64,000 nucleotides of DNA from Alcanivorax sp. (GTDB lineage Bacteria; Pseudomonadota; Gammaproteobacteria; Pseudomonadales; Alcanivoracaceae). The position numbers and the translations under genes are program-made. The notes below the pieces were generated by a model. It did not search any database. It was not told the DNA's origin and worked only from the letters and a program-made list of their open reading frames with translations. Numbering within the stretch: the first letter of the stretch is position 1; each line of letters begins with the position of its first letter. The stretch lies in contig JAKUPL010000022.1 of the NCBI GenBank assembly GCA_022449455.1, positions 1 through 64,000 on the forward strand, written 5' to 3'. Positions 1 through 64,000 of this stretch are shown here, piece by piece.

Positions 1-217
1 GGCCCGGATCGGCGGGCAGCGCCTGGTGGGATGGGCCGCCGTCCGCCAACCGATGGGCCGGGGCGTCGCCATCGGCCTTCGGCGTCGCGCCCTGTCCCGG
101 CGGCGCCGCCAGCAGCAGCGCCAGCGCCAGAGTCAGCCACAGCGTTGGCCAGCCGCGCGGCACCGCCCGGGAGGCGGGTCGGGACGAATCCGAGGGGTGA
201 GGGCGCCGGGCGTTCAT
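1..217 (-). CDS. Putative secreted protein, N-terminal part only (runs off the left edge)
   Basis: Reading leftwards from an ATG at 217-215 gives an open frame of about 72 codons to the window edge. After a basic, Pro/Arg/Ser-rich start there is a hydrophobic stretch (WPTLWLTLALALLLAAPP) followed by small polar residues, which looks like a signal peptide or membrane anchor at about residues 24-42. It starts 8 bases after the stop of the DUF805 gene on the same strand, so the two are probably co-transcribed. No good Shine-Dalgarno sequence is visible, and translational coupling is possible. The mature part is outside the window, so the family cannot be named. Confidence 0.5.
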   Translation of the reverse strand, partial: MNARRPHPSDSSRPASRAVPRGWPTLWLTLALALLLAAPPGQGATPKADGDAPAHRLADGGPSHQALPADPG

Positions 218-225
218 GGGGACGG

Positions 226-780
226 TCAGCGGTTATCCAATTGCATCTGGTAGGCCTCGGCGCGTTTCACATAGTCCTGGTAGGCGGGTAGGGCCACGGC
301 GGCGAGGATGCCGATCATCGCCAGGGTCACCAGGCCCGCCGCCACCGCGCCGAGGATCACGCCGGTGCCGTTGGCCGGCGGGCGGGGGCCATAGCGATTA
401 TCGCCGGGGCTGCCCGGCACGAACAGCAAAATCAGCCCCAGCAGCAGATTCACCAGCGGCACGAAGCCGAGCAGGATCAGCCAGCCGCTGCGGTTCAGGT
501 CATTCAGGCGGCGGATGCCATAGACGCAGGCGGCGAAAGTGGCCACCGCCATCAACAACAGTGCCACCACGCCGACCACGGCGGACGGCTCCGAGCGGCT
601 GGCGCCGGCGGTCAGCACCGAGGCGAAGGTCAGCAGCAGGTACAGCACCAGCATCACCAGACCCAGGTAAGCGAAATAGCGCAGCCGACCCAGCCGGCCG
701 CGGAATGCGAACGGCTCGGTGGTGGCCCGGGTCTGGGTGTCGTCGCCGGGCGCGGCGGGGGAGCGGTAGGGTTCGGTCAT
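226..780 (-). CDS. DUF805 family inner-membrane protein with pilin-like C-terminal segment
   Basis: A 184-residue protein. Residues about 23-125 match the DUF805 pattern: an FRGRLGRLRYF start, two hydrophobic segments, the short motif YGIRRLNDLNRSGW, and a third segment ending near FVPGSPGDNRYGP. DUF805 proteins are small membrane proteins of unknown function. The last 45 residues add a fourth hydrophobic helix, IGILAAVALPAYQDYVKRA, which closely resembles the N-terminal helix of type IV pilins but sits here at the C-terminus without a prepilin cleavage site. The ATG at 780 was chosen because the DUF805 homology begins soon after it; the longer frame upstream overlaps the next gene region and looks spurious. 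Confidence 0.8.
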   Translation of the reverse strand: MTEPYRSPAAPGDDTQTRATTEPFAFRGRLGRLRYFAYLGLVMLVLYLLLTFASVLTAGASRSEPSAVVGVVALLLMAVATFAACVYGIRRLNDLNRSGWLILLGFVPLVNLLLGLILLFVPGSPGDNRYGPRPPANGTGVILGAVAAGLVTLAMIGILAAVALPAYQDYVKRAEAYQMQLDNR

Positions 781-866
781 CGACGTTCCTTGTTCGGGTG
801 GCCTATATCGGCCGGCATTTCGGCCCGAGCATAACCGGGCGCCGACGCCCTGGCCATCCGCCGCGC

Positions 867-1805
867 TCAGCTTAGCCAGGCTTTGAGGGCGCGACGCACG
901 GCGGGCCAGCGGTTGACCAGCAGCGACAGAAAGATCATCAGGCAGCCGCTGACCTGCACGGCGGTCATGGTTTCTCCGAACCACAGCGCCGCGAACAGGG
1001 CCGTCCACATCGGCTCCAACACCAGGATCACCACCCCGTGGCTGTGCACCGACAGGCTCTGCGCATAGGTCTGCAGAAAAAAGCGGAAGGCGGTGCCCAG
1101 GGTGGCGCTGGCGATCACCCAGCCGGCCATGGCGCCGCTGAAGCCGGCCAGGGTGGCCCGCCAGGACTCCAGCGCCAGGCTGCCCAGGCCGGTGACCAGG
1201 CTGACCGTGAACATCACCACCGTGGTCAGGGCCAGTGCCGGCACCCGTCGGCGGGTGGTGACCGCGCCGGAGGCGGCGGTGCGCACCGCGTCGTTGGCGG
1301 CGCGGGTATTGAGGGTGAAAAACAGGGCGAACATGGCCGCCGCCGCCACGTAGAACCATTGCCCGGGCTCGGCGCGGAAGCCGCCCTCCAGGGCCAGCAG
1401 GGCCAGGCCCGAGGCGGCCACCGGCAGCGCCACCCAGGTGCTGGCCGGCGGCTGTTCCTTGAACACCAGCCGCGCCATCACCGGCACCAGCACCACCCCG
1501 AGACTGGTCAGAAAGGCCCCTTCGCCCACGTGGGTGCCGAAGTTGAGGCCCAGAATCCAGAAGCTCATGGCCAACCCGAACACCAGCCCCACGCGCAGAC
1601 TGCGCAGCAACTGGTCCCGGTCCAGGCGCAGCAGACGGGGCCAGGCCACCAGCGCCAGCACCAGGCCGGCCAGCAGGAAGCGCAGCGCCATGAACAGCAA
1701 GGGCGGCATCAGCAGCACCGCTTCCTTGGAGAAGATCCAGCTGATGCCGGCCAGCAGGGTGACCGCCACCAGAACCAGGTCGGCGCGACCGCTGGCGGCG
1801 CTCAT
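867..1805 (-). CDS. EamA/DMT-family transporter
   Basis: A 312-residue, very hydrophobic protein with about ten predicted membrane helices in two repeats, the EamA (drug/metabolite transporter) architecture and length. The first repeat runs from LVLVAVTLLAGISWIFSKEA to about residue 145. The second ends with MWTALFAALWFGE, a typical last-repeat motif. Family members export amino acids, metabolites or drugs across the inner membrane; the substrate cannot be read from sequence. The start MSAASGRADL at 1805 directly precedes the first helix; a longer Arg/Pro-rich extension upstream is unlikely to be translated. The neighbours give no substrate clue, although a decarboxylase that makes polyamines is divergent to it. 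Confidence 0.85.
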   Translation of the reverse strand: MSAASGRADLVLVAVTLLAGISWIFSKEAVLLMPPLLFMALRFLLAGLVLALVAWPRLLRLDRDQLLRSLRVGLVFGLAMSFWILGLNFGTHVGEGAFLTSLGVVLVPVMARLVFKEQPPASTWVALPVAASGLALLALEGGFRAEPGQWFYVAAAAMFALFFTLNTRAANDAVRTAASGAVTTRRRVPALALTTVVMFTVSLVTGLGSLALESWRATLAGFSGAMAGWVIASATLGTAFRFFLQTYAQSLSVHSHGVVILVLEPMWTALFAALWFGETMTAVQVSGCLMIFLSLLVNRWPAVRRALKAWLS

Positions 1806-2061
1806 CGGTGGGGCTTCCGGCGCGGGGCCAGGGGCATGACGTTCTCCGGGCGGGGAGGGAGGGGCGCGCATTCTAGCAGAGCGGGGCGCCCGGGCGTGAA
1901 AAAACCCCCGCCGGTATCTCCCCAAGCGGGCCGGACCTTGCTAAGTTGGGCGCCCGTTACCCGGGGAACCGGCGGTGCCCGCTTCCCGGCCCGGTTTGTG
2001 TGCCCTCCGGCACTTCGTTAAGAGGCGTTGGAGGCGTTGTTTGAGAGCCAAGAGGACCCCC

Positions 2062-3234
2062 ATGACCACCGAGGCCATTCGCGTCGAGGATTTTTACGAA
2101 CCGGCGGTGTTCCGTCGCATCAAGGACCTGGCGGACACCAAGGAGACGCCCTTCGTGGTGATCGACACGGAAACCGTGGGCCGGCATTACGATCAGTTGA
2201 TCGGGCAATTTCCGTTCGCGCGTATCCATTACGCGGTCAAGGCCAACCCGGCCGAGGAACTGATTACGCTGCTGCGTGACCGGGGCGCCAACTTCGACAT
2301 CGCCTCCATCTACGAGCTGGACAAGGTGATGAACCTGGGCGTGGCCGCCGAACGCTGCATCTTCGGCAACACCATCAAGAAAGCCCGTGACATCCGCGCT
2401 TTTTACGAGCGCGGCGTGCGCATGTTCGCCACCGATTCCGAGGCGGACCTGCGCAATATCGCCAAGGCGGCGCCGGGCTCCCGGGTGTATGTGCGTATCC
2501 TTACCGAGGGCACCCACACCGCCGACTGGCCCTTGTCGCGCAAATTCGGCTGCCAGACCGACATGGCTCTGGACCTGATGATCCTGGCCCGCGATCTGGG
2601 GCTGGAACCCTACGGCGTGTCCTTCCATGTGGGATCCCAGCAACGGGACATCGGTGCCTGGGACGCCGCCATCGGCAAGGTCAAGATCATGTTCGAGCGG
2701 CTCCGCGAGGAGGTCGGCATCGAGCTGAAGATGATCAATCTGGGCGGCGGCTTCCCCGCCAACTACATCGCCAAGACCAACGATCTGGAGACCTACGCCT
2801 CCGAGATCATCCGCTTTCTCAAGGAAGACTTCGGCGAGCAGCTGCCGGAGATCATTCTTGAACCGGGTCGTTCCCTGATCGCCAACGCCGGCGTACTGGT
2901 CAGCGAGGTGGTACTGATTTCGCGTAAATCCCGCACCGCCCTGCAGCGTTGGGTGTTCACCGATGTGGGCAAATTTTCCGGCCTGATCGAGACCCTGGAC
3001 GAAGCCATCAAGTACCCGATCTACACCGAGAAAAAAGGGGAAATGGAAGAGGTGGTGATCGCCGGCCCGACCTGCGACAGCGCCGACATCATGTACGAAA
3101 ACTACAAATACGGCCTGCCCCTGAATCTGGCCATCGGCGACCGCCTGTACTGGTTTTCCACCGGTGCCTACACCACCAGTTACAGCGCGGTGGAATTCAA
3201 CGGCTTTCCGCCGCTGAAGAGTTACTACATCTAG
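2062..3234 (+). CDS. speC: Lysine/ornithine decarboxylase (PLP, alanine-racemase fold)
   Basis: A 390-residue group IV decarboxylase with an N-terminal PLP barrel and a C-terminal beta domain. It removes CO2 from ornithine and probably lysine to give putrescine or cadaverine in the cytoplasm. The PLP lysine is K60 in HYAVKANP. The glycine-rich phosphate-binding loop is MINLGGGFP, EPGRS follows, and the catalytic Cys of the partner subunit is C338 in GPTCDS. The length fits the short bacterial ODC/LODC type of Pseudomonas, not the large biodegradative type. An AGAGGA Shine-Dalgarno (2051-2056) supports the ATG at 2062; earlier in-frame starts lack homology. A GC-rich hairpin follows the stop. 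The gene symbol follows Pseudomonas usage, and substrate preference is uncertain. Confidence 0.88.
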   Translation: MTTEAIRVEDFYEPAVFRRIKDLADTKETPFVVIDTETVGRHYDQLIGQFPFARIHYAVKANPAEELITLLRDRGANFDIASIYELDKVMNLGVAAERCIFGNTIKKARDIRAFYERGVRMFATDSEADLRNIAKAAPGSRVYVRILTEGTHTADWPLSRKFGCQTDMALDLMILARDLGLEPYGVSFHVGSQQRDIGAWDAAIGKVKIMFERLREEVGIELKMINLGGGFPANYIAKTNDLETYASEIIRFLKEDFGEQLPEIILEPGRSLIANAGVLVSEVVLISRKSRTALQRWVFTDVGKFSGLIETLDEAIKYPIYTEKKGEMEEVVIAGPTCDSADIMYENYKYGLPLNLAIGDRLYWFSTGAYTTSYSAVEFNGFPPLKSYYI

Positions 3235-3238
3235 ACCC

Positions 3239-3261
3239 GGGCCGTGCCCTCGGCACGGCCC
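3239..3261 (+). terminator. Hairpin after the decarboxylase gene
   Basis: A perfect 10-bp stem (3239-3248 with 3252-3261) and a 3-base loop begin 5 bases after the stop codon. Only TTCCC follows, so the U-tract is weak; it may terminate with help or protect the 3' end. Confidence 0.6.
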
Positions 3262-3369
3262 TTCCCGCGGCGGTCCCGGTGGGCCGCATCCGCGTCCTCC
3301 TGCTCATATGACGGGACGTTCCAGGGCAAATCGCTTTACGGCCCGCAACCAAAAAGGGCAAGCTTCAAG

Positions 3370-3386
3370 ACCTGATTTTTTCAGGT
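3370..3386 (+). promoter_or_regulatory. Small hairpin in the mtfA leader
   Basis: ACCTGA (3370-3375) and TCAGGT (3381-3386) form a 6-bp stem with a five-T loop, a few bases before the mtfA Shine-Dalgarno. The 3235-3401 gap otherwise shows nothing recognisable. It could be a leader hairpin or chance. Confidence 0.3.
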
Positions 3387-3401
3387 TGTTGGGGAAACAG
3401 G

Positions 3402-4157
3402 ATGTTCAAACAGGCCAGGAAATGGCTGGAAGACCGCAAGCTGTCGCGGCTGCCGGTGAGCCGCGAACAATGGGAGCAGGCCGTGGCACCGTGGCCGGTG
3501 GCGGCCCGGTATCAGGGGCCCGACCGTGAGCGTTTGTACGACGCGGCGCTGCGCTTTTTGCTCCGCAAGGAGCTGGCCAGCGGCGGTGGCTTCGAGCTGA
3601 ACGACGCCCAGCGGCTGCTGATCGCCACCATGGCGGTGGTGCCGGTGCTGGAGCTGGGGCTGGACTGGTACGACGGCTGGTACACGGTGATCGTCTATGA
3701 AGACACCTTCGTGACGCCGGACGGTGGCATGGACGAGTTCGGCGTGGTCCATGAAGAGGGCCGGGCGCTGGCCGGTGAAGCCTGGTTGCAGGGGCCGGTG
3801 ATCCTGTCCTGGGGCGATATTTTGCAGGCCAGTTCGGAAGACGGCTACAACGTGGTGCTGCACGAACTGGCCCACAAGCTGGATATGCTCGACGACGGCC
3901 CCAACGGGGCGCCGCCGTTGCATGCGGGCATGGATCGGCACCGCTGGCACGAGGTGTTCACCAACGCCTGGCAGGCCCTGCAGGGGGCGGAGCAGCGCGG
4001 CGAGGCGTTTCTCGATCCCTATGCCCTGGAAGACCCGGGCGAATTCTTCGCCGTGGCCACCGAGAGCTTCTTCGAGTCGCCGGATTACCTGCGCGGCGTG
4101 CTGCCCGAGGTGTACGACCAGCTGGCGCTGTTCTATCGCCAGCGGCCCTCCGGCTGA
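3402..4157 (+). CDS. mtfA: MtfA-family zinc metallopeptidase (M90)
   Basis: A 251-residue cytoplasmic protein. The zincin motif is HELAH at residues 154-158, with the likely third zinc ligand E221 in FAVATESFF, the gluzincin layout of MtfA. In E. coli MtfA binds the repressor Mlc, relieving repression of the glucose PTS, and has aminopeptidase activity. Whether a Mlc partner exists in this organism is unknown, and many MtfA homologues occur without one. The length matches the family (about 250-270). The ATG at 3402 is preceded by GGGGAA. It is a stand-alone gene, convergent with cbpM. Confidence 0.85.
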   Translation: MFKQARKWLEDRKLSRLPVSREQWEQAVAPWPVAARYQGPDRERLYDAALRFLLRKELASGGGFELNDAQRLLIATMAVVPVLELGLDWYDGWYTVIVYEDTFVTPDGGMDEFGVVHEEGRALAGEAWLQGPVILSWGDILQASSEDGYNVVLHELAHKLDMLDDGPNGAPPLHAGMDRHRWHEVFTNAWQALQGAEQRGEAFLDPYALEDPGEFFAVATESFFESPDYLRGVLPEVYDQLALFYRQRPSG

Positions 4158-4180
4158 TCGCGGTTCAGTACTCCCGACCG

Positions 4181-4477
4181 TTACTCCAGCAACCGGGCCA
4201 GACGCCGCCGCAGGGCGGCGTTTTCCCGGCGCAGTCGCTGATTGTCCTCGATCAGTTCCAGGGCCAGGGCCACGCCGCTCCAGTCCATGGCCAGGTCCCG
4301 GTGCAGACGGGCCGCCCGGGTCACGATCACGGTGACGGTTTCGTCGAACAGCCAGTGTGGATCCCGGGCCTCCGGTTCGATGATGCCCAGTTCCACGATC
4401 TCGGTGACCGTGGCCACCGGCAGGGCCACCCGGCGGGACAGTTCTGTGAGGGTCAGTCGGCGGACGCTGTTGTTCAT
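4181..4477 (-). CDS. cbpM: Chaperone modulator CbpM
   Basis: A 98-residue protein with a MerR-like helix-turn-helix N-terminus (LTLTELSRRVALPVATV) and a C-terminal helix rich in Arg, Leu and Asn that looks like a coiled coil (about residues 70-97). CbpM binds the J-domain of CbpA and inhibits its co-chaperone and DNA-binding activities. The WLFDE and LHRDLAMDWSGV elements are typical of the family. It lies 4 bases downstream of cbpA on the same strand, the classical cbpAM operon. Confidence 0.85.
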   Translation of the reverse strand: MNNSVRRLTLTELSRRVALPVATVTEIVELGIIEPEARDPHWLFDETVTVIVTRAARLHRDLAMDWSGVALALELIEDNQRLRRENAALRRRLARLLE

Positions 4478-4481
4478 GCCA

Positions 4482-5375
4482 TCACTCCCAATCGGCGCGC
4501 GGGTCGAAACCGCTGTGCTCGGCAAGCTGCCGCCACAGGGCCTGGCTGCGTTCATCGTTGCGGTCGGGCATCACCACCTTGAGCACGGCGTACAGATCGC
4601 CGGCCCCTTTCTTGCCGCTCAGCCCCTTGCCACGCAGGCGCAGGCGTCGACCGTTCTGACTGTTGGCGGGCACGGTGACGCTGATCCGTCCGCCCAGCGT
4701 GGGCACCGACACCTTGCCGCCCAGCGCCGCTTCCCAGGGCGCCACCGGCACGGTGACGATCAGGTCGTGGCCGTCCACGTCGAACAGCGGGTGGGGCACC
4801 AGCCGCACCCGCAGGTACAGGTCGCCGGGCTCGCCGCCGTCGGCGCCGGGGGTACCCTGGCCCTTGAGACGGATGCGTTCGTTGTCGCCGGTGCCGGCGG
4901 GGATGGTCACATTGAGGGTGCGATCACCGACGCGGATCTGCTTTCGGGTGTCCGCCACCGTGTCTTCCAGGAACAGCGGCATTTCCACTTCCAGGTCGCG
5001 GCCCGGGCGGGGCCCGGCCCGGCGCCCGAAGCCGCCGCCGAAGATGGATTCGAAGAAGTCCGAGAAGGCGCCGTCGTCCTCGAAGCGGGCCTCGCCACCG
5101 CCGGCGCCGGGGCGAAACCCCTGCCAGCCCGGCGGTGGCTCGAAGCCGCCGCCGCTTTGCCGGTACTGCCGCAGCCGGTCGTACTCGGCGCGCTTTTCCG
5201 GATCCTTGAGGGCGTGATAGGCCTCGGAGACTTCCTTGAACTTGCGTTCAGCGTCGTCGTCGCTGCTCACATCGGGATGATATTGCCGCGCCAGTTTGCG
5301 GTAGGCGCTTTTGATCGCCTTGTCGTCCGCGTCCGGCTCGACGCCGAGAATACCGTAATAGTCCTTGAACTCCAT
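4482..5375 (-). CDS. cbpA: Curved DNA-binding protein CbpA, DnaJ-type co-chaperone
   Basis: A 297-residue DnaJ homologue without a zinc finger. The J-domain spans residues 3-70 with the HPD motif in [10 protein letters not shown] Gly/Phe-rich linker (about 75-120) follows, then the two beta-rich C-terminal domains (about 125-285). It stimulates DnaK ATPase and also binds curved DNA in the nucleoid. The ATG at 5375 begins the usual [12 protein letters not shown]; a GTG three codons upstream is also possible, since GGGAG lies close to it. It forms an operon with cbpM. A heat-shock-like promoter candidate lies about 45-70 bases upstream. Confidence 0.9.
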
Positions 5376-5416
5376 GCTCGCCACGACTCCCGTGCCGGTG
5401 GTTTCCAGTGTCCTTT

Positions 5417-5444
5417 TTATGGCGGCGCCTTGCCCTTTTACAAG
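5417..5444 (-). promoter_or_regulatory. Possible sigma-32-like promoter of cbpA-cbpM
   Basis: On the minus strand CTTGTAA (5444-5438) is followed after 12 bases by CCGCCATAA (5425-5417), close to the sigma-32 pattern CTTGAAA … CCCCATnT. It points at cbpA. The match is partial. Confidence 0.3.
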
Positions 5445-5565
5445 CCTTTACCCGGTGCCCGGGGCCGCTTTTCAGAAAGCAATGCTATCTTTACACCCAT
5501 CACGGGTTATTGACTTAAAACAGTGACGAAAATCAGCGAGTTGGGCCAGGGAGAAGGAGAGCCGC

Positions 5566-6696
5566 TTGAAGATTCTCGATAGCACCTTGTTCTACACACA
5601 GTCGAGCGGCGGGGTGCGGACCTATATCGATGCCAAGCGCCAGGCGCTGCTGCGTCGGGGTGATATGAGCCATAAGGTGGTGCTGCCGGGGGCGGGGGTC
5701 CGGTTCGACCGGGACTTCGTGCAACTGCCGGCGATGCCGCTGCCGCTGGCGCCGGGCTACCGGTTCCCGCTGCGTCTGGGGCTGTGGGCCAATGTCATGG
5801 CCGGCCTGCAGCCGGATCTGATCGAGGCCGGCGACCCCTACACCCCGGCCTGGGCCGCCCAGCGCGCGGCCCGCATGCTCGACGTGCCGGCGGTGGGCTT
5901 CTACCACTCGGATCTGCTGTCACTGATTCATCATCGGGTGGGCGCCTTCCTGGACGCCGGGACCCGCGGTTACATCCGGCGCCTCTACCGGGGCTTCGAC
6001 CTGGTGCTCAGCCCCAGCCAGCTGATGGCCCGCCGGCTGGCGGAATGCGGCGTGGAAGACGTCCAGGTGCAGCCCCTGGGCGTGGACCTGGAAGCCTTCC
6101 ACCCGCAGCGCGCCAAGCCCGACGCCCGCCGCCGGCTGGGCATCGAGGACGACCGGCCGCTGCTGGTGTTCGCCGGGCGGGGCACCCAGGAAAAGAACAT
6201 TCCGGTCCTGCTGGAGGCCATGCGCGCTCTGCCGGACTATCACCTGCTGCTGATCGGCACCGGGCTGCAACCGGACGCGCCGGACAATGTATCGGTGATC
6301 CACGAATTCTGCCCGGCACCGGAAGTGGCCGGCTGGATGGCGGCGGCGGACGCCCTGGTGCACGCCGGCGACCAGGAGACGTTCGGGCTGGTGGCCCTGG
6401 AGGCCATGGCCTGCGGCCTGCCGGTGGTGTGCGCCGACGCCGGCGCCCTGCCGGAAGTGGTGCCGGCCCGCTGCGGCCGCCATGCCCCGGCCAACGACGG
6501 CGGCGGTTTCGCCGAGGCGATCCGCGACCTGTTCGAGCACGACGATCCGGCGGCGTTGGGCCGGGCCGCCCGCGCTCACGTGGAATCCCGGCACAGTTGG
6601 GACACCGTGGTGGACAGCCTGCTGGGCCACTACCGCCGTGTGCTGGGCGTGTACGATCAACCTGTTTTGGCGCGAACCCATGAATCCCATCCCTGA
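5566..6696 (+). CDS. Glycosyltransferase family 4 (GT-B fold)
   Basis: A 376-residue retaining-type glycosyltransferase. The N-terminal acceptor domain begins MKILDSTLFYTQSSGGVRTY, with the glycine-rich loop that contacts the nucleotide-sugar phosphates. The C-terminal Rossmann domain (from about residue 170) has VFAGRGTQEKNIPVLLEAM and the EX7E motif in ETFGLVALEAMACGLPVV (about 285-300). It would transfer a sugar from a nucleotide donor to a lipid or glycan on the cytoplasmic face. The start is TTG at 5566, supported by AAGGAGA at 5553-5559. It is first in a three-gene overlapping operon with a deacetylase and a UPF0104 membrane protein, which suggests glycolipid or surface glycan synthesis. 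Sugar and acceptor are unknown. Confidence 0.85.
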   Translation: MKILDSTLFYTQSSGGVRTYIDAKRQALLRRGDMSHKVVLPGAGVRFDRDFVQLPAMPLPLAPGYRFPLRLGLWANVMAGLQPDLIEAGDPYTPAWAAQRAARMLDVPAVGFYHSDLLSLIHHRVGAFLDAGTRGYIRRLYRGFDLVLSPSQLMARRLAECGVEDVQVQPLGVDLEAFHPQRAKPDARRRLGIEDDRPLLVFAGRGTQEKNIPVLLEAMRALPDYHLLLIGTGLQPDAPDNVSVIHEFCPAPEVAGWMAAADALVHAGDQETFGLVALEAMACGLPVVCADAGALPEVVPARCGRHAPANDGGGFAEAIRDLFEHDDPAALGRAARAHVESRHSWDTVVDSLLGHYRRVLGVYDQPVLARTHESHP

Positions 6697-7477
6697 CGAT
6701 CCCCGCGCGCCGGCGTTCATGCTTTCCCTGCATGACGTGGCGCCGCACAGTTGGCCGCTTTATCGCGCCTTCCTGACGGAACTGGAACAGGAAGAGGAGG
6801 GCGGTGAGCTGCGCTGCACGTTGCTGACCGTGCCGGACTTCCATCACTACGACGTGGCCGACCGCCACCCGGCCTTCTGCCGCGCCCTGCGGGCCCGCCA
6901 GGACGCCGGCGATGAGCTGGTGCTGCACGGCTACTACCACGAGGACGACGGTCCGGCGCCGCAAACGCCCCGGGGCCTGCTGCGCCGCCGGGTGCTGACC
7001 CACGAAGGCGAGTTCTCGGCGCTCAATCGTGGCGAGGCGGCGCGTCGTATCCGCGACGGGCTGGCCATGTTCTACGGCCAGGGCTGGCGCGCCGACGGCT
7101 TCGTGCCGCCGGGCTGGGTGACCAACAGCGACGGCCGCAACGCCATCCGTGAGGCCGGCTTCGCCTACCGCACCGACAGCGGCGCCATCTACCGGCTGCC
7201 GGATGAACGGCGCTGGCCGCTGCCCACCCTGGTGATGTCCTCGCGCAGCGCCTGGCGGCGGCGGCTGTTCATCCTGCTCAACCGCTGGCGCATGCTTTAT
7301 TACCGCAACGCGCCGATTCTGCGCCTGGCCCTGCATCCGGTGGACCTGCGCCATGAGGAAAGCCGGCAATTCTGGCTCGACACGGTGCGCACCCTGCGCC
7401 AGGAGCGGCGCAGCGTGACCAAACGTCGCTGGTTGCTGGAGCAGAGCCGGCTGGAACAACCTCGAGCGGTACGGTGA
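6680..7477 (+). CDS. Polysaccharide deacetylase family protein (DUF2334-like)
   Basis: A 265-residue protein with NodB-like metal sites: SLHDVAP near residue 15 (Asp ligand region) and HGYYH near residue 80 (His ligands). FVPPGWVTN matches the conserved substrate loop. It has no signal peptide, so it should act in the cytoplasm or on a membrane-associated substrate. Members of this group remove N- or O-acetyl groups from sugars, but DUF2334-type proteins are poorly characterised. It overlaps the glycosyltransferase by 17 bases and shares GTGA with the next gene, so translational coupling is likely. A role in deacetylating the sugar added by its neighbour is inferred. Confidence 0.8.
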   Translation: MNPIPDDPRAPAFMLSLHDVAPHSWPLYRAFLTELEQEEEGGELRCTLLTVPDFHHYDVADRHPAFCRALRARQDAGDELVLHGYYHEDDGPAPQTPRGLLRRRVLTHEGEFSALNRGEAARRIRDGLAMFYGQGWRADGFVPPGWVTNSDGRNAIREAGFAYRTDSGAIYRLPDERRWPLPTLVMSSRSAWRRRLFILLNRWRMLYYRNAPILRLALHPVDLRHEESRQFWLDTVRTLRQERRSVTKRRWLLEQSRLEQPRAVR

Positions 7478-8460
7478 GTCGCCGCTGGCGCTGGCTGCTG
7501 CTGGTCGCCCTGTTGATCGGGGCCACCGTGCCCCTGGTGCTGGGCGGCCCGGAGGCGTTCCATGACCTGCGCCGGGTGCCGGTGACCTGGCTGCTGGGTC
7601 TGCTGGCGATGATCGGCGTGTGCTGGAACCTGAACGCCTGGCGCCTGCGCCTGATGCTGAATGGCCGCGCCCCCCACATGAGCCACGGCGATGCGCTGAT
7701 CACCACGGTGGCCACCGAGTTCAGCCTCAACGCCACCCCCGGCGGCAGCGGCGCGCCCTTCACCCTGGCGGCCCTGTTGTCCCGCCACGGGGTGGCGCCG
7801 TCCCACGCCACCGCCGTGCTGGCGGTGGATCAGCTCACCGATATGCTGGTGTTCGCCACCTTGCTGCCCACCGTGGCCCTGTACGGGCTGGCCCGCTATC
7901 TGGACTGGGGCGGCTGGTGGCAACTGGCGGTGCCGTTGGGGTTGTTGCTGGGCGGCCTGGCGGCGGTGGTGCTGACGGTGCGCTATCAGCGCCGGCTGCT
8001 GATCGGCTCCGGTGATCTGCTGGCCTGGCTGGGCATGCGACGCCGCCGCCGTTTCCGGCTGGCCCGGGCCACCCTGCGCTTCCGCCGTGGTCTGGAGGAG
8101 ACCCTGGCGGTGCCGCGCCGCAAGCTGGCGCTGATGTTCGGGCTGTGTTTGCTGCATTGGCTGCTGCGTTATTCGGTGATCTATATCGCGGTGCTGGCGC
8201 TGGGCGAGCATCTGGACTGGGCCTACGGGTTTTTCGTGCAGATGGTGGCCATGGGCGCCGGCCATCTGACCCTGCTGCCGGGCGGGGCCGGCGGCGCCGA
8301 GGTCGCCGGCGCCGCCTTGCTGAACCCCTGGCTGGGCACCGTCACCGCCGCCACCGTGATCGTGATCTGGCGCTTCGTGACCTTCTACTGGTACCTGATC
8401 GTCGGCGCCCTCCTGATGCTCTACCTCGGCGCCCGCGAAACCCGCCCCCTGATGAACTGA
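7474..8460 (+). CDS. UPF0104 / LPG-synthase-type transmembrane protein
   Basis: A 328-residue integral membrane protein with about 8 helices. It belongs to the lysylphosphatidylglycerol-synthase transmembrane-domain family (UPF0104), shown by FSLNATPGGSGAPFTLAAL (about residues 80-100) and LTLLPGGAGGAEVAGAALL (about 265-285), the two Gly-rich loops typical of the family. In MprF this domain flips the modified lipid, but stand-alone members are mostly uncharacterised. The GTG start at 7474 overlaps the deacetylase stop. With a glycosyltransferase and deacetylase upstream, a flippase for a glycosylated lipid is a reasonable inference, not shown. Confidence 0.85.
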   Translation: MSRRWRWLLLVALLIGATVPLVLGGPEAFHDLRRVPVTWLLGLLAMIGVCWNLNAWRLRLMLNGRAPHMSHGDALITTVATEFSLNATPGGSGAPFTLAALLSRHGVAPSHATAVLAVDQLTDMLVFATLLPTVALYGLARYLDWGGWWQLAVPLGLLLGGLAAVVLTVRYQRRLLIGSGDLLAWLGMRRRRRFRLARATLRFRRGLEETLAVPRRKLALMFGLCLLHWLLRYSVIYIAVLALGEHLDWAYGFFVQMVAMGAGHLTLLPGGAGGAEVAGAALLNPWLGTVTAATVIVIWRFVTFYWYLIVGALLMLYLGARETRPLMN

Positions 8461-8574
8461 GAAGTATCGTTCTCCAGCCGGGGCGCGACTCCGCAATGCG
8501 CTCAACGAAGCCGCCACCACTACCCACCCCGGTTCATCGTTGTTGGAACCCGGAACGGTTCCGCTACCTCGGAG

Positions 8575-8679
8575 CGGAGCTGTGTGGGTCCCTTCCGGGA
8601 CCCTTTTTGGCAGGGATGCCAAAAACGGGAGCGCCCATGGACGGCTTGAGCGATCCCGGAAGGGACTCACACAGCTCCG
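8575..8679. repeat. Inverted-repeat element A (dispersed-repeat candidate)
   Basis: Two 26-base arms (8575-8600 and 8654-8679) are complementary except for one position. Between them lies a second perfect hairpin, TTTTTGGCA (8604-8612) with TGCCAAAAA (8617-8625). The inner end of each arm carries the core CCCTTCCGGGA / TCCCGGAAGGG, also found in the element at 57060-57247. This looks like a member of a non-coding dispersed palindromic family. Confidence 0.75.
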
Positions 8680-8728
8680 CGTCCCGGATAAGGACCGACC
8701 AGCCGCAAAAAAGCCACGATGAACCATT

Positions 8729-8757
8729 AAAAAGCCCCGGACCTCGCGGCCCGGGGC
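8729..8757 (-). terminator. Rho-independent terminator of the sulfatase gene
   Basis: On the minus strand GCCCCGG (8757-8751) pairs with CCGGGGC (8740-8734) and is followed by TTTTT (8733-8729). It lies about 40 bases after the sulfatase stop codon. Confidence 0.75.
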
Positions 8758-8798
8758 ACGCCCCCCAAGGGCGAACACGGAATCAGCGAAAAGGCTGC

Positions 8799-10496
8799 CT
8801 AGAGCGTGTACATAAAGGTGGGCCCGATGAACTCGGCGCCCTTGTCCTCGCCCACTTCCTCGGCCACCAGCCGATTGGTTTTCTCGTTCATCGCCAGAAT
8901 CAGGTCCCGGTCCGGCTCCGGCTGAGCCGCCAGATTGTTGAGCTCGTGCGGGTCCTGCCAGGTGTCGTACAGCTCCAGGTCGTTGTGGGCGGTAAGGGTT
9001 TCCCAGTCCTCGGGTGTGTGATGGCTGTCCGGGCTGAAGTAGCGGGCGAACTTGTAGCGGCCGTCGAACACGCCCCGGTGCAGGCCCCGGTTGCCCAGCT
9101 CCGGGCCCAGGCGCAGCTGCTTGAGAAAGTCGCCCATCAGTTTCACCGGGGTGATCTCGTCGCCCTCGGTGACCAGACGGCGGGTGGCCTCCGGATCGGT
9201 GTAGAGCAGCACGCCGTAGGCGAACAGCACGCCCCGCTCGTCCCGGCGGGTGTGGCCGCCGTTGAGCACCGGGCTCAGGTCCACGCCGGGGGTGTCGGTC
9301 TTGCCCTGGCCCTCGGTGGCCAGACCCACCAGGGTGGGCAGCAGATCCAGGGTGGAGCCCAGGTTCTCCACGGCGCGGCCGCCGCGCACGTCCGGATGAC
9401 GGATGATCAGCGGGATGCGGCTGTTTTCCTTGTAGACCATCGGCCCCTTCTGGCGCAGGCCGTGGGCGCCCGCCATTTCGCCGTGGTCGGCGGTGTAGAC
9501 GATGATGGTGTTGTCCATCTGGCCGCTTTTTTCCAGCGCCCACAGCACCCGGTCCACCTGCCGGGACACGTCGCGCAGGCAGTTGTAGTAGTAGCTCTGG
9601 TTGGCCAGCCAGGCGGCCTCGTCGCCCTTGTCGATGCGGCCATAAATGGTATCGATCACATCGGCATAGGAATGGTGGCACCAGGGCTTGCCGGCCAGGG
9701 TCTCGCGGTGGAAGGAGGCGGGCAGGGGCAGGTGGGTCCAGTCCCGGTCGTAGAGCGGGTCGTTGGGCGCCGGCCGCAGCGGCGCCATGAACATGGGATT
9801 GGCCCGGGAGCGGTCCTGGGCCTCGCTGGTGGAGAAGAACATGATGTCGTGGGGATTGACGAAGTTCACCGCCAGCAGCCAGGGCCGGTCCAGCTTGCGG
9901 CTGTCGCGCATCAGCCACTGGCCGGCTTCGCCGGAGACCATGCGGTCCGCCAGATAGCCCTGCCATACCGAGCCGTGCACGTCGCCGGTCAGGTTGTAAT
10001 CGTGGAAGCCATGGGGCTCCAGGGCGCGGCGCCGGCTCGGGTAGCTGCCGTACATCAGGCCGGGGCCGTCCTCAATGTCGGACAGATGCCACTTGCCCTT
10101 GTAGGCGGTGTGGTAGCCGAGCGCCTGGAACACGTGGCCCAGGGTCGGCAGGTCCGGGTTGAGGGTGGGGAACGGCGGCGCGTGCAGGTTGGCGGTCATG
10201 CCGGTGTGCATGGTGTGCTGGCCGGTGTACATCACCGAACGGGACGGCGAGCACGGGGAGGTGTTGGCGTGGTACCCGGTGAAGCCCACGCCCCGGGCCA
10301 GCAGTTTTTCATGGGCGGGCAGGTCCAGGGCGCCGGGCAGATCCGGCCAGCCGCGCTCCTGGTCGGACACCAGGAGCAGCACATTGGGCCGCTTGCCAGC
10401 GCCGCCGGTGGCGGCACGCAGGGCCGGGGCGGTGCCCAGGGCGGCGGTGCCCAGCGCCAGTTGTTTGAGCACGGTGCGTCGCGTGAAAGACGTCAT
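8799..10496 (-). CDS. Sulfatase (formylglycine type), Tat-exported
   Basis: A 565-residue sulfatase. The N-terminus FTRRTVLKQLALGTAAL looks like a twin-arginine signal, so the enzyme should act in the periplasm. The mature start NVLLLVSDQERGW gives the metal-binding Asp. The sulfatase signature SPCSPSRSVMYTGQ has C82 in the C-x-P-x-R context that is converted to formylglycine. KGKWHLSD and TADHGEMAGAHG are the other conserved metal and substrate motifs. The overall layout resembles choline-sulfatase and arylsulfatase relatives, but the sulfate-ester substrate is not readable. The ATG at 10496 fits the Tat signal; a longer frame upstream lacks homology. A LysR gene is divergent and probably regulates it. 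Export after cytoplasmic modification would need a formylglycine-generating enzyme or anSME, not in this window. Confidence 0.9.
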   Translation of the reverse strand: MTSFTRRTVLKQLALGTAALGTAPALRAATGGAGKRPNVLLLVSDQERGWPDLPGALDLPAHEKLLARGVGFTGYHANTSPCSPSRSVMYTGQHTMHTGMTANLHAPPFPTLNPDLPTLGHVFQALGYHTAYKGKWHLSDIEDGPGLMYGSYPSRRRALEPHGFHDYNLTGDVHGSVWQGYLADRMVSGEAGQWLMRDSRKLDRPWLLAVNFVNPHDIMFFSTSEAQDRSRANPMFMAPLRPAPNDPLYDRDWTHLPLPASFHRETLAGKPWCHHSYADVIDTIYGRIDKGDEAAWLANQSYYYNCLRDVSRQVDRVLWALEKSGQMDNTIIVYTADHGEMAGAHGLRQKGPMVYKENSRIPLIIRHPDVRGGRAVENLGSTLDLLPTLVGLATEGQGKTDTPGVDLSPVLNGGHTRRDERGVLFAYGVLLYTDPEATRRLVTEGDEITPVKLMGDFLKQLRLGPELGNRGLHRGVFDGRYKFARYFSPDSHHTPEDWETLTAHNDLELYDTWQDPHELNNLAAQPEPDRDLILAMNEKTNRLVAEEVGEDKGAEFIGPTFMYTL

Positions 10497-10573
10497 GGTG
10501 TTACCTGCTTCGATGCCATCGTTGTTTTTCTGAGCGTTGTTTTTTGGAACGATGGACGGGAGTATGGCCAGAT

Positions 10574-10590
10574 AACCCATGACTGGGGTT
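10574..10590. promoter_or_regulatory. Possible LysR-type operator between sulfatase and regulator
   Basis: AACCC and GGGTT form a 5-bp inverted repeat with a 7-base spacer, a size typical of LysR half-sites. It sits in the middle of the 175-base divergent region (10497-10671) and is followed by the AT-rich TTTATATAT. Binding is inferred only from position. Confidence 0.4.
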
Positions 10591-10671
10591 TATATATCCA
10601 TGCCCTTCACGCCCGCTCGAAGGGTGCTAAGGTGCGCCGTTCGGCACCGCGACGGGGCCCGGGAGAGGCGC

Positions 10672-11646
10672 ATGTGGCAATTGCAGCAACTGGTTCAGTT
10701 TCGGGCGGTGTACGAATACCGCAGCCTGTCGGCGGCGGCGCGGGCCCTGGGGGTCACCCAGCCGGCCCTGAGCCGCGCCCTGCAGAAACTGGAGGAGCAA
10801 CTGGGCGCGCCCCTGTTCCAGCGTGACACCCGCTCCCTGCGCCCCACCGAGTTCGCCACCGCGCTGTACCGGCAGGCGTCCCGGGTGCTGCGGGAAAGCG
10901 CCGGTCTGGACCAGCTGGTGGAGCGCTTCCAGCAGGGTCGGGAAGGCCAGGTGCGTCTGGGATGCGGGCCGTTCGTGCCGGATCTGATGGCGCGGGAGCT
11001 GGTCCGCGCCATGGAACGGGCCGGCCTGAAGCTGCACCTGGACGTGCACACCGATCATTTCGAGGCGCTGAAGGAAGGGCTGTACGGCTACCGCTACGAT
11101 TTCCTGCTCTATGACGTGCGGCGCCGGGACGATCTGCCCGACCTGGACGACGCGGTGGTGGAACCGCTGTTGAATCTGCCGCTGAAGATGGTGGCGCCGG
11201 CGGACTGGCTGCGCGGCGAGGCCCGCGCGGCCCTGGAGTCCGAGGCGGCGGCGCTGGACTTCGTGGCCGCCCGGCCCTGGGCCATGCCGCGGGTGTCGCC
11301 GGATTATGGCCGGCAGGCGGCGCCCTGGTTCCACCGTCTGCTGCAGGCGCGCCACGGCGCCGAATTCCTGATGCCGACCCTCAGTGCCTGCGTGGGGCTG
11401 TGCCGGGCCGGCCACGCCATCACGCTGGCGCCGGACGCCCTGATCCGTGAAGAGGTGGCGGCGGGCTGGCTGGTGTCGCTGCCGCTGGAGGTGGGCGCCA
11501 CCGCCCAGACCTGCGCCTACCGGCTGCGTTCGCGGCCCCTGTCCCAGGCCGCCGGGCGGCTTTGGCGATTGCTGGCCGGCGGCGGCCTGGGGATGAGCGA
11601 GGAGACCCTCAAACCTTCGGCGTCGAGCCGATCCTCAGCAGACTGA
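10672..11646 (+). CDS. LysR-family transcriptional regulator
   Basis: A 324-residue regulator. The winged helix-turn-helix covers residues 1-60 (VYEYRSLSAAARALGVTQPALSRAL, then LEEQLGAPLFQRD), followed by a linker helix and the periplasmic-binding-like effector domain from about residue 90. GGAGAGG at 10662-10668 supports the ATG at 10672. It is divergent to the sulfatase gene, the classical arrangement for a LysR protein and its target. The effector is unknown but could be a sulfate ester or its product. The 3' end overlaps the convergent MFS gene by 38 bases. Confidence 0.9.
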   Translation: MWQLQQLVQFRAVYEYRSLSAAARALGVTQPALSRALQKLEEQLGAPLFQRDTRSLRPTEFATALYRQASRVLRESAGLDQLVERFQQGREGQVRLGCGPFVPDLMARELVRAMERAGLKLHLDVHTDHFEALKEGLYGYRYDFLLYDVRRRDDLPDLDDAVVEPLLNLPLKMVAPADWLRGEARAALESEAAALDFVAARPWAMPRVSPDYGRQAAPWFHRLLQARHGAEFLMPTLSACVGLCRAGHAITLAPDALIREEVAAGWLVSLPLEVGATAQTCAYRLRSRPLSQAAGRLWRLLAGGGLGMSEETLKPSASSRSSAD

Positions 11647-12991
11647 TCAGCGCCGCGGTCAGGGAAAACGCCGCCGCCATCAGCAAGGCGGGGGTGATGG
11701 CGTCGTCCATCAAGCCAAACATCAGGGCGGTGAGCGCCGCCCCCAGGGTCTGGCCGAGCAGGCGCGTGGTGCCCTGCATGCCACCGGCGCCACCGCTGCG
11801 CTGGCGGGGCGCCGAGCCGATGATGGCGCGGTTGTTGGGCGCCTGGAAAAAGCCGAAGCCGAAGCCGCACAGCGCCATGCAGGCGAGAATCACGCCCAGC
11901 GGCGCCTGGCTGGAGAGCACCGCCAGCAGCACCAGCCCCACCACTTTCAGCGCCAGCCCCAGGGAACACAGCAGGCCGATGGGATAGCGGTCGGCGAGCC
12001 GGCCGGCGATGGGCGCGGTAACCATGATCGCCGCCGGCCAGGGGGTCATCAGCAAGCCGGTTTGCACGGCGCTGTAGCCGAGCACATCGTGCAGATAGAA
12101 GGGCAGGGCGATAAAGGCGGCCATCTGGCTGGTGAACGAACAGAACGAGGTGCCGATGGCCAGGGCGAAGGGCCGGATGCGCAGCAGATCCACCGGCAGC
12201 ATCGGCGCCGGCCGGGTCAGCTGCCGCCGTACCAGGGCGGCGCCCACCAGCAGGGCGGCGGCCAGGGCCACCAGCGCCGGCAGCGGCGACAGCCCATGGG
12301 CGAGCCCGTCCACGGCGCTGACCAGCAGACCGATGGCCAGGGCGTTGAGCAGGGCACTGGGCCAGTCGAAGCGGCGCGGATCGGTGGGCGTGCGCGGCAG
12401 GTTGCGTGACGCCAGGTACAGCGCCAGCAGCCCCAGGGGCACGTTGAAGGCGAACAGCCAGGGCCAGTCCGCGATCGACAGAATGCCGGCGGCCACGGTG
12501 GGGCCGAGCCCGGAGGACAGCGCCACCACCATGGCGGTGAGGCCGATGCCCCGGCCCAGGGAGCGGGTCGGATAAATAAAGCGCACCAGGGCGGCATTGA
12601 CGCTCATCACGCCGGCGGCGCCCAGACCCTGGAAGAAGCGGGCCACCGCCAGGGTGACCAGGGAATCCGCCAGGGTGCAGACCAGGGAGGCGATCACGAA
12701 CAGGCCCAGCCCAAGGCGGTAGATGCGCCGGTAGCCGACGATGTCGCCGAGCGAGGACAGCGGCAGCAGGGTGGTGGCCACCGCCAGCAGGTAGGCGTTG
12801 ACCACCCACACCACCTGGGAGCGGCTCACGTCCAGGCTGTCGGCGATGGTGGGCAGGGCCACGTTGACGATGTTGCTGTCCATCACCGACAGGCCGATGC
12901 TGGTGGCGATGGCGAGCATGGCCAGGCGGCGTTGCCGGGCCGGCAGACCGTCGTGCTCGGGACGGTCCGCGGAGGTACTGCTTTCGGCCAA
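11609..12991 (-). CDS. MFS transporter, DHA2 family drug exporter
   Basis: A 460-residue protein with about 14 predicted helices. The first helix carries LSVMDSNIVNVALPTIA, the DHA2 motif D1-type sequence, and GDIVGYRRIYRLGL is motif A between helices 2 and 3. AVARFFQGLGAAG is the motif B region with its membrane Arg. Such proteins export drugs or metabolites by proton antiport across the inner membrane. The start is TTG at 12991 with GGGAG in good position; no ATG lies nearer to the first helix. The 3' end overlaps the LysR gene convergently. It is not obviously part of another operon. Confidence 0.85.
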   Translation of the reverse strand: MAESSTSADRPEHDGLPARQRRLAMLAIATSIGLSVMDSNIVNVALPTIADSLDVSRSQVVWVVNAYLLAVATTLLPLSSLGDIVGYRRIYRLGLGLFVIASLVCTLADSLVTLAVARFFQGLGAAGVMSVNAALVRFIYPTRSLGRGIGLTAMVVALSSGLGPTVAAGILSIADWPWLFAFNVPLGLLALYLASRNLPRTPTDPRRFDWPSALLNALAIGLLVSAVDGLAHGLSPLPALVALAAALLVGAALVRRQLTRPAPMLPVDLLRIRPFALAIGTSFCSFTSQMAAFIALPFYLHDVLGYSAVQTGLLMTPWPAAIMVTAPIAGRLADRYPIGLLCSLGLALKVVGLVLLAVLSSQAPLGVILACMALCGFGFGFFQAPNNRAIIGSAPRQRSGGAGGMQGTTRLLGQTLGAALTALMFGLMDDAITPALLMAAAFSLTAALISLLRIGSTPKV

Positions 12992-13053
12992 GAAGGGCTC
13001 CCGGTGGGGTTCGGAATCGACCCCGCATCATACGCCTTTATGCGCAGGCGTGC

Positions 13054-15393
13054 TCAGCTCTCCGCCCGTCGCAGGGCCTCCCGCACCGCCGCCGGGGTGA
13101 TCGGCAGATGGCGCAGGCGCACCCCCACCGCCGCGTGCAGGGCGTTGGCGATGGCCGGCGCCACCACCGTGGTGCCCGGCTCGCCCAGGCCCACCGGCAC
13201 CTCGGTGCTGTCCACCAGTTCGATCTCGATCTCCGGCGTGTCCATCATGCGCAGCGGCGCGTAGCGGTCCAGATTGGTGTCCGCCACCCGGCCATTCTTG
13301 AACTCGGTGCCTTCGTAGAGCGCCATGGACAGGCCCCAGAGCGCGCTGCCCTCCACCTGGGCGCGGGCGCCGTTGGGGTCGACCACGGTGCCGCAGTCCA
13401 CCACCAGCCAGATTTTGTGCACGTCCACCCGGCCGCTGTCGCGGTCCACGCTCAGATGCACCGCGCCGCCCACCCAGGTGGGCATGCTGCGCGACTGGCC
13501 GTAGGTGGTGGCGATGCCGATGGCGCTGTCGGCGGGCAGATCGTCACGGCCGTAGCCGGACAGCGCCGCCACCCGTTCCAGCACCGCCGCCTGGCGGCGG
13601 GCGCCGCCCACGGAGTTGGGCGCCTGACCGGCGTTGCGGCCCTCCGCCTTGAAATGGTCCAGGCGGAAACGCAGCGGGTCCTGGCCGATATGGCGGGCCG
13701 CCTCGTCCATAAAGCTTTCCACCGCGAAGTTGGTCCAGCCCGGCGACACGGAACGCAGCCAGCCCGGGCGGAAGGTGTGCTCCGCCAATTCGTTGGAGAT
13801 CGCCCGGGCCCGTTGCGCGCCGACCCCGTACCAGTGGTCGATGCCGTCCGAGGAAAACGGATCGTAGGGCTCGCCGTTGACGCCCTTGGGCATGAAGGCG
13901 GGCATCATCACCTTGGTGGGCCAGCCGGACACCACCGCGCTGTCCATGCCCACCACCCGCTTGTCGGCGTCGAACGCCATGCGCAGGCGCGACAGGGTGG
14001 GCGGGCGCACGCTGTCAAAATGACTGTCGTCGGCGCGGGTCAGGATCATCTTCACCGGCCGGCCGTCGAGGGCCTTGGAGGCCAGCGCGGCGGGAATCGC
14101 ATAGTCGCCGTTGAGACGGCGGCCGAAGCCGCCGCCCAGCAGGTAGGTGCGCATCACCACCTGGTCCTCGTCCACGCCCAGCGCCTTTTGCAGCCAGGGC
14201 AGGCACAGGGACTGCCACTGGTTGCCGGTGTGCACTTCCCAGACGCCGTCGTCGTTGCGGAACACCAGGGCGTTGACCGGTTCCAGCTGGAAATGCAGCA
14301 CCGTCTGGGTGGTGTAGTCGGCCTGGAAGGTGTCGGCGGCGCCCTTGAACACCGCGTCCACGTCGCCGCTGTCGCCGGTATCCAGTATCGAGCCGGCGTC
14401 CGCATCATCCGCCAGGCGACGGTTTTCCGCCTGGATCTCCGCCTCGTTGACCCGGGTGGCGTCGCCGGTCTGGTAGGACACCTGGATGCGGCCGGCGGCC
14501 TGCCGCGCCGCCCAGTGGCTGTCGGCGATCACCATCGCCCAGCCCGGCGCGGTGCCCGAGGGGTCGTCCAGTTTCAGGGTTTGCCGGTAACCCTTGATGT
14601 CCTTGGCGGCGCTGTCGTCGATGGCGGTGATGGCGCAGTCATAGCGGGTGGGCGGCAGAATCGGCACGGCATGGACCATGCCCTCCCGGTGGGCGTCGAT
14701 GCCGTAGATGGCCTGGCCGTTGGTCTTGGTATCGATGTCCAGGGCCTTCAGGTCCCGGCCCAGCAGGGTCAGTTGATCGTGGGGTTTGAGCGGCAGCTCC
14801 TTGAGCTCGTCCTCGCTGAACTGACGGTCCAGACCCCGCCGGACCAGCTCGCCGAAGCCGATGTCGCGGCCGCCGGCGCGGACCCGGCCGTCGGCCACGG
14901 TCACGGCGCTCGCCTTGACGCCCCACAGGGCGGCGGCTTTCTCCGCCAGCGCCAGGCGGCCGGCGGCGCCGGCTTGCCGGTAGACCGGCCAGCTTTGCCA
15001 CACCGACCAGCTGCCGCCGGTGACCATGGTGCCCCACTTGGGATCGCTGTCCACGTGCTCGATGTGCACGTCCTCCCAACGGGCGCCCAGCTCATCGGCG
15101 AGGATGCGGGCGATGGCGGTGCCCACGTGCTGCCCCATCTCGGCGCGGATCACGTTCACGTTGACGCGGCCTTCGGTGTCGATCCAATACCAAAGGGTGG
15201 GTTCGAAGCGCTGTCCGGCGGCTTCCAGCGGCTGGCCGTCGGCGGCTTGTGGGTTCATCGCCGCCAGCCCGGCGCGGGGAAAACCGAACACCGCGCCGGC
15301 GGCGCACATGGACACCAGAAAGGCACGCCGGCTCAGACGGGGCGTGGACGGGCCTTGGTCGGGCAAGCGGCGTGAATCAAGCGTGTCAGCCAT
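13054..15393 (-). CDS. Molybdopterin-binding oxidoreductase subunit, IorB-like (Tat-exported)
   Basis: A 779-residue large subunit of the xanthine dehydrogenase / isoquinoline 1-oxidoreductase type. A Tat signal, [18 protein letters not shown], lies at about residues 19-40. Cofactor-contact motifs include [13 protein letters not shown] (about residue 430) and [21 protein letters not shown] near the end. It should hydroxylate a heterocycle or oxidise an aldehyde in the periplasm, using the [2Fe-2S] subunit and cytochrome c encoded just upstream. The ATG at 15393 overlaps the end of the [2Fe-2S] gene by 8 bases. The substrate cannot be assigned; IorB-like subunits fused from two domains are often generic aldehyde dehydrogenases. 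Confidence 0.88.
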
Positions 15394-15859
15394 GGGCGCT
15401 GGCCTCCTTCATGGCGGCGGCGGCATCACGAATGGCGCCACGGATGCGCGGGTAGGTCATGCACCGGCAAAGGTTGCCGGTCATCACCGCGTCGATGTCG
15501 TCGTCGCTGGGGTTCGGCATGTCCTTGAGCAGGGCCGCCGCCTGCATGATCTGACCGGACTGGCAGTAGCCGCACTGCGGCACCTGTAGCGCCCGCCAGG
15601 TCTGTTGCAACGGGTGCTCGCCGTCGGCGTCGAGACCCTCGATGGTGGTGATGGCCGCGCCGGCCACGTCCTTCAGCGGGGTGATGCAGCTGCGGGTCGC
15701 GTTGCCGCCCACATGGACGGTGCAGGCGCCGCACAGGCCGATGCCACAGCCGAATTTGGTGCCGGTGAGGCCGGCCAGGTCGCGCAGCGCCCACAGCAGC
15801 GGCATGTCCGGGTCCGCGTCCAGGCGAACCGTTTCTCCATTGATGGTGCACTCGATCAT
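15386..15859 (-). CDS. [2Fe-2S] subunit of molybdenum oxidoreductase, IorA-like
   Basis: A 157-residue protein with two [2Fe-2S] clusters. The plant-ferredoxin-type cluster is bound by C38, C43, C46 and C58 ([14 protein letters not shown] … SC). The helical-domain cluster is bound by C96, C99, C131 and C133 (QCGYCQSG … LCRC). All eight expected cysteines are present. It has no signal peptide, so it probably travels through the Tat system together with the large subunit, as known for this family. It passes electrons from the Mo centre to the cytochrome encoded 13 bases upstream. Confidence 0.9.
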
Positions 15860-15872
15860 GGGGGCTTCCTCG

Positions 15873-17186
15873 TCAATGCGTGCCGGCGTGGGCGCGCAGC
15901 TCTCCGACCCGCTCGGGCAGGTCCGGCCAGGCCGGCAGGTCGGTGCGGCTGGCGCGCAGGTAGGCGGCGATGGCGGCGATCTGCCGGTCGTCCAGGGCCG
16001 AGCGGAACGCCGGCATCACCACGCCCTGGCTGCCCTCGTCGGCGGGCACGCCATCCAGTATCACGTGAATCAGGTTGGCCGGATCGTCCAGGCGGGTGGC
16101 GGAGTTGATGCCCAGATCCGGTCGCGTCGCCTTCAGATTGTCGGCGCTGTCGTTGTAGTGGCAGGACGCGCAGGCGGTGGCGTACAGGCGCTCGCCATCG
16201 TCAAGACGCCAGGCCGGATCCGGCTTGCCGGCGGCCACGCTCGCCTGCGCCGGCGAAGAGTCCGGCTCCGGCAGGGGCCCGCTGTCCCCGTCCCGGGCGA
16301 TGCTCGCGAAGTAAACGCCCAGCGCGTGCAGGTCCCGGTCCGGCAGCTCGGCGATGCCGGCGTGCACCACCGGGCCCATGGGGCCGGCGGCGATGCCATG
16401 GTAGGCGTCCGCGCCGTGTTTCAGGTACCCGCTCAGGTCGGCGGCGGTCCAGCGCATCGCCGAGGGGTTACGGCTGGTCAGCGCCGGTGCCGTCCAACTG
16501 TCGATCACCGCCCCCTGGTAACGTTGCCCCTGGTCTTCCGCGCCCAGGGCATTGCGCGGCGTGTGGCAGGCGCCGCAATGACTGATGCCCTCGGCCAGGT
16601 AGGCGCCCCGGTTCCAGGCGTCGTCACGGTCCGGATCGGGCTGGTAGCGGCCGAAATCCACGAACAGCAGTTTCCAGCCTGCTTGCAGGAAGCGCAGGTT
16701 GAGGGGGAAGGGCAGGGTGGACTCGCGGGTTCGCTGGTTGACCGGCGCCACTTCGCTCATCAGATAGGCGTACAGGGCATCCGCGTCCTGGTCGGACAGC
16801 TTGGTGAAATGGTCGTAGGGGAAGGCGGGAAACAGGTGCCGGCCCTCCCGGTCCACGCCTTCATGCATGGCGCGGCGGAACGCCGCCGGGGACCAGTCGC
16901 CGATACCGGTGTCCGGGTCCGGCGTGATGTTCGAGGCATAAATGGTGCCGAAATCGCTGACCACCGGATAGTTGCCCGCATAGGGCTCGCCGCCCTCGGC
17001 GGTGTGGCAGGTGGCGCAGTAGCCGGCGGCGGCCAGCACCCGGCCTTTTTCGACGGTGGCGGCGTCGAAATCCGGTCGATCCGACGCCGCCATGGCGGGT
17101 AATTCCGAATGCCAGGCGTACACCGTGAAGGCCACCGCCACCACCACGGCCAGCAGCAACAAGGCAAGAAAAATACGTTTGATCAT
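15873..17186 (-). CDS. Membrane-anchored triheme cytochrome c
   Basis: A 437-residue protein with an N-terminal signal anchor ([20 protein letters not shown]) and three CxxCH heme sites at residues 57-61, 204-208 and 339-343. This spacing is that of the cytochrome subunits of membrane alcohol, gluconate and aldehyde dehydrogenases, which pass electrons to ubiquinone or the terminal oxidase in the periplasm. It is first in the operon with the [2Fe-2S] and Mo subunits, so it is the probable electron acceptor of that enzyme. MIKRIF at 17186 is the natural start; a longer frame upstream is not supported. Confidence 0.9.
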
Positions 17187-17401
17187 GGCGCGTCCCTTCC
17201 AGACCGATCCGGCCTTGAACATACACCCGATGGCGGCGCGCGCCAATATTCCCGGACGATTTCCAAGGTTTTGTTTTGTGAATCGGCGCTGGAACGGGCA
17301 CCGGCGGTCACGGTCCGATTATTCAAGCTTTTACCACCGCTCGGGACGGCATGGAGTAGGGTTGTCGGACCGTCCGGTATCCGCAGAAGGACCCAGTCTT
17401 G

Positions 17402-19051
17402 ATGAAGCGTAGAACCCTGTTGAAGAGCGCGGTGGCCCTGGCGGCCTGGTACGGTTTGCCCTCCGCGCCCCTGTTCGCCGCCGCCCGTGCCAACGATCGC
17501 ATCGCCGACGGCGAAGCGCGGCCGTTCAGTTTCGAGGGCCTGCGTCAGCGGGCCCGCCAGCTCGCCGCGGCACCGTACCAGGACGGCGCGCGCCGCCTTC
17601 CGGAGACGCTGGCGGCGCTCACCCCGCATCAGTACAACGAGATCGGTTACGACCCGGCCCACGCCCTGTGGCGCGGGCAAAGCGAGCGACTCAACGTGCA
17701 GTTCATCCATGCCGGCATGGCCTTCGACCAGCCGGTGCGTATGTACTCGGTGGACGCCGACAGCGGCCAGGCCAGGGAGATTCACTTCCGCCCGGAATTG
17801 TTCGACTACGCCCGCGCCGACGTGGACGTTTCCCAACTGGGCAGTGATTTGGGGTTCGCCGGCTTCCGGGTGTTCAAGGCGCCGTCCCTGGACGAGAAGG
17901 ACATTGTGTCGTTCCTCGGCGCCAGCTATTTCCGTGCGGTGGATGGTTCCTATCAATACGGCCTGTCGGCCCGCGGGGCCACCGTCAATACCTTCGCCGA
18001 GGGCGAGCAGGAGGAGTTCCCGGACTTCACCCATTTCTGGTTCGAAACACCGGCCCCCGGCGCCACCCGCTTCACCGCGTACGCGCTGCTGGATTCTCCC
18101 AAGCTGGCCGGTGCCTACCGATTCGTGATCGATTGCGCGGATGACGGGGTGGTGATGGACATCGACAGCCACCTGTTCCCCCGCGAGGCCATCGCCCAGC
18201 TGGGCATCGCGCCGATGACCAGCATGTTCAGCTGTGGCGGCCATCAACGCCGCCAATGCCGCACGCTGCATCCCCGGGTCCACGATTCCGACCGCCTGGC
18301 GCTGTGGCGCGGCAACGGCGAGTGGGTGTGCCGGCCGCTCAATAACCCGCCGCGCATTCAGTTCAATACCTTCGGAGACCGGGACCCCAAGGGTTTCGGC
18401 ATGCTGCAGACCCACCGCGACTTTGACGACTACGAGGACGTGATCGGCCGCTACCACGACCGCCCCAGCTTGTGGGTGGAGCCCAAGGGGCAGTGGGGCG
18501 CCGGCGAAATCCAGTTACTGGAACTGCCCACCACCGGCGAGACCATGGACAACGTGGTGGCGTTCTGGAAGCCGGAGAAAGCCATCCAGGGCGGTGAGGC
18601 TCTGAACTTCGGTTATCGGCTGCATTGGGGTGCCCGGGCGCCGGTGCACACCGACCTGGCGCGGGTGCGCGCCACCTTCAGCGGCATGGGCGGTTTCCCG
18701 GAAGGCTGGGCGCCGGGGGAGCATTACCCGGACGTGTGGGCGGAGCGCATCGCCGTGGATTTCGTCGGCGGCGATCTGAAGGCGCTTTACGACGGTGACA
18801 TCGATGTGGACACCCAACTGGACACGTCCGCCGGCGAGGTCAAGGATCTGCACGTTTTGTGGATCAAGGATCTGGACGGCTTCCGTATTCTGTTCGATTG
18901 GTATCCGGAGGACGGTGCCACGGAGCCGGTGAACATGCGTCTGACGCTCAGTGCGCGCGGCAAGGTGATCAGCGAAACCTGGCTGTTCCAGTATTTCCCG
19001 CCGCCGCAGGAGGAGCGGCGCTTTCCGCCGTTCCCGGGCAGCCAGGGGTGA
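17402..19051 (+). CDS. opgD: Glucan biosynthesis protein OpgD/MdoD
   Basis: A 549-residue periplasmic protein of the OpgG/OpgD family, which helps shape the backbone of osmoregulated periplasmic glucans. The N-terminus [18 protein letters not shown] is a Tat signal, which marks OpgD rather than the Sec-exported OpgG. The first beta-sandwich domain includes [15 protein letters not shown] and [10 protein letters not shown]; the second includes WLFQYFPP near the end. A TTG at 17399, three bases upstream, is an alternative start, with AGAAGGA at 17385-17391 serving either. No opgH glucosyltransferase is nearby. The gene converges on the sulfotransferase operon. Confidence 0.9.
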
Positions 19052-19056
19052 CGCCT

Positions 19057-19072
19057 CCGCACCGAGGTGCGG
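19057..19072. terminator. Small hairpin between convergent genes
   Basis: CCGCAC (19057-19062) and GTGCGG (19067-19072) form a 6-bp stem in the 37-base gap between opgD and the sulfotransferase gene. There is no U-tract, so terminator function is uncertain. Confidence 0.35.
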
Positions 19073-19088
19073 GTCCTGGCCCCGGTGT

Positions 19089-20240
19089 TCAGGTCCCGGC
19101 GTAACCGAAGCGCCGCGCCACCGGCGCGGTGATCTCCTCGATCAGCGTCCGCTCCCGTTCATCGAAACGGGGCTGGTAATAGGTGGGGGCGTGCAGACCC
19201 GCCGCCAGACGCGCCCGTTCCTGGTCCGCCAGGGGCAGATCGGCGTGCCGGAACACCCGGGCCAGGGTGGCGTCGGCCTCGCCGCACAGGTCCTCGTAGC
19301 GGACCACCAGGGCCGCGTCGCGCAGGGCGGGGTCCGCCTCCAGGGTATCGGCCACGTGCTGGTACACCGCCGCCCAATAGCGGGCCCAGCCCTCCACTTC
19401 CTGGCCGTTTTCCCACAGGCGGGTGACCCGCTCGGTAAGCGCCCGGTCGCCCAGATTGATGGCGCGCCGGTCCAGGCCGAATTCGTAGTGGCCCACCCGT
19501 CGCATATGTTCCAACGCCCGGGGTTCCTTGGACTCGCCGGCGACGAACAGGTCCTGTTGCTTCATCAGAGAGGCAAGGTGCCAGACCGGATCGCGGATCA
19601 GCACCAGAAAACGGGCGTCCGGGTACAGACGGTGCAGGTAGCCGAGCCGCGCCAGATTGTAATTGCCCTTGGCCAGATAGCGGCGACGCTCCCGGATGGC
19701 CAGCAGCTTGCGGATGTGCTGATCGTAGAATGCCTCGAACTCCGGGTGCCGGTCGTCGCGGCCCAGCACCGAGCTGTGGGCCGGGTCGTGGGCGTTCGGG
19801 AAAAACGCCATCCACAGCATTTCCTCGAACGCTTCCGGGCTTTTTGACGTGACCTGGATGCCGTCCTTGTGGGCGCGTTCGCGGGCCTCTTCGTGGGCAC
19901 CCGGCACCAGCGACAGCCAGCGATTCCACCAGTAGGGGATCGGCAGGAACGGGAAGTCCGCGTAGCGGTGGGAAGCCACCTCCGGGTGGCCGGCCAGATG
20001 CTCCAGCAGGATGGTGGTGCCGGAGCGCGCCAGACCGGCCACATACAGCGGCCGGTCCACGCTCAGGTCCTCGATGACATCGCCCACGGCGCGGGTTTCC
20101 AGGTTGCCCAGACGGATCCAGGCGCGCGGATGGCGATGCACCCAGCCGCCGGCCAGATGCATCCAGGAGGTGACCTGGAAATCCGGATCCGGCGCGGCGC
20201 TGGTGTCGGTGGCGGTATCGGGTCTCGGTGAAGTGCTCAT
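19089..20240 (-). CDS. Sulfotransferase (PAPS-dependent type)
   Basis: A 383-residue cytoplasmic sulfotransferase. The 5'-phosphosulfate loop is YVAGLARSGTTILLEHL with R72-S73-G74-T75-T76. The 3'-phosphate-binding strand is RFLVLIRDPVWHLASLMKQ. These are the two hallmark PAPS-contact motifs of the Sulfotransfer_3-type family. It would move a sulfuryl group from PAPS to a hydroxyl or amine of a carbohydrate, lipid or small molecule. The start ATG overlaps the previous gene's stop as ATGA, which fixes it. It is the last gene of a four-gene operon with two membrane proteins and an arylsulfotransferase. The acceptor is unknown. Confidence 0.88.
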   Translation of the reverse strand: MSTSPRPDTATDTSAAPDPDFQVTSWMHLAGGWVHRHPRAWIRLGNLETRAVGDVIEDLSVDRPLYVAGLARSGTTILLEHLAGHPEVASHRYADFPFLPIPYWWNRWLSLVPGAHEEARERAHKDGIQVTSKSPEAFEEMLWMAFFPNAHDPAHSSVLGRDDRHPEFEAFYDQHIRKLLAIRERRRYLAKGNYNLARLGYLHRLYPDARFLVLIRDPVWHLASLMKQQDLFVAGESKEPRALEHMRRVGHYEFGLDRRAINLGDRALTERVTRLWENGQEVEGWARYWAAVYQHVADTLEADPALRDAALVVRYEDLCGEADATLARVFRHADLPLADQERARLAAGLHAPTYYQPRFDERERTLIEEITAPVARRFGYAGT

Positions 20241-20953
20241 TCGATGTTCGCCCATCGGTAAGTCAGCAGGGAAACGATCAACATGATCGGGAAGAACACC
20301 GCCAGCCAGTGGCGCAGCCAGCCCGGGCCGAACGGCAGGTACTCCGGTTGCGGCAGGGCCAGCGTGACCCGCTCCACGCCGCTGTCGTCCGGCAGATAGC
20401 CGAGCGGATTGCCGATCAGCCAGTTCCACCAGTGGCGCTGCTCCACCACCGGAATCGGCGCCGTGACGGCCACCTCGGCGACCTGACGCTGGCCATCGCG
20501 GACCCGGATCACCGCCGTCTCGCCCTCGCGGCTCCAGTCCGCCCGGTAGGCGGCCGGCGCCGCTTCCAGCGCCGGCGTCTGGCCGGCGGCCGGCAGCCGG
20601 TGGGCGTAATGCCCTTCGATCCAGGTGAGCAGGGCCAGCAATGGCAGGATCGAAATCAGCGTGGGGATCACCACCAGGCCAAGATGCCGGAAAGCGGTCA
20701 CGAACTGATCGCGAATCAGCGGGCCGGCCTCGCTGAACTCGCCGTCGAACCCGTTGAGAGCCTGGCGGGCCTGGCGGGCGGCGCGCTTGGCATCGCCGAT
20801 ACGGCCCTGGGGCGACAGCCACTTATAGAGAAACAGCGTGCCCACGCCGGCCAGCGCCGCCCACACCGCCAGCCGCGCCACCGCGGGCAGAAAAGTGGCC
20901 AGACCGGTGTCGACGGCGGCGAACAGCGGAGCGGGCAGATCGAACAGCGCCAT
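20237..20953 (-). CDS. Unassigned three-helix membrane protein, possibly EMC3/DUF106-like
   Basis: A 238-residue protein of no recognised family. Helix 1 is at about residues 22-46. A basic, Ala/Gln/Arg-rich segment (RIGDAKRAARQARQAL) follows, predicted cytoplasmic and helical. Helix 2 is at about 89-111 (LGLVVIPTLISILPLLALL). A roughly 100-residue, beta-rich domain with few hydrophobic runs comes next, probably periplasmic. Helix 3 is at about 214-234. The helix / charged coil / helix layout recalls the DUF106/EMC3 branch of the YidC superfamily, but this is pattern resemblance only. The start of the sulfotransferase overlaps its stop, so the two products are probably made together. Confidence 0.8.
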   Translation of the reverse strand: MALFDLPAPLFAAVDTGLATFLPAVARLAVWAALAGVGTLFLYKWLSPQGRIGDAKRAARQARQALNGFDGEFSEAGPLIRDQFVTAFRHLGLVVIPTLISILPLLALLTWIEGHYAHRLPAAGQTPALEAAPAAYRADWSREGETAVIRVRDGQRQVAEVAVTAPIPVVEQRHWWNWLIGNPLGYLPDDSGVERVTLALPQPEYLPFGPGWLRHWLAVFFPIMLIVSLLTYRWANIE

Positions 20954-20986
20954 ACGGGCGTCCTCCCAGTGTTTTAAGACCGACGG

Positions 20987-21304
20987 TTAAACGCGACGGT
21001 CGTCGTCGGTGGGGCGCGGCGATTCCTCGGTGTGACCGGCGGGCGTTTCGTCCACCGGCGGTTCGGCCACCCGGGCGGCGGATTCGTCGGCGGCGGCCTT
21101 GCGACGCTTACGCAGGCGCCGGATCGGCCACATGATCACGAACAGCACCGCCACGCCGATGGCGGCGACGATGCCCCACAGGGCGGTGAGCAGGCTGAGT
21201 CCGGCGCCGGGCCCCACATAGGCGGAGGCCAGGCCGGGCAGCAGCAGGACGGACAGGGCCACGGTGGTGGCCAGCGCGGAACGATGAGCGTGAGCGGTCA
21301 TCAT
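20987..21304 (-). CDS. Small membrane protein with AYVGPGAG motif
   Basis: A 105-residue protein. A signal-like stretch (LATTVALSVLLLPGLASA) is followed by YVGPGAGLSLLTALWGIVAA and a membrane helix to about residue 60. A basic stop-transfer (RRLRKRRK) and an acidic/Pro tail end the protein. The AY[VI]GPGAG start of the mature part recurs in small bacterial membrane proteins of unknown function. AGGAG lies 6 bases before the ATG at 21304, which is therefore preferred over the ATG at 21310. It begins 9 bases after the arylsulfotransferase gene, in the same operon. Confidence 0.75.
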   Translation of the reverse strand: MMTAHAHRSALATTVALSVLLLPGLASAYVGPGAGLSLLTALWGIVAAIGVAVLFVIMWPIRRLRKRRKAAADESAARVAEPPVDETPAGHTEESPRPTDDDRRV

Positions 21305-21313
21305 GGTCATCTC

Positions 21314-22672
21314 CTAACGTGAGGTTGATGAGGGGGATTTTTCCGAACGGGTTTTCAGTTGTGAACGAAACGCCGGGTCCAGATCTTCCGGCGCCACCCG
21401 CTGGGCGGCGGACACCACCGGGATGTACTGATCCTGGTCGCCGGCGCGCACCGGATTGACGAACTCCCAAACGATCTCGCCGTCGGCCACTTCCAGCAGG
21501 CGGCCACCGTCGGACTCGGTGATCAGCCAGTTGCCATTGGGCAGTTCTTCCACGGCGCCGCGCAGGCCGCTGTCGAACGGGTGCGCGGCATCGCCGGTAT
21601 AGCGGGCCACGATCCGTTGGTCGGTCGGGTCCACTTCCAGGATGCGCGTGCGGTTGCCCTTCTCGAAGTGGCCGAGATTATCGAACAGGGTGAAATGGCC
21701 GGCCTGGTTGATACGCGGATAGTGTTGGCCCAGCCAGGGGCCCTTGATGGCCCAGTTCATGGTGCCGCTGTCCGGGTCCACCAGCGCCACGGCGCCGGGG
21801 TGCCGGAACGACAACAGGACCTGGCCGGCGCGCCCCTGGGCGGGGGCGAAGCGTTCGGCCAGGGCCGAAGTCAGGAACTGCACGCTGTTGGTGTGCAGCG
21901 GGTCGGCGGTGGCGAAGCTGGGCACCGCGTAGAACAGGTCGGCGTAGGGCGAATCCATGAAGGCATGGGCCAGGGACACCTTGCTGCGTTCCTCGCCGGT
22001 GTCGCCATCCAGCACCACCAGGAAGTCGTCCAGCCAGGGGGTCTCCAGCTTGGCGAAAGCGGGCACCGCCTGGTCGGTGAATTCGTGGGTGAGCGTTACC
22101 ACGTCGCCGTCCGGCGTGATGTCCAGGTCGTGGTGGGTGCTGGCGTGGTAGCGCCAGATCACCTTGGAGTCGGCGTCCAGCTTGACCATGCCGTAGCCCC
22201 AGGGGGTGTCGTTGTTGGCGATAAAGATCGCCACCAGATCACCGTTGGGCAGCAGGCGCGCCTTGCGCCAGTAGATGCGATCGTCCGGGCGCGGCGCGCG
22301 GCCCATCGGGCTCTGGTCCCAGACCTGGCTGTAGGGTAGCTGCCAGCGGTGCACTTCCCGGCCGTCCATGTCCACAAGGCTGGCATAGCTGCCGTCGCCG
22401 GAGGTGTAGAGCGTAAAGCCCGGGTAGGCGCGACCGGCATCGTGCACGGTGACACCGCGGTCGTCCCGGCGCGCGTCGCGCCACAGATCCGATTGGGTGT
22501 AGAGGTCGGACAGGGTGGTTTGCTGGATCAGGGCACCGGCGGCTTTGTGGGCGTCGTTGAACAACGGATAGGGGAAGGTGCGGGTCAGCACCATGAAGGC
22601 GCCGGCCACGAACGCGATGAACACTATCGCCACGAAGAAAACCGTGAAACCGATTCGATCCGAATTTTTCAT
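21314..22672 (-). CDS. Membrane-anchored arylsulfotransferase family protein (ASST-like)
   Basis: A 452-residue protein with one N-terminal anchor helix (FTVFFVAIVFIAFVAGAFMVL, about residues 9-30) and a beta-propeller-like body that should lie in the periplasm. Repeats such as LDADSKVIWRYHASTHHDLDITPDGD, with a His-His-Asp element near residue 175, and DPLHTNSV near 260 match the arylsulfotransferase family, where His residues take the sulfuryl group from a phenolic ester. Unlike cytoplasmic sulfotransferases these enzymes do not use PAPS. It is first in the operon and leads to two membrane proteins and a PAPS-type sulfotransferase. The length is shorter than classical AssT (about 600), so a different donor or acceptor is possible. 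Confidence 0.8.
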   Translation of the reverse strand: MKNSDRIGFTVFFVAIVFIAFVAGAFMVLTRTFPYPLFNDAHKAAGALIQQTTLSDLYTQSDLWRDARRDDRGVTVHDAGRAYPGFTLYTSGDGSYASLVDMDGREVHRWQLPYSQVWDQSPMGRAPRPDDRIYWRKARLLPNGDLVAIFIANNDTPWGYGMVKLDADSKVIWRYHASTHHDLDITPDGDVVTLTHEFTDQAVPAFAKLETPWLDDFLVVLDGDTGEERSKVSLAHAFMDSPYADLFYAVPSFATADPLHTNSVQFLTSALAERFAPAQGRAGQVLLSFRHPGAVALVDPDSGTMNWAIKGPWLGQHYPRINQAGHFTLFDNLGHFEKGNRTRILEVDPTDQRIVARYTGDAAHPFDSGLRGAVEELPNGNWLITESDGGRLLEVADGEIVWEFVNPVRAGDQDQYIPVVSAAQRVAPEDLDPAFRSQLKTRSEKSPSSTSR

Positions 22673-22797
22673 GCCGCTGTCCCGCAGTGCTGGCAGGGTC
22701 GCCGGATTGGCGGCCTGTCCTGTTTAATAAACACCCGGGAGCGGCGAATGGTTTGTCAGGGTTTGTAAAAGCTGGTTCGGCAGGCGGGGAAATGTGA

Positions 22798-22820
22798 ACC
22801 GGGCCTCACTGAGGCCCGGT
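22798..22820 (-). terminator. Hairpin downstream of ectD
   Basis: A perfect 10-bp stem (22798-22807 with 22811-22820) with a 3-base loop lies about 40 bases after the ectD stop. On the minus strand the following sequence, TTCACATTT, is moderately U-rich. A T-run (22830-22835) on the other side could serve plus-strand transcription, but no plus gene precedes it. Confidence 0.55.
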
Positions 22821-22858
22821 CACAAAAGGTTTTTTACAAAAAACGGCGCGATTAACGC

Positions 22859-23779
22859 TTACAGCGGATCCAGATTATCGTGCATGGAAAGCGCCTCCGT
22901 TTTGTCGCGATTGGCCAGGAAATGCGGGCGCGCCTCGGTATCGCCGTAGGGTTTCTCCAGCCCGTTGTCCACGCTGTTGTAAACAAAGAACAGATTGGAA
23001 CGGGGCCAGGGCGACAGATTTTTGTTGGACGCGTGCAGGGTGTTGCACTCGAACAGCAACAGCGAACCGGGCGGGCCCTTCGGCGCCTGGATGCCGCCCT
23101 GGTTGACCAGGTCGCGCAGGTTTTCCTGGCTGGGCACGCCGACCCGCTGACTCTTCAACGAATCCTTCCAGTTGTTTTCCGGCGTCTTGCCATGGCACGG
23201 CACGAAATAATGATGGGAGCCGGGTATCAACATCAGCGGACCGTTGAACTCGTTATTGTCGGTGAGCATGATCGACGCACTCACCGCGCGCATGCGTGGC
23301 ATGCCGTCCTCGGAGTGCCAGGTTTCGAAATCCGAATGCCATTCAAAACCGCTGCCCTGGAAACCGAACTTGTCATTGATGCGCGACTGATGGATATAGA
23401 CATCGCCACCCAGCAGCTGGCGCACCATGCCCAGGATTCTCGGATCGCGGGTCAGCTCATCAAAGCGTTTCGAGATTTCGTGCATGGCGAACACGGAGCG
23501 GATGTCACCGGAATCCGGGTCGGTGATCACCTGATCGGACCGGGTCAGTTCAGTGTCCTTGGCCATGTCGCTGAGTTCGTCGAAAAACGGACGCATCCGT
23601 TCCTGGGAGAAAAAACCTTCAAACCACAGAAAACCGTCGCGCTCGTAGCGTGACAGGGATTCCTCGCCCAGCGGGCCGGCCCAACGTTCCTGGTTGCGGG
23701 CGTGCACCACCGGGTCAAGGCGTGCGAAGCGTTTGCGGTCTTCTTCTCCGCGAGTGGGGTAGAGATCCTCGTTACTCAT
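22859..23779 (-). CDS. ectD: Ectoine hydroxylase (EctD), Fe(II)/2-oxoglutarate dioxygenase
   Basis: A 306-residue PhyH-fold dioxygenase that converts ectoine to 5-hydroxyectoine, a compatible solute, in the cytoplasm. The strict EctD signature FEWHSDFETWHSEDGMP is present (about residues 146-161), with the iron ligands H148 and D150; H249 in NTLHASNKN is the third ligand. PGSHHYF and the C-terminal RSNLFFVYNSV are also characteristic. AGGAG 7 bases before the ATG at 23779 fixes the start. No ectA, ectB or ectC lies in the window, so ectoine must be made from genes elsewhere or imported. Confidence 0.92.
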   Translation of the reverse strand: MSNEDLYPTRGEEDRKRFARLDPVVHARNQERWAGPLGEESLSRYERDGFLWFEGFFSQERMRPFFDELSDMAKDTELTRSDQVITDPDSGDIRSVFAMHEISKRFDELTRDPRILGMVRQLLGGDVYIHQSRINDKFGFQGSGFEWHSDFETWHSEDGMPRMRAVSASIMLTDNNEFNGPLMLIPGSHHYFVPCHGKTPENNWKDSLKSQRVGVPSQENLRDLVNQGGIQAPKGPPGSLLLFECNTLHASNKNLSPWPRSNLFFVYNSVDNGLEKPYGDTEARPHFLANRDKTEALSMHDNLDPL

Positions 23780-23942
23780 GCTGTGCTCCTCTCCGCGAGA
23801 TTCCGTTTTCGAGTTGAGGGACTGCCACGGCGTGATCGGCGTGGACCGCCGGGTCGCGGCGGGCATCACGGAGCATTGTGCATACCGGACGGGCCGACTT
23901 CAGCCGGATTCAATGGTTCTTTACATGGGGAGGTAAAAGGCA

Positions 23943-24094
23943 AGTTAAAAGTTGAAAGTTAAAAGGAGAGCGGACAGGCAGGCCTTTCCGCGGCCGGTGG
24001 CCGGGAAGCAACGACGTGTACTTAAGCGCGGGCAAGCCTGTCCGGCGCGTCAGCCTGCTTCCGCGTTTCAACTTTTCACTTTCAACTTTCAACT
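23943..24094. repeat. AT-rich inverted-repeat element
   Basis: Arms at 23943-23965 and 24072-24094 (23 bases each, three mismatches) are built from iterations of (A/T)GTTGAAA-like units. They flank a GC-rich core of about 106 bases. The sharp base-composition contrast and terminal inverted repeats suggest a small non-autonomous mobile element or a simple-sequence palindrome. No transposase is near. Confidence 0.5.
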
Positions 24095-24095
24095 G

Positions 24096-24123
24096 CAAAA
24101 AAAGCCCGGCGCGAGGCCGGGCT
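24096..24123 (-). terminator. Rho-independent terminator of acnB
   Basis: On the minus strand AGCCCGGC (24123-24116) pairs with GCCGGGCT (24110-24103) around a 5-base loop and is followed by seven T (24103-24097). It lies about 25 bases after the acnB stop. Confidence 0.9.
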
Positions 24124-24146
24124 TTCGGGCGGGGGAGGATCGATCC

Positions 24147-26741
24147 TTAGCTGGCTTGCGCCACCGGGATTTTCACCTTGTCCGCCACTTCCTGGTACTC
24201 GCCCATGCGGTCGAAGTTCATGTAGCGGTAGATCTCGCCGGCCATGGAATCGATGGTCTCGGCGTACTGCATGTACTCCTCGGTGGTCGGCAGCTTGCCG
24301 AGCACCGCCGCTACCGCCGCCAGTTCCGCGCTCGCCAGGTAGACGTCGGCGCCCTGGCCCAGACGGTTGGGGAAGTTCCGGGTGGAGGTGGACACCGCGG
24401 TGGACTTGGGCGCGATCCGTGCCTGGTTACCCATGCACAGGGAGCAGCCCGGCATCTCGGTGCGCGCGCCGGCGCGGCCGTAGATGTTGTAGTAGCCCTC
24501 TTCGGTGAGCTGGTGCTGGTCCATCTTGGTGGGCGGCGCGATCCACAGGCGCGTGGTCAGGCCGTCCACTTTCTCCAGCAGCTTGCCGGCGGCGCGGAAG
24601 TGACCGATGTTGGTCATGCAGGAGCCGATGAACACTTCGTCGATCTTGGCGCCGGCCACGTCGGACAGGGTCTTGGCGTCGTCCGGATCGTTCGGGCAGC
24701 ACAGTACCGGTTCCTTGATCTGATCCATGTCGATCTCGATCACGGTGTGGTACTCCGCGTCCGCGTCGGCGCGCATCAGGCTCGGGTTGGCCAGCCACTC
24801 TTCCATGCCCTGAATACGACGCTCCAGGGTACGGGCGTCGCCGTAGCCGTTGGCGATCATCCACTTGAGCAGGGTGATGTTGGACTTCAGGTACTCCGCC
24901 ACGCTGTCCTCGGACAGGGTGATGGTGCAGCCGGCGGCGGAGCGCTCGGCGGAGGCGTCGGACAGCTCGAACGCCTGCTCGGCGGTGAGGTCTTCCAGGC
25001 CTTCGATTTCCAGGATGCGACCGGAGAACACGTTCTTCTTGCCGGCCTTGGCCACGGTCAGATGGCCTTCCTTGATCGCCTGCAGCGGGATCGCATGGAC
25101 CAGGTCACGCAGGGTGATGCCCGGCTGGCGTTTGCCCTTGAAGCGCACCAGCACGGATTCCGGCATGTCCAGCGGCATCACGCCGGTGGCGGCGGCGAAG
25201 GCCACCAGGCCGGAGCCCGCCGGGAAGGAGATGCCCATCGGGAAGCGGGTGTGGGAGTCACCGCCGGTGCCCACGGTGTCGGGCAGCAGCATGCGGTTCA
25301 GCCAGGAGTGGATGATGCCGTCACCCGGGCGCAGGGACACGCCGCCCCGGTTCATGATGAAGTCGGGCAGGGTGTGCTGGGTTTCCACGTCCACCGGCTT
25401 CGGGTAAGCGGCGGTGTGGCAGAACGACTGCATCACCAGGTCGGCCTGGAAGCCCAGGCAGGCCAGATCCTTCAGTTCGTCGCGGGTCATCGGGCCGGTG
25501 GTGTCCTGGGAACCGACGGTGGTCATCTTCGGCTCGCAGTACATGCCCGGACGCACGCCGTCCATGCCACAGGCCTTGCCGACCATCTTCTGCGCCAGGG
25601 TGTAGCCGGCGTTGGAGTCGCCGGGCTGCTCCGGCTTGCGGAACAGCGTGGATTCTTCCAGGCCCAGGGCGGTGCGCGCCTTGGTGGTCAGGCCGCGACC
25701 GATGATCAGGTTGATGCGGCCGCCGGCGCGCACTTCGTCCAGCAGTACCTGGGAGCGCAGATCGAACTCGGCGATCACCTCGCCGTCTTTTTCCACCCGC
25801 CCTTCGAACGGATAGATGTCGATCACGTCACCGGTGTTCATTTTCTCCACGTCGCACTCGAACGGCAGGGCGCCGGAGTCTTCCATGGTGTTGAAGAAGA
25901 TCGGCGCGATCTTGCCGCCGATGCAGACGCCGCCGGCGCGCTTGTTGGGCACGTAGGGAATGTCGTCACCGAAGTGCCAGAGCACCGAGTTGGTGGCGGA
26001 CTTACGGCTGGAGCCGGTGCCCACCACGTCGCCCACGTAGGCCACCGGATGGCCTTTCTTCTTGAGCTCGTCCATCTGCTTGAGCGGACCGATCTCGCCG
26101 TCCTTCTCGGGCACGATGCCTTCGCGAGCGTTTTTCAGCATGGCGTTGGCGTGCAGCGGGATGTCCGGGCGGCTCCAGGCGTCCTGGGCCGGGGACAGGT
26201 CATCGGTGTTGGTCTCGCCGGACACCTTGAACACGGTCACGGTGAACTTCTCGGAGAGATCCTTGCGGCTGGTGAACCATTCGCCCTCGGCCCAGGATTC
26301 GATCACTTCCTTGGCCTTGGCGTTGCCGGCTTTCATCTTGTCTTCCACGTCGTGGAAGGCATCGAACACCAGCAGGGTGTGCTTGAGCTGTTCGGCGGCC
26401 ACCGGGGCCAGTTCTTCATCGTCCAGCAGTTCGATCAGCGGGGCCACGTTGTAGCCGCCCTGCATGGTGCCCAGCAGTTCGGTGGCGCGCTTGCGGTCGA
26501 TCAGGGGAGAGCTGGCTTCGCCTTTGACGATGGCGGACAGGAAGGCGGCCTTGACGTAGGCGGCCTGGTCAACGCCCGGCGGAACGCGATTGACGAACAG
26601 GTCCTGGATGAACTCCTCTTCACCGGCGGGCGGATTCTTCAGCAGCTCCACCAGTTCGGCGGTTTGCTGTTCGTCCAGCGGTTTCGGGGGGACGCCCTCG
26701 GCGGCGCGTTCCTCGACATGTTTGCGATAGGCTTCTAGCAC
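24147..26741 (-). CDS. acnB: Aconitate hydratase B
   Basis: An 864-residue enzyme that isomerises citrate and isocitrate in the TCA cycle. The N-terminal HEAT-like domain ([16 protein letters not shown], about 1-160) and the swivel domain ([21 protein letters not shown], about 170-370) precede the catalytic domains, the AcnB order. The [4Fe-4S] ligands are in FIGSCMTN (about residue 710) and PGCSLCMGN (about 770). The length equals E. coli AcnB. The start is GTG at 26741, with GAGGG upstream, and the N-terminus matches the family exactly. A promoter and a stem-loop lie in the leader. AcnB without its cluster can bind mRNA and autoregulate in other bacteria. Confidence 0.97.
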
Positions 26742-26763
26742 AGCGAATCCCTCGTTTCGTCTG

Positions 26764-26786
26764 ACTGATTTCTTTTGGAAATCAGT
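26764..26786 (-). promoter_or_regulatory. Perfect stem-loop in the acnB leader
   Basis: A 9-bp perfect inverted repeat (26764-26772 with 26778-26786) with a 5-base loop lies 22 bases before the acnB start codon and inside the predicted transcript. The stem is AT-rich and no U-tract follows, so it is not a standard terminator. It could be an mRNA-binding target or stability element. Confidence 0.5.
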
Positions 26787-26823
26787 TGGTTGGGGTGAGA
26801 CTGGGGGTTGGAATTGCGCGCGG

Positions 26824-26852
26824 AGTATAGCCGAAACGCCATCAACTGTTAA
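26824..26852 (-). promoter_or_regulatory. Sigma-70 promoter of acnB
   Basis: On the minus strand TTAACA (26852-26847), a 17-base spacer and TATACT (26829-26824) form a near-consensus promoter, starting transcription roughly 75 bases before the GTG. Confidence 0.65.
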
Positions 26853-26918
26853 ACGGAACCCGCCGTTCAGCCATTCATTCCGTGAATACTCGCAATCACT
26901 GCGGCTGTTGGCGGTGCG

Positions 26919-27821
26919 TCAGTAGGGGAGGCGGCCGCCGGGGGGCTGGCGGCGGAAGCGTTTATAGCTCCACAGATACTGAGCCGGCTGTTCGCGGATC
27001 AACGCCTCGATGGAGCGGTTCATGGTGGTCAGGGCATAGTCCAGGTCGTCGTCGTGGACCCCCGGGTCCGCCGGGCGCACGCGAATCTCGAAGCCCTGGC
27101 TGCCGGGCAGACGCCGGGCCCAGGCCATGAACACGCGGGCACCGGTCTGTTTGATCAGCTTGCAGCTCAGCGTGCCGGTGAAGGCCGGCTGCCCGAAGAA
27201 GGGCGCGAAACGGCCGCTGCGCCGGTCCGCCACCTGGTCGGGCAGGATCGCGGTGAGCGCCCCCTGACGCATGGCGCGCACCAGCCCGGCCACGCCCCGG
27301 GCGGTGGCCGGATACATGGTGGTGCCGAAATGCTCCCGGCCCTGCTTGATCAGTTGATCCAGCTCCGGCAGGCCGGACGGCGCGAACATGGCGTGCAGGC
27401 CGAACTCCCGGGCCAGCCAGAAGTTCAGCACCTCCCAGCAGCCCAGGTGCGGCGCCAGGATCAACACCGGCTCCCGGTTGGCCACCGCCTCGCGCAACGG
27501 CGCGTCGCCGTCCTCGGCCACCACCCGCGCCAGGCCGTCCTCCGGGCGGTGCCAGAAACGGGCGATCTCGAAGGTGTTCTTGACGCTTTCCACCAGCGAT
27601 TGCCGCGCCAGTCGTTCCGGCGCCGGCTGGTCCGGCAGGCACAGGGCCAGGTTGATGCGGGTAATGCGCCGCGATTCGGTCGGCAACGCCGCCAGCAGCC
27701 GCCCCAGGGCGGTGGCGATGGCGCGGTTCAGCCGGAACGGCAACAGGCCCAGCAGGCGCAGGGCGCCGGCGGCGGTGCGACCCTTCAGGGTCTGGATGGC
27801 GGGGTTGGTTCGTCTTCCCAT
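26919..27821 (-). CDS. Lipid A biosynthesis-type acyltransferase (LpxL/HtrB family)
   Basis: A 300-residue membrane-associated acyltransferase. The catalytic HX4E motif is H125-LGCW-E130 in LAPHLGCWE. Further family motifs are AILPDQVADRRSGRFAPFFGQPA and the C-terminal QYLWSYKRFR. It has a basic N-terminus and a hydrophobic segment (about residues 20-45) for inner-membrane contact. The family adds a secondary acyl chain from acyl-ACP to lipid A precursors, but some members act on ornithine lipids or other lysophospholipids, so the substrate is not fixed. The ATG at 27821 is followed directly by the conserved region. It is divergent to miaE. Confidence 0.88.
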   Translation of the reverse strand: MGRRTNPAIQTLKGRTAAGALRLLGLLPFRLNRAIATALGRLLAALPTESRRITRINLALCLPDQPAPERLARQSLVESVKNTFEIARFWHRPEDGLARVVAEDGDAPLREAVANREPVLILAPHLGCWEVLNFWLAREFGLHAMFAPSGLPELDQLIKQGREHFGTTMYPATARGVAGLVRAMRQGALTAILPDQVADRRSGRFAPFFGQPAFTGTLSCKLIKQTGARVFMAWARRLPGSQGFEIRVRPADPGVHDDDLDYALTTMNRSIEALIREQPAQYLWSYKRFRRQPPGGRLPY

Positions 27822-27915
27822 GGGGCGCGATTATAAGGGGTGGCGGGGAGAACGCCAGACGCCTGGCGTCTCTCGCCCATCACGCTAAAATGGCGCCGTT
27901 TCCCAAGAGGTGCCC

Positions 27916-28527
27916 ATGACCGACATCACCCCGTTGCGCGACTTTCTGCCGTGCCCGACCCCGGACGCCTGGATCGGCTGGGCGCTGGCGCACCCGCATA
28001 TCCTGCTGATCGACCACGCCCACTGCGAAAAGAAGGCCGCCTCCACCGCCCTGAACCTGATGTTCCGCTACGTGGATCGCCCGGAGCTGCTCGACAATCT
28101 GAGCCAACTGGCCCGGGAAGAACTGCTGCACTTCGAGCAGGTGGTGGGGATGATGCGCCAGCGCGGCATTACCTACGACCATCTGTCGCCGTCGCGCTAT
28201 GCCCAGGGCCTGCGCCGTCACGCGCGCACCTCGGAGCCGGGCCGGCTGGTGGACACGCTGATCATCGGCGCGTTGATCGAGGCGCGCTCCTGCGAGCGGT
28301 TCGCCGCGCTGGCGCCCCATGTGGACGAGGAACTGGGGCGCTACTACCGCTATTTATTGAAGAGTGAGTCGCGCCACTTTGAGGATTACCTGCGTTTGGC
28401 GCGGCTGTACGGGGACAGCCCCATCGATGAGCGGCTGGCGTTTTTCAAGGAGCAGGAGAGGGCGCTGATCGAGGAACCGGACCTGGAGTTCCGATTTCAT
28501 TCCGGCGTGCCGGCCATGTCCCCGTAG
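27916..28527 (+). CDS. miaE: tRNA-(ms2io6A)-hydroxylase MiaE
   Basis: A 203-residue non-heme diiron ferritin-like enzyme that hydroxylates the isopentenyl group of ms2i6A at position 37 of tRNAs reading U-starting codons. The diiron ligands lie in the E/H pattern DHAHCEKKAASTAL, REELLHFEQV, IEARSCERF and SESRHFEDYL. AGAGG 5 bases before the ATG at 27916 favours it over a GTG six bases upstream. The length is normal. The stop codon TAG sits in the left arm of an inverted repeat shared with the convergent lpxH stop. Confidence 0.93.
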   Translation: MTDITPLRDFLPCPTPDAWIGWALAHPHILLIDHAHCEKKAASTALNLMFRYVDRPELLDNLSQLAREELLHFEQVVGMMRQRGITYDHLSPSRYAQGLRRHARTSEPGRLVDTLIIGALIEARSCERFAALAPHVDEELGRYYRYLLKSESRHFEDYLRLARLYGDSPIDERLAFFKEQERALIEEPDLEFRFHSGVPAMSP

Positions 28528-28591
28528 GAGCGGCCGGGCGGCGCGCCGCTTCAGTCGCGATACCGCGATAAGGCGGCGGGCGGCTACGGGG
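28520..28591. terminator. Palindromic region holding both stop codons of miaE and lpxH
   Basis: CCCCGTAG (28520-28527) and CTACGGGG (28584-28591) are perfectly complementary 8-base arms, each including the TAG stop of one convergent gene. The region between contains further GC-rich palindromes (GCGGCGCGCCGC) and AGGAGCGG…CAGTCGCGATA, which resembles Pseudomonas REP sequences. It may act as a bidirectional terminator. Confidence 0.5.
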
Positions 28592-29324
28592 TCTCGCTGA
28601 TATCCCAGCTTTCCAGGCGGAGTCCCTGGCCGTCGGCGACGATCCACCAGCCCAGCTCACCCCAGTCGCCCAGCACCCAGCGCCGGCCGCCGGCGCCATC
28701 ACCCAGGTCCACGTCGTGCACCGCCGGGCGGTGGGTGTGGCCGTGGATCAGTTCGCGTACGCCGGCCTCGTTCATCACCCGCACCACCTCGGTGGGGGTC
28801 ACGTCCATGATGTTCTCGGCCTTGTTGGCGTTGTTGCTCTGGCTCTGCATGCGCATGCCCTGGGCCAGGGCGCGGCGCTCCTCCAACGGCTTGGCCAGCA
28901 TCATTTGCTGCCATTGGGGGTTGCGCGCCATGGCGCGGAACTGCTGGTAGGCCTGGTCCTCGGTGCACAGGCTGTCGCCGTGCATCAGCAGGGCGCGGGT
29001 GCCGTGCAGATCCACCACCGTGCCTTCGTCGAGCAGGGTGCCGCCACAGTCGGCGGCGAAACGCTCGCCGAGCAGGAAGTCCCGGTTGCCGTGCATGAAG
29101 AACAACTCGGAGCCGGCGTCGCTGAAGGCGCGGAAGGCGGCGATGGCCTGACGGTTGAAGTCACTGTCGTCGTCGTCGCCGATCCAGGCCTCGAAAAGAT
29201 CGCCCAGCACGTACAGGGCGCGGGCCCGACCGGCGTGGTCGGCCAGCAGGCGTTCCAGCGCCGCCAGGTGCTCGGGACGCACCGGGTCCAGATGCAGGTC
29301 GGAAATCAGCAGGCTGTAGCTCAT
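28584..29324 (-). CDS. lpxH: UDP-2,3-diacylglucosamine diphosphatase LpxH
   Basis: A 246-residue calcineurin-like metallophosphoesterase that makes lipid X in lipid A synthesis at the inner membrane. Metal motifs are SDLHLDP (D9, H11), GDLFEAW, GNRDFL, LLMHGDSL and HGHTHRP, in the family order. The length matches E. coli LpxH (240). It lies 19 bases downstream of ppiA and is the last gene of ppiB-ppiA-lpxH. The ppiB-lpxH pairing is also known in Pseudomonas and E. coli. Confidence 0.95.
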   Translation of the reverse strand: MSYSLLISDLHLDPVRPEHLAALERLLADHAGRARALYVLGDLFEAWIGDDDDSDFNRQAIAAFRAFSDAGSELFFMHGNRDFLLGERFAADCGGTLLDEGTVVDLHGTRALLMHGDSLCTEDQAYQQFRAMARNPQWQQMMLAKPLEERRALAQGMRMQSQSNNANKAENIMDVTPTEVVRVMNEAGVRELIHGHTHRPAVHDVDLGDGAGGRRWVLGDWGELGWWIVADGQGLRLESWDISETP

Positions 29325-29343
29325 GGCGGCTTTCCGTCTTCTC

Positions 29344-29934
29344 TTATTGCTCGTCGTTGGCGGCGTCCAGGCGGCGGGCCTTTTCGATCACCACCGGCGT
29401 GCGCGGCACGTCCCGGACCCGGGGGCCGCCGGCGATCTGGCCGCTGCCGGTGGGCACCGTGGCGATGCGTTCCACCGTGTCCATGCCTTCCACCACCTTG
29501 CCGAACACCGCGTACCCCCAGCCCCGGGGCGTCTTGTCGGCGTGGTCCAGGCTGCGGTTGCTGACCAGGTTGATGAAGAACTGGGCGGTGGCGGAGTGCG
29601 GGTCGCCGGTGCGCGCCATGGCGATGGTGCCGCGCTCGTTGCGCAGGCCGCTGTCCGCTTCATTCTTGATCGGCGCGCGGGTGTCCTTCTGTTTCAGGTC
29701 GGCGTCGAAGCCGCCGCCCTGGATCATGAAGCCGTTGATCACCCGGTGGAACACGGTGCCGTCGTAGAAGCCGTCGTCCACGTAGCGCAGGAAACTGGCC
29801 ACCGTGTCCGGGGCCGCCTTCGGGTACAGCTCCAGCACGATGTCGCCCTGGCTGGTGGTCAGCTCGACCCGCGGATTGGCGGCCAGCGCCAGGGCGGGCA
29901 ACAGCAGCAGGGCGGCGAGCAGCGCCCGGCTCAT
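29344..29934 (-). CDS. ppiA: Periplasmic cyclophilin-type peptidyl-prolyl isomerase
   Basis: A 196-residue protein with a Sec signal peptide ([14 protein letters not shown], cleavage likely after residue 18). The cyclophilin core follows: [15 protein letters not shown], the catalytic Arg in FHRV, and AQFFINLV. It catalyses cis-trans isomerisation of prolyl bonds during folding in the periplasm. The core is very similar to the ppiB product upstream (for example TVFHRVI and FMIQGGGF in both), so the two are likely duplicates. The start overlaps the ppiB stop as ATGA. Confidence 0.92.
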
Positions 29935-30428
29935 TCCTCAATGACCTCGGCGGACTCGATGATCACGTCCTCGCGGGGCACGTCCTGGTGGAAGCCCTTG
30001 TTGCCGGTCGCCACGGCCTTGATGCGGTTGACCGTTTCCATGCCCTCGACCACCTTGCCGAACACGGCGTAGCCCCAGCCGTCCGGGGAGCGGGCCTTGT
30101 CCAGGAAGTGGTTGTCGGCCACGTTGATGAAGAACTGGGCGCTGGCGGAGTGCGGATCGCTGGTGCGCGCCATGGCGATGGTGCCCACTTCGTTGGAGAG
30201 GCCGTTGGCCGCTTCGTTCTCGATCGGCGCGCGGGTGGGCTTCTGTTCCATGTCCGGGGTGAAACCGCCACCCTGGATCATGAAATTGCTGATCACACGG
30301 TGGAACACGGTGCCGTCGTAATGGCCGTCCTTGACGTACTGGACGAAGTTGTCCGTGGTGTTCGGCGCGCGCTCGGCGTCCAGTTCCAGCAGGATCTTTC
30401 CGTAGGTGGTGGTCAACAGCACTTTCAT
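29931..30428 (-). CDS. ppiB: Cytoplasmic cyclophilin-type peptidyl-prolyl isomerase
   Basis: A 165-residue cyclophilin without a signal peptide. The core runs from [15 protein letters not shown] through [15 protein letters not shown] and [10 protein letters not shown] to the end, with the catalytic Arg in FHRV. The length equals E. coli PpiB (164). The ATG at 30428 begins the usual MKVLL; the longer upstream frame overlaps the glnS promoter and is rejected. It is first in the ppiB-ppiA-lpxH operon and divergent to glnS. Confidence 0.93.
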
Positions 30429-30452
30429 GGGGTCTCCGGGTCCGGGGAGTCT

Positions 30453-30480
30453 TTGACTGTGGGGGGGCGCACTGTACACT
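30453..30480 (+). promoter_or_regulatory. Sigma-70 promoter of glnS
   Basis: TTGACT (30453-30458), a 16-base spacer and TACACT (30475-30480) lie 33 bases before the glnS start codon. Confidence 0.55.
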
Positions 30481-30513
30481 AGCGCACCCCGGATTTCAGC
30501 CGCAGGCGGCTCA

Positions 30514-32196
30514 ATGAGTGAAGTAAAAGCGCCCAGCAATTTTATCAGACAGATCATCGATCGTGACCTGTCGGAAGGAAAAAACGACGGCCGGGTGGTG
30601 ACCCGGTTCCCGCCGGAGCCCAATGGCTATTTGCATATCGGTCACGCCAAGTCCATCTGCCTGAATTTCGGTATCGCCGACAGCTACGGGGGCGCCTGCC
30701 ACCTGCGCTTCGACGACACCAATCCGGAGAAGGAAGAAGACCAGTACATCCGCTCGATTCAGCGCGATGTGGAATGGCTGGGGTTCGAGTGGGTCGGGCC
30801 GGTGCGTTTCGCCAGCGGCTATTTCGACCAGTTGCACGACTTCGCGCTGCAGCTGATCGACAAAGGGCTGGCCTACGTGGACACCCAATCGCCGGAGAAA
30901 ATCGCCGAAATGCGCGGTAACTTCACCACGCCCGGCCAGGACAGCCCCCATCGGGACCGGTCGGCGGAGGAGAACCGGGCGCTGTTCGCGCGCATGCGCG
31001 CCGGCGAGTTCGACGAGGGCGAGGCGGTGCTGCGCGCGCGCATCGATATGCAGAGCCCGAACCTGAATCTGCGCGACCCGATCCTCTATCGGATACGCAA
31101 AAAGGCGCATCACCAGACCGGGGAGAAGTGGGTCATCTACCCGATGTACGATTTCACGCACCCGCTGTCCGATGCCCTGGAAGGCATCACCCACAGTCTG
31201 TGTACCCTGGAGTTCGAGGATCACCGGCCGCTCTACGACTGGCTGATCGACAACCTGGACGTACCGGCGCGGCCACGCCAGTACGAGTTCGCCCGGCTCA
31301 ACCTGAATTTCACCGTCACCAGCAAGCGCCGCCTGAAGCTGCTGGTGGACGAGGGCCATGTGGACGGCTGGGACGATCCGCGCATGCCGACCCTGAGCGG
31401 CCTGCGCCGGCGCGGCTACACGCCGGCGGCGATCCGTAATTTCTGCGAGGCGCTCGGCGTCAGCCGGGCCGACTCGGTGATCGATATGAGCGTGCTGGAA
31501 GAAGCGGTGCGTGACGATCTCAACCAGCACGCCCCGCGCGCCTTCTGCGTGCTCAACCCGCTCAAACTGGTGATCGAGAACTGGCCGGAGGGCCACGAAG
31601 AGACCCTGGTGGCGCCCGTGCATCCGCAGAACGAGGCCATGGGCAGCCGCGAGATGCCGCTGACCCGCGAGGTCTACATCGACCGGGAGGACTTCCGCGA
31701 GGAGGCCAACAAGAAATACAAGCGGCTGGTGCTCGGTGACCGGGTGCGGCTGCGCTACGGTTATGTGGTGCGCGCCGAATCCGTGGTCCGCGACGACGCC
31801 GGCGACATCGTCGAGATCCGCTGCAGCTACGACCCGGACACCCTGGGCAAGAACCCGGAGAACGACGAAGGGCAGGGCAAACTGCGCGGCGTCATTCACT
31901 GGGTCAGCGCCGACCGCGGCGTGCCCTGTGAGGTGCGCCTCTACGACCGGCTGTTCCAGGTCGCCAACCCGACGAAAGTGGCGGAAGGGGAGTCCTTCCT
32001 CGACCACCTCAATCCGGAATCCCTGCGTGTTCAGAGCGGCTGCGTGGTGGAGCCCGGCGCGGCCGGCGCCGTCGCCGAGACCCGCTTCCAGTTCGAGCGC
32101 GAGGGCTACTTCAGCGTGGACCGGGACAGCACCGCCGCCAAGCCGGTGTTCAACCGTACCGTGGGTCTGCGGGAATCTTGGCCCCGGGAAGCCTGA
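30514..32196 (+). CDS. glnS: Glutaminyl-tRNA synthetase
   Basis: A 560-residue class I aminoacyl-tRNA synthetase that charges tRNA-Gln. The HIGH motif is in [15 protein letters not shown] (about residues 35-48). The KMSKS-like loop is [10 protein letters not shown] (about 268-277). The C-terminal beta-barrel anticodon domain covers about 340-555. The presence of glnS means that the organism charges Gln directly, as usual in gammaproteobacteria. The ATG at 30514 matches the family start. The downstream FUSC gene overlaps its last 19 bases. Confidence 0.97.
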
Positions 32197-34283
32197 TCCC
32201 GGCCTTTGTGCGCCAGGCCGGCGCGCGGGAGTGGCAGTTCAGTCTGCGCACCTTCGCGGCCGGCATGCTGGCGCTGTATATCGCCCTGGCGCTGGGCCTG
32301 GACGAGCCCAAATGGTCCCTGATGACGGTCTACATCGTCGCCCAGCCGCTGGGCGGCATGGCCGTGGCCAAGGGCATCTACCGGCTGCTCGGTACCCTCG
32401 GCGGGGCTCTGGTGGCCACCTTGCTGGTGGGCGCCCTCAACAGCCAGCCAACCCTGTTTTTCGTCGCCCTGGTGGTGTGGCTGGGCCTGTGTACCTTCGC
32501 CGCCAGCCTGCTGCGTAACTTCCGCGCCTATGCCTTCGTACTGGCCGGCTACAGCGCGCTGATCGTTGGCGTGCCGGCGGTACTGGCGCCGGATCAGACT
32601 TTTTCGCTGGCGGTGGCCCGGGTCACCGAGATCGGCCTGGGCATCGTCTGTGTCAGCCTGCTCAGCGTGCTGGTGTGGCCGCGCTCCGCCGGCGGCGCCT
32701 ATCTGCAGAGCAGCCGCACCCAACTGATCGCCCTGATCCGGCTGGTGGCCGACACCGCCGCCGGTGAGCTGGACCGGGATCAATTGCGGGCCCGCCGGCA
32801 GGCCCTGATCACCGACGGCATGGCGCTGGAGAACCTGCGCGAGCACGCCCTGTTCGATTCCCCGCGACTGCGCAACCGCGCCGGCCTGTGCCGCCGCCTG
32901 GGCCATGAGATGTTGGCGATGATCTCCTCGGTGGGGCCGCTGCACGCCTACGTGAACCGCTACGCGGAACGGCACCACCATCCCCTGGTCACCGCGCTGC
33001 TGGCGGACATCGCCGCCCTCGATCCGGAGGCGCCGCCGGAGGCCCTGCGCGACACCCTGCATGGCCTGTACGTGCGCGCCCGGACCCTGGCCCGGGAATT
33101 GCGCGGCGGCCAGCGGGACGACAACGACGAGCGCTTCTATTCCCTGCAACTGGCGCTGGAGCACAGTGCCGAGCTGTGCGACCGGCTGCGCTCCAGCGTG
33201 GCGCTGTTCGCCATGCTCACCGACCGGGCGCCGCTGGTGCAGTGGCGGGGCGGCACCTCGCGGCCCCACCTGGACCCGTCCCAGGCCGGGCGCAACGGTG
33301 TGCGCGCCGCCCTGGCGCTGAGCGGCGCCCTGGCGTTCTGGTACTGGAGCGCCTCGCCTCAGGGCGCCGGCGTGGCGATCCAGGTGGGGGTGATCTGCGC
33401 GCTGTTCGCCACCCGCGACAATCCGCTGGCGGCGGTGCGCGGCTTTATCAAGGGGGCCGCCCTGGCGGCGGCGCTGGCCACGTTGTACCGGCTGGTGTTG
33501 TTGCCCGGCAGTGATGGTTTCGCGGAGCTGGTGCTCTGGCTGGCGCCGGTCTATGTGCTGGCCGGGCTGGCCATGGCGCGACCGGCCACGGCGGGCATCG
33601 GTATCCCGGTGACGATCTTCTTCCCGCTGTTGCTGGACCTGTCGCCGCTGCAGAATTTCGACGCCCTGCCGCTGTTCAACAATGTGCTGTCCCTGGGGCT
33701 GGGCATGGCCCTGGCGGTGCTGGCGTTCATGTTGGTGTGGCCCGGGGACACACCGGCGGAGGCGCGGCAGCGCCTGTGCCGGGATCTGTGCCGCACCCTG
33801 GGGCGCTGGCCGATCCGCCGGCGCTGGCCGCGCCACCGCCTGGAGCGCCAGCTCTACGACCGCATCGGCCTGTTGCTGCCGAATCTGGATCCCAACGACC
33901 CTCGGGACGGCGACCTGCTGCGCGGCGCCCTGGCGGCGGTCACCCTGGGGCTCGGCCTGCTGTATCTGAACATGCTTTGCCGGCGCGGGTTGCCCGGGGA
34001 CGAAAAGCTGGCGATCACCCGGCTGATCCGCGACACCCAGCGGGTACTGCGCGATGGGGACGAAGACCGCTGGCTGGCGCTCACCGCCCAGGCGGACACG
34101 GTGCTGCGCCGCTGCCAACGCGCCTACGGCCCGGACCTGGACCCGGGCGAGCGCCGCCGGCTGGTGCGCTCGGTTGTGCGCTTGCGCCTGCAGATCAGTA
34201 TTATCCGTCGCTATGCCGGCTTCTTTCTGGCCGGCTCCGCGGACCGGCCCTGGCGGGGCCTGAGGAACCAGGATGTTGTATGA
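32178..34283 (+). CDS. FUSC-family membrane protein, AaeB-type efflux component
   Basis: A 701-residue protein with two membrane blocks of about five to six helices (about residues 20-170 and 370-530), each followed by a long cytoplasmic domain rich in Arg and Leu. This is the fusaric-acid-resistance/AaeB architecture. AaeB exports aromatic carboxylic acids together with AaeA. The start assigned is TTG at 32178, inside the 3' end of glnS, with GGGAA seven bases upstream; a GTG a few codons later is possible. It is the first gene of a trio with a DUF1656 protein and an HlyD-type protein. The substrate is unknown. Confidence 0.85.
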
Positions 34284-34500
34284 AATCGATCTGGGCGGCG
34301 TGCTGCTGCCGCCCCTGTTGCCGGTGCTGGTGCTGGCACTGCTGCTGTTCTGGCCGGTCAACCGGCTGATCGGGCGGGTCGACGGCTATCGTTGGTTCTG
34401 GCATCCGGCCCTGGCCGGTCTGTGCGTGTTCCTGGTGCTGTGCGCGGTGACGCTGGCGCTGTTTATGTTCGGGAGTGCTTTACTGTGGGAAGGGTCTTGA
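34273..34500 (+). CDS. DUF1656 small membrane protein (AaeX-like)
   Basis: A 75-residue protein with two membrane helices (about residues 10-32 and 45-70) and the family start [14 protein letters not shown]. Such proteins lie between the FUSC and HlyD genes of aromatic-acid or fusaric-acid efflux operons; their exact role is not known. It overlaps the end of the FUSC gene by 11 bases. Its stop codon is part of an imperfect 16-base tandem duplication. Confidence 0.85.
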   Translation: MLYEIDLGGVLLPPLLPVLVLALLLFWPVNRLIGRVDGYRWFWHPALAGLCVFLVLCAVTLALFMFGSALLWEGS

Positions 34501-34518
34501 CGGTGGGAAAGGTCTTGA
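34485..34518 (+). repeat. Tandem 16-base duplication at the end of the DUF1656 gene
   Basis: GTGGGAAGGGTCTTGA (34485-34500) is repeated with one change as GTGGGAAAGGTCTTGA (34503-34518). The first copy includes the TGA stop of the DUF1656 gene; the second ends just before the AAGGGAG Shine-Dalgarno of the next gene. Confidence 0.7.
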
Positions 34519-34533
34519 TAAGGGAGCGCGCGC

Positions 34534-35403
34534 ATGTCTGAACGCCGCCCGGGCCGCTGGCGTGCCCTGCTGATGACCGGCGCGTTGGTGCTGGTCGCCG
34601 CCATCGCCGTCTGGTTTCTGTGGTTTCACTACGTGCATCAGCTGTGGACCCGGGACGCCCGGGTGCGGGCGGCGGTGATCCAGGTGGCGCCGGACGTGTC
34701 CGGCCGCATTACCGCCATGGCGGTGACCGACAACAGCCGGTTGGAGGAGGGCGACGCGCTGTTCAGCGTGGACCCGCGCCGCTATCGCCTGGCGGTGGCC
34801 CGGGCCGAGGCGGAATTGGCCCACCGCCGCCAGGAACTGGCCCTGCGTGACGACGAGGCGGGCCGCCGCAAACGGCTGGGCCGGGCGGTGTCGGCGGAGG
34901 AGCGGGAGTCCGCCACCCGGCTGGCGGAAGTGGCGAGGGCGGATCTGCACGCCGCGGAGGCGGCGCTCAAGGAGGCGCAGCTGGACCTGCAGCGCGCCGA
35001 AGTGACCGCGCCGGCGGCCGGCTTCGTCACCCATCTGCTGGCCCATGCCGGCGATTACGCCCGCGCCGGCGAGCCGGTACTGACGCTGGTGGACGGCGAT
35101 TCGTTCTGGATCGAAGCCTATTTCCGGGAGACCCAGGTACACCGGCTCAGGACCGGCGACCCGGCACGGGTCCGGTTGTTGGGCAGCGAGCGCACCCTGA
35201 GCGGGCGGGTGGCCGGTATCGCCCGGGGCATCGCCAATCCCAATGCCGCGTCCGGCACCGACCAGGGCCTGCCGCCGGTGTCGCCCACCTTCGAATGGGT
35301 GCGTCTGGCCCAGCGCATCCCGGTGCGCATCGAATTGGATGAGGTGCCCGAGGATCTCACGCTGGTGGCCGGCATGACCGCCAGCGTGTCGATCGGCGAG
35401 TAG
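34534..35403 (+). CDS. HlyD-family periplasmic adaptor (AaeA/EmrA-like)
   Basis: A 289-residue membrane-fusion protein. One N-terminal anchor (LLMTGALVLVAAIAVWFLWF) precedes a lipoyl/barrel-sandwich half (about 45-75), an alpha-hairpin (about 85-160, Ala/Glu/Arg-rich coiled coil), the second lipoyl half (EVTAPAAGFVTHLL) and a beta-barrel (WIEAYFRETQVHRLRTGD). It would couple the FUSC transporter to the periplasm or an outer-membrane channel. AAGGGAG at 34520-34526 supports the ATG at 34534. It completes the three-gene efflux operon. Confidence 0.9.
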   Translation: MSERRPGRWRALLMTGALVLVAAIAVWFLWFHYVHQLWTRDARVRAAVIQVAPDVSGRITAMAVTDNSRLEEGDALFSVDPRRYRLAVARAEAELAHRRQELALRDDEAGRRKRLGRAVSAEERESATRLAEVARADLHAAEAALKEAQLDLQRAEVTAPAAGFVTHLLAHAGDYARAGEPVLTLVDGDSFWIEAYFRETQVHRLRTGDPARVRLLGSERTLSGRVAGIARGIANPNAASGTDQGLPPVSPTFEWVRLAQRIPVRIELDEVPEDLTLVAGMTASVSIGE

Positions 35404-35408
35404 GGCGG

Positions 35409-36254
35409 TCAGGCGAGGGCTTTTTCCGCCGCTTCCAGGGTCTGGAAGATCAGCGTATTGATGGTCATCGGGCCGACCCCGCCGGGCACCGGCGTGTAGG
35501 CGGCCACCCGCCCGGTGAGCGGGCCCAGTTCGATGTCGCCACACTTCTCCGGGTGGAAGCCGGCGTCCACCACCACGGCGCCGTCCTTGATCCATTCCGC
35601 CTGGATGAACTCCGGCTTGCCCACCGCGCCCACCACGATGTCCGCCTGGCGCACCAGCGCCGGCAGGTCCCGGGTGCGGCTGTGGCAGATGGTCACGGTG
35701 GCGTTGGCGCCGAGCAGCATCATCGCCATGGGCTTGCCAAGAATGGCGCTGCGACCCACCACCACCGCGTGTTTGCCCTCCATGGGCACCTGATAATGTT
35801 CCAGCAGCCGCATGATGCCCTTGGGCGTGGCGCTGCCGTAGGCGGCTTCGTCCATCGCCATGCGGCCGAAGCCCAGGCAGGTGACGCCGTCCACGTCCTT
35901 GTCCAGGCGAATGGCGTCGAAGCAGCGGCGCTCGTCGATCTGCGCCGGTACCGGGTGCTGCAGCAGAATGCCGTGCACGTCCGGGTTGTCGTTCAGTTCG
36001 TCGATGCGCGCCAGCAACTGCTCGGTGGTGGTGTCCACCGGCAGCTCCACGGCCAGGGAGTCCATGCCCACTCGCCGGCAGGCGTTGCCCTTCATCTTTA
36101 CATAGGTGGCGGAGGCCGGATCGGCTCCCACCAGAATGGTGGCGAGAATGGGGGTGCGCCCCCCGGCCTTGGCTTTCAGGGCCTCCACGCGGCCGCGCAT
36201 CTCTTCCTCGAAATGCTGCGCCAGCGCCTTGCCATCCAGAATCTGCGCGCTCAT
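35409..36254 (-). CDS. folD: Bifunctional methylenetetrahydrofolate dehydrogenase/cyclohydrolase FolD
   Basis: A 281-residue cytoplasmic enzyme of one-carbon metabolism that interconverts 5,10-methylene-, methenyl- and 10-formyl-THF with NADP. The catalytic Lys is in [13 protein letters not shown] (about residue 55), the family motif [13 protein letters not shown] follows, and [15 protein letters not shown] and [14 protein letters not shown] are the cofactor-side signatures. The ATG at 36254 begins the usual MSAQILDGK. It is convergent with the efflux operon, 5 bases apart. Confidence 0.96.
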
Positions 36255-36378
36255 CGGTTCTCTCTGTCTGTCGGGTCCAGGAAGGAGCGCGGATTCTCGC
36301 ACGGGCGCCCGGTCCGGGCAAAGCGCGGGCCGGCTGGCGAATATTCCAGCGAACGGCACGCGCCGGGGCGGGGCGTCG

Positions 36379-36407
36379 TTGACGGTCCCGGGGGGCGCGG
36401 GTATTAT
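36379..36407 (+). promoter_or_regulatory. Sigma-70 promoter of the tRNA-Pro/Arg/His operon
   Basis: TTGACG (36379-36384), a 17-base spacer and TATTAT (36402-36407) lie 23 bases before tRNA-Pro. The bases after the -10 (GCCGCCTCGCTCG) are GC-rich, consistent with a stringent discriminator, as usual for tRNA operons. Confidence 0.7.
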
Positions 36408-36430
36408 GCCGCCTCGCTCGACCTGCCCGG

Positions 36431-36507
36431 CGGGGTGTAGCGCAGTCTGGTAGCGCGCCTGCTTTGGGAGCAGGATGTCGGGGGTTCGAATCCCTCCACC
36501 CCGACCA
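36431..36507 (+). tRNA. tRNA-Pro (anticodon TGG)
   Basis: A 77-base cloverleaf with acceptor pairing CGGGGTG/CACCCCG, an encoded CCA end, a GGTTCGAATCC T-arm and anticodon TGG at 36465-36467. It is the first of three tRNAs before tig. Confidence 0.97.
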
Positions 36508-36537
36508 TTAGCGGGCTTGACGGTGGGTTCGGTTAAA

Positions 36538-36614
36538 GCGCCTGTAGCTCAACCGGATAGAGCAACGGCCTTCTAAGCCGTAGGTTGCAGGTTCGAGCCC
36601 TGCCAGGCGTGCCA
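36538..36614 (+). tRNA. tRNA-Arg (anticodon TCT)
   Basis: A 77-base cloverleaf with acceptor GCGCCTG/CAGGCGT, anticodon stem ACGGC/GCCGT, anticodon TCT at 36572-36574 and an encoded CCA. It reads the rare AGA/AGG Arg codons. Confidence 0.96.
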
Positions 36615-36672
36615 TCGAATCAGTGCCCAAGGGCACGATGGAACGCCGGTAAGGTGAAGCGACGATTTCGTT

Positions 36673-36749
36673 GGTGGCTGTAGCTCAGTTGGTAGAGCCC
36701 CGGATTGTGACTCCGGTGGTCGTGGGTTCAAGTCCCATCAGCCACCCCA
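36673..36749 (+). tRNA. tRNA-His (anticodon GTG)
   Basis: A 77-base cloverleaf starting GGTGGCTG, which includes the extra G at position -1 typical of tRNA-His. The anticodon GTG is at 36707-36709 and the CCA end is encoded. Confidence 0.97.
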
Positions 36750-36756
36750 ACATGAA

Positions 36757-36788
36757 AGCCCCCGGGTGATCGCCCGGGGGCTTTTTTT
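36757..36788 (+). terminator. Rho-independent terminator of the tRNA operon
   Basis: AGCCCCCGGG (36757-36766) pairs with CCCGGGGGCT (36773-36782) around a six-base loop, followed by seven T. It separates the tRNA operon from tig. Confidence 0.92.
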
Positions 36789-36821
36789 ATGGCCACCTTC
36801 CATGTGGGCGGCGCCATTGAC

Positions 36822-36827
36822 TATAAT
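36822..36827 (+). promoter_or_regulatory. -10 element of the tig promoter
   Basis: A perfect TATAAT lies 77 bases before the tig ATG and just after the tRNA terminator. No good -35 is present at 16-18 bases upstream, so an activator or another element may be needed. Confidence 0.45.
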
Positions 36828-36904
36828 TGCCGCCCTTCAAAGTACGTGGACCCGGGCCGGTCTGATCGGTATCCGGCCCCAAAAGTCTTTAGAAAGAGGA
36901 TGTT

Positions 36905-38218
36905 ATGCAGGTTTCCGTAGAAACGACTTCAGGCCTGGAGCGGCGCGTGACCGTGGGTGTACCCGCGGAGAAAGTGGACGTCGCCGTGGAGAACAAGCTC
37001 CGCGAAGCGCAGAAAAGCGTCCGCCTGGATGGCTTCCGCCCCGGCAAGGTGCCGATGCGGGAGGTGAAGCGTCGCTTCGGTGCCGCCGTGCGTAACGAGG
37101 TGCTCGCCGACGTGATGCGCGAGTCCTTCCTGGAAGCGGTGGAGCAGGAAAAACTGCAGCCGGCCGGCATGCCCGGCTTCGAGGCCACCAAGAACGTGGC
37201 CGGTGAGGACCTGGAATTCGTGGCCACCTTCGAGGTGTTCCCGCAGGTGGAAGTGGCGGCGTTCGACGCCATCGAAGTGGAAAAGCCGGTGGCGGAAGTG
37301 ACCGACGCCGACGTGGACGAAATGATCGAGACCCTGCGCCAGCAGCGCGGTGAGTTCGCGGATGTGGACCGGGCCGCCGAGAACGGCGACCGCGTCAACA
37401 TCGACTTCAAGGGCCTGAAGGACGGCGAAGCCTTCGAAGGCGGCAGCGCCGAAGGCCAGAACCTGGAGTTGGGCTCCGGCCAGATGATTCCGGGCTTCGA
37501 GGACGGCATCGTCGGCATGAAGGCCGGCGAGGAGAAGGACATCGACGTGACCTTCCCCGAGGACTACCAGGCCGAGGAACTGAAAGGTCAGGCGGTGGTG
37601 TTCCAGATCAAGGTCAACAAGGTGGAAGCCAAGACGCTGCCGGAAGTGGACGCCGAGTTCATGAAGGCGTTCGGTGTCGAGGACGGCAACATGGACACCT
37701 TCAAGGCGGAAGTGCGCAAGAACATGGAGCGCGAGCTGAAGAACGCGGTCAGCGGCAAGGTCAAGGAACAGGTGATGGACGGTCTGGCCGGCCAGCATGA
37801 GTTCGACCTGCCGGAAGCCCTGGTCAGCCAGGAAGTGGACCGCATGCGTCAGCAGATGATGCAGCAGTTCGGTGGTGGCCAGCAGTTCGATGCCTCCATG
37901 CTGCCCGCCGAGCTGTTCAAGGAACAGGCGGAGCGTTCCGTACGCCTGGGCCTGGTGATGCGCGCCATCCTCGACAAGCATGAGTTGCAGGCGGACGCCG
38001 ACCGGGTCAAGACCCGCGTCGAGGAGATCGCCTCCCAGTACGAGCAGCCCGAGGAGCTGGTTAACTGGATCTACAGCAACCCGCAACAGCTGCAGCAGAT
38101 CGAAGGCGCGGTGCTGGAAGATCAGGTGGTGGACCTGGTGCTGGAGTCCGCCAAGGTGGAAGAGAAGCCCCAGCCCTATCAGGACGCGGTCAAGCCTCGC
38201 GATCAGCAGCAGGGCTGA
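36905..38218 (+). CDS. tig: Trigger factor
   Basis: A 437-residue ribosome-bound chaperone and peptidyl-prolyl isomerase. The ribosome-binding domain holds the signature GFRPGKVP (about residues 43-50). The FKBP-type PPIase domain is at about 150-240 (GDRVNIDFKG … PGFEDGIVGMKAGE). The helical C-terminal chaperone arms fill the rest. AGAGGA precedes the ATG at 36905. The C-terminus is Gln-rich. It is followed by a strong terminator, with clpP-clpX-lon downstream in the usual order. Confidence 0.97.
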   Translation: MQVSVETTSGLERRVTVGVPAEKVDVAVENKLREAQKSVRLDGFRPGKVPMREVKRRFGAAVRNEVLADVMRESFLEAVEQEKLQPAGMPGFEATKNVAGEDLEFVATFEVFPQVEVAAFDAIEVEKPVAEVTDADVDEMIETLRQQRGEFADVDRAAENGDRVNIDFKGLKDGEAFEGGSAEGQNLELGSGQMIPGFEDGIVGMKAGEEKDIDVTFPEDYQAEELKGQAVVFQIKVNKVEAKTLPEVDAEFMKAFGVEDGNMDTFKAEVRKNMERELKNAVSGKVKEQVMDGLAGQHEFDLPEALVSQEVDRMRQQMMQQFGGGQQFDASMLPAELFKEQAERSVRLGLVMRAILDKHELQADADRVKTRVEEIASQYEQPEELVNWIYSNPQQLQQIEGAVLEDQVVDLVLESAKVEEKPQPYQDAVKPRDQQQG

Positions 38219-38263
38219 ACCGGGCCCGACGCCGCCAGGTGCCGTTGCCGACGGCGCCCAGCC

Positions 38264-38306
38264 AACCTCCGAAAGACCGGAAAAACCGGTATTTCGGAGG
38301 TTTTTT
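38264..38306 (+). terminator. Rho-independent terminator after tig
   Basis: AACCTCCGAAA (38264-38274) pairs with TTTCGGAGGTT (38292-38302), enclosing a second small hairpin (ACCGG/CCGGT), and six T follow (38301-38306). Confidence 0.9.
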
Positions 38307-38322
38307 CGTTCAAAAGGGGCCG

Positions 38323-38346
38323 TTTTGCGCAACTTTTGCGCAGTTG
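38323..38346. promoter_or_regulatory. Overlapping palindromes upstream of clpP
   Basis: TTTTGCGCA occurs twice at an 11-base interval (38323-38331, 38334-38342). The same bases form the perfect palindrome GCGCAA-CTT-TTGCGC (38327-38341) and CAACT-N7-AGTTG (38330-38346). It looks like a protein-binding site between the tig terminator and the clpP promoter; the factor is unknown. Confidence 0.4.
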
Positions 38347-38369
38347 AACCGCTTATTCACCGGCCTTTA

Positions 38370-38398
38370 TGGACGGCCCCCGGGGCCCCCCTTACTAT
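38370..38398 (+). promoter_or_regulatory. Candidate promoter of clpP
   Basis: TGGACG (38370-38375), a 17-base spacer and TACTAT (38393-38398) form a plausible sigma-70 promoter. A heat-shock-like alternative (TTGAAC at 38344-38349, CCTTTAT at 38364-38370) lies just upstream. Confidence 0.4.
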
Positions 38399-38502
38399 CG
38401 GGGTAATAGGCGCGCCCTGCCTTGTAAGCGGGCTTCCGCGCCCCAATTACCCTTTCCGGGCCGCAAGGTGGCCCCGTAGGGACCCAAAAAAGGAAGCGCT
38501 AG

Positions 38503-39153
38503 ATGATAGATTTGAGCCGGATCACGTCCGTCACTCCGGAAATGAAGACCCTGATGCAGGATCCGACCAACGTGGGCCTGGTGCCTGTGGTGATCGAGCA
38601 GACCTCCCGGGGCGAGCGTTCCTTCGACATCTATTCCCGCCTGCTCAAGGAGCGGGTGATCTTTCTGGTCGGCCAGGTGGAAGACTACATGGCCAACCTG
38701 ATCGTCGCGCAGATGCTGTTCCTGGAGTCCGAGAACCCGGACAAGGACATTAACCTGTACATCAACAGCCCGGGCGGTTCGGTCACCGCCGGCATGTCGA
38801 TCTACGACACCATGCAGTTCGTGAAGCCCGACGTGTCCACCATGTGCATCGGCCAGGCCGCCAGCATGGGGGCCTTTCTGCTGGCCGCCGGCGCCCAGGG
38901 CAAGCGCTACGTGCTGCCCAATGCCCGGGTGATGATCCACCAGCCGCTGGGCGGCTTCCAGGGCCAGGCGTCGGACATCGAGATCCATGCCCGCGAGATA
39001 CTCAAGATCAAGGGCGATCTCAACCGCATGCTCGCCGATCACACCGGCCAGCCGCTGGAAGTGGTGGAACGCGACACCGACCGTGACAACTTCATGGACG
39101 CCACCCAGGCGAAGGAATACGGCCTGGTCGACGAGGTGCTGCGACGCCGCTGA
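38503..39153 (+). CDS. clpP: ATP-dependent Clp protease proteolytic subunit
   Basis: A 216-residue serine peptidase that forms the double-heptamer chamber fed by ClpX or ClpA. The catalytic Ser is S121 in GQAASMGAF and the His is H146 in MIHQPLGG. By spacing with E. coli, D195 in the DTDRD stretch is the Asp. The N-terminus before [15 protein letters not shown] is likely a processed propeptide. AGGAAG lies before the ATG at 38503. clpX follows after 96 bases, with lon beyond, as is typical. Confidence 0.97.
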
Positions 39154-39249
39154 GGGCGCCGCGCACCCGCGCCGGGGCGCCGCCGGGCTTGAAAAACCCG
39201 GTGTCTCCCGGCATCTTCAAACTGAAACATCAGGTTCTGAGGCGATTCG

Positions 39250-40533
39250 ATGACCGATACCACCGGAAAGGGCGACGACGGCAAACTGCTGTATTGCTCG
39301 TTCTGCGGCAAGAGCCAGCATGAAGTCCGCAAGCTGATCGCGGGCCCGTCGGTCTTTATCTGCGACGAGTGCGTGGATCTGTGCAACGACATCATCCGCG
39401 AGGAAGTGCAGGAAGAGTCCGGCGACGGCAGCGATGAGCGCCTGCCCAAGCCGCAGGAAATCAAGACCACCCTGGACGATTACGTGATTGGTCAGGAACG
39501 CGCCAAGCGGGTGCTGTCGGTGGCGGTGTACAACCACTACAAGCGGTTGGGCTCCAAATCGTCACGCAACCGCGACGACGTGGAACTGGGCAAGAGCAAC
39601 ATTCTGCTGATCGGTCCCACCGGTAGCGGCAAGACGCTGCTGGCCGAGACCCTGGCGCGGCTGCTCAACGTGCCGTTCACCATCGCCGACGCCACCACCC
39701 TCACCGAGGCGGGGTACGTGGGCGAGGATGTGGAAAACATCATCCAGAAGCTGCTACAGAAGTGCGATTACGACGTGGACAAGGCCCAGCGCGGCATCGT
39801 CTACATCGACGAAATCGACAAGATTTCGCGCAAGTCCGACAACCCCTCCATCACCCGTGATGTGAGCGGCGAGGGCGTGCAGCAGGCGCTGCTCAAGCTG
39901 ATCGAGGGCACCGTGGCCTCGGTGCCGCCCCAGGGCGGCCGCAAGCATCCGCAGCAGGAATTCCTGCAGGTCGACACCTCCAACATTCTGTTTATCTGCG
40001 GCGGCGCGTTCGCCGGGCTGGACAAGGTGATCCGTGACCGTTCCGAGAAGGGCGGCATCGGTTTCTCCGCGGAGGTGAAGAGCAAGGACACGGCACTGAG
40101 CATGGGCCAGACCCTGGCCACCGTGGAGCCGGAAGACCTGGTCAAATACGGCCTGATTCCGGAATTCATCGGCCGGCTGCCGGTGATCGCCACCCTGGAG
40201 GAACTCTCCGAGGAGGCGCTGGTGCAGATCCTTACCGAGCCGCGCAATGCCCTGACCAAGCAGTACACCCGCCTGTTCGAAATGGAAGGCGTGGAACTGG
40301 ATTTCCGCGACGACGCCCTGCGCGCCGTGGCCCGCAAGGCCATGGAACGCAAATCCGGCGCCCGCGGGCTGCGCTCGATCCTGGAAGCGGTGCTGCTGGA
40401 TACCATGTATCAGGTCCCGTCCCTGGAGGGCGTGGCCAAGGTGGTGATCGACAGCGCCACCATCGAAGGTGAGTCCGAGCCGCTGCTGATCTACGAGAAC
40501 AGCGAGCAGAAGTCCAGAGTGGCGCCCGACTGA
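39250..40533 (+). CDS. clpX: ATP-dependent Clp protease ATP-binding subunit ClpX
   Basis: A 427-residue AAA+ unfoldase. The N-terminal zinc-binding domain has YCSFCGKSQ and ICDECVDLC (four Cys, about residues 15-45). Walker A is GPTGSGKT (about 118-125), Walker B is VYIDEIDKI (about 183-191), and the sensor-2 region is KSGARGLRS. The IGF-like loop needed for ClpP docking is at [10 protein letters not shown]. It unfolds tagged proteins and passes them to ClpP. The usual length is about 425. Confidence 0.97.
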
Positions 40534-40600
40534 GCCGGGCGCCCGGCCCCCGTGGGGGCCGACCCATCAACAGCCGACTCATCCAACTTAGGGGCGATAC

Positions 40601-42997
40601 GTGCTGAAAGAGATTCCGCTGTTGCCACTGCGTGACGTGGTGGTGTATCCGCACATGGTGATCCCGCTGTTCGTCGGGCGGGAAAAATCCATAGCCGCGC
40701 TGGAAGCGGCCATGTCCAGCGACAAACAGATCATGCTGGTGGCCCAGCGCAACGCGTCCGACGACGATCCGGGCGAGAAGGACATCTATCGGGTGGGCAC
40801 CGTGTCCACCATTCTGCAAATGCTGCGCCTGCCCGACGGCACCGTGAAGGTGCTGGTGGAAGGCGGCGGTCGCGGCCACCTCAGCAAGGCCCGCTTCGAC
40901 GACGACGGCGCGGTGGCGGATGTCCGTCAACTGGACGACGTGGCCCCGTCGGACAGCGAGCAGGAGGCGCTTTCCCGTTCGCTGCTGGCCAAGTTCGAGG
41001 ACTACGTCAAGCTGTCCAAGAAAGTGGCTCCGGAAATCATCAACTCGGTGTCTTCCATCGATGAACTCAGCCGCCTGGCCGACACCATCTCGGCGCACCT
41101 GCAGCTGAAGCTGGAAGAGAAGCAGGACGTGCTGGAGATGGTGGACGTGCGTGAGCGCGTCGAGCATCTGGTGGCGCTGATGGAATCCGACATGGACGTG
41201 CTCAAGGTCGAGAAGCGCATCCGTGGCCGGGTCAAGAAGCAGATGGAGAAGAGCCAGCGCGAGTACTATCTGAACGAGCAAATGAAGGCGATTCAGAAGG
41301 AACTCGGCGATCTGGACGAAAGCGGCAACGAGCTGGAGGATCTGGAGAAGAAGATCGACGACTCCGGCATGCCCAAGGACGCCAAGGAAAAATCCAAGAA
41401 CGAACTGAACAAGCTGCGCATGATGTCGCCGATGTCCGCCGAGGCCACGGTGGTGCGCAGTTATCTGGACTGGATGACCTCGGTGCCGTGGAAGAAACGC
41501 AGCCGCGTTCGCCACGATATCGCCCACGCCAAGAAGATCCTGGACGAGGATCATTATGGCCTGGAGGAAGTAAAGGAACGGATCCTGGAATTTCTCGCCG
41601 TGCAGAGCCGCGTGGGCAAGGTGAAAGGCCCGGTGCTCTGCCTGGTGGGGCCGCCGGGGGTGGGCAAGACCTCCCTCGGGCAGTCCGTGGCACGGGCCAC
41701 CAATCGCAAGTTCGTGCGCATGGCCCTGGGTGGCGTGCGTGACGAGGCGGAAATCCGCGGCCACCGCCGTACCTACATCGGCTCGCTGCCGGGCAAGGTG
41801 ATTCAGAAGCTGTCCAAGGTGGGCGTGCGCAATCCGCTGTTCCTGCTCGACGAAGTGGACAAGATGGGCATGGACATGCGCGGGGATCCGGCGTCCGCGT
41901 TGCTGGAAGTGCTCGACCCGGAGCAGAACCACACCTTCAGTGACCACTATCTGGAAGTGGATTACGACCTGTCGGAAACGCTGTTCGTGTGCACCTCCAA
42001 CTCCATGAACATTCCCGGCCCGCTGCTGGACCGCATGGAGGTGATCCGTCTGCCCGGTTACACCGAGGACGAGAAGGTCAACATTGCCGCCCAGTACCTG
42101 ATTCCCAAGCAGATCAAGTCCAACGGCCTCAAGGACGGCGAGGTGGTGTTCGACGACGCCACTCTGCGCCACGTGATCCGTCACTACACCCGGGAGGCCG
42201 GCGTGCGCGGGCTGGAACGGGAAGTCAGCAAGGTGTGCCGCAAGGTGGTCAAGGAGCATTTGCTGGCCAAGGACGACGCGCCGGTCAAACTGGATCCGGA
42301 AAGCGTGGAGCAGTATCTGGGTGTGCGCCGGTTCAGCTATGGTCGTGCCGAAGAGCAGGATCAGGTGGGGCAGGTCACTGGCCTGGCCTGGACCTCGGTG
42401 GGTGGGGAACTGCTCACCATCGAGGGTGTCTCCACCCCGGGTAAGGGGCGCGTCACCACCACCGGTTCGCTGGGTGATGTGATGCAGGAATCGATTCAGG
42501 CGGCCTGGACGGTGGTCAAGAGCCGTGCCCGTCACCTGGGCATCCGCCGCCGCCAGCTGGAGCGGAACGATCTGCACATCCACGTGCCGGAGGGCGCCAC
42601 GCCCAAGGACGGCCCCAGTGCCGGTATCGGTATGTGTACCGCCATGGTGTCCATGGTTACCGGTATTCCGGTGCGTGCCGATGTGGCCATGACCGGTGAG
42701 ATCACCCTGCGTGGTCAGGTGCTGGCCATCGGCGGACTCAAGGAAAAATTGCTCGCCGCCCATCGTGGTGGCATTAAAACCGTGTTGATCCCGCACGAAA
42801 ACGAGCGCGATTTAAAAGAAATTCCGGAGAACATCAAGGAAGCTCTCGACATCCGCCCGGTGAAATGGATCGACCAGGTACTCGAGGTGGCGTTGACGCA
42901 TACGCCAACGCCGCTGAGTGAAGCCGAAGTGGAAGAAGATCTCGCTCTGGCGGAAGAAAAAGCGCAAAAGGAATCCGAACGACCGAGCACCCATTGA
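40601..42997 (+). CDS. lon: Lon protease
   Basis: A 798-residue ATP-dependent serine protease. The LON substrate-binding domain covers about 1-195 (LPLLPLRDVVVYPHMVIPL). Walker A is GPPGVGKTS (about 350), and Walker B is LFLLDEVDKMG. The Ser-Lys dyad is S673 in KDGPSAGIG and K716 in GGLKEKL. It degrades misfolded and some regulatory proteins in the cytoplasm. The start is GTG at 40601 with a G-rich upstream stretch. It lies 67 bases after clpX and is probably in the same or a coupled unit. Confidence 0.97.
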   Translation: MLKEIPLLPLRDVVVYPHMVIPLFVGREKSIAALEAAMSSDKQIMLVAQRNASDDDPGEKDIYRVGTVSTILQMLRLPDGTVKVLVEGGGRGHLSKARFDDDGAVADVRQLDDVAPSDSEQEALSRSLLAKFEDYVKLSKKVAPEIINSVSSIDELSRLADTISAHLQLKLEEKQDVLEMVDVRERVEHLVALMESDMDVLKVEKRIRGRVKKQMEKSQREYYLNEQMKAIQKELGDLDESGNELEDLEKKIDDSGMPKDAKEKSKNELNKLRMMSPMSAEATVVRSYLDWMTSVPWKKRSRVRHDIAHAKKILDEDHYGLEEVKERILEFLAVQSRVGKVKGPVLCLVGPPGVGKTSLGQSVARATNRKFVRMALGGVRDEAEIRGHRRTYIGSLPGKVIQKLSKVGVRNPLFLLDEVDKMGMDMRGDPASALLEVLDPEQNHTFSDHYLEVDYDLSETLFVCTSNSMNIPGPLLDRMEVIRLPGYTEDEKVNIAAQYLIPKQIKSNGLKDGEVVFDDATLRHVIRHYTREAGVRGLEREVSKVCRKVVKEHLLAKDDAPVKLDPESVEQYLGVRRFSYGRAEEQDQVGQVTGLAWTSVGGELLTIEGVSTPGKGRVTTTGSLGDVMQESIQAAWTVVKSRARHLGIRRRQLERNDLHIHVPEGATPKDGPSAGIGMCTAMVSMVTGIPVRADVAMTGEITLRGQVLAIGGLKEKLLAAHRGGIKTVLIPHENERDLKEIPENIKEALDIRPVKWIDQVLEVALTHTPTPLSEAEVEEDLALAEEKAQKESERPSTH

Positions 42998-43126
42998 CCG
43001 CCGCTCACGTGGCGTTTCTAATGCGGTGCCTCGGCACCTTCGGTAACCATTGCCGACGTTTTTAAAACATTGATAGGAAAGGTTTTTTACCTTTGTTAAA
43101 GCTGGTGCGAACAGGCTCTTCCTTTC

Positions 43127-43155
43127 TTGACGCCCCCTGGACCCGTTGGTATAAA
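43127..43155 (+). promoter_or_regulatory. Sigma-70 promoter of hupB
   Basis: TTGACG (43127-43132), a 17-base spacer and TATAAA (43150-43155) form a near-consensus promoter about 70 bases before the hupB start, in the 228-base gap after lon. Confidence 0.75.
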
Positions 43156-43225
43156 GGCGGCTTCGTCATAAGGAGAGTGCATCGCGCCTCGACCATAAAA
43201 CCGGGAAAGAGAAAAGGGGAATTTT

Positions 43226-43498
43226 GTGAATAAATCCGAACTGATCGATGCCATTGCTGCGGCCGCTGACATTTCCAAGGCCGACGCGGGCCGTGCGCTG
43301 GATGCCACTCTGGATGCCGTGACCGGCGCACTGAAAAAGGGTGACAGCGTTTCCCTGGTGGGCTTCGGCACCTTCTCCGTGAAAGAGCGGGCAGCTCGCG
43401 AGGGCCGCAACCCGCAAACCGGCGAAACCATCAAGATCGCCGCCGCCAAGGTACCGGGCTTCAAAGCCGGTAAAGCGCTGAAGGACGCCGTGAACTGA
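43226..43498 (+). CDS. hupB: DNA-binding protein HU-beta
   Basis: A 90-residue histone-like protein. The helical N-terminus ([27 protein letters not shown]) is followed by the beta-arm signature [22 protein letters not shown], with Pro at the arm tip. It compacts and bends DNA in the nucleoid. The start is GTG at 43226 with AAGGGGA upstream. It lies downstream of lon, with its own strong promoter. The length is exactly that of the family. Confidence 0.96.
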
Positions 43499-43508
43499 AC
43501 AGGTTCCA

Positions 43509-43585
43509 GGAGCGGTAGTTCAGCTGGTTAGAATACCGGCCTGTCACGCCGGGGGTCGCGGGTTCGAGTCCCGTCCGCTCCGCCA
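43509..43585 (+). tRNA. tRNA-Asp (anticodon GTC)
   Basis: A 77-base cloverleaf with acceptor GGAGCGG/CCGCTCC, anticodon GTC at 43543-43545, GGTTCGAGTCC T-arm and encoded CCA. It begins 10 bases after the hupB stop and may share its transcript. Confidence 0.97.
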
Positions 43586-43593
43586 GCAGAAGT

Positions 43594-43622
43594 AAGCGTA
43601 TCCAGGGCGGATACGCTTTTTT
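43594..43622 (+). terminator. Rho-independent terminator after tRNA-Asp
   Basis: AAGCGTATCC (43594-43603) pairs with GGATACGCTT (43609-43618), followed by six T (43617-43622). Confidence 0.9.
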
Positions 43623-43680
43623 GCTTTCTGGATCCGTTCGATTTTCAACGATAAAAAGACGATATCCCTTGGAGTAAAGC

Positions 43681-45606
43681 ATGCAGGAGTTCAGGCGGTT
43701 CGTCCGCGGGCCCGTGGGCAAGGTGCTGCTCGCCGCCATCATTCTTCCGTTCGTGATTTCCGGTTTCTACGGTTACTTTACCGGTGGGGGCAGTGACAGC
43801 ACCGTGGCGGAGGTAGAGGGCAACAAAATCACCCGTGCCTACGTCAATTCGCGTACCCAGCAACTGCGGCAGATGCTGCGGCAGCAAAGCCCGGACATCA
43901 ACGAATCCGTGCTGGACTCTTTCATCCGGCCGCAGATGGTGCTCGAGGGCATCGTCAACGAACAGCTGATGATCGCCGCCGCGCGTAACGCCGACATGGC
44001 GTTCAGCGACACCCAGGCGGCGCGCATGATTCGCGCCAATCCCGCCTTCACCGACGAGGGCGGCTTCTCCGAAACCCGTTTCGAACAGATGGTGCGCTCC
44101 CAGGGCATGACCCCGCAGGGCTATCTGGACGGGCTGCGTCAGGAACGCATCAGCCAGCAATACCGCCAGGCGTTCGCCGCCACCGACTTCGCCCTGGCCG
44201 GCGAGCTGGCCGAACAGCGCCGGCTCGGCGAGCAGAGCCGTGACATTCGTTATGTGCGACTCGATCTGGACCGGTTGCGCGGCGAGGCGCAGGTCAGCGA
44301 TGAAGAAATCCAGGCCTACTACGAGCAGAACAGGGACAGCTTCATGCGTCCCGAACAGGTAAAAGTGCAGTACCTGGTGCTCTCGCCGGAGCATTATCGT
44401 GACCGGGTCGAAATCAGCGACGAGCAGATTCAGGCGGAATACGACGCCCGCCGACAAATGCAACAGGACGGCGCCACCCGCCGCCAGGTGGCCCACGTGC
44501 TGATCGCCGTCAACGATGACCGCGATCAGGACCAGGCCATCGAACGCGCCCGTGAAGCCCGCCAGGCCCTGGAGCAGGGCACCAGCTTCGCCCAGGTGGC
44601 CCGTGACTATTCCGATGACCGCGCCACCGCCGGCAGCGGCGGCGAACTGGGCACCGTGGAGCCCGGCACCCTGCCGGAAGCCCTGGACGACGCCCTCAAC
44701 GGTCTGCAGGTGGGCCAGGTGTCCGAGCCGGTGGTTTCCGACGCCGGCGTGCACCTGCTCAAGCTGGAGAGCGAAAGCAAACCGGAAATGGCGCCGCTGG
44801 CCGACATGCGCGACGGCATCGCCGCCGACCTGCGTCGCTCCCAATCCCAGGCCCTGCTGTCCGAGGACCTGGTGACCCTGGAAGAACTGATCTACGAACA
44901 CGCCAATCTGGAAGTGCCCGCCGAGCAGTTGAACCTGCCGCTGGAAACCACCGAGTGGGTATCGCTGCAGGATCTGCCCGCGCCGCTCAACAATGATCGG
45001 GTCCGTCAGGCGCTGAACAGCGACCCGGTCCGCGAGCAAGGCCACAACAGCGACCTGCTGGAGCTCGGCGGTGATCGCTACGCGGCGGTGCGTTTGCAGG
45101 AAGTGGAAGAGCCGGAGCCGTTGCCCCTGGCCGAAGTCAGCGACGACATTCGCGCCCAGCTGCGCCTCAATAAAGCCCGTGACCGGGCCGAGGAACTGGC
45201 CACCGAAGCCCGCGACGCGGTGGAAAAGGACGGCGCCGATCTGGACCGCCTCGCCACCCTGCTGGGCGCCGAGGTGGAAGAAGAGCAGGGCGTTCAGCGT
45301 GGCGCCGCGGAACCCGACATGGCGGTCAGCGACGCCGCCTTCGCCACCCCCCGCCCCGCTGAGGGCCAGGCCAGCGACATCCGCTTCGTGGACCTGCGTA
45401 ACGGCGACCTGGTGGCCCTGCAGGTCACCGCCGTGGCCGACGGCAACGCCGACCCGCTGCCCGACGACCAGCAGCAGCAGGCGCTGCAGGAACTGGCCCG
45501 CGTGGAAGGCGAACGCACCTTCCGCCAGGTCATGACCTTCCTCCGCGACAGCCTCAACGTGGAACTGCACCCCAACCGCCTCGCCGACACCGACGCCAAC
45601 CCATAA
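43681..45606 (+). CDS. ppiD: Periplasmic chaperone PpiD (SurA-N/parvulin domain)
   Basis: A 641-residue membrane-anchored chaperone. A single helix near the N-terminus (KVLLAAIILPFVISGFYGYF, about residues 14-33) precedes the SurA-like N-terminal domain (about 38-210). The parvulin-type domain lies at about 260-365 (VAHVLIAVN … SGGELGTVEPGTLPEALDDAL … VVSDAGVHLLKL). PpiD works near SecYEG on proteins leaving the translocon. The length matches E. coli PpiD (623). GGAG lies before the ATG at 43681. Confidence 0.94.
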   Translation: MQEFRRFVRGPVGKVLLAAIILPFVISGFYGYFTGGGSDSTVAEVEGNKITRAYVNSRTQQLRQMLRQQSPDINESVLDSFIRPQMVLEGIVNEQLMIAAARNADMAFSDTQAARMIRANPAFTDEGGFSETRFEQMVRSQGMTPQGYLDGLRQERISQQYRQAFAATDFALAGELAEQRRLGEQSRDIRYVRLDLDRLRGEAQVSDEEIQAYYEQNRDSFMRPEQVKVQYLVLSPEHYRDRVEISDEQIQAEYDARRQMQQDGATRRQVAHVLIAVNDDRDQDQAIERAREARQALEQGTSFAQVARDYSDDRATAGSGGELGTVEPGTLPEALDDALNGLQVGQVSEPVVSDAGVHLLKLESESKPEMAPLADMRDGIAADLRRSQSQALLSEDLVTLEELIYEHANLEVPAEQLNLPLETTEWVSLQDLPAPLNNDRVRQALNSDPVREQGHNSDLLELGGDRYAAVRLQEVEEPEPLPLAEVSDDIRAQLRLNKARDRAEELATEARDAVEKDGADLDRLATLLGAEVEEEQGVQRGAAEPDMAVSDAAFATPRPAEGQASDIRFVDLRNGDLVALQVTAVADGNADPLPDDQQQQALQELARVEGERTFRQVMTFLRDSLNVELHPNRLADTDANP

Positions 45607-45613
45607 CCCCCAA

Positions 45614-45632
45614 AGCCCGCCTCCGGCGGGCT
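45614..45632 (+). terminator. Hairpin after ppiD
   Basis: AGCCCGCC (45614-45621) pairs with GGCGGGCT (45625-45632) 8 bases after the stop. C-rich sequence, not a U-tract, follows, so termination efficiency is doubtful. Confidence 0.5.
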
Positions 45633-45636
45633 CCCC

Positions 45637-45877
45637 CCGGGGTCAGACCCCGCTAACTGCTTGATATACAAATATTTTGCGGCGATTCAGGCCTGAGTCG
45701 GGCGCTTAAAAGGCTATTTTTGCCCTGAAAAACCGGCGTTTAAGAGAAGATCGAGGGGAAAGGTGGGCTCTTGGAGGGTGATTTCTGGAGGGGAAAAGGC
45801 CGTTTGAAGCCTTTTATTTCCCTCCAGAATCGAAACAACCCTACTGGAATCAATGGGTTGTGGTGGTCCGACCCCGG
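45637..45877. repeat. Structured AT-richer intergenic element between ppiD and fabI
   Basis: This stretch is clearly lower in GC than its surroundings and is bounded by GGGGTCAGACCCC-type (45639-45652) and GGTCCGACCCC-type (45864-45877) palindromic edges. Inside, 45780-45800 and 45809-45831 form a long imperfect stem with an 8-base loop, and ACAACCC (45835-45841) pairs with GGGTTGT (45855-45861). The edges resemble sequences seen around REP-type or RAYT-associated repeats. No coding region was found. Confidence 0.5.
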
Positions 45878-46678
45878 TTATTCGCCGGGTTCTTCGAAGG
45901 GCATGGATACGGTGGCGGCGCCGGCGTCGACGTAGGTGATTTCGGCGGTGATGCCGGAGGCCAGGTCCGAGCACAGGAAGGCGGCGGTGTTACCGACTTC
46001 CTCGATGGTCACGTTGCGGCGCAGCGGGGCCTTGGCGGCATTGTAGTCCAGCATGGTACGGAATTTCTTGATGCCGGAGGCGGCCAGGGTGCGGATCGGG
46101 CCGGCGGAGATGCCGTTCACGCGGATGCCGTCCGGGCCCAGGCTGGCGGCCAGGTAGCGCACCGAGGCTTCCAGGCTGGCTTTGGCCAGGCCCATCACGT
46201 TGTAGTTCGGCACGGTCTGCCGGGAGGCGTGATAGGTGAGGGTGAGCAGGGAGCCGTTGCGGCCGGCCATCAGCGGGCGCGCGGCCTGGGCCAGCGCCAC
46301 GAAGCTGTAGGCGGAGATGTCGTGGGCCATGCGGAAGCCCTCGCGGGTGGCCACGTCGGCGAAGTTGCCGTCCAGTTCGCTGGCCGGGGCGAAGCCCACC
46401 GCGTGCACCACGCCGTCCAGGCCGTCCCATTGTTCGCCGAGACCGCTGAACACCTGCTGGATCTGCTCGTCGGAGGTCACATCACAGGGAAAGCACAGCG
46501 CTTCGCTGCTGCCGCACCGTTCGGCGACCTTGGTCACCCGGCTCTTGAGCTTGTCGTTCTGGTAGGTAAACGCCAGTTCCGCGCCTTCACGGTGCATGGC
46601 GTCGGCGATGCCGGTGGCGATGGAACGGTCGCTGGCGATGCCCACGATCAGGTATCGCTTGCCTGCGAGAAAACCCAT
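45878..46678 (-). CDS. fabI: Enoyl-[acyl-carrier-protein] reductase (NADH) FabI
   Basis: A 266-residue short-chain dehydrogenase that performs the last step of each fatty acid elongation round. The catalytic residues Y159 and K166 lie in [13 protein letters not shown], with the second Tyr at Y149. The NADH loop is [13 protein letters not shown] at about residues 13-25. It is the target of triclosan-type inhibitors in relatives. The ATG at 46678 begins the usual MGFLAGKR. Its position between ppiD and yejF is the same as in Pseudomonas. Confidence 0.96.
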
Positions 46679-46756
46679 GGTCTGTCCTCAAAAAAAGATA
46701 GTCACTCCGGCGCCCAGTATAGGCGATCACGGTGGCCGTGAAAGGCACCGGCGGGG

Positions 46757-48364
46757 TTATTGTGCAACGGCTTGTTTCCCGTCGCGGTTGAAGGCCGCCT
46801 CGATCAAACGCCGGGTGTAGGCCTGCTCCGGCGCGTCGAATACCCGCTCGGTGTCGCCGTGCTCGATCACCTTGCCGTGTCGCATCACCAGCAGGCGGTG
46901 ACTGATGGCACGCACCACTTTCAGGTCGTGGCTGATGAACAGGTAGCTGAGCCCACGGCGCTGTTGCAGGTCTTTCAGCAGCGCCAGCACCTGGGCCTGC
47001 ACACTGCGGTCCAGGGCGGAGGTGGGCTCATCCAGAATCAGCAGATCCGGTTCCAGAATCAGCGCCCGGGCGATGGCGATGCGCTGGCGCTGCCCGCCGG
47101 AGAATTCGTGGGGATAGCGGTCGTCGCTGTCCGCCGGCAGACCCACTTCGGCGAGCAGGGCGCGCACCCGCTCCGCGCGCTGCTCGGCATTGAGCGACTT
47201 GTCATGCACGCGCAGCCCTTCTTCCACCGCCTGATGCACGGTGAGGCGCGGATTGAGGCTGCCGTAGGGGTCCTGAAACACCACCTGCATGTGCCTGCGC
47301 CAAGGGCGCAGGGCGCGACCACTGAGCGTGTTCAGGGGTTGATCCAGCAGCACCACCTTGCCGTTGGCGCGGATCAGGCGCAGCAGAATCAGGGCCAGGG
47401 TGGACTTACCGGAGCCGGATTCGCCGACCACGCCCAGGGTTTCGCCCCGGCGCAGATCGAAGGACACGCCGTCCACCGCCGCCACCGTCTCCCGGGCGCC
47501 CAGCCATCCACGCCGGCGGCCGCTGAAGTGCATTTCCAGTTGCTCGGCGCGTAACAGCACCGGCGCGTCCGGTGCGGTAGGCCGGGGACGGCCGCCGGGC
47601 TCGGCGGCCAGCAGGTGGCGGGTGTAGTCGTGCTGCGGGCGATTCAGCACCTGGTCGGTGTCACCGTATTCCACCACGCGCCCCTGATGCATCACCGCCA
47701 CGTCCTCGGCGAAGCGGCCCACCAGGCCCAGGTCGTGGCTGATCAGCAGCACGCCCAGGTGACGCTCTCGCTGCAGCCGCTTGAGCAGCTCCAGAATGGT
47801 TTCCTGAATGGTGACGTCCAGGGCGGTGGTGGGCTCGTCGGCAATCAACAACTGAGGGTCATTGGCCAGCGCCATGGCGATCATCACCCGCTGGCGTTGG
47901 CCGCCGCTGAGCTGGTGCGGGTAGCGGGCCAGCATGTCGGCGGAGGCGGGCAGGTCCACCTGCTCCAGCAGCTCCAGACAGCGCCGGCGCACCGCCGCGC
48001 CACCCAGTTTTTGATGGACGCGGATCGCCTCGCCGATCTGCTTCTCCACCCGGTGCAGGGGGTTCAGGGCGGTGAGCGGTTCCTGAAAAATGGTGCCGAT
48101 GCGGCCGCCGCGGAGGGCGCGTCGGCGCTCTTCCGGCCAGTCCAGCACATTGTCGCCGTCCAGTTCGATGGCCTGGGCGCGGCGATGGGCGCCGCCGGGC
48201 AGCAGGTCGAGAATCGACAGGGCGGTGAGCGATTTGCCGGACCCGGATTCACCCACCAGCGCCAGCATGCGCCCGGCTTCCAGGTCCAGGCTGATGCGGT
48301 CCACCGCCGGCCGGGCCGGATCGTCGAACCACACGCTCAGTTCGCGAAGACGCAGCAGGCTCAT
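46757..48364 (-). CDS. yejF: Peptide ABC transporter ATP-binding protein YejF
   Basis: A 535-residue protein with two fused ABC domains. Walker A motifs (GESGSGKS) are at 38-45 and 314-321. The signature motifs are [10 protein letters not shown] (about 150-159) and [10 protein letters not shown]. Walker B motifs are [12 protein letters not shown] and [12 protein letters not shown]. It energises the YejBE permease for uptake of oligopeptides, including microcin C in E. coli. The ATG at 48364 overlaps the yejE stop as ATGA, which fixes the start; the longer frame upstream is not real. It is the last gene of yejABEF. Confidence 0.95.
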
Positions 48365-49404
48365 GGGCGTTCTCCCGCATCGGCGTGGTACTTCCTGGGG
48401 TCGAAGGCATCGCGCACCGCTTCGCCCACGAACACCAGCAGGGACAGCATCAGCGCCAGGGTGACGAAGGCGCTCAGCCCCAGCCACGGGGCGTGCAGGT
48501 TGGCCTTGCCCTGGCCCAGCAGTTCACCCAGGGAGGGCGCGCCGGGCGGCAGCCCGAAGCCGATAAAGTCCAGCGAGGTGAGCAGAATCACCGAGGCGTT
48601 GAGCACGAACGGCAGATAGGTGAGGGTGGCCACCATGGCGTTGGGCAGCATATGTCGGAACAGGATCACCGGCGTGCGCACCCCCAGCGCCTGGGCGGCA
48701 CGCACATAGTCCAGGTTGCGCGCGCGCAGAAATTCGGCGCGCACCAGATCCACCAGGGTCATCCAGGAAAACAGCAGCATGATCAGCAGCAGCGTCCAGA
48801 AGCCGGGCACCACGAAACTGGAGATGACGATGATCAGATAGAGGATCGGCATGCTGGACCAGATTTCCAGGAAGCGCTGGCCGGCCAGATCCAGCCAGCC
48901 GCCGTAATAGCCCTGCAGGGCGCCGACCACGATGCCGATGGCGCTGGAAGCCACCGTCAGAATCAAACCGAACAGCACCGACAGCCGGAAGCCGTAGATC
49001 AGCCGCGCCAGCACGTCCCGACCCTGATCGTCGGTGCCCAGCCAGTTCTCCGCCGACGGCGGCGCCGGCGCCGGCACCGTGAGTTCGTAGTTGATGGTGT
49101 CGTAGCTGTAGCGGATCGGCGGCCACAGCATCCAGCCGTCCTCTTCGATCAATTCCCGCACATAGGGGTCACGGTAATTGGCTTCGGTTTCGAACAAACC
49201 GCCGAAGGCGGTTTCCGGATAAACCTGAAACACCGGCCAGTACAGCTCACCCTGATAACGCACCATGATCGGCTTGTCGTTGGCGACCAGCTCGGCGCCC
49301 AGGCTGACCACGAACAGCACCAGAAACAGATACAGCGACCACAGGCCCCGGCGGTTGCGCCGGAAGGCCCGCCACTGGCGGTGCCAGATCGGCTCGGTGC
49401 CCAT
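48361..49404 (-). CDS. yejE: Peptide ABC transporter permease YejE
   Basis: A 347-residue inner-membrane permease. An N-terminal helix (GLWSLYLFLVLFVVSLGAEL) is followed by a roughly 100-residue soluble insert and then five helices. The binding-protein-dependent transport motif is RAAQALGVRTPVILFRHMLPN (EAA-type loop, about residues 225-245). NWLGTDDQGRDVLARLIYGF is the conserved opening of the membrane domain. It shares one base with the yejB stop codon (TGATG), so translation is coupled. Confidence 0.93.
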   Translation of the reverse strand: MGTEPIWHRQWRAFRRNRRGLWSLYLFLVLFVVSLGAELVANDKPIMVRYQGELYWPVFQVYPETAFGGLFETEANYRDPYVRELIEEDGWMLWPPIRYSYDTINYELTVPAPAPPSAENWLGTDDQGRDVLARLIYGFRLSVLFGLILTVASSAIGIVVGALQGYYGGWLDLAGQRFLEIWSSMPILYLIIVISSFVVPGFWTLLLIMLLFSWMTLVDLVRAEFLRARNLDYVRAAQALGVRTPVILFRHMLPNAMVATLTYLPFVLNASVILLTSLDFIGFGLPPGAPSLGELLGQGKANLHAPWLGLSAFVTLALMLSLLVFVGEAVRDAFDPRKYHADAGERP

Positions 49405-50486
49405 CAGCGCGCCCTCCGCTCAAAATCGATGCGCGGATCCACCCACATATAGGTGAGGTCGGAGACCAGTTTCAGCAGCATGCCCAGCAAGGTAAAGATG
49501 AACAGGGTACCGAACACCACCGGGTAATCCCGGTTGATCACCGACTCGAAGCCGAGCAGGCCCAGCCCGTCCAGGGAAAAGATGTACTCGATCAGCAGCA
49601 CGCCGGTGAAGAACATGCCCACGAAAGCCGCCGGAAAGCCGGCGATGATGATCAGCATGGCGTTGCGGAATACGTGGCCGTAGAGCACCCGGTTCTCGGT
49701 CAGCCCCTTGGCGCGGGCGGTCTGCACGTACTGTTTGCCGATTTCGTCGAGAAAGGAATTCTTGGTGAGCATGGTCAGGGTGGCGAAATTGCCGACCACG
49801 ATGGCCAGGGTGGGAAGGGTAATGTGGTGCAGGTAGTCCAGCATCTTGCCGAACGCGGACAACTGCTCGAAGTCGTCCGAGGTGAGCCCCCGTAGCGGGA
49901 ACCACTCCAGATAGGAGCCGCCGGCGAACAGCACCACCAGCAGAATGGCGATCAGAAAACTGGGAATCGCGTAACCCACGACGATGGCGGTGCTGGTCCA
50001 GACGTCGAAGCGGCTGCCGTCGCGCACCGCCTTGCGGATGCCCAGGGGAATGGCCACCAGATAGGTGATCAACGTACTCCACAGGCCCAGCGAGATCGAC
50101 ACCGGCAGCCGCTCCAGAATCAGATCGCTCACCGCCCGGTCCCGGTAATAGGATTCACCGAAGTCGAAGGTCAGGTAGCGTTTGATCATCAGCCAGAAGC
50201 GTTCCGGCGCCGGCTTGTCGAAACCGTACAGCTTTTCGATGCGCTCGATCAGTTCCGGTGGCAGCCCGCGTGAGCCCCGGTAATCAGTGCCTCCGGAGCC
50301 GACGAAGTCGGCGGTGCTGCCGGCAAAGCCGCCACCGGCGCCGCCGCCGCCGAGCCCCTGCAGTTGGGCCAGGGCCTTCTCCACCGGGCCGCCCGGGGCC
50401 GCCTGCACGATCACGAAATTCAGCAGCAGGATGCCGAACAGGGTCGGCACGATCAGCGCCAGTCGTTTGAGGATATAGACCAGCAT
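49404..50486 (-). CDS. yejB: Peptide ABC transporter permease YejB
   Basis: A 360-residue permease with six predicted helices. The first is [25 protein letters not shown] Gly-rich loop ([13 protein letters not shown]) lies between helix 1 and the conserved [19 protein letters not shown]. The EAA-type loop is [22 protein letters not shown] (about 250-272). It pairs with YejE. The start at 50486 overlaps the yejA stop as TGATG. The Gly-rich insert is family-typical but quite pure in Gly here. Confidence 0.93.
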
Positions 50487-52297
50487 CAGCGGGCGCTTTC
50501 ATTCCACCAGAGATCCAGCGCTCCGGTGATCGGCACGTAGGCCGGCAGCGGCGCATGGTCGAGGCCGGCCCGGTAGGCGAACCGGTGGGTGGGCGCGTAC
50601 CAGTTGGGCACCACGTAAAAGCCCCACTGCAGGGCGCGGTCCAGGGCGCGGGTGCGGGTCACCAGGGCCTCGCGGCTCTGCGCGGCGATCACCTTGTCGA
50701 CCAGGGCGTCCACCGCCGGATTGCAGACGCCGGCATAGTTCTGGCTGCTTTCCCGCTCGGCCGCCTGACAGCTCCAGAAGCCGCGCTGCTCGTTACCCGG
50801 CGAGGTGGACTGGCCCCAGCCGCCGACGATCATGTCGAAGTTGAAGCGGCGCAGGCGCTGCACGAACTGGGATTGATCCACGCGCACCACGTTGGCGTCG
50901 ATGCCCAGGGTTTTCAGATTGCGCGCGAACGGCAGCACGATGCGCTCGAAGGCCGGCCGGTAGAGCAGAAACTCAAAGTGCACCGGCTTGCCGTCCGGGG
51001 TGTGCAGTTTGCCGCCCTTGACCTGGTAACCGGCGTCCATCAGCAGCTTCTGGGCGTGGCGCAGATTCTCGCGGGGCCGGCCGGAACCGTCGGAGTGGGG
51101 CGGCTGGTAGCTCTCCGTGAACACCCGCGGTGGCAGGTCTTTTCTGAGCGGCTCCAGCAGGGCCAGCTCTTCCTTATCCGGCGGCCCCTCGGCGGCCAGG
51201 TCGGAATTCTGGAAGTAGCTGCGGGTGCGCTGATACTGCCCATAAAACAGGTTCTTGTTGGACCACTCAAAATCAAAGGCGTAGGTGATGGCCTCGCGGA
51301 GCACCGGGTCCTGGAACACCGGCCGGCGGGTATTGAACACAAAGCCCTGCATGCCCGCCGGATTGCTGTGCTTCGCTTCCTCGGTGATCAGGCGACCGCT
51401 GCGGAAGGCGTCGCCGGTGTAGACGGTGGCCCACAGCTTGGAATTGGTCTCGGTGCGCCAGTCGTAATCGCCGCGCTTGAAGGCCTCCAGGGCCACGGTC
51501 TCATCCAGGTAGTACTCGTGGATGATGCGGTCGAAATTGTAGCGGCCGCGCATCACCGGCAAGTCCTTGGCCCAGTAGTCGTCGCGGCGTTCGTAGACCA
51601 CCCGCTTGCCGGGCTTGAAGCTTTTTACCCGGTAGGGGCCGGACCCCAGCGGCGGCTCCAGGCTGGCATCGGCGAAGTCGCGGCCTTTCCAGTAATGCTT
51701 GGGCATCACCGGCAGCTGGCCGACGATCATCACCAGCTCCCGGTTGTCGCCCGGTTTGAAGCTGAATTTCACTTTGCGCTCGGACAGCGCCTCCACCTTT
51801 TCCACGTCGCCGTAGTAATAGGCGTAGAAGGGCTCGCCTTCGTCGCGCAGCGTCTTGAAGGTCCATACCACGTCCTCGGCGCGCACCGGCTGGCCGTCGG
51901 CGAAGCGGGCTTCCTTGCGTAGGGTGAAGGTCACCCAGCGGCGGTCCTCCGGCCACTCGATGGTTTCCGCCAGCAGACCGTACTCGCTGAACGGTTCGTC
52001 CAGGCTGCGCACGGTCAGGGTATCGAACAGGTATTCGCCGGCGCCGGCGGCGGCGGTGCCCTTCGGCAGCCAGGGCATGAAATTGTCGAAGCCGCCCAGT
52101 TCGTGCAGGCGCAGGTCGCCGCCCTTGGGGGCGTCCGCATTGACGTAATCGAAGTGGGAGAAGCCGGGCCCGTACTTGGGGCTGCCGTGCATGGCGATGG
52201 CGTGGGCGGTGGTGGTGTCCGCCCGTACCGCCTCGGGCAACGGTGCCGCCAGAAAAAGGACCGCCAGGAACAGAAAGGACCGCATAGCGCCTGTCAT
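50486..52297 (-). CDS. yejA: Extracellular solute-binding protein YejA
   Basis: A 603-residue periplasmic substrate-binding protein of the OppA/DppA family (SBP_bac_5). The signal peptide is [22 protein letters not shown] (starting at residue 5). The mature protein includes [29 protein letters not shown], usual for YejA, and [27 protein letters not shown]. It delivers peptides to YejBE-YejF. The ATG at 52297 is the first plausible start; MRSF at 52285 is an alternative, and no strong Shine-Dalgarno is visible. It is first in yejABEF, 114 bases after mltD on the same strand. Confidence 0.92.
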
Positions 52298-52411
52298 CGT
52301 TATTGTGGACTCCAGAAAGGGGCCGGTGGCGACACCATAGCCCAGGCCGCGATTTTCACCAAATACCCGGACTTGGAGCCGCATTTTGCCGCGGAGTTCG
52401 CGGCGCGCCGA

Positions 52412-54019
52412 TCAGGGCGCGCGGCGTACATCCACGTACAGGGTCAGACGGTCGCCGGGCTGCAGGTAGCGGCGCTGCTTGACGCCATTGTTCCAGTCGC
52501 GAATCTGGCTCACCGAAACGTTGAAGCGGCTGGCGATGGCGTACAGGGAATCTCCCTGACGCACCGAATAACGCACCTTGCGGATCATCTCATCGCGGTG
52601 CTCGGCGGCGCGGGAGGCGGCGGGGCCGTCCTCGGTCCACACCGCCAGGGTCTGGCCGATGCGCAGCGGGTCGCCGGGGGACATGTCGTTCCAGCGCGCC
52701 AGCTCGCGCACGCTCACGTCGTAGCTGCGTGCCAGTGCCCACAGGGTTTCTCCGGAGGCCACCCGGTGGTCGACCCGTTGGCGACCACCACCGGCCCGGT
52801 CGGTTTGCCCGGCGAGCCGGCTATTGGCGGCAGCCCGTTCCGGAATCAGCAGGGTGCGGCCGGCGACGATGGTGCTGCCTTGCAGATCGTTGATGTCGCG
52901 CAGCACCGCCGCGGTGGTGCGGTGCCGGCGGGCGATCGCGATCAGCGAGTCGCCGGGGCGGATGGTGTAGCGCAGCCAGCGCATTCGTTCCTGCGGCGAC
53001 AGCCCCGCCACCCGCTCGCGGAAGGTGTCGGCGGCGCTCACCGGCACCAGCAATTCCGTGGTCCCGTGGGGGGCGGTGGCCCAGCGATTGAACGCCGGGT
53101 TAAGCAGGTAGAGTTCCTCGGTGGAGATGCCCGCCAGGCTCGCGGCCTGGGCCAGGTCGATCTGCCCGCCCACGTCGACGCTGGCGAAGTAGGGCTGGTC
53201 GTCGATGGGGTGCAGCGTCACGCCATAGCGTTGCGGGGTGCGGACGATCTGCGCCACCGCCAGCAGCTTGGGCACGTAGGCGGTGGTCTCGCTGGGCAGG
53301 TCCAGATTCCAGAAATCGGTGGGCAGGCCGGCCTCTTCATTGCGGCGCCGGGCCCGGGATACGGTGCCGCCGCCGGCGTTGTAGGAGGCCAGGGCCAGCA
53401 GCCAATCGCCGTCGAACCGTTCGGACAGCTGCTGCAGATAGTCCAGCGCCGCCCGGGTGGAGCGCACGATGTCCCGACGGTTGTCGTACCACCAGGTCTG
53501 ATCCAGGCCGAAGTACTTGCCGGTGGAAGGGATGAACTGCCAGGGGCCGGCGGCGCGGCCGTGGGAATAGGCGAACGGATCGAAAGCGCTTTCCACCACC
53601 GGGAGCAGCACCAGTTCCAGCGGCATGTCACGGGCTTCCGCTTCTTCCACGATAAAGTGGAGGTAGCGTTCGGAGCGGGTGGTGACGCGGGTGAAGTACT
53701 TAGGGTGGCGGGCGTACCAATCCCGCTGGGCGCTGACACGTGGGTTGTCCTGGTCCAGGTTCAGTGCGTAGCCGCGGCGGATGCGGTCCCACAGGTCCTG
53801 GTCGGTGGCCCGGTCACCGTCGGGATCGTGGGGCGCCGGTTCGTCCATGCCGTTGGCCAGGTCCGGGTCCTCCAGGGAGGGCTCGGCCGCCGGCATCGGC
53901 GGGAGTTGTGTGACGTCCGGTGTATCGTCGCGGTGTTGTCCATTCCCCGAGGGGGAGAGGGCACAGCCACTCCCCATTAGCGCGATCCCCAAGATCGCGC
54001 AACCCATAAATTTATTCAT
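52412..54019 (-). CDS. mltD: Membrane-bound lytic transglycosylase MltD with three LysM repeats
   Basis: A 535-residue lipoprotein that cleaves peptidoglycan at the outer membrane. A short signal ends in GSGC with the lipid-carrying C19. The SLT domain has the catalytic Glu E143 in LPVVESAFDPFAYSHGRAAGPWQFIP and YNAGGG further on. Three LysM repeats follow at about 351-393, 418-461 and 484-529; E. coli MltD has two in its well-known form. MNKFMGCAIL at 54019 is a natural lipoprotein start; the longer frame upstream is not supported. It may be transcribed into yejA. Confidence 0.93.
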   Translation of the reverse strand: MNKFMGCAILGIALMGSGCALSPSGNGQHRDDTPDVTQLPPMPAAEPSLEDPDLANGMDEPAPHDPDGDRATDQDLWDRIRRGYALNLDQDNPRVSAQRDWYARHPKYFTRVTTRSERYLHFIVEEAEARDMPLELVLLPVVESAFDPFAYSHGRAAGPWQFIPSTGKYFGLDQTWWYDNRRDIVRSTRAALDYLQQLSERFDGDWLLALASYNAGGGTVSRARRRNEEAGLPTDFWNLDLPSETTAYVPKLLAVAQIVRTPQRYGVTLHPIDDQPYFASVDVGGQIDLAQAASLAGISTEELYLLNPAFNRWATAPHGTTELLVPVSAADTFRERVAGLSPQERMRWLRYTIRPGDSLIAIARRHRTTAAVLRDINDLQGSTIVAGRTLLIPERAAANSRLAGQTDRAGGGRQRVDHRVASGETLWALARSYDVSVRELARWNDMSPGDPLRIGQTLAVWTEDGPAASRAAEHRDEMIRKVRYSVRQGDSLYAIASRFNVSVSQIRDWNNGVKQRRYLQPGDRLTLYVDVRRAP

Positions 54020-54050
54020 AACAATGATATACGTGCGAAATTTTGAGTTG

Positions 54051-54079
54051 ATTCTAGGCACCGCCCCCGGTCGGGGCAA
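54051..54079 (-). promoter_or_regulatory. Candidate promoter of mltD
   Basis: On the minus strand TTGCCC (54079-54074), a 17-base spacer and TAGAAT (54056-54051) lie 31 bases before the ATG. Confidence 0.45.
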
Positions 54080-54199
54080 GAAAAAACGCCCCGGCCACGG
54101 TGCCGCCTCCCGGAAATCCGATGTCCGTCACAGAGACATCGGGATGCCAAAATCGTGCCTTTTCAGGGCGCCACCCGGACCCGCTTGGGTGTGGCGTGT

Positions 54200-54973
54200 T
54201 CAGGCGGAGTCCTTCCAGCGGCGCAGGGCGGCGAAGCCTTCCACCGGGTTGTCCGGGCGGTTGCCGAAGTGCTGCTGGCAGGCGTCGCGCAGCTGCGGTT
54301 CGGCGGCGCGCAGGAACGGGTTGGTGCGGCGCTCCTCGCCGATGGTGGAGGGCAGGGTGATGCGCTGTTCATCGCGCAGTTCCCGCACCCGGGCCAGCCG
54401 GTCGCCCACCGCCCGGTCGTCGGGCGAGACGGCGGCGGCGAACGTCAGATTCGCCAGGGTGTACTCGTGGGCGCAGAACACCAGGGTTTGTTCCGGCAGC
54501 GCCGACAGCCGGTTCAGGGAGTGGTGCATCTGCTCCGGCGTGCCCTCGAACAGGCGGCCACAGCCGCCGGCGAACAGGGTGTCGCCGCAGAACAGCCAGC
54601 CCTGCAGCGGAGCAAGAAAGGCGATGTGGCCCAGGGTGTGGCCGGGCACGTCGATCACCTCCAGTTCCAGGTCCGGTTCCGCCAGCCGGACCCGGTCGCC
54701 GTCGCGCAGCGGCTGGTCCATCTCCGGGATGGTCTCCCGGGCCGGACCGTACACCGGAATGTCCCGGTCGCGGCACAGGGCGGCGACGCCGCCCACGTGG
54801 TCCGGATGGTGATGGGTGATCAGCAGCGCGCTCAGGGTCAGGCCCTGTTCGGTCAGCCAGGCTTCCACCGGCGCCGGATCACCCGGGTCCACCACCACGC
54901 AGTGGCTGCCGTCGTGAACGGCCCAGATGTAGTTGTCGGAAAAGGCGGGGATCGCCGTAGGGGCTTGCAGCAT
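54200..54973 (-). CDS. gloB: Hydroxyacylglutathione hydrolase (glyoxalase II)
   Basis: A 257-residue metallo-beta-lactamase-fold enzyme that hydrolyses S-lactoylglutathione to lactate and glutathione, completing methylglyoxal detoxification. The dinuclear metal site is T53-HHHPDH in LITHHHPDHVGG, with GHTLGHIAF, GDTLFAGGCGR and CAHEYTLANL giving the remaining ligands. The C-terminal substrate-binding part holds RTNPFLRA. It is divergent to the yafS-like gene; the gloB-yafS-rnhA-dnaQ order is the same as in E. coli. Confidence 0.95.
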   Translation of the reverse strand: MLQAPTAIPAFSDNYIWAVHDGSHCVVVDPGDPAPVEAWLTEQGLTLSALLITHHHPDHVGGVAALCRDRDIPVYGPARETIPEMDQPLRDGDRVRLAEPDLELEVIDVPGHTLGHIAFLAPLQGWLFCGDTLFAGGCGRLFEGTPEQMHHSLNRLSALPEQTLVFCAHEYTLANLTFAAAVSPDDRAVGDRLARVRELRDEQRITLPSTIGEERRTNPFLRAAEPQLRDACQQHFGNRPDNPVEGFAALRRWKDSA

Positions 54974-55025
54974 GACGTGATACTCTGTGCTTGGGATGCT
55001 GTGATGCTAACAGCCGGCACGGAGA

Positions 55026-55874
55026 ATGTCAGAGATGCAACTGCCCCCGCTTTCGCGCGCGCCGTTCCAACGGCAGCCCGAGGACATGGTGCGTCGCTTC
55101 GATCATTGGCTGGAAAGCGAGGCCGGCCAGGCGGTGCTGGCCGCCGAGCGCGCCATGCTCGCCGACTGGCTGCCCAAGCTGGTGGGCCAGCGGGCGCTGG
55201 AAATCAGCGGCGGTCGCGGCCGCGATCTGCTGGCCGGCATTCGCCTGCCGTGGCGCTGTTCGGTGACGCCGGTGCACTGCGCCGATGAGCCCGATGACGA
55301 CCGGTCCGTCGGCGCCGACGCCGCCGGCGCGGAGCGCCCGCCGGTACGGGTCAAGGCCTGCCCCCAGGCGCTGCCGGTGGCCAAGAACAGCGTCGACGTG
55401 GTGTTGCTGCACCACGGTCTGGAATTTCAGGACAACCCCCATCGGGTGCTGCGCGAGGCGGCCAGTTGCGTGGCGCCGGGCGGCACCATCGCGGTGGTCG
55501 GCTTTCACCCGCTCAGTGTCATGGGGCTGGCCCGCTGGCTGCGTGGCGGCGCCAGCCGTCCCGGCTGGAGCGGCCGGTATTTCCGGCCCTACCGGGTCAG
55601 TGACTGGCTGCACGTGCTGGGCTTCGAGGTCGAAGGGCTGGCCGGTGGCTTCTATAATCTGCCGCTTGCCGACCGGGGCCGGGCGCGGCTGCGCTGGCTG
55701 GAATGGCTGGGCGGAAAGCTGTGGTGGCGGTTCGGCGGCGTCTACCTGCTGGTGGCCCGCAAGCGGGCGGCGATGATGCGGCCGCTGGCCCCGCAGCGGG
55801 GGTTCAGCCGGCAGCGACCCACGGTGGTGTCGGTGCCGGTGGCCCGTTGGCGACAGGAACGGAATACGGAGTAA
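55026..55874 (+). CDS. SAM-dependent methyltransferase, YafS-like
   Basis: A 282-residue class I methyltransferase-like protein. Motif I is degenerate: RALEISGGRGRDLLAG in place of the usual D/E-x-GxGxG. The post-methylation motifs DVVLLHHGLEFQDNPHRVLREA and GGTIAVVGFHPLS are well conserved. The substrate is unknown. It resembles E. coli YafS, which lies between gloB and rnhA in the same order. The ATG at 55026 is assumed; a second ATG at 55035 is 9 bases from GGAGA and could be used instead. The stop is 3 bases before the rnhA start. Confidence 0.8.
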   Translation: MSEMQLPPLSRAPFQRQPEDMVRRFDHWLESEAGQAVLAAERAMLADWLPKLVGQRALEISGGRGRDLLAGIRLPWRCSVTPVHCADEPDDDRSVGADAAGAERPPVRVKACPQALPVAKNSVDVVLLHHGLEFQDNPHRVLREAASCVAPGGTIAVVGFHPLSVMGLARWLRGGASRPGWSGRYFRPYRVSDWLHVLGFEVEGLAGGFYNLPLADRGRARLRWLEWLGGKLWWRFGGVYLLVARKRAAMMRPLAPQRGFSRQRPTVVSVPVARWRQERNTE

Positions 55875-55877
55875 CGT

Positions 55878-56321
55878 TTGAATCAGGTTGAAATCTTTAC
55901 CGACGGGGCCTGCCGGGGCAATCCCGGGCCTGGCGGCTGGGGCGCGGTGCTGCGCTATGGCGACCGCGAGAAGGAATTGCACGGCGGCGAGCCGCACACC
56001 ACCAACAACCGCATGGAGCTGATGGCGGCGATCCAGGCGCTGGAAACGCTGACGCGGCCCTGCGAGGTCCATCTGACCACCGATTCCCAATACGTGCGCA
56101 AGGGCATCACCGAGTGGCTGGCCAACTGGAAAAAGCGTGGTTGGAAAACCGCCGCGAAAAAGCCGGTGCTGAACCAGGACCTGTGGATGCGGCTCGATGA
56201 AGCCGCCGCCCGTCACCGGATGCACTGGCACTGGGTCAAGGGCCACAGCGGCCACCCGCAGAACGAGCGCGCGGACCAGCTCGCCAATCGCGGCATCGAC
56301 GACATGAAGGCAGGCGCATGA
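55878..56321 (+). CDS. rnhA: Ribonuclease HI
   Basis: A 147-residue enzyme that cleaves the RNA strand of RNA:DNA hybrids. The active-site acids are D9 in [17 protein letters not shown]47 in NRMELMAA and D69 in LTTDSQYV, with the last Asp in [12 protein letters not shown]. The basic handle [12 protein letters not shown] is present, as in E. coli. The start is TTG at 55878, supported by GGAG six bases upstream. Its stop overlaps dnaQ (ATGA). Confidence 0.96.
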
Positions 56322-57046
56322 GACAGATCGTTCTGGATACCGAAACCACCGGTCTGGACCCGCAAAGCGGCCACCGTATCATCGAGATCGGCTGCGTGGA
56401 GCTGGAGAACCGGCGCCTGACCGGCAACAACCTGCACCTCTACATCAACCCGGAGCGTGATATCGACGAGGGCGCGCTGGAGGTGCACGGCATCACCGTG
56501 GAATTCCTGGCCGACAAGCCCACCTTCGCGCAGGTCGCCGAGGAGTTCATGAGCTTCGTGCGCGGCGCCGAGCTGGTGATCCACAACGCGCCCTTCGACG
56601 TGGGCTTTCTGGACCATGAACTGAAGCTGCTGGGCCGGCAATGGGGCAAGGTGACGGACGCCTGCGGCGTGCTCGACACCCTCAAGCTGGCCCGCGACCT
56701 GCACCCGGGCCAGAAGAACAGCCTGGATGCCCTGTGCCGCCGCTACGACGTGGACAACGGCCACCGGGAACTGCACGGCGCGCTGCTTGACGCGGAGATT
56801 CTGGCCGACGTTTACCTGGCCATGACCGGCGGCCAGACCCGCCTGTCCCTGGGCGCCGAAAGCGGCGAGCAGGGCGCCAGCGTGGCGGAGGCGATACGCC
56901 GCCTGAACCAGGACCGCCCGCCGCTCACCGTGGTGCGCGCCGCCGACGCCGACCTGGCCCGCCACCGGGCCAAGCTGGAGGCGATCGCCTCCCGCAACGG
57001 CCAGCGCACCCTCTGGGAAGAACTGGAAGACCCGCGGGTACACTAA
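56318..57046 (+). CDS. dnaQ: DNA polymerase III epsilon subunit (proofreading exonuclease)
   Basis: A 242-residue DEDDh 3'-5' exonuclease that proofreads the replicative polymerase. Exo I is D7-T-E9 in [11 protein letters not shown]. Exo II is in [14 protein letters not shown]. Exo III is [15 protein letters not shown] with the H-x4-D spacing. The C-terminal tail, about residues 185-240, binds the alpha subunit. The start ATG overlaps the rnhA stop (ATGA), so the two are made together. rnhA-dnaQ is a widely conserved pair. Confidence 0.96.
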
Positions 57047-57059
57047 CCCACAAAGATAA

Positions 57060-57247
57060 GCGGGTTCGGGTGATGCCCTTCCGGGACCGTTGAGAACAGG
57101 ACGTTCGAAACGGAGCCCCCAGGGGTGAGGCAAGCGTGTTGCGAAGCACGGCTTCGCGCGCCGCCGAACGCCGCCCATCTGTGATGGGTGGCCGGGCCCG
57201 CTTGCGGGGGTTCACGGCGTTCCCGGAAGGGCATCACCCGAACCCGC
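57060..57247. repeat. Inverted-repeat element B (dispersed-repeat candidate)
   Basis: Perfect 27-base inverted arms (57060-57086 and 57221-57247) flank a 134-base core. The core holds further perfect hairpins: GCGAAGC/GCTTCGC (57141-57157) and CCCATC/GATGGG (57174-57188). The inner arm ends share CCCTTCCGGGA / TCCCGGAAGGG with the element at 8575-8679. The element fills most of the gap between dnaQ and nhaB and could also serve as their terminator. Confidence 0.8.
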
Positions 57248-57257
57248 GCCCCCCGCC

Positions 57258-58853
57258 TCAATGATGCGGCGTGGTGTCCGCGTCCATGTTCAGCTCGTGG
57301 CTCTCGTGGTGCTCGATCCAGCCCTTCTCGTACATGTACTCGGTGGCCGGCTCCAACACCGTGGCGGTCATGATCAGACCGGTCAGGCTCATAACGATGG
57401 TGTAGGGCAGGGCCATGATCACCATGCGCCCGTAGGACAGCCGCACCAGCGGCGCCAGCGCCGAGGTCAGCAGGAACAGGAAGGCCGCCTGGCCATTGGG
57501 GGTGGCCACCGACGGAATGTTGGTGCCGGTATTGATGGCCACCGCGAGCAGATCGAAGGTGTCCCGGTTGATCTCGTTGTTGACCAGCGCCAGGGCCACT
57601 TCGTCCACGTACACCGAGGCCACGAACACGTTGTCCGACACCGCCGACAGCACCCCGTTGGCGATATAGAAGGCGGCGCCCTGGGCGTCCCGCTCCAGGG
57701 TCAGCACGTACTCGATCACCGGCGCGAACAGTTGCTGATCGGCGATCACCGCTACCACCGCGAAGAACACGGTCAGCAGGGCGGTGAACGGCAGCGCCTC
57801 CTCGAAGGCGGCGCCCAGCCGGTGTTCCTCGATGATGCCGCAGAAGGCGGTGGCCAGAATGATCACGCTCAGGCCCACCAGGCCCACCGGCGCGGCGTGG
57901 GTGGCCAGGCCCACCACCAGCCACACGGCGATCAGACCCTGCACCACCAGATTGACCTTGTCGCGGGTGGTGCGGCGGTCGTCCTGCTCCCGGGCATACT
58001 GGCTCATGATGCCCTGAACCTTTTCCGGGATTTCCTCGCCGTAGCCGAAGCTGCCGCTCCACTCCAGGAACAGGCAGGTCAGCAGGCCCATGGCCAGCAC
58101 CGGCAGGCTGATCGGCGCCATGCGCAGGAAGAACTCCCCGAACTCCCACTGGGCCTTGGTGGCGATCAGCAGGTTCTGGGGCTCGCCCACAAGGGTGCAG
58201 ACCCCGCCCAGGGCGGTGCCCACCGCCGCGTGCATCAGCAGGCTGCGCAAAAAGGCGCGGAAGCGGCGCAGGTCCTCGCGGTGCAGCTCCTCCACGCCGG
58301 TGTCGTCACCGTGGTCGTGCTTTTGCTGGAAGCTCTTGCCCGACGCCACCTTGTGATAAATGCCATAGAAGCCGGTGCACACCGCGATCACCACCGCGGT
58401 GACGGTCAGCGCGTCCAGGAACGCGGACAGTACCGCCGCGGCGATGGAGAACAGCAGGCTGAGCAGCATCTTCGAGCGCACCCCCAGCAACAGCCGGGTG
58501 AACACATAAAGCAGCAGATCCTTGAGGAAGAAAATGCCCGCCACCATGAAGATCAGCAGCAACAGCACTTCCAGGTTGCCCTCCACCTTGTGCAGCACGG
58601 TGGTGGGGCTGGTCAGGCCGATCAGCAGCGCCTCGATGGCGAGCAGGCCGCCGGGCTGCAGCGGGTAGCATTTGAGCGCCATGGCCAGGGTGAAGATGAA
58701 CTCCGCCAGCAGCAGCCAGCCGGCGGTGGCTTCGCCAAGGGTCCAGGCCACGATCGGATTGACCACCAGAAAGGCGACAATGGTGTACTTGTACCAGGCG
58801 GGGGCTTGCCCCAGGAAATTCTGGCCGAACGCACGGCCAAGGTGGGCGGACAT
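57258..58853 (-). CDS. nhaB: Na+/H+ antiporter NhaB
   Basis: A 531-residue inner-membrane antiporter with about 12 helices. Family motifs include the N-terminal [18 protein letters not shown], the Asp-rich helix [27 protein letters not shown] and the late [19 protein letters not shown]. NhaB exchanges sodium for protons and helps pH and salt homeostasis. The cytoplasmic loop (about 170-200) carries His/Asp-rich HDHGDD. The ATG at 58853 is the family start. The length matches E. coli NhaB (513). It lies next to fimL and converges on dnaQ, as I remember for Pseudomonas. Confidence 0.95.
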
Positions 58854-59142
58854 GGCGCGACTTCCTGCTTTTATGGATTGTCTGTTTGAATGTGGGTGCG
58901 GCTGGGCGCGGCAATCATAAGCACTTCCGCCGGTCGGGTACAGGCCGGCGTCCCCGGGACTTGTCCTGGATCAAGCGCCGACGCCCGGTGGCGGTTGTGT
59001 CGGGGTTAACAATGTGCCCACGAATCAGTTGCTTAGAGTTGAAAGTTGACGCATTGTTGAAGCTCATGAGAAAGTGAAAACGTCGTTGCCGGACCCTTTC
59101 CGGCGCGCCGGGGACTGATTATTACCAGGGGTTTCGGAACGC

Positions 59143-60855
59143 ATGGTCGCCATTACCAATACCACCTCCCTGACGTTTCTCAAGGAGGCCATCGACACCA
59201 CGCTCAGTGAAGCCGAGGCCAGCCTGGAGGCGTTCGCCGAGGAGCGCGGCGATGCCGCCACCCTGGATCAATGCGCCGGGGCCTTCCATCAACTGCGCGG
59301 TATCTCCCAGGTGCTGGAGCTGAACGCCGCCACCCTGATGAGCGAGGAGATGGAGCTGGCGGCGGAGGCGCTCAAGCGCCAACGCGACCGGGCCCTGATT
59401 CAGGCCCTGGGCAACGCCATCGTGCTGCTCAGCCGCTATTTCGAATACGTTCAACTCAAGGACAGCGCGCTGCCGGAGCTGCTGATCGGCGGTATCAACG
59501 AACTGCGCCGCGCCGGCGGCAAGTCGCTGATCCAGGAAAGCCATTTCTTCAGCGTGGACCTGGCGCGGGCCCGGGAGCCCGCCGCCGGGCCCGGCGAGCC
59601 GGCGGCGCTGGTGGAGCAGGGCCGTCGCCTGCGCCACATGTACCAGGTGGGTCTGCTGGGCCTGCTGCGCGGCGACAACCGGGACGCGCATCTGAAATTG
59701 ATGGCCCGCGCCCTGCAGCGCGTCGACCGCCTGTGCGGCGACTGCGCGCAAAGCCGCTTCTGGTGGGTGGCGCGGGCCGCCACCGAAAGCCTGGCGGCGG
59801 ACCGCATGGTGATTACCCCGGCGCGCAAGGCGTTGCTGGCCCAGTATGATCGGCAGCTCAAGAAGCTGGTCTACGACGGCGAGCGTGCGCTGGCCCAGGA
59901 AGCCCCGCTGCTGCTGATCAAGGAAAGTGTGTTCCTGGCCAGTCTGGGCTCCGGAGCGGGCGACTGTGCCGCCGAGGTGCGCGCGGTGTTCGGTGCCGGC
60001 CAGGGCATCAGCGACGCGGACCTGCAGCGGGAGCTGGCGCTGATGACCGGTTCCCGGGGCTCGGTGATCCGGTCCGTGGCCGGGGCTCTGAAGGACGAGA
60101 TCAACCAGATCAAGGACACCCTGGATCTGGCCGCCCAGGGGGTCGCCGATACCGATTACGCGGCGGTGGCCGGGGGCCTGCGCCGCGTGGCCAGCACCCT
60201 GGAAATGGTGGGTAAGGAGCAGGAAGCCGGGGTGCTGCGCCAGCGCGCCGACGGCATTGCCGGTTGGCCGGCGGACACCGATGTGGAGAGCGCCGAGTTC
60301 CATGCGCTGGTGGACGACCTGCTGGCCGCCGAGAATACCGTGGCCAGCCTGGAACGCAGCCTGGCGCCCTCCGACGACGTGCGCCGCGACGCCACCAACA
60401 GCAATATTTCCCTCTACCAGCTGGACGACGCCCGCATGACCGTGGTGGGCGAGTGCCGGGCCGGGCTGGCGCTGGCCAAACGTTCCCTGGCCAGCTACAT
60501 GGACAACCAGTGGGACCCGATGCACATCAGCAACCTGCCGGGCACCTTCGCCACCATCAGCGGCGGGCTCATGTTTCTGGAACTGGAACGGGCCTGCCGG
60601 GTCATCGCCGCCTGCCGCCGCCATATCGAGGAGCGCCTGCTGCGCGGCGATCAGCCGCCGGGCCAGCCGGCCATGGAAACCCTTGCCGATGCGCTCACGG
60701 GCATCGACTATTATCTGGAGAGCATGGAAGAGCGCAAACCCATCGGTGAAGGAGTGCTGGACGTGTCGGAACGGGCGGTGGCGGAACTGGGCTACCCGGT
60801 GACCGGGCAGGCGGAGCGGGCCGGCCTGGCCGGCTTGGAGGGCGACCGTGGCTGA
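59143..60855 (+). CDS. fimL: FimL-type regulator: ChpA N-terminal (Hpt-like) domains without a kinase
   Basis: A 570-residue, all-helical cytoplasmic protein that resembles the N-terminal part of the chemotaxis-like kinase ChpA, including the LLSRYFEYVQ…LPELLIGGINELRRAGG region (about residues 85-125). No CheA kinase, CheW or receiver domain is present. The first Hpt-like domain has FHQLRG with a possible phosphoacceptor H49 and G53. The second (about 420-510) has T471 at the equivalent place in FATISGG. In P. aeruginosa FimL controls type IV pili and cAMP-dependent virulence. nudC follows as an overlapping gene, the same order as in Pseudomonas. The ATG at 59143 lacks a strong Shine-Dalgarno. 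Confidence 0.8.
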   Translation: MVAITNTTSLTFLKEAIDTTLSEAEASLEAFAEERGDAATLDQCAGAFHQLRGISQVLELNAATLMSEEMELAAEALKRQRDRALIQALGNAIVLLSRYFEYVQLKDSALPELLIGGINELRRAGGKSLIQESHFFSVDLARAREPAAGPGEPAALVEQGRRLRHMYQVGLLGLLRGDNRDAHLKLMARALQRVDRLCGDCAQSRFWWVARAATESLAADRMVITPARKALLAQYDRQLKKLVYDGERALAQEAPLLLIKESVFLASLGSGAGDCAAEVRAVFGAGQGISDADLQRELALMTGSRGSVIRSVAGALKDEINQIKDTLDLAAQGVADTDYAAVAGGLRRVASTLEMVGKEQEAGVLRQRADGIAGWPADTDVESAEFHALVDDLLAAENTVASLERSLAPSDDVRRDATNSNISLYQLDDARMTVVGECRAGLALAKRSLASYMDNQWDPMHISNLPGTFATISGGLMFLELERACRVIAACRRHIEERLLRGDQPPGQPAMETLADALTGIDYYLESMEERKPIGEGVLDVSERAVAELGYPVTGQAERAGLAGLEGDRG

Positions 60856-61666
60856 AACCGGTCCCATGGATTTGTCCGCGCCGGAACCCGGCGACGCCGA
60901 CCAGGGCTGGCTGTTCGTGATCCACGACCAGCAACTGTGTGTGGATACGGAGCAGCATCCCGGCCCCGGCATTCCCCGGTTGCCGGCATTTCTGCTGCGC
61001 GGCCATCCGGATTACCGCTTTCTCGGCCTGCTGCACGGCGAACCCTGCTACGTGTGCCGGCAAACCGACCACGAGCTGGCCGACCGGCCGCTGTACCCCA
61101 TGTCACTGCGCCAGTTGCTCGGGCAGATGGACGAGGCCCTGTTCACCATGGCCGCGCGGGCCCTGCAGGTGCTCAGCTGGCGCACCAACCATCGCTTCTG
61201 CAGCCGTTGCGGGCACGCCACCGAGGCCCACCCCACCGAACTGGCGATGCTGTGCCCGGCCTGCGACTACCGCCAGTATCCGCGTATCACGCCGTGCATC
61301 ATCGCGCTGGTCACCGACGGCGATCACGCCCTGCTGGGGCATTCCGCGCGCTTCCCGGAAGGGTTCTATTCCTGCCTGGCCGGTTTCATGGAAGCCGGCG
61401 AAACCGCCGAACAGGCGGTGCGCCGGGAAGTGATGGAGGAGAGCGGCGTCACGCTGGGCACGCTGCGCTATTTCGCCAGCCAGTCCTGGCCGTTCCCCCA
61501 TTCCCTGATGCTTGGTTTCCACGCCGAATACGCCGGCGGCGAGATTCGCATCGATGACGACGAAATCACCGACGCGCGCTGGTTCCACCACCGGGAGCTG
61601 CCGGACATCCCTCCGGTAGGCAGCATCGCCCGCTCCCTGATCGACGACTGGCGGGCCGGACGATGA
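60848..61666 (+). CDS. nudC: NADH pyrophosphatase NudC
   Basis: A 272-residue Nudix hydrolase that splits NAD(H) and removes NAD caps from RNA. Zinc-ligand pairs are in CSRCGH and CPACDYRQYPR (about residues 117-140). The Nudix box runs from AGFMEAGETAEQAVRRE to VMEESGV, with the expected Glu cluster. The downstream family motif reads SQSWPFPHS, where SQPWPFPxS is usual. The start is GTG at 60848, overlapping the fimL stop. It is followed immediately by the 61663 gene as ATGA. Confidence 0.94.
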   Translation: MAETGPMDLSAPEPGDADQGWLFVIHDQQLCVDTEQHPGPGIPRLPAFLLRGHPDYRFLGLLHGEPCYVCRQTDHELADRPLYPMSLRQLLGQMDEALFTMAARALQVLSWRTNHRFCSRCGHATEAHPTELAMLCPACDYRQYPRITPCIIALVTDGDHALLGHSARFPEGFYSCLAGFMEAGETAEQAVRREVMEESGVTLGTLRYFASQSWPFPHSLMLGFHAEYAGGEIRIDDDEITDARWFHHRELPDIPPVGSIARSLIDDWRAGR

Positions 61667-62313
61667 GCTTCAGCGTCGCCCCGATGCTGATTCTGGGCAT
61701 CAGCGTGCTGCTGGTGCTGGTCGGCGCCTGGGTGCTGCTGCGCCACAAATGGGTATGGCAGTGGATCAAGGGCACCGCCGGGCTGGCCCTGGTGGCCCTG
61801 GCCGTGTATCTGGTGCTGGTGGCGCTCAATTTGTACAGCTTTCACGAGCTCACCGAGGAGACCCCGGTGGCGACCATCAGCTTCCGCGCCACCGGCGATC
61901 AGAGCTACATTGCCACGGTCACCCGTGCCGACGGCGACAGTCAGGATTTCCGCCTCAACGGCGACCAGTGGCAGCTGGACGCGCGCATCGTCAAATGGAA
62001 GACGCCTTTCTCCCTGCTGGGTCTCAAGCCCGGCTATCAGTTGGACCGCATCCAGGGCCGCTACTTCGCCCTGGAAGACGAGCGCTCCAAACCCCGCACT
62101 CTCTACAGCCTCAGCGACAAGCCCCTGGGCATGGACGTCTGGCAGCACGCGCGCCAGGGCTGGAGTTTCCTGGTGGATGCGCGCTATGGTAGCGCGGCTT
62201 ATCTGCCCATGGCCGACGGCGCCATCTTCGAGGTGACGGTGCCGCCGGCGGGTGGCCTGATCGGGCGGCCGCTCAACGGCAGTGCCCAACGCGCCGTGGC
62301 GGGTTGGCAGTAA
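61663..62313 (+). CDS. Conserved membrane protein of unknown function
   Basis: A 216-residue protein with two N-terminal membrane helices (MLILGISVLLVLVGAWVLL and GTAGLALVALAVYLVLVALNL) and a roughly 150-residue, beta-rich domain (about 60-200) with the repeated-looking FRLNGDQWQLDARIVKWKTPF. It is probably periplasmic and anchored in the inner membrane. I do not recognise the family. It is known to me only as a companion of nudC in pseudomonads. It overlaps the nudC stop as ATGA and precedes sohB, so it is part of fimL-nudC-this gene, possibly with sohB. Confidence 0.85.
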   Translation: MSFSVAPMLILGISVLLVLVGAWVLLRHKWVWQWIKGTAGLALVALAVYLVLVALNLYSFHELTEETPVATISFRATGDQSYIATVTRADGDSQDFRLNGDQWQLDARIVKWKTPFSLLGLKPGYQLDRIQGRYFALEDERSKPRTLYSLSDKPLGMDVWQHARQGWSFLVDARYGSAAYLPMADGAIFEVTVPPAGGLIGRPLNGSAQRAVAGWQ

Positions 62314-62348
62314 TCCAAACCGAATAACCAGGACAGGTAACCGACACG

Positions 62349-63401
62349 GTGATCGATTTTCTTTACCAGTACGGCATGTTTCTCGCCAAGGTGGCCACCC
62401 TGGTGGTGGCCATTCTGATCGTGGTGGCGGGCATCGCCGCCACCGCCATGCGCAACCGCCACCGGGTGTCCCGCGACGGCGACCTTCGCGTGCGTCATCT
62501 CAACGACGATTTCGAGGACCTGCGCGACAGCATCACCGACCAGGTGCTGCCGGCGGAGGAACGCAAGGCGGAAGCGAAGAAAAAGCGCAAGGAAGAGAAG
62601 GCCAAGGCGAAACAGCGTAAGAAGGCCGGCGCCGACACCAAGAGCAAGCCGCGCCTGTTCGTGATGGACTTCGACGGCGACATTCAGGCCAGCGACGTGG
62701 AGCGCCTGCGTCGGGAGATCACCGCGGTGCTGGAAGTGGCCACCGGCGACGACGAGGTGCTGCTGCGCCTGGAGAGCCCCGGCGGTCTGGTGCACAGCTA
62801 TGGGCTGGCGGCATCGCAACTGCGACGTCTGCGCGGCCGTGGCCTGAAGCTCACGGTGGCGGTGGACCGGGTGGCGGCCAGCGGCGGTTATATGATGGCC
62901 TGCATCGGCGATCGTATTCTGTCCGCGCCGTTCGCGGTGATCGGTTCCATCGGCGTGGTGGCGCAGATCCCCAACTTCCATCGCCTGCTCAAGAAGCACG
63001 ATGTGGACGTGGAACTGATGACCGCCGGTGAGTACAAGCGCACGCTCACCATGCTCGGCGAAAACACCGCCAAGGGCCGCGAGAAATTCCAGGAGGAGCT
63101 GGAGGAAACCCACCAGCTGTTCAAGAGCTTCGTCCGCGAGCATCGCCGTTCCCTGGACATCGACAAGGTGGCCACCGGCGAACACTGGTTCGGCACCCAG
63201 GCCCGGGAGCTGGGTCTGGTGGACGACCTGATGACCAGCGACGAATACCTGCAGGGCCGCAAGGACCATGTGGACATCTACGAGCTGAGCTGGGAATACA
63301 AACGCAAGCTGTCCGAGAAACTGGGCTTTTCAATGGAAAGCGCCGCCCAGCGCCTGATCGACCGCTTCTGGCATCGCGGCAGCCAGCGCCAGCTCTACTG
63401 A
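62349..63401 (+). CDS. sohB: Inner-membrane peptidase SohB (S49 family)
   Basis: A 350-residue signal-peptide-peptidase-like protease. One N-terminal helix (MFLAKVATLVVAILIVVAGI) is followed by a Lys/Glu/Ala-rich linker (about residues 70-100). The catalytic Ser is in VAASGGYMMACIGDRI and the Lys in TAGEYKRTLTMLGEN. LLRLESPGGLVHSYG shows the ClpP-crotonase fold. The length matches E. coli SohB (349), a single-domain SppA relative. The start is GTG at 62349; AGGT lies upstream. A promoter was not seen in the 35-base gap. Confidence 0.94.
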   Translation: MIDFLYQYGMFLAKVATLVVAILIVVAGIAATAMRNRHRVSRDGDLRVRHLNDDFEDLRDSITDQVLPAEERKAEAKKKRKEEKAKAKQRKKAGADTKSKPRLFVMDFDGDIQASDVERLRREITAVLEVATGDDEVLLRLESPGGLVHSYGLAASQLRRLRGRGLKLTVAVDRVAASGGYMMACIGDRILSAPFAVIGSIGVVAQIPNFHRLLKKHDVDVELMTAGEYKRTLTMLGENTAKGREKFQEELEETHQLFKSFVREHRRSLDIDKVATGEHWFGTQARELGLVDDLMTSDEYLQGRKDHVDIYELSWEYKRKLSEKLGFSMESAAQRLIDRFWHRGSQRQLY

Positions 63402-63429
63402 AACGGACCCGCCCCCGGAGGGAGACGCC

Positions 63430-64000
63430 ATGACTTTCCAGGCATTGATCACCGAAAAAACCGACGACGGCTATGTGAGCCGGGTAGGGGAGCGCGAGCT
63501 CGGCGACCTGCCGGACGGCGAGGTGCGCGTTCGGGTGCACTGGTCCTCGCTGAACTACAAGGATGCCCTGTCCGCCAGCGGCAACAAGGGCGTGACCCGC
63601 TCCTACCCGCACACCCCCGGCATCGACGCCGTGGGCGTGGTGGAAGAAGCCGGTGACGGCCCGTTCAGCCCCGGCGACACGGTGATCTGCACCGGCTACG
63701 ACCTGGGCATGAACACCGCCGGTGGCTACGGCGACTACATCCGCGTGCCGGCGGAGTGGCTGGCGCCGCTGCCCGCCGGTCTGGCGCCCCGCGACGCCAT
63801 GGTGCTCGGGACCGCCGGCCTGACCGCCGCGCTCTGCGTGGAGGCGCTGCTGGACACCGGCCTGCAGCCGGAGCAGGGCGAGGTGCTGGTCACCGGCGCC
63901 ACCGGCGGGGTCGGCAGCACCGCGGTCTCGATTCTGTCGCGCCTGGGCTTCCAGGTGGTGGCGGTGACCGGCAAGGAGGACGCCCACGACTGGCTGCGCC
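63430..64000 (+). CDS. AcuI/YhdH-type NADPH:quinone oxidoreductase or acryloyl-CoA reductase (right part missing)
   Basis: An open frame of 190 codons reaches the window edge without a stop. It starts MTFQALITEK and shows the MDR fold: SSLNYKDALSASG and TPGIDAVGVV in the catalytic domain, then VLVTGATGGVGSTAVSILSRLGF as the nucleotide-binding motif. YhdH/AcuI proteins reduce acryloyl-CoA to propionyl-CoA and are zinc-free medium-chain reductases. GGAGGGAGA precedes the ATG at 63430. About 140 residues are expected beyond the edge. A link to DMSP metabolism is possible but not shown. Confidence 0.85.
   Translation, partial: MTFQALITEKTDDGYVSRVGERELGDLPDGEVRVRVHWSSLNYKDALSASGNKGVTRSYPHTPGIDAVGVVEEAGDGPFSPGDTVICTGYDLGMNTAGGYGDYIRVPAEWLAPLPAGLAPRDAMVLGTAGLTAALCVEALLDTGLQPEQGEVLVTGATGGVGSTAVSILSRLGFQVVAVTGKEDAHDWLR

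Follow-up and report, generated by a model that had tools for sequence, protein, structure and literature searches.

The window, a 64,000-nucleotide stretch of an Alcanivorax sp. contig, contains a compact cassette of four genes that encode an ASST-like enzyme, a small protein with an AYVGPGAG motif (YVG), a three-helix membrane protein (TM3) and a PAPS-type sulfotransferase (ST), with a convergent gene for an OpgD-type enzyme beside them (Table 1). As the initial annotation had described, the four genes lie on a single strand and TM3 and ST overlap in ATGA. The 9-base spacing that it gave between the ASST-like gene and YVG holds for the second of the two possible YVG starts, which has AGGAG six bases upstream, whereas the first leaves a spacing of 3 bases; the gap from YVG to TM3 is 33 bases.

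Table 1. Genes of the cassette and the adjoining OpgD-type gene, with positions in the window.
Feature	Position	Strand	Length (aa)	Pfam match
ASST-like enzyme, membrane-anchored, periplasm-facing	22672-21314	-	452	PF14269, E 1.1e-28; PF05935, E 1.9e-7
AYVGPGAG (YVG) protein	21310 or 21304 to 20987	-	107 or 105	
TM3, three-helix Oxa1-superfamily-like protein with periplasmic beta insert	20953-20237	-	238	no match
PAPS-type sulfotransferase (ST), cytoplasmic	20240-19089	-	383	PF13469, E 1.6e-19
OpgD-type enzyme of periplasmic glucans (convergent gene, probable functional partner)	17399..19051	+		PF04349, E 1.3e-172

The ASST-like protein scored above the curated cut-offs of both PF14269 (101 bits versus 27) and PF05935 (30.9 versus 24.2). 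Its single hydrophobic segment (residues 11-29) follows a short, slightly positive N-terminus and therefore, by the positive-inside rule, places the ASST domain in the periplasm; hydropathy thus bore out the orientation first proposed for this protein. Residues H180, H181, H260, N262, R290 and H317 showed no variation in the 47 aligned rows from cassette loci, which include three loci (L078, L087 and L092) missing one cassette gene. H317 corresponded by range to position 436 of AssT from E. coli CFT073 (3elq) in a weak profile match (E 0.54, with no stretch passing alone), and it also aligned with a QH of 9kf6 (E 1.8e-8). We take it as the putative equivalent of AssT His436. H180/H181, H260, N262 and R290 likewise resemble site residues of AssT, as named in the available text of PMC13426309, with these residues paired by order and motif only. 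The protein differs from AssT in being shorter and anchored, and its gene shares an operon with that of a PAPS enzyme.

ST matched PF13469 with 71.5 bits (cut-off 27), and hydropathy showed no hydrophobic segment. Residues A71, R72, G74 and T76 together with R216, P218 and S224, which we take to be the PAPS phosphate-binding motifs, were invariant in all 28 rows of the alignment. The solved structures nearest to the ST profile were protein-tyrosine sulfotransferases (E 3.7e-11, mainly through one short stretch). Because an APS kinase gene is present in the Alcanivorax genome, PAPS can be made.

The two remaining cassette proteins bear no family name. YVG consists, in order, of an AxA cleavage-like site, YVGPGAG, one further hydrophobic segment and a basic tail, with A28, A30, Y31, G33, P34 and P62 invariant in a 36-row alignment; a Pfam and NCBIfam search gave no family above cut-off, and a literature search found no mention of the motif. 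TM3 was also left unnamed by Pfam and NCBIfam. Its profile matched archaeal MJ0480 (E 1.2e-5, profile positions 3-117) in a segment that is itself matched by PF01956 (E 7.9e-17), and its predicted structure was confident, with a chain of the TMCO1-containing multipass translocon as best structural match. Like the Oxa1 superfamily (archaeal DUF106/YidC protein MJ0480, TMCO1, EMC3, Get1), TM3 has a core of three helices, the first two of which are joined by a helical stretch on the cytoplasmic side; it differs in a beta-rich periplasmic insert of ∼85 residues, missing in four short forms, and in its linkage to sulfation genes. Because PF01956 (EMC3_TMCO1) matched none of 49 TM3 members at E values up to 10, we regard TM3 as a relative and not a curated member of that family. 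Profile and model together mark TM3 as distantly related to the Oxa1 insertase superfamily.

The distribution of the cassette was followed at 80 loci, those of the best-matching relatives that an ASST profile retrieved for the ASST-like gene, several of them from one genus. The complete cassette was present at 57 of these loci, with order and strand kept in 53, and the cassette loci fell mostly in Alpha- and Gammaproteobacteria. Co-occurrence of the same genes was the check named beforehand by the initial annotation, and all four were together more often than chance; it had also held that homologues scattered and never together would count against a joint pathway, and on this sequence-decidable half of its refutation the proposal came through. 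An even draw within class gave a similar picture from the side of TM3, which was present in 9 of 369 genomes: ST and YVG adjoined it in all nine and the ASST-like gene in eight, the ninth lying on a contig of only 3.1 kb. One further genome (G674) had TM3, YVG and ST with no ASST within the 9 kb fetched. The cassette recurs across many marine and salt-loving bacteria as a conserved unit.

The OpgD-type neighbour matched PF04349 over its full length (575.5 bits) and is closely related to E. coli OpgD (57% identity, versus 37% to OpgG). It is the third OpgD copy, and the 5 of 13 genus genomes that carry this copy are exactly those with the cassette. As proof of a unit with the osmoregulated periplasmic glucan (OPG) genes this genus-wide co-occurrence is weakened, since the block missing from G004 exceeds the cassette and OpgD and takes three oxidoreductase genes too, so that the co-loss is not specific. 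Across the 80 ASST loci, a PF04349 gene (opgD or opgG) lay within 1.1 kb of 10 of the 57 complete cassettes, at nine of these within 400 bases, versus none of the 23 incomplete loci. An opgH gene lay by the cassette in two groups: in G177 and G291 it adjoins ST, with opgG ∼2.8 kb from ST, and at L051 a distance of 85 bases separates opgG from ST, with opgH ∼4 kb from the ASST-like gene. On a quick TM3 tree (66 rows, short forms omitted, with four long rows including L051), OPG adjacency appeared at five positions in differing orientations and required six changes, five of them forced by starred branches, with gains and losses indistinguishable. We prefer this tree to the Poisson values for adjacency (P 1e-16 by locus and 2e-8 by 35 genus-like groups), since the latter rest on rough copy numbers and genome sizes and on our own grouping.

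At the genome level, PF04349 was present in 8 of 12 cassette genomes versus 89 of 644 others in the even draws (Fisher P 5e-5, ignoring shared ancestry), a count that leaves out both draw centres and still includes G367 and G674, in which no ASST was seen. We prefer this stricter count to the pooled one (P 2e-6), which takes in the window's own genome and G704, where TM3 is fused to a phosphodiesterase. Because opgD or opgG, and in two groups opgH, adjoin the cassette, it is likely that the sulfate goes to a periplasmic glucan here and in several further lineages.

Other neighbours were considered as partners. Ectoine hydroxylase was set aside, with an EctD match in all 13 genus genomes, cassette or not. 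Among neighbour clusters with labels read by eye, and with the window and L011 counted, SDR (20 loci), ABC ATPase (19) and TRAP transporter (15) outnumbered MdoG (11); the first two were rejected as many-copy families and the third because most TRAP loci belonged to Thalassospira or Pelagibius. A Pfam scan of 101 of 170 candidate neighbours, with the MdoG ones mostly omitted, ten loci skipped and five more giving no core gene by crude codon-usage gene calls, found no family matched more than three times among the 25 of 141 families listed, and those with three matches were large ones such as SDR, FAD oxidoreductase and GST. No carrier or synthase family was found among these 25 listed families or in the four cassette genes, and no carrier-making gene was seen in the cassette.

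We propose that the four genes form a trans-envelope sulfation machine whose acceptor in this lineage is most likely a periplasmic glucan, a reading to which we give about an even chance. In the cytoplasm, ST would use PAPS to load a sulfuryl group onto a membrane-held carrier, either a hydroxyl or a phenol; the Oxa1-like TM3 and the small YVG protein would form a platform that presents the loaded carrier at the periplasmic face; and the anchored ASST-like enzyme, to go by its family and conserved residues, would take the group on H317 and give it to a periplasmic sugar. This sugar would most likely be the OPG acted on by the neighbouring OpgD, with sulfate as an anionic substituent of the kind that phosphoglycerol or succinate provides in E. 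coli. The identities of both carrier and acceptor are ones that we infer. YVG itself might be the sulfuryl carrier through its tyrosine, which is invariant in all 36 rows and directly follows the invariant AxA site. ST would then sulfate this tyrosine in the cytoplasm, TM3 would carry the resulting short hairpin through the membrane with its sulfate, and the ASST-like enzyme would transfer the tyrosine sulfate to the periplasmic glucan. The nearness of the ST profile to protein-tyrosine sulfotransferases and the insertase-like character of TM3 would fit this version, and the available text of PMC13426309 lists tyrosine peptides among the acceptors of an ASST. We consider it quite improbable, as YVG also occurs fused to phosphodiesterases and spending a whole protein on each sulfate would be costly unless the hairpin can flip back.

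Instead of an OPG, the same relay may serve a different envelope or export glycan in each lineage, with OPG genes as frequent company under osmotic stress, a possibility that we rate as appreciable and below the glucan reading. PF04349 is missing from 4 of the 12 even-draw cassette genomes, so other glycan acceptors must exist, as well as from 11 of 51 genomes searched through loci, and at 47 of the 57 complete cassettes the flanks that were fetched contain no PF04349 gene. A cyclic glucan synthase is not a general substitute for opgG, given a PF10091 match in only 3 of 16 TM3 genomes lacking PF04349 (one of which, G695, has a distant TM3 match only). At L111 the cassette adjoins an ABC exporter-like gene and genes for UDP-galactopyranose mutase and a glycosyltransferase, and in G141 and G264 it adjoins glycan genes of a non-OPG kind. 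Against lineage-specific acceptors stand the recurrence of OPG nearness on the tree, mostly at very short distances, and the lack of any alternative family that stands out in the neighbour scan.

It is also conceivable, if rather unlikely, that no relay exists, with ST and the ASST-like enzyme acting on separate substrates, or the latter binding or removing sulfate, and TM3 and YVG merely assembling or inserting the ASST-like enzyme. The resemblance of TM3 to insertases would fit, as would the 14 of 80 ASST relatives without any of the other three genes and the finding of TM3 and YVG with PF01663 phosphodiesterases. However, the four genes stay together across classes, and R290 was unchanged in all 47 ASST rows of cassette loci compared with 10 of the 17 remaining rows; two of these 17 are from contigs shorter than 4 kb and may themselves be parts of cassettes. 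Least probable of all is an exchange of sulfate with phenols from the environment, a role that has been suggested for the AssT of E. coli CFT073: the family name and the activity of ASSTs on small phenols (in the text available from PMC13426309) speak for it, but it leaves the conserved PAPS enzyme, TM3, YVG and the OPG neighbours unexplained. The joint pathway first proposed for these genes finds partial support, in the conserved module, the PAPS-type motifs of ST, the conserved ASST histidines and the periplasm-facing topology.

In caprazamycin biosynthesis, Cpz8 is a type III PKS, the PAPS sulfotransferase Cpz6 makes an aryl sulfate, and the ASST Cpz4 spends it on a sugar hydroxyl. The available text of PMC12142624 has Cpz6, Cpz8 and Cpz4 acting together in caprazamycin sulfation, and that of PMC13426309 gives Cpz4 a preference for sugar acceptors. 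As in that system, a PAPS enzyme and an ASST are encoded together here, and by analogy the cassette appears to work like the caprazamycin relay, although we do not file it as a member. The cassette differs in having Oxa1-like and YVG membrane proteins and an anchored, periplasm-facing ASST, and its neighbours do not form an antibiotic cluster, with no type III PKS seen. Because this relay is known, the PAPS-to-ASST logic is not new, which corrects the initial annotation, to which no described pathway of such composition was known; the membrane-built version is new. The proposed addition of an anionic group to a glucan in the periplasm also recalls the OPG substituent machinery (OpgB, OpgC, OpgE) and OpgD (GH186). 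Literature searches found no sulfated OPG, and the available text of PMC11842490 on OPG substituents names succinate, acetyl, phosphoglycerol and phosphoethanolamine and does not include sulfate.

PAPS is a cytoplasmic compound, which makes it a real question how bacteria could sulfate sugars that are finished in the periplasm. According to the available text of PMC13426309, it is also unknown which acceptors most ASSTs use in nature, and the cassette offers a testable answer on both points. An insertase-like part is unexpected in sulfation; TM3 may represent a bacterial branch, still without a name, that lies close to the Oxa1 insertases and need not serve in protein insertion. Should YVG prove to be the carrier, TM3 would be an Oxa1-type device that moves a chemical group bound to a protein. 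The cassette also leads us to predict sulfate as a new substituent on the periplasmic glucans of salt-loving bacteria.

The initial annotation had described a four-gene set on one strand of the window, and this was borne out: an ASST-like enzyme, a small AYVGPGAG membrane protein (YVG), an Oxa1-like three-helix membrane protein (TM3) and a PAPS-type sulfotransferase (ST) are arranged head to tail along the minus strand. The gene spacings it had reported also proved correct given a YVG start at 21304, the start with the better ribosome site. Both PF14269 and PF05935 were matched above cut-off by the ASST-like protein, and PF13469 by ST, the last cassette protein; no Pfam or NCBIfam family reached its cut-off with YVG or TM3. 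Alloalcanivorax held the nearest named relatives among the matches listed by the ASST profile search.

This search gave at least 492 relatives, the best 80 of which were retained as loci and scored for gene presence by profile search over all ORFs. The joint pathway suggested earlier called for the same four genes elsewhere, and all four were found in 57 of these best 80 of at least 492 loci, with order and strand kept in 53. Among the 23 loci in this set of 80 without the full set, ASST stood alone in 14, and the contig was shorter than 8 kb in 5. Full sets within the best 80 came from Alpha- and Gammaproteobacteria, Desulfatitalea and a Nitrospinota bin, although gene order differs in the last. 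Within the genus, the cassette was found in 5 of 13 genomes. ASST genes stand in tandem at two cassette loci, with two copies in L041 and three in L083.

TM3 was rare, occurring in 9 of 369 genomes drawn evenly from the window's class and in 8 of 289 (6 of them strong matches) drawn from the class of a Pelagibius genome. ST and YVG adjoin TM3 in all nine genomes of the 369-genome draw, and ASST does so too in eight. Four of the six strong matches in the 289-genome draw had the full set (L062, L135, L138 and L141); at a fifth, L136, no ASST was seen within the 9 kb fetched. The sixth, L137 (genome G704), is a fusion that lacks the other cassette genes, with no match to ASST, ST or YVG in the 18 kb fetched. 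Its 920-aa open frame (L137:8211-10970) encodes a signal-peptide-like PF01663 phosphodiesterase with TM3 as its C-terminal part, an arrangement that would fit an N-out topology of TM3. A YVG-like N-terminus is carried by a phosphodiesterase-like protein at L140 (genome G695; PF01663) and, as judged by eye, at L089:11574-13781, and the former locus further contains a distant TM3, a PF13469 sulfotransferase and, again by eye, two sulfatase-like proteins. L140 is perhaps a second type of system built around the TM3/YVG membrane pair. Short forms of TM3 (151-156 aa) without the periplasmic insert were present at L026, L057, L075 and L085.

Residues H180, H181, H260, N262, R290 and H317 of ASST were invariant across 47 rows from cassette loci, and R290 was retained in 10 of 17 other rows. 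By profile, H317 falls on AssT position 436, with a weak match (E 0.54); in AssT, the sulfuryl group is carried on His436 (PMC13426309). Phosphate-binding residues of ST were retained in 28 of 28 cases, and the genome encodes an APS kinase.

PF04349 (opgG/opgD family) genes were found at 10 of the 80 loci, every one of them among the 57 full cassettes (best 80 of at least 492), within 400 bases of the cassette in nine and at 1,022 bases in one. These neighbours show three arrangements, and the even draw added G177/G291 as a sixth group adjacent to genes for osmoregulated periplasmic glucan (OPG) (see table). Ferruginivarius has a second OPG gene, opgH, ∼4 kb from ASST. When nearness to OPG genes was mapped on the TM3 tree, 6 changes were obtained, 5 of them forced by the starred branches. 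In the draws, PF04349 was present in 8 of 12 cassette genomes (both centres left out; G367 and G674, where no ASST was seen, included) versus 89 of 644 others.

Genes flanking the cassette and their placement
Gene	Coordinates	Placement	Where
Four-gene cassette	22672 to 19089 (−)		window
Ectoine hydroxylase		cassette flank, upstream	window
OpgD-type glucan enzyme	17399 to 19051 (+)	cassette flank, downstream, convergent	window
PF04349 gene		convergent, after ST	Alloalcanivorax, Salinicola, one Pelagibius locus
PF04349 gene		same strand, after ST	Ferruginivarius
PF04349 gene		divergent, before ASST	Chelativorans
opgH		same strand, after ST	G177/G291
opgG		further on, ∼2.8 kb from ST	G177/G291

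Across the genomes of the genus, a third OpgD copy tracks cassette presence, but in genome G004 the absent block exceeds the cassette plus OpgD in extent. Beside OpgD, window 13054-17246 holds molybdopterin-dehydrogenase-like (by eye), 2Fe-2S and cytochrome c-like (by eye) genes, for which tblastn gave no match in the stretch of G004 fetched around EctD. OpgD and OpgG are GH186 enzymes for OPG synthesis, and sulfate is not among the OPG substituents named in the accessible part of the same source (PMC11842490). Searches of open-access papers turned up no sulfated periplasmic glucan.

Among the 16 genomes with a TM3 match and no PF04349, a cyclic-glucan-synthase-type match was found in 3. The cassette adjoins glycan genes of another kind in G141 and G264; at L111, the locus scanned from this pair, these are a UDP-galactopyranose mutase and a glycosyltransferase, which come after the cassette together with an ABC exporter-like gene (by eye). 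At both loci of the pair (L111 and L112), ASST lies on the strand opposite to the other three genes. Because OPG genes lie by some cassettes, other glycan genes lie by those of G141/G264 and some genomes lack PF04349, we propose that the general acceptor may be a periplasmic or exported glycan, and that OPG would be the lineage-specific acceptor in the window's lineage. The relay logic already has a precedent in caprazamycin, as described in parts of PMC12142624 and PMC13426309. We conclude that the cassette is a real, conserved and largely unannotated putative sulfation module, for which the proposed mechanism, with its postulated carrier and acceptor, is plausible.
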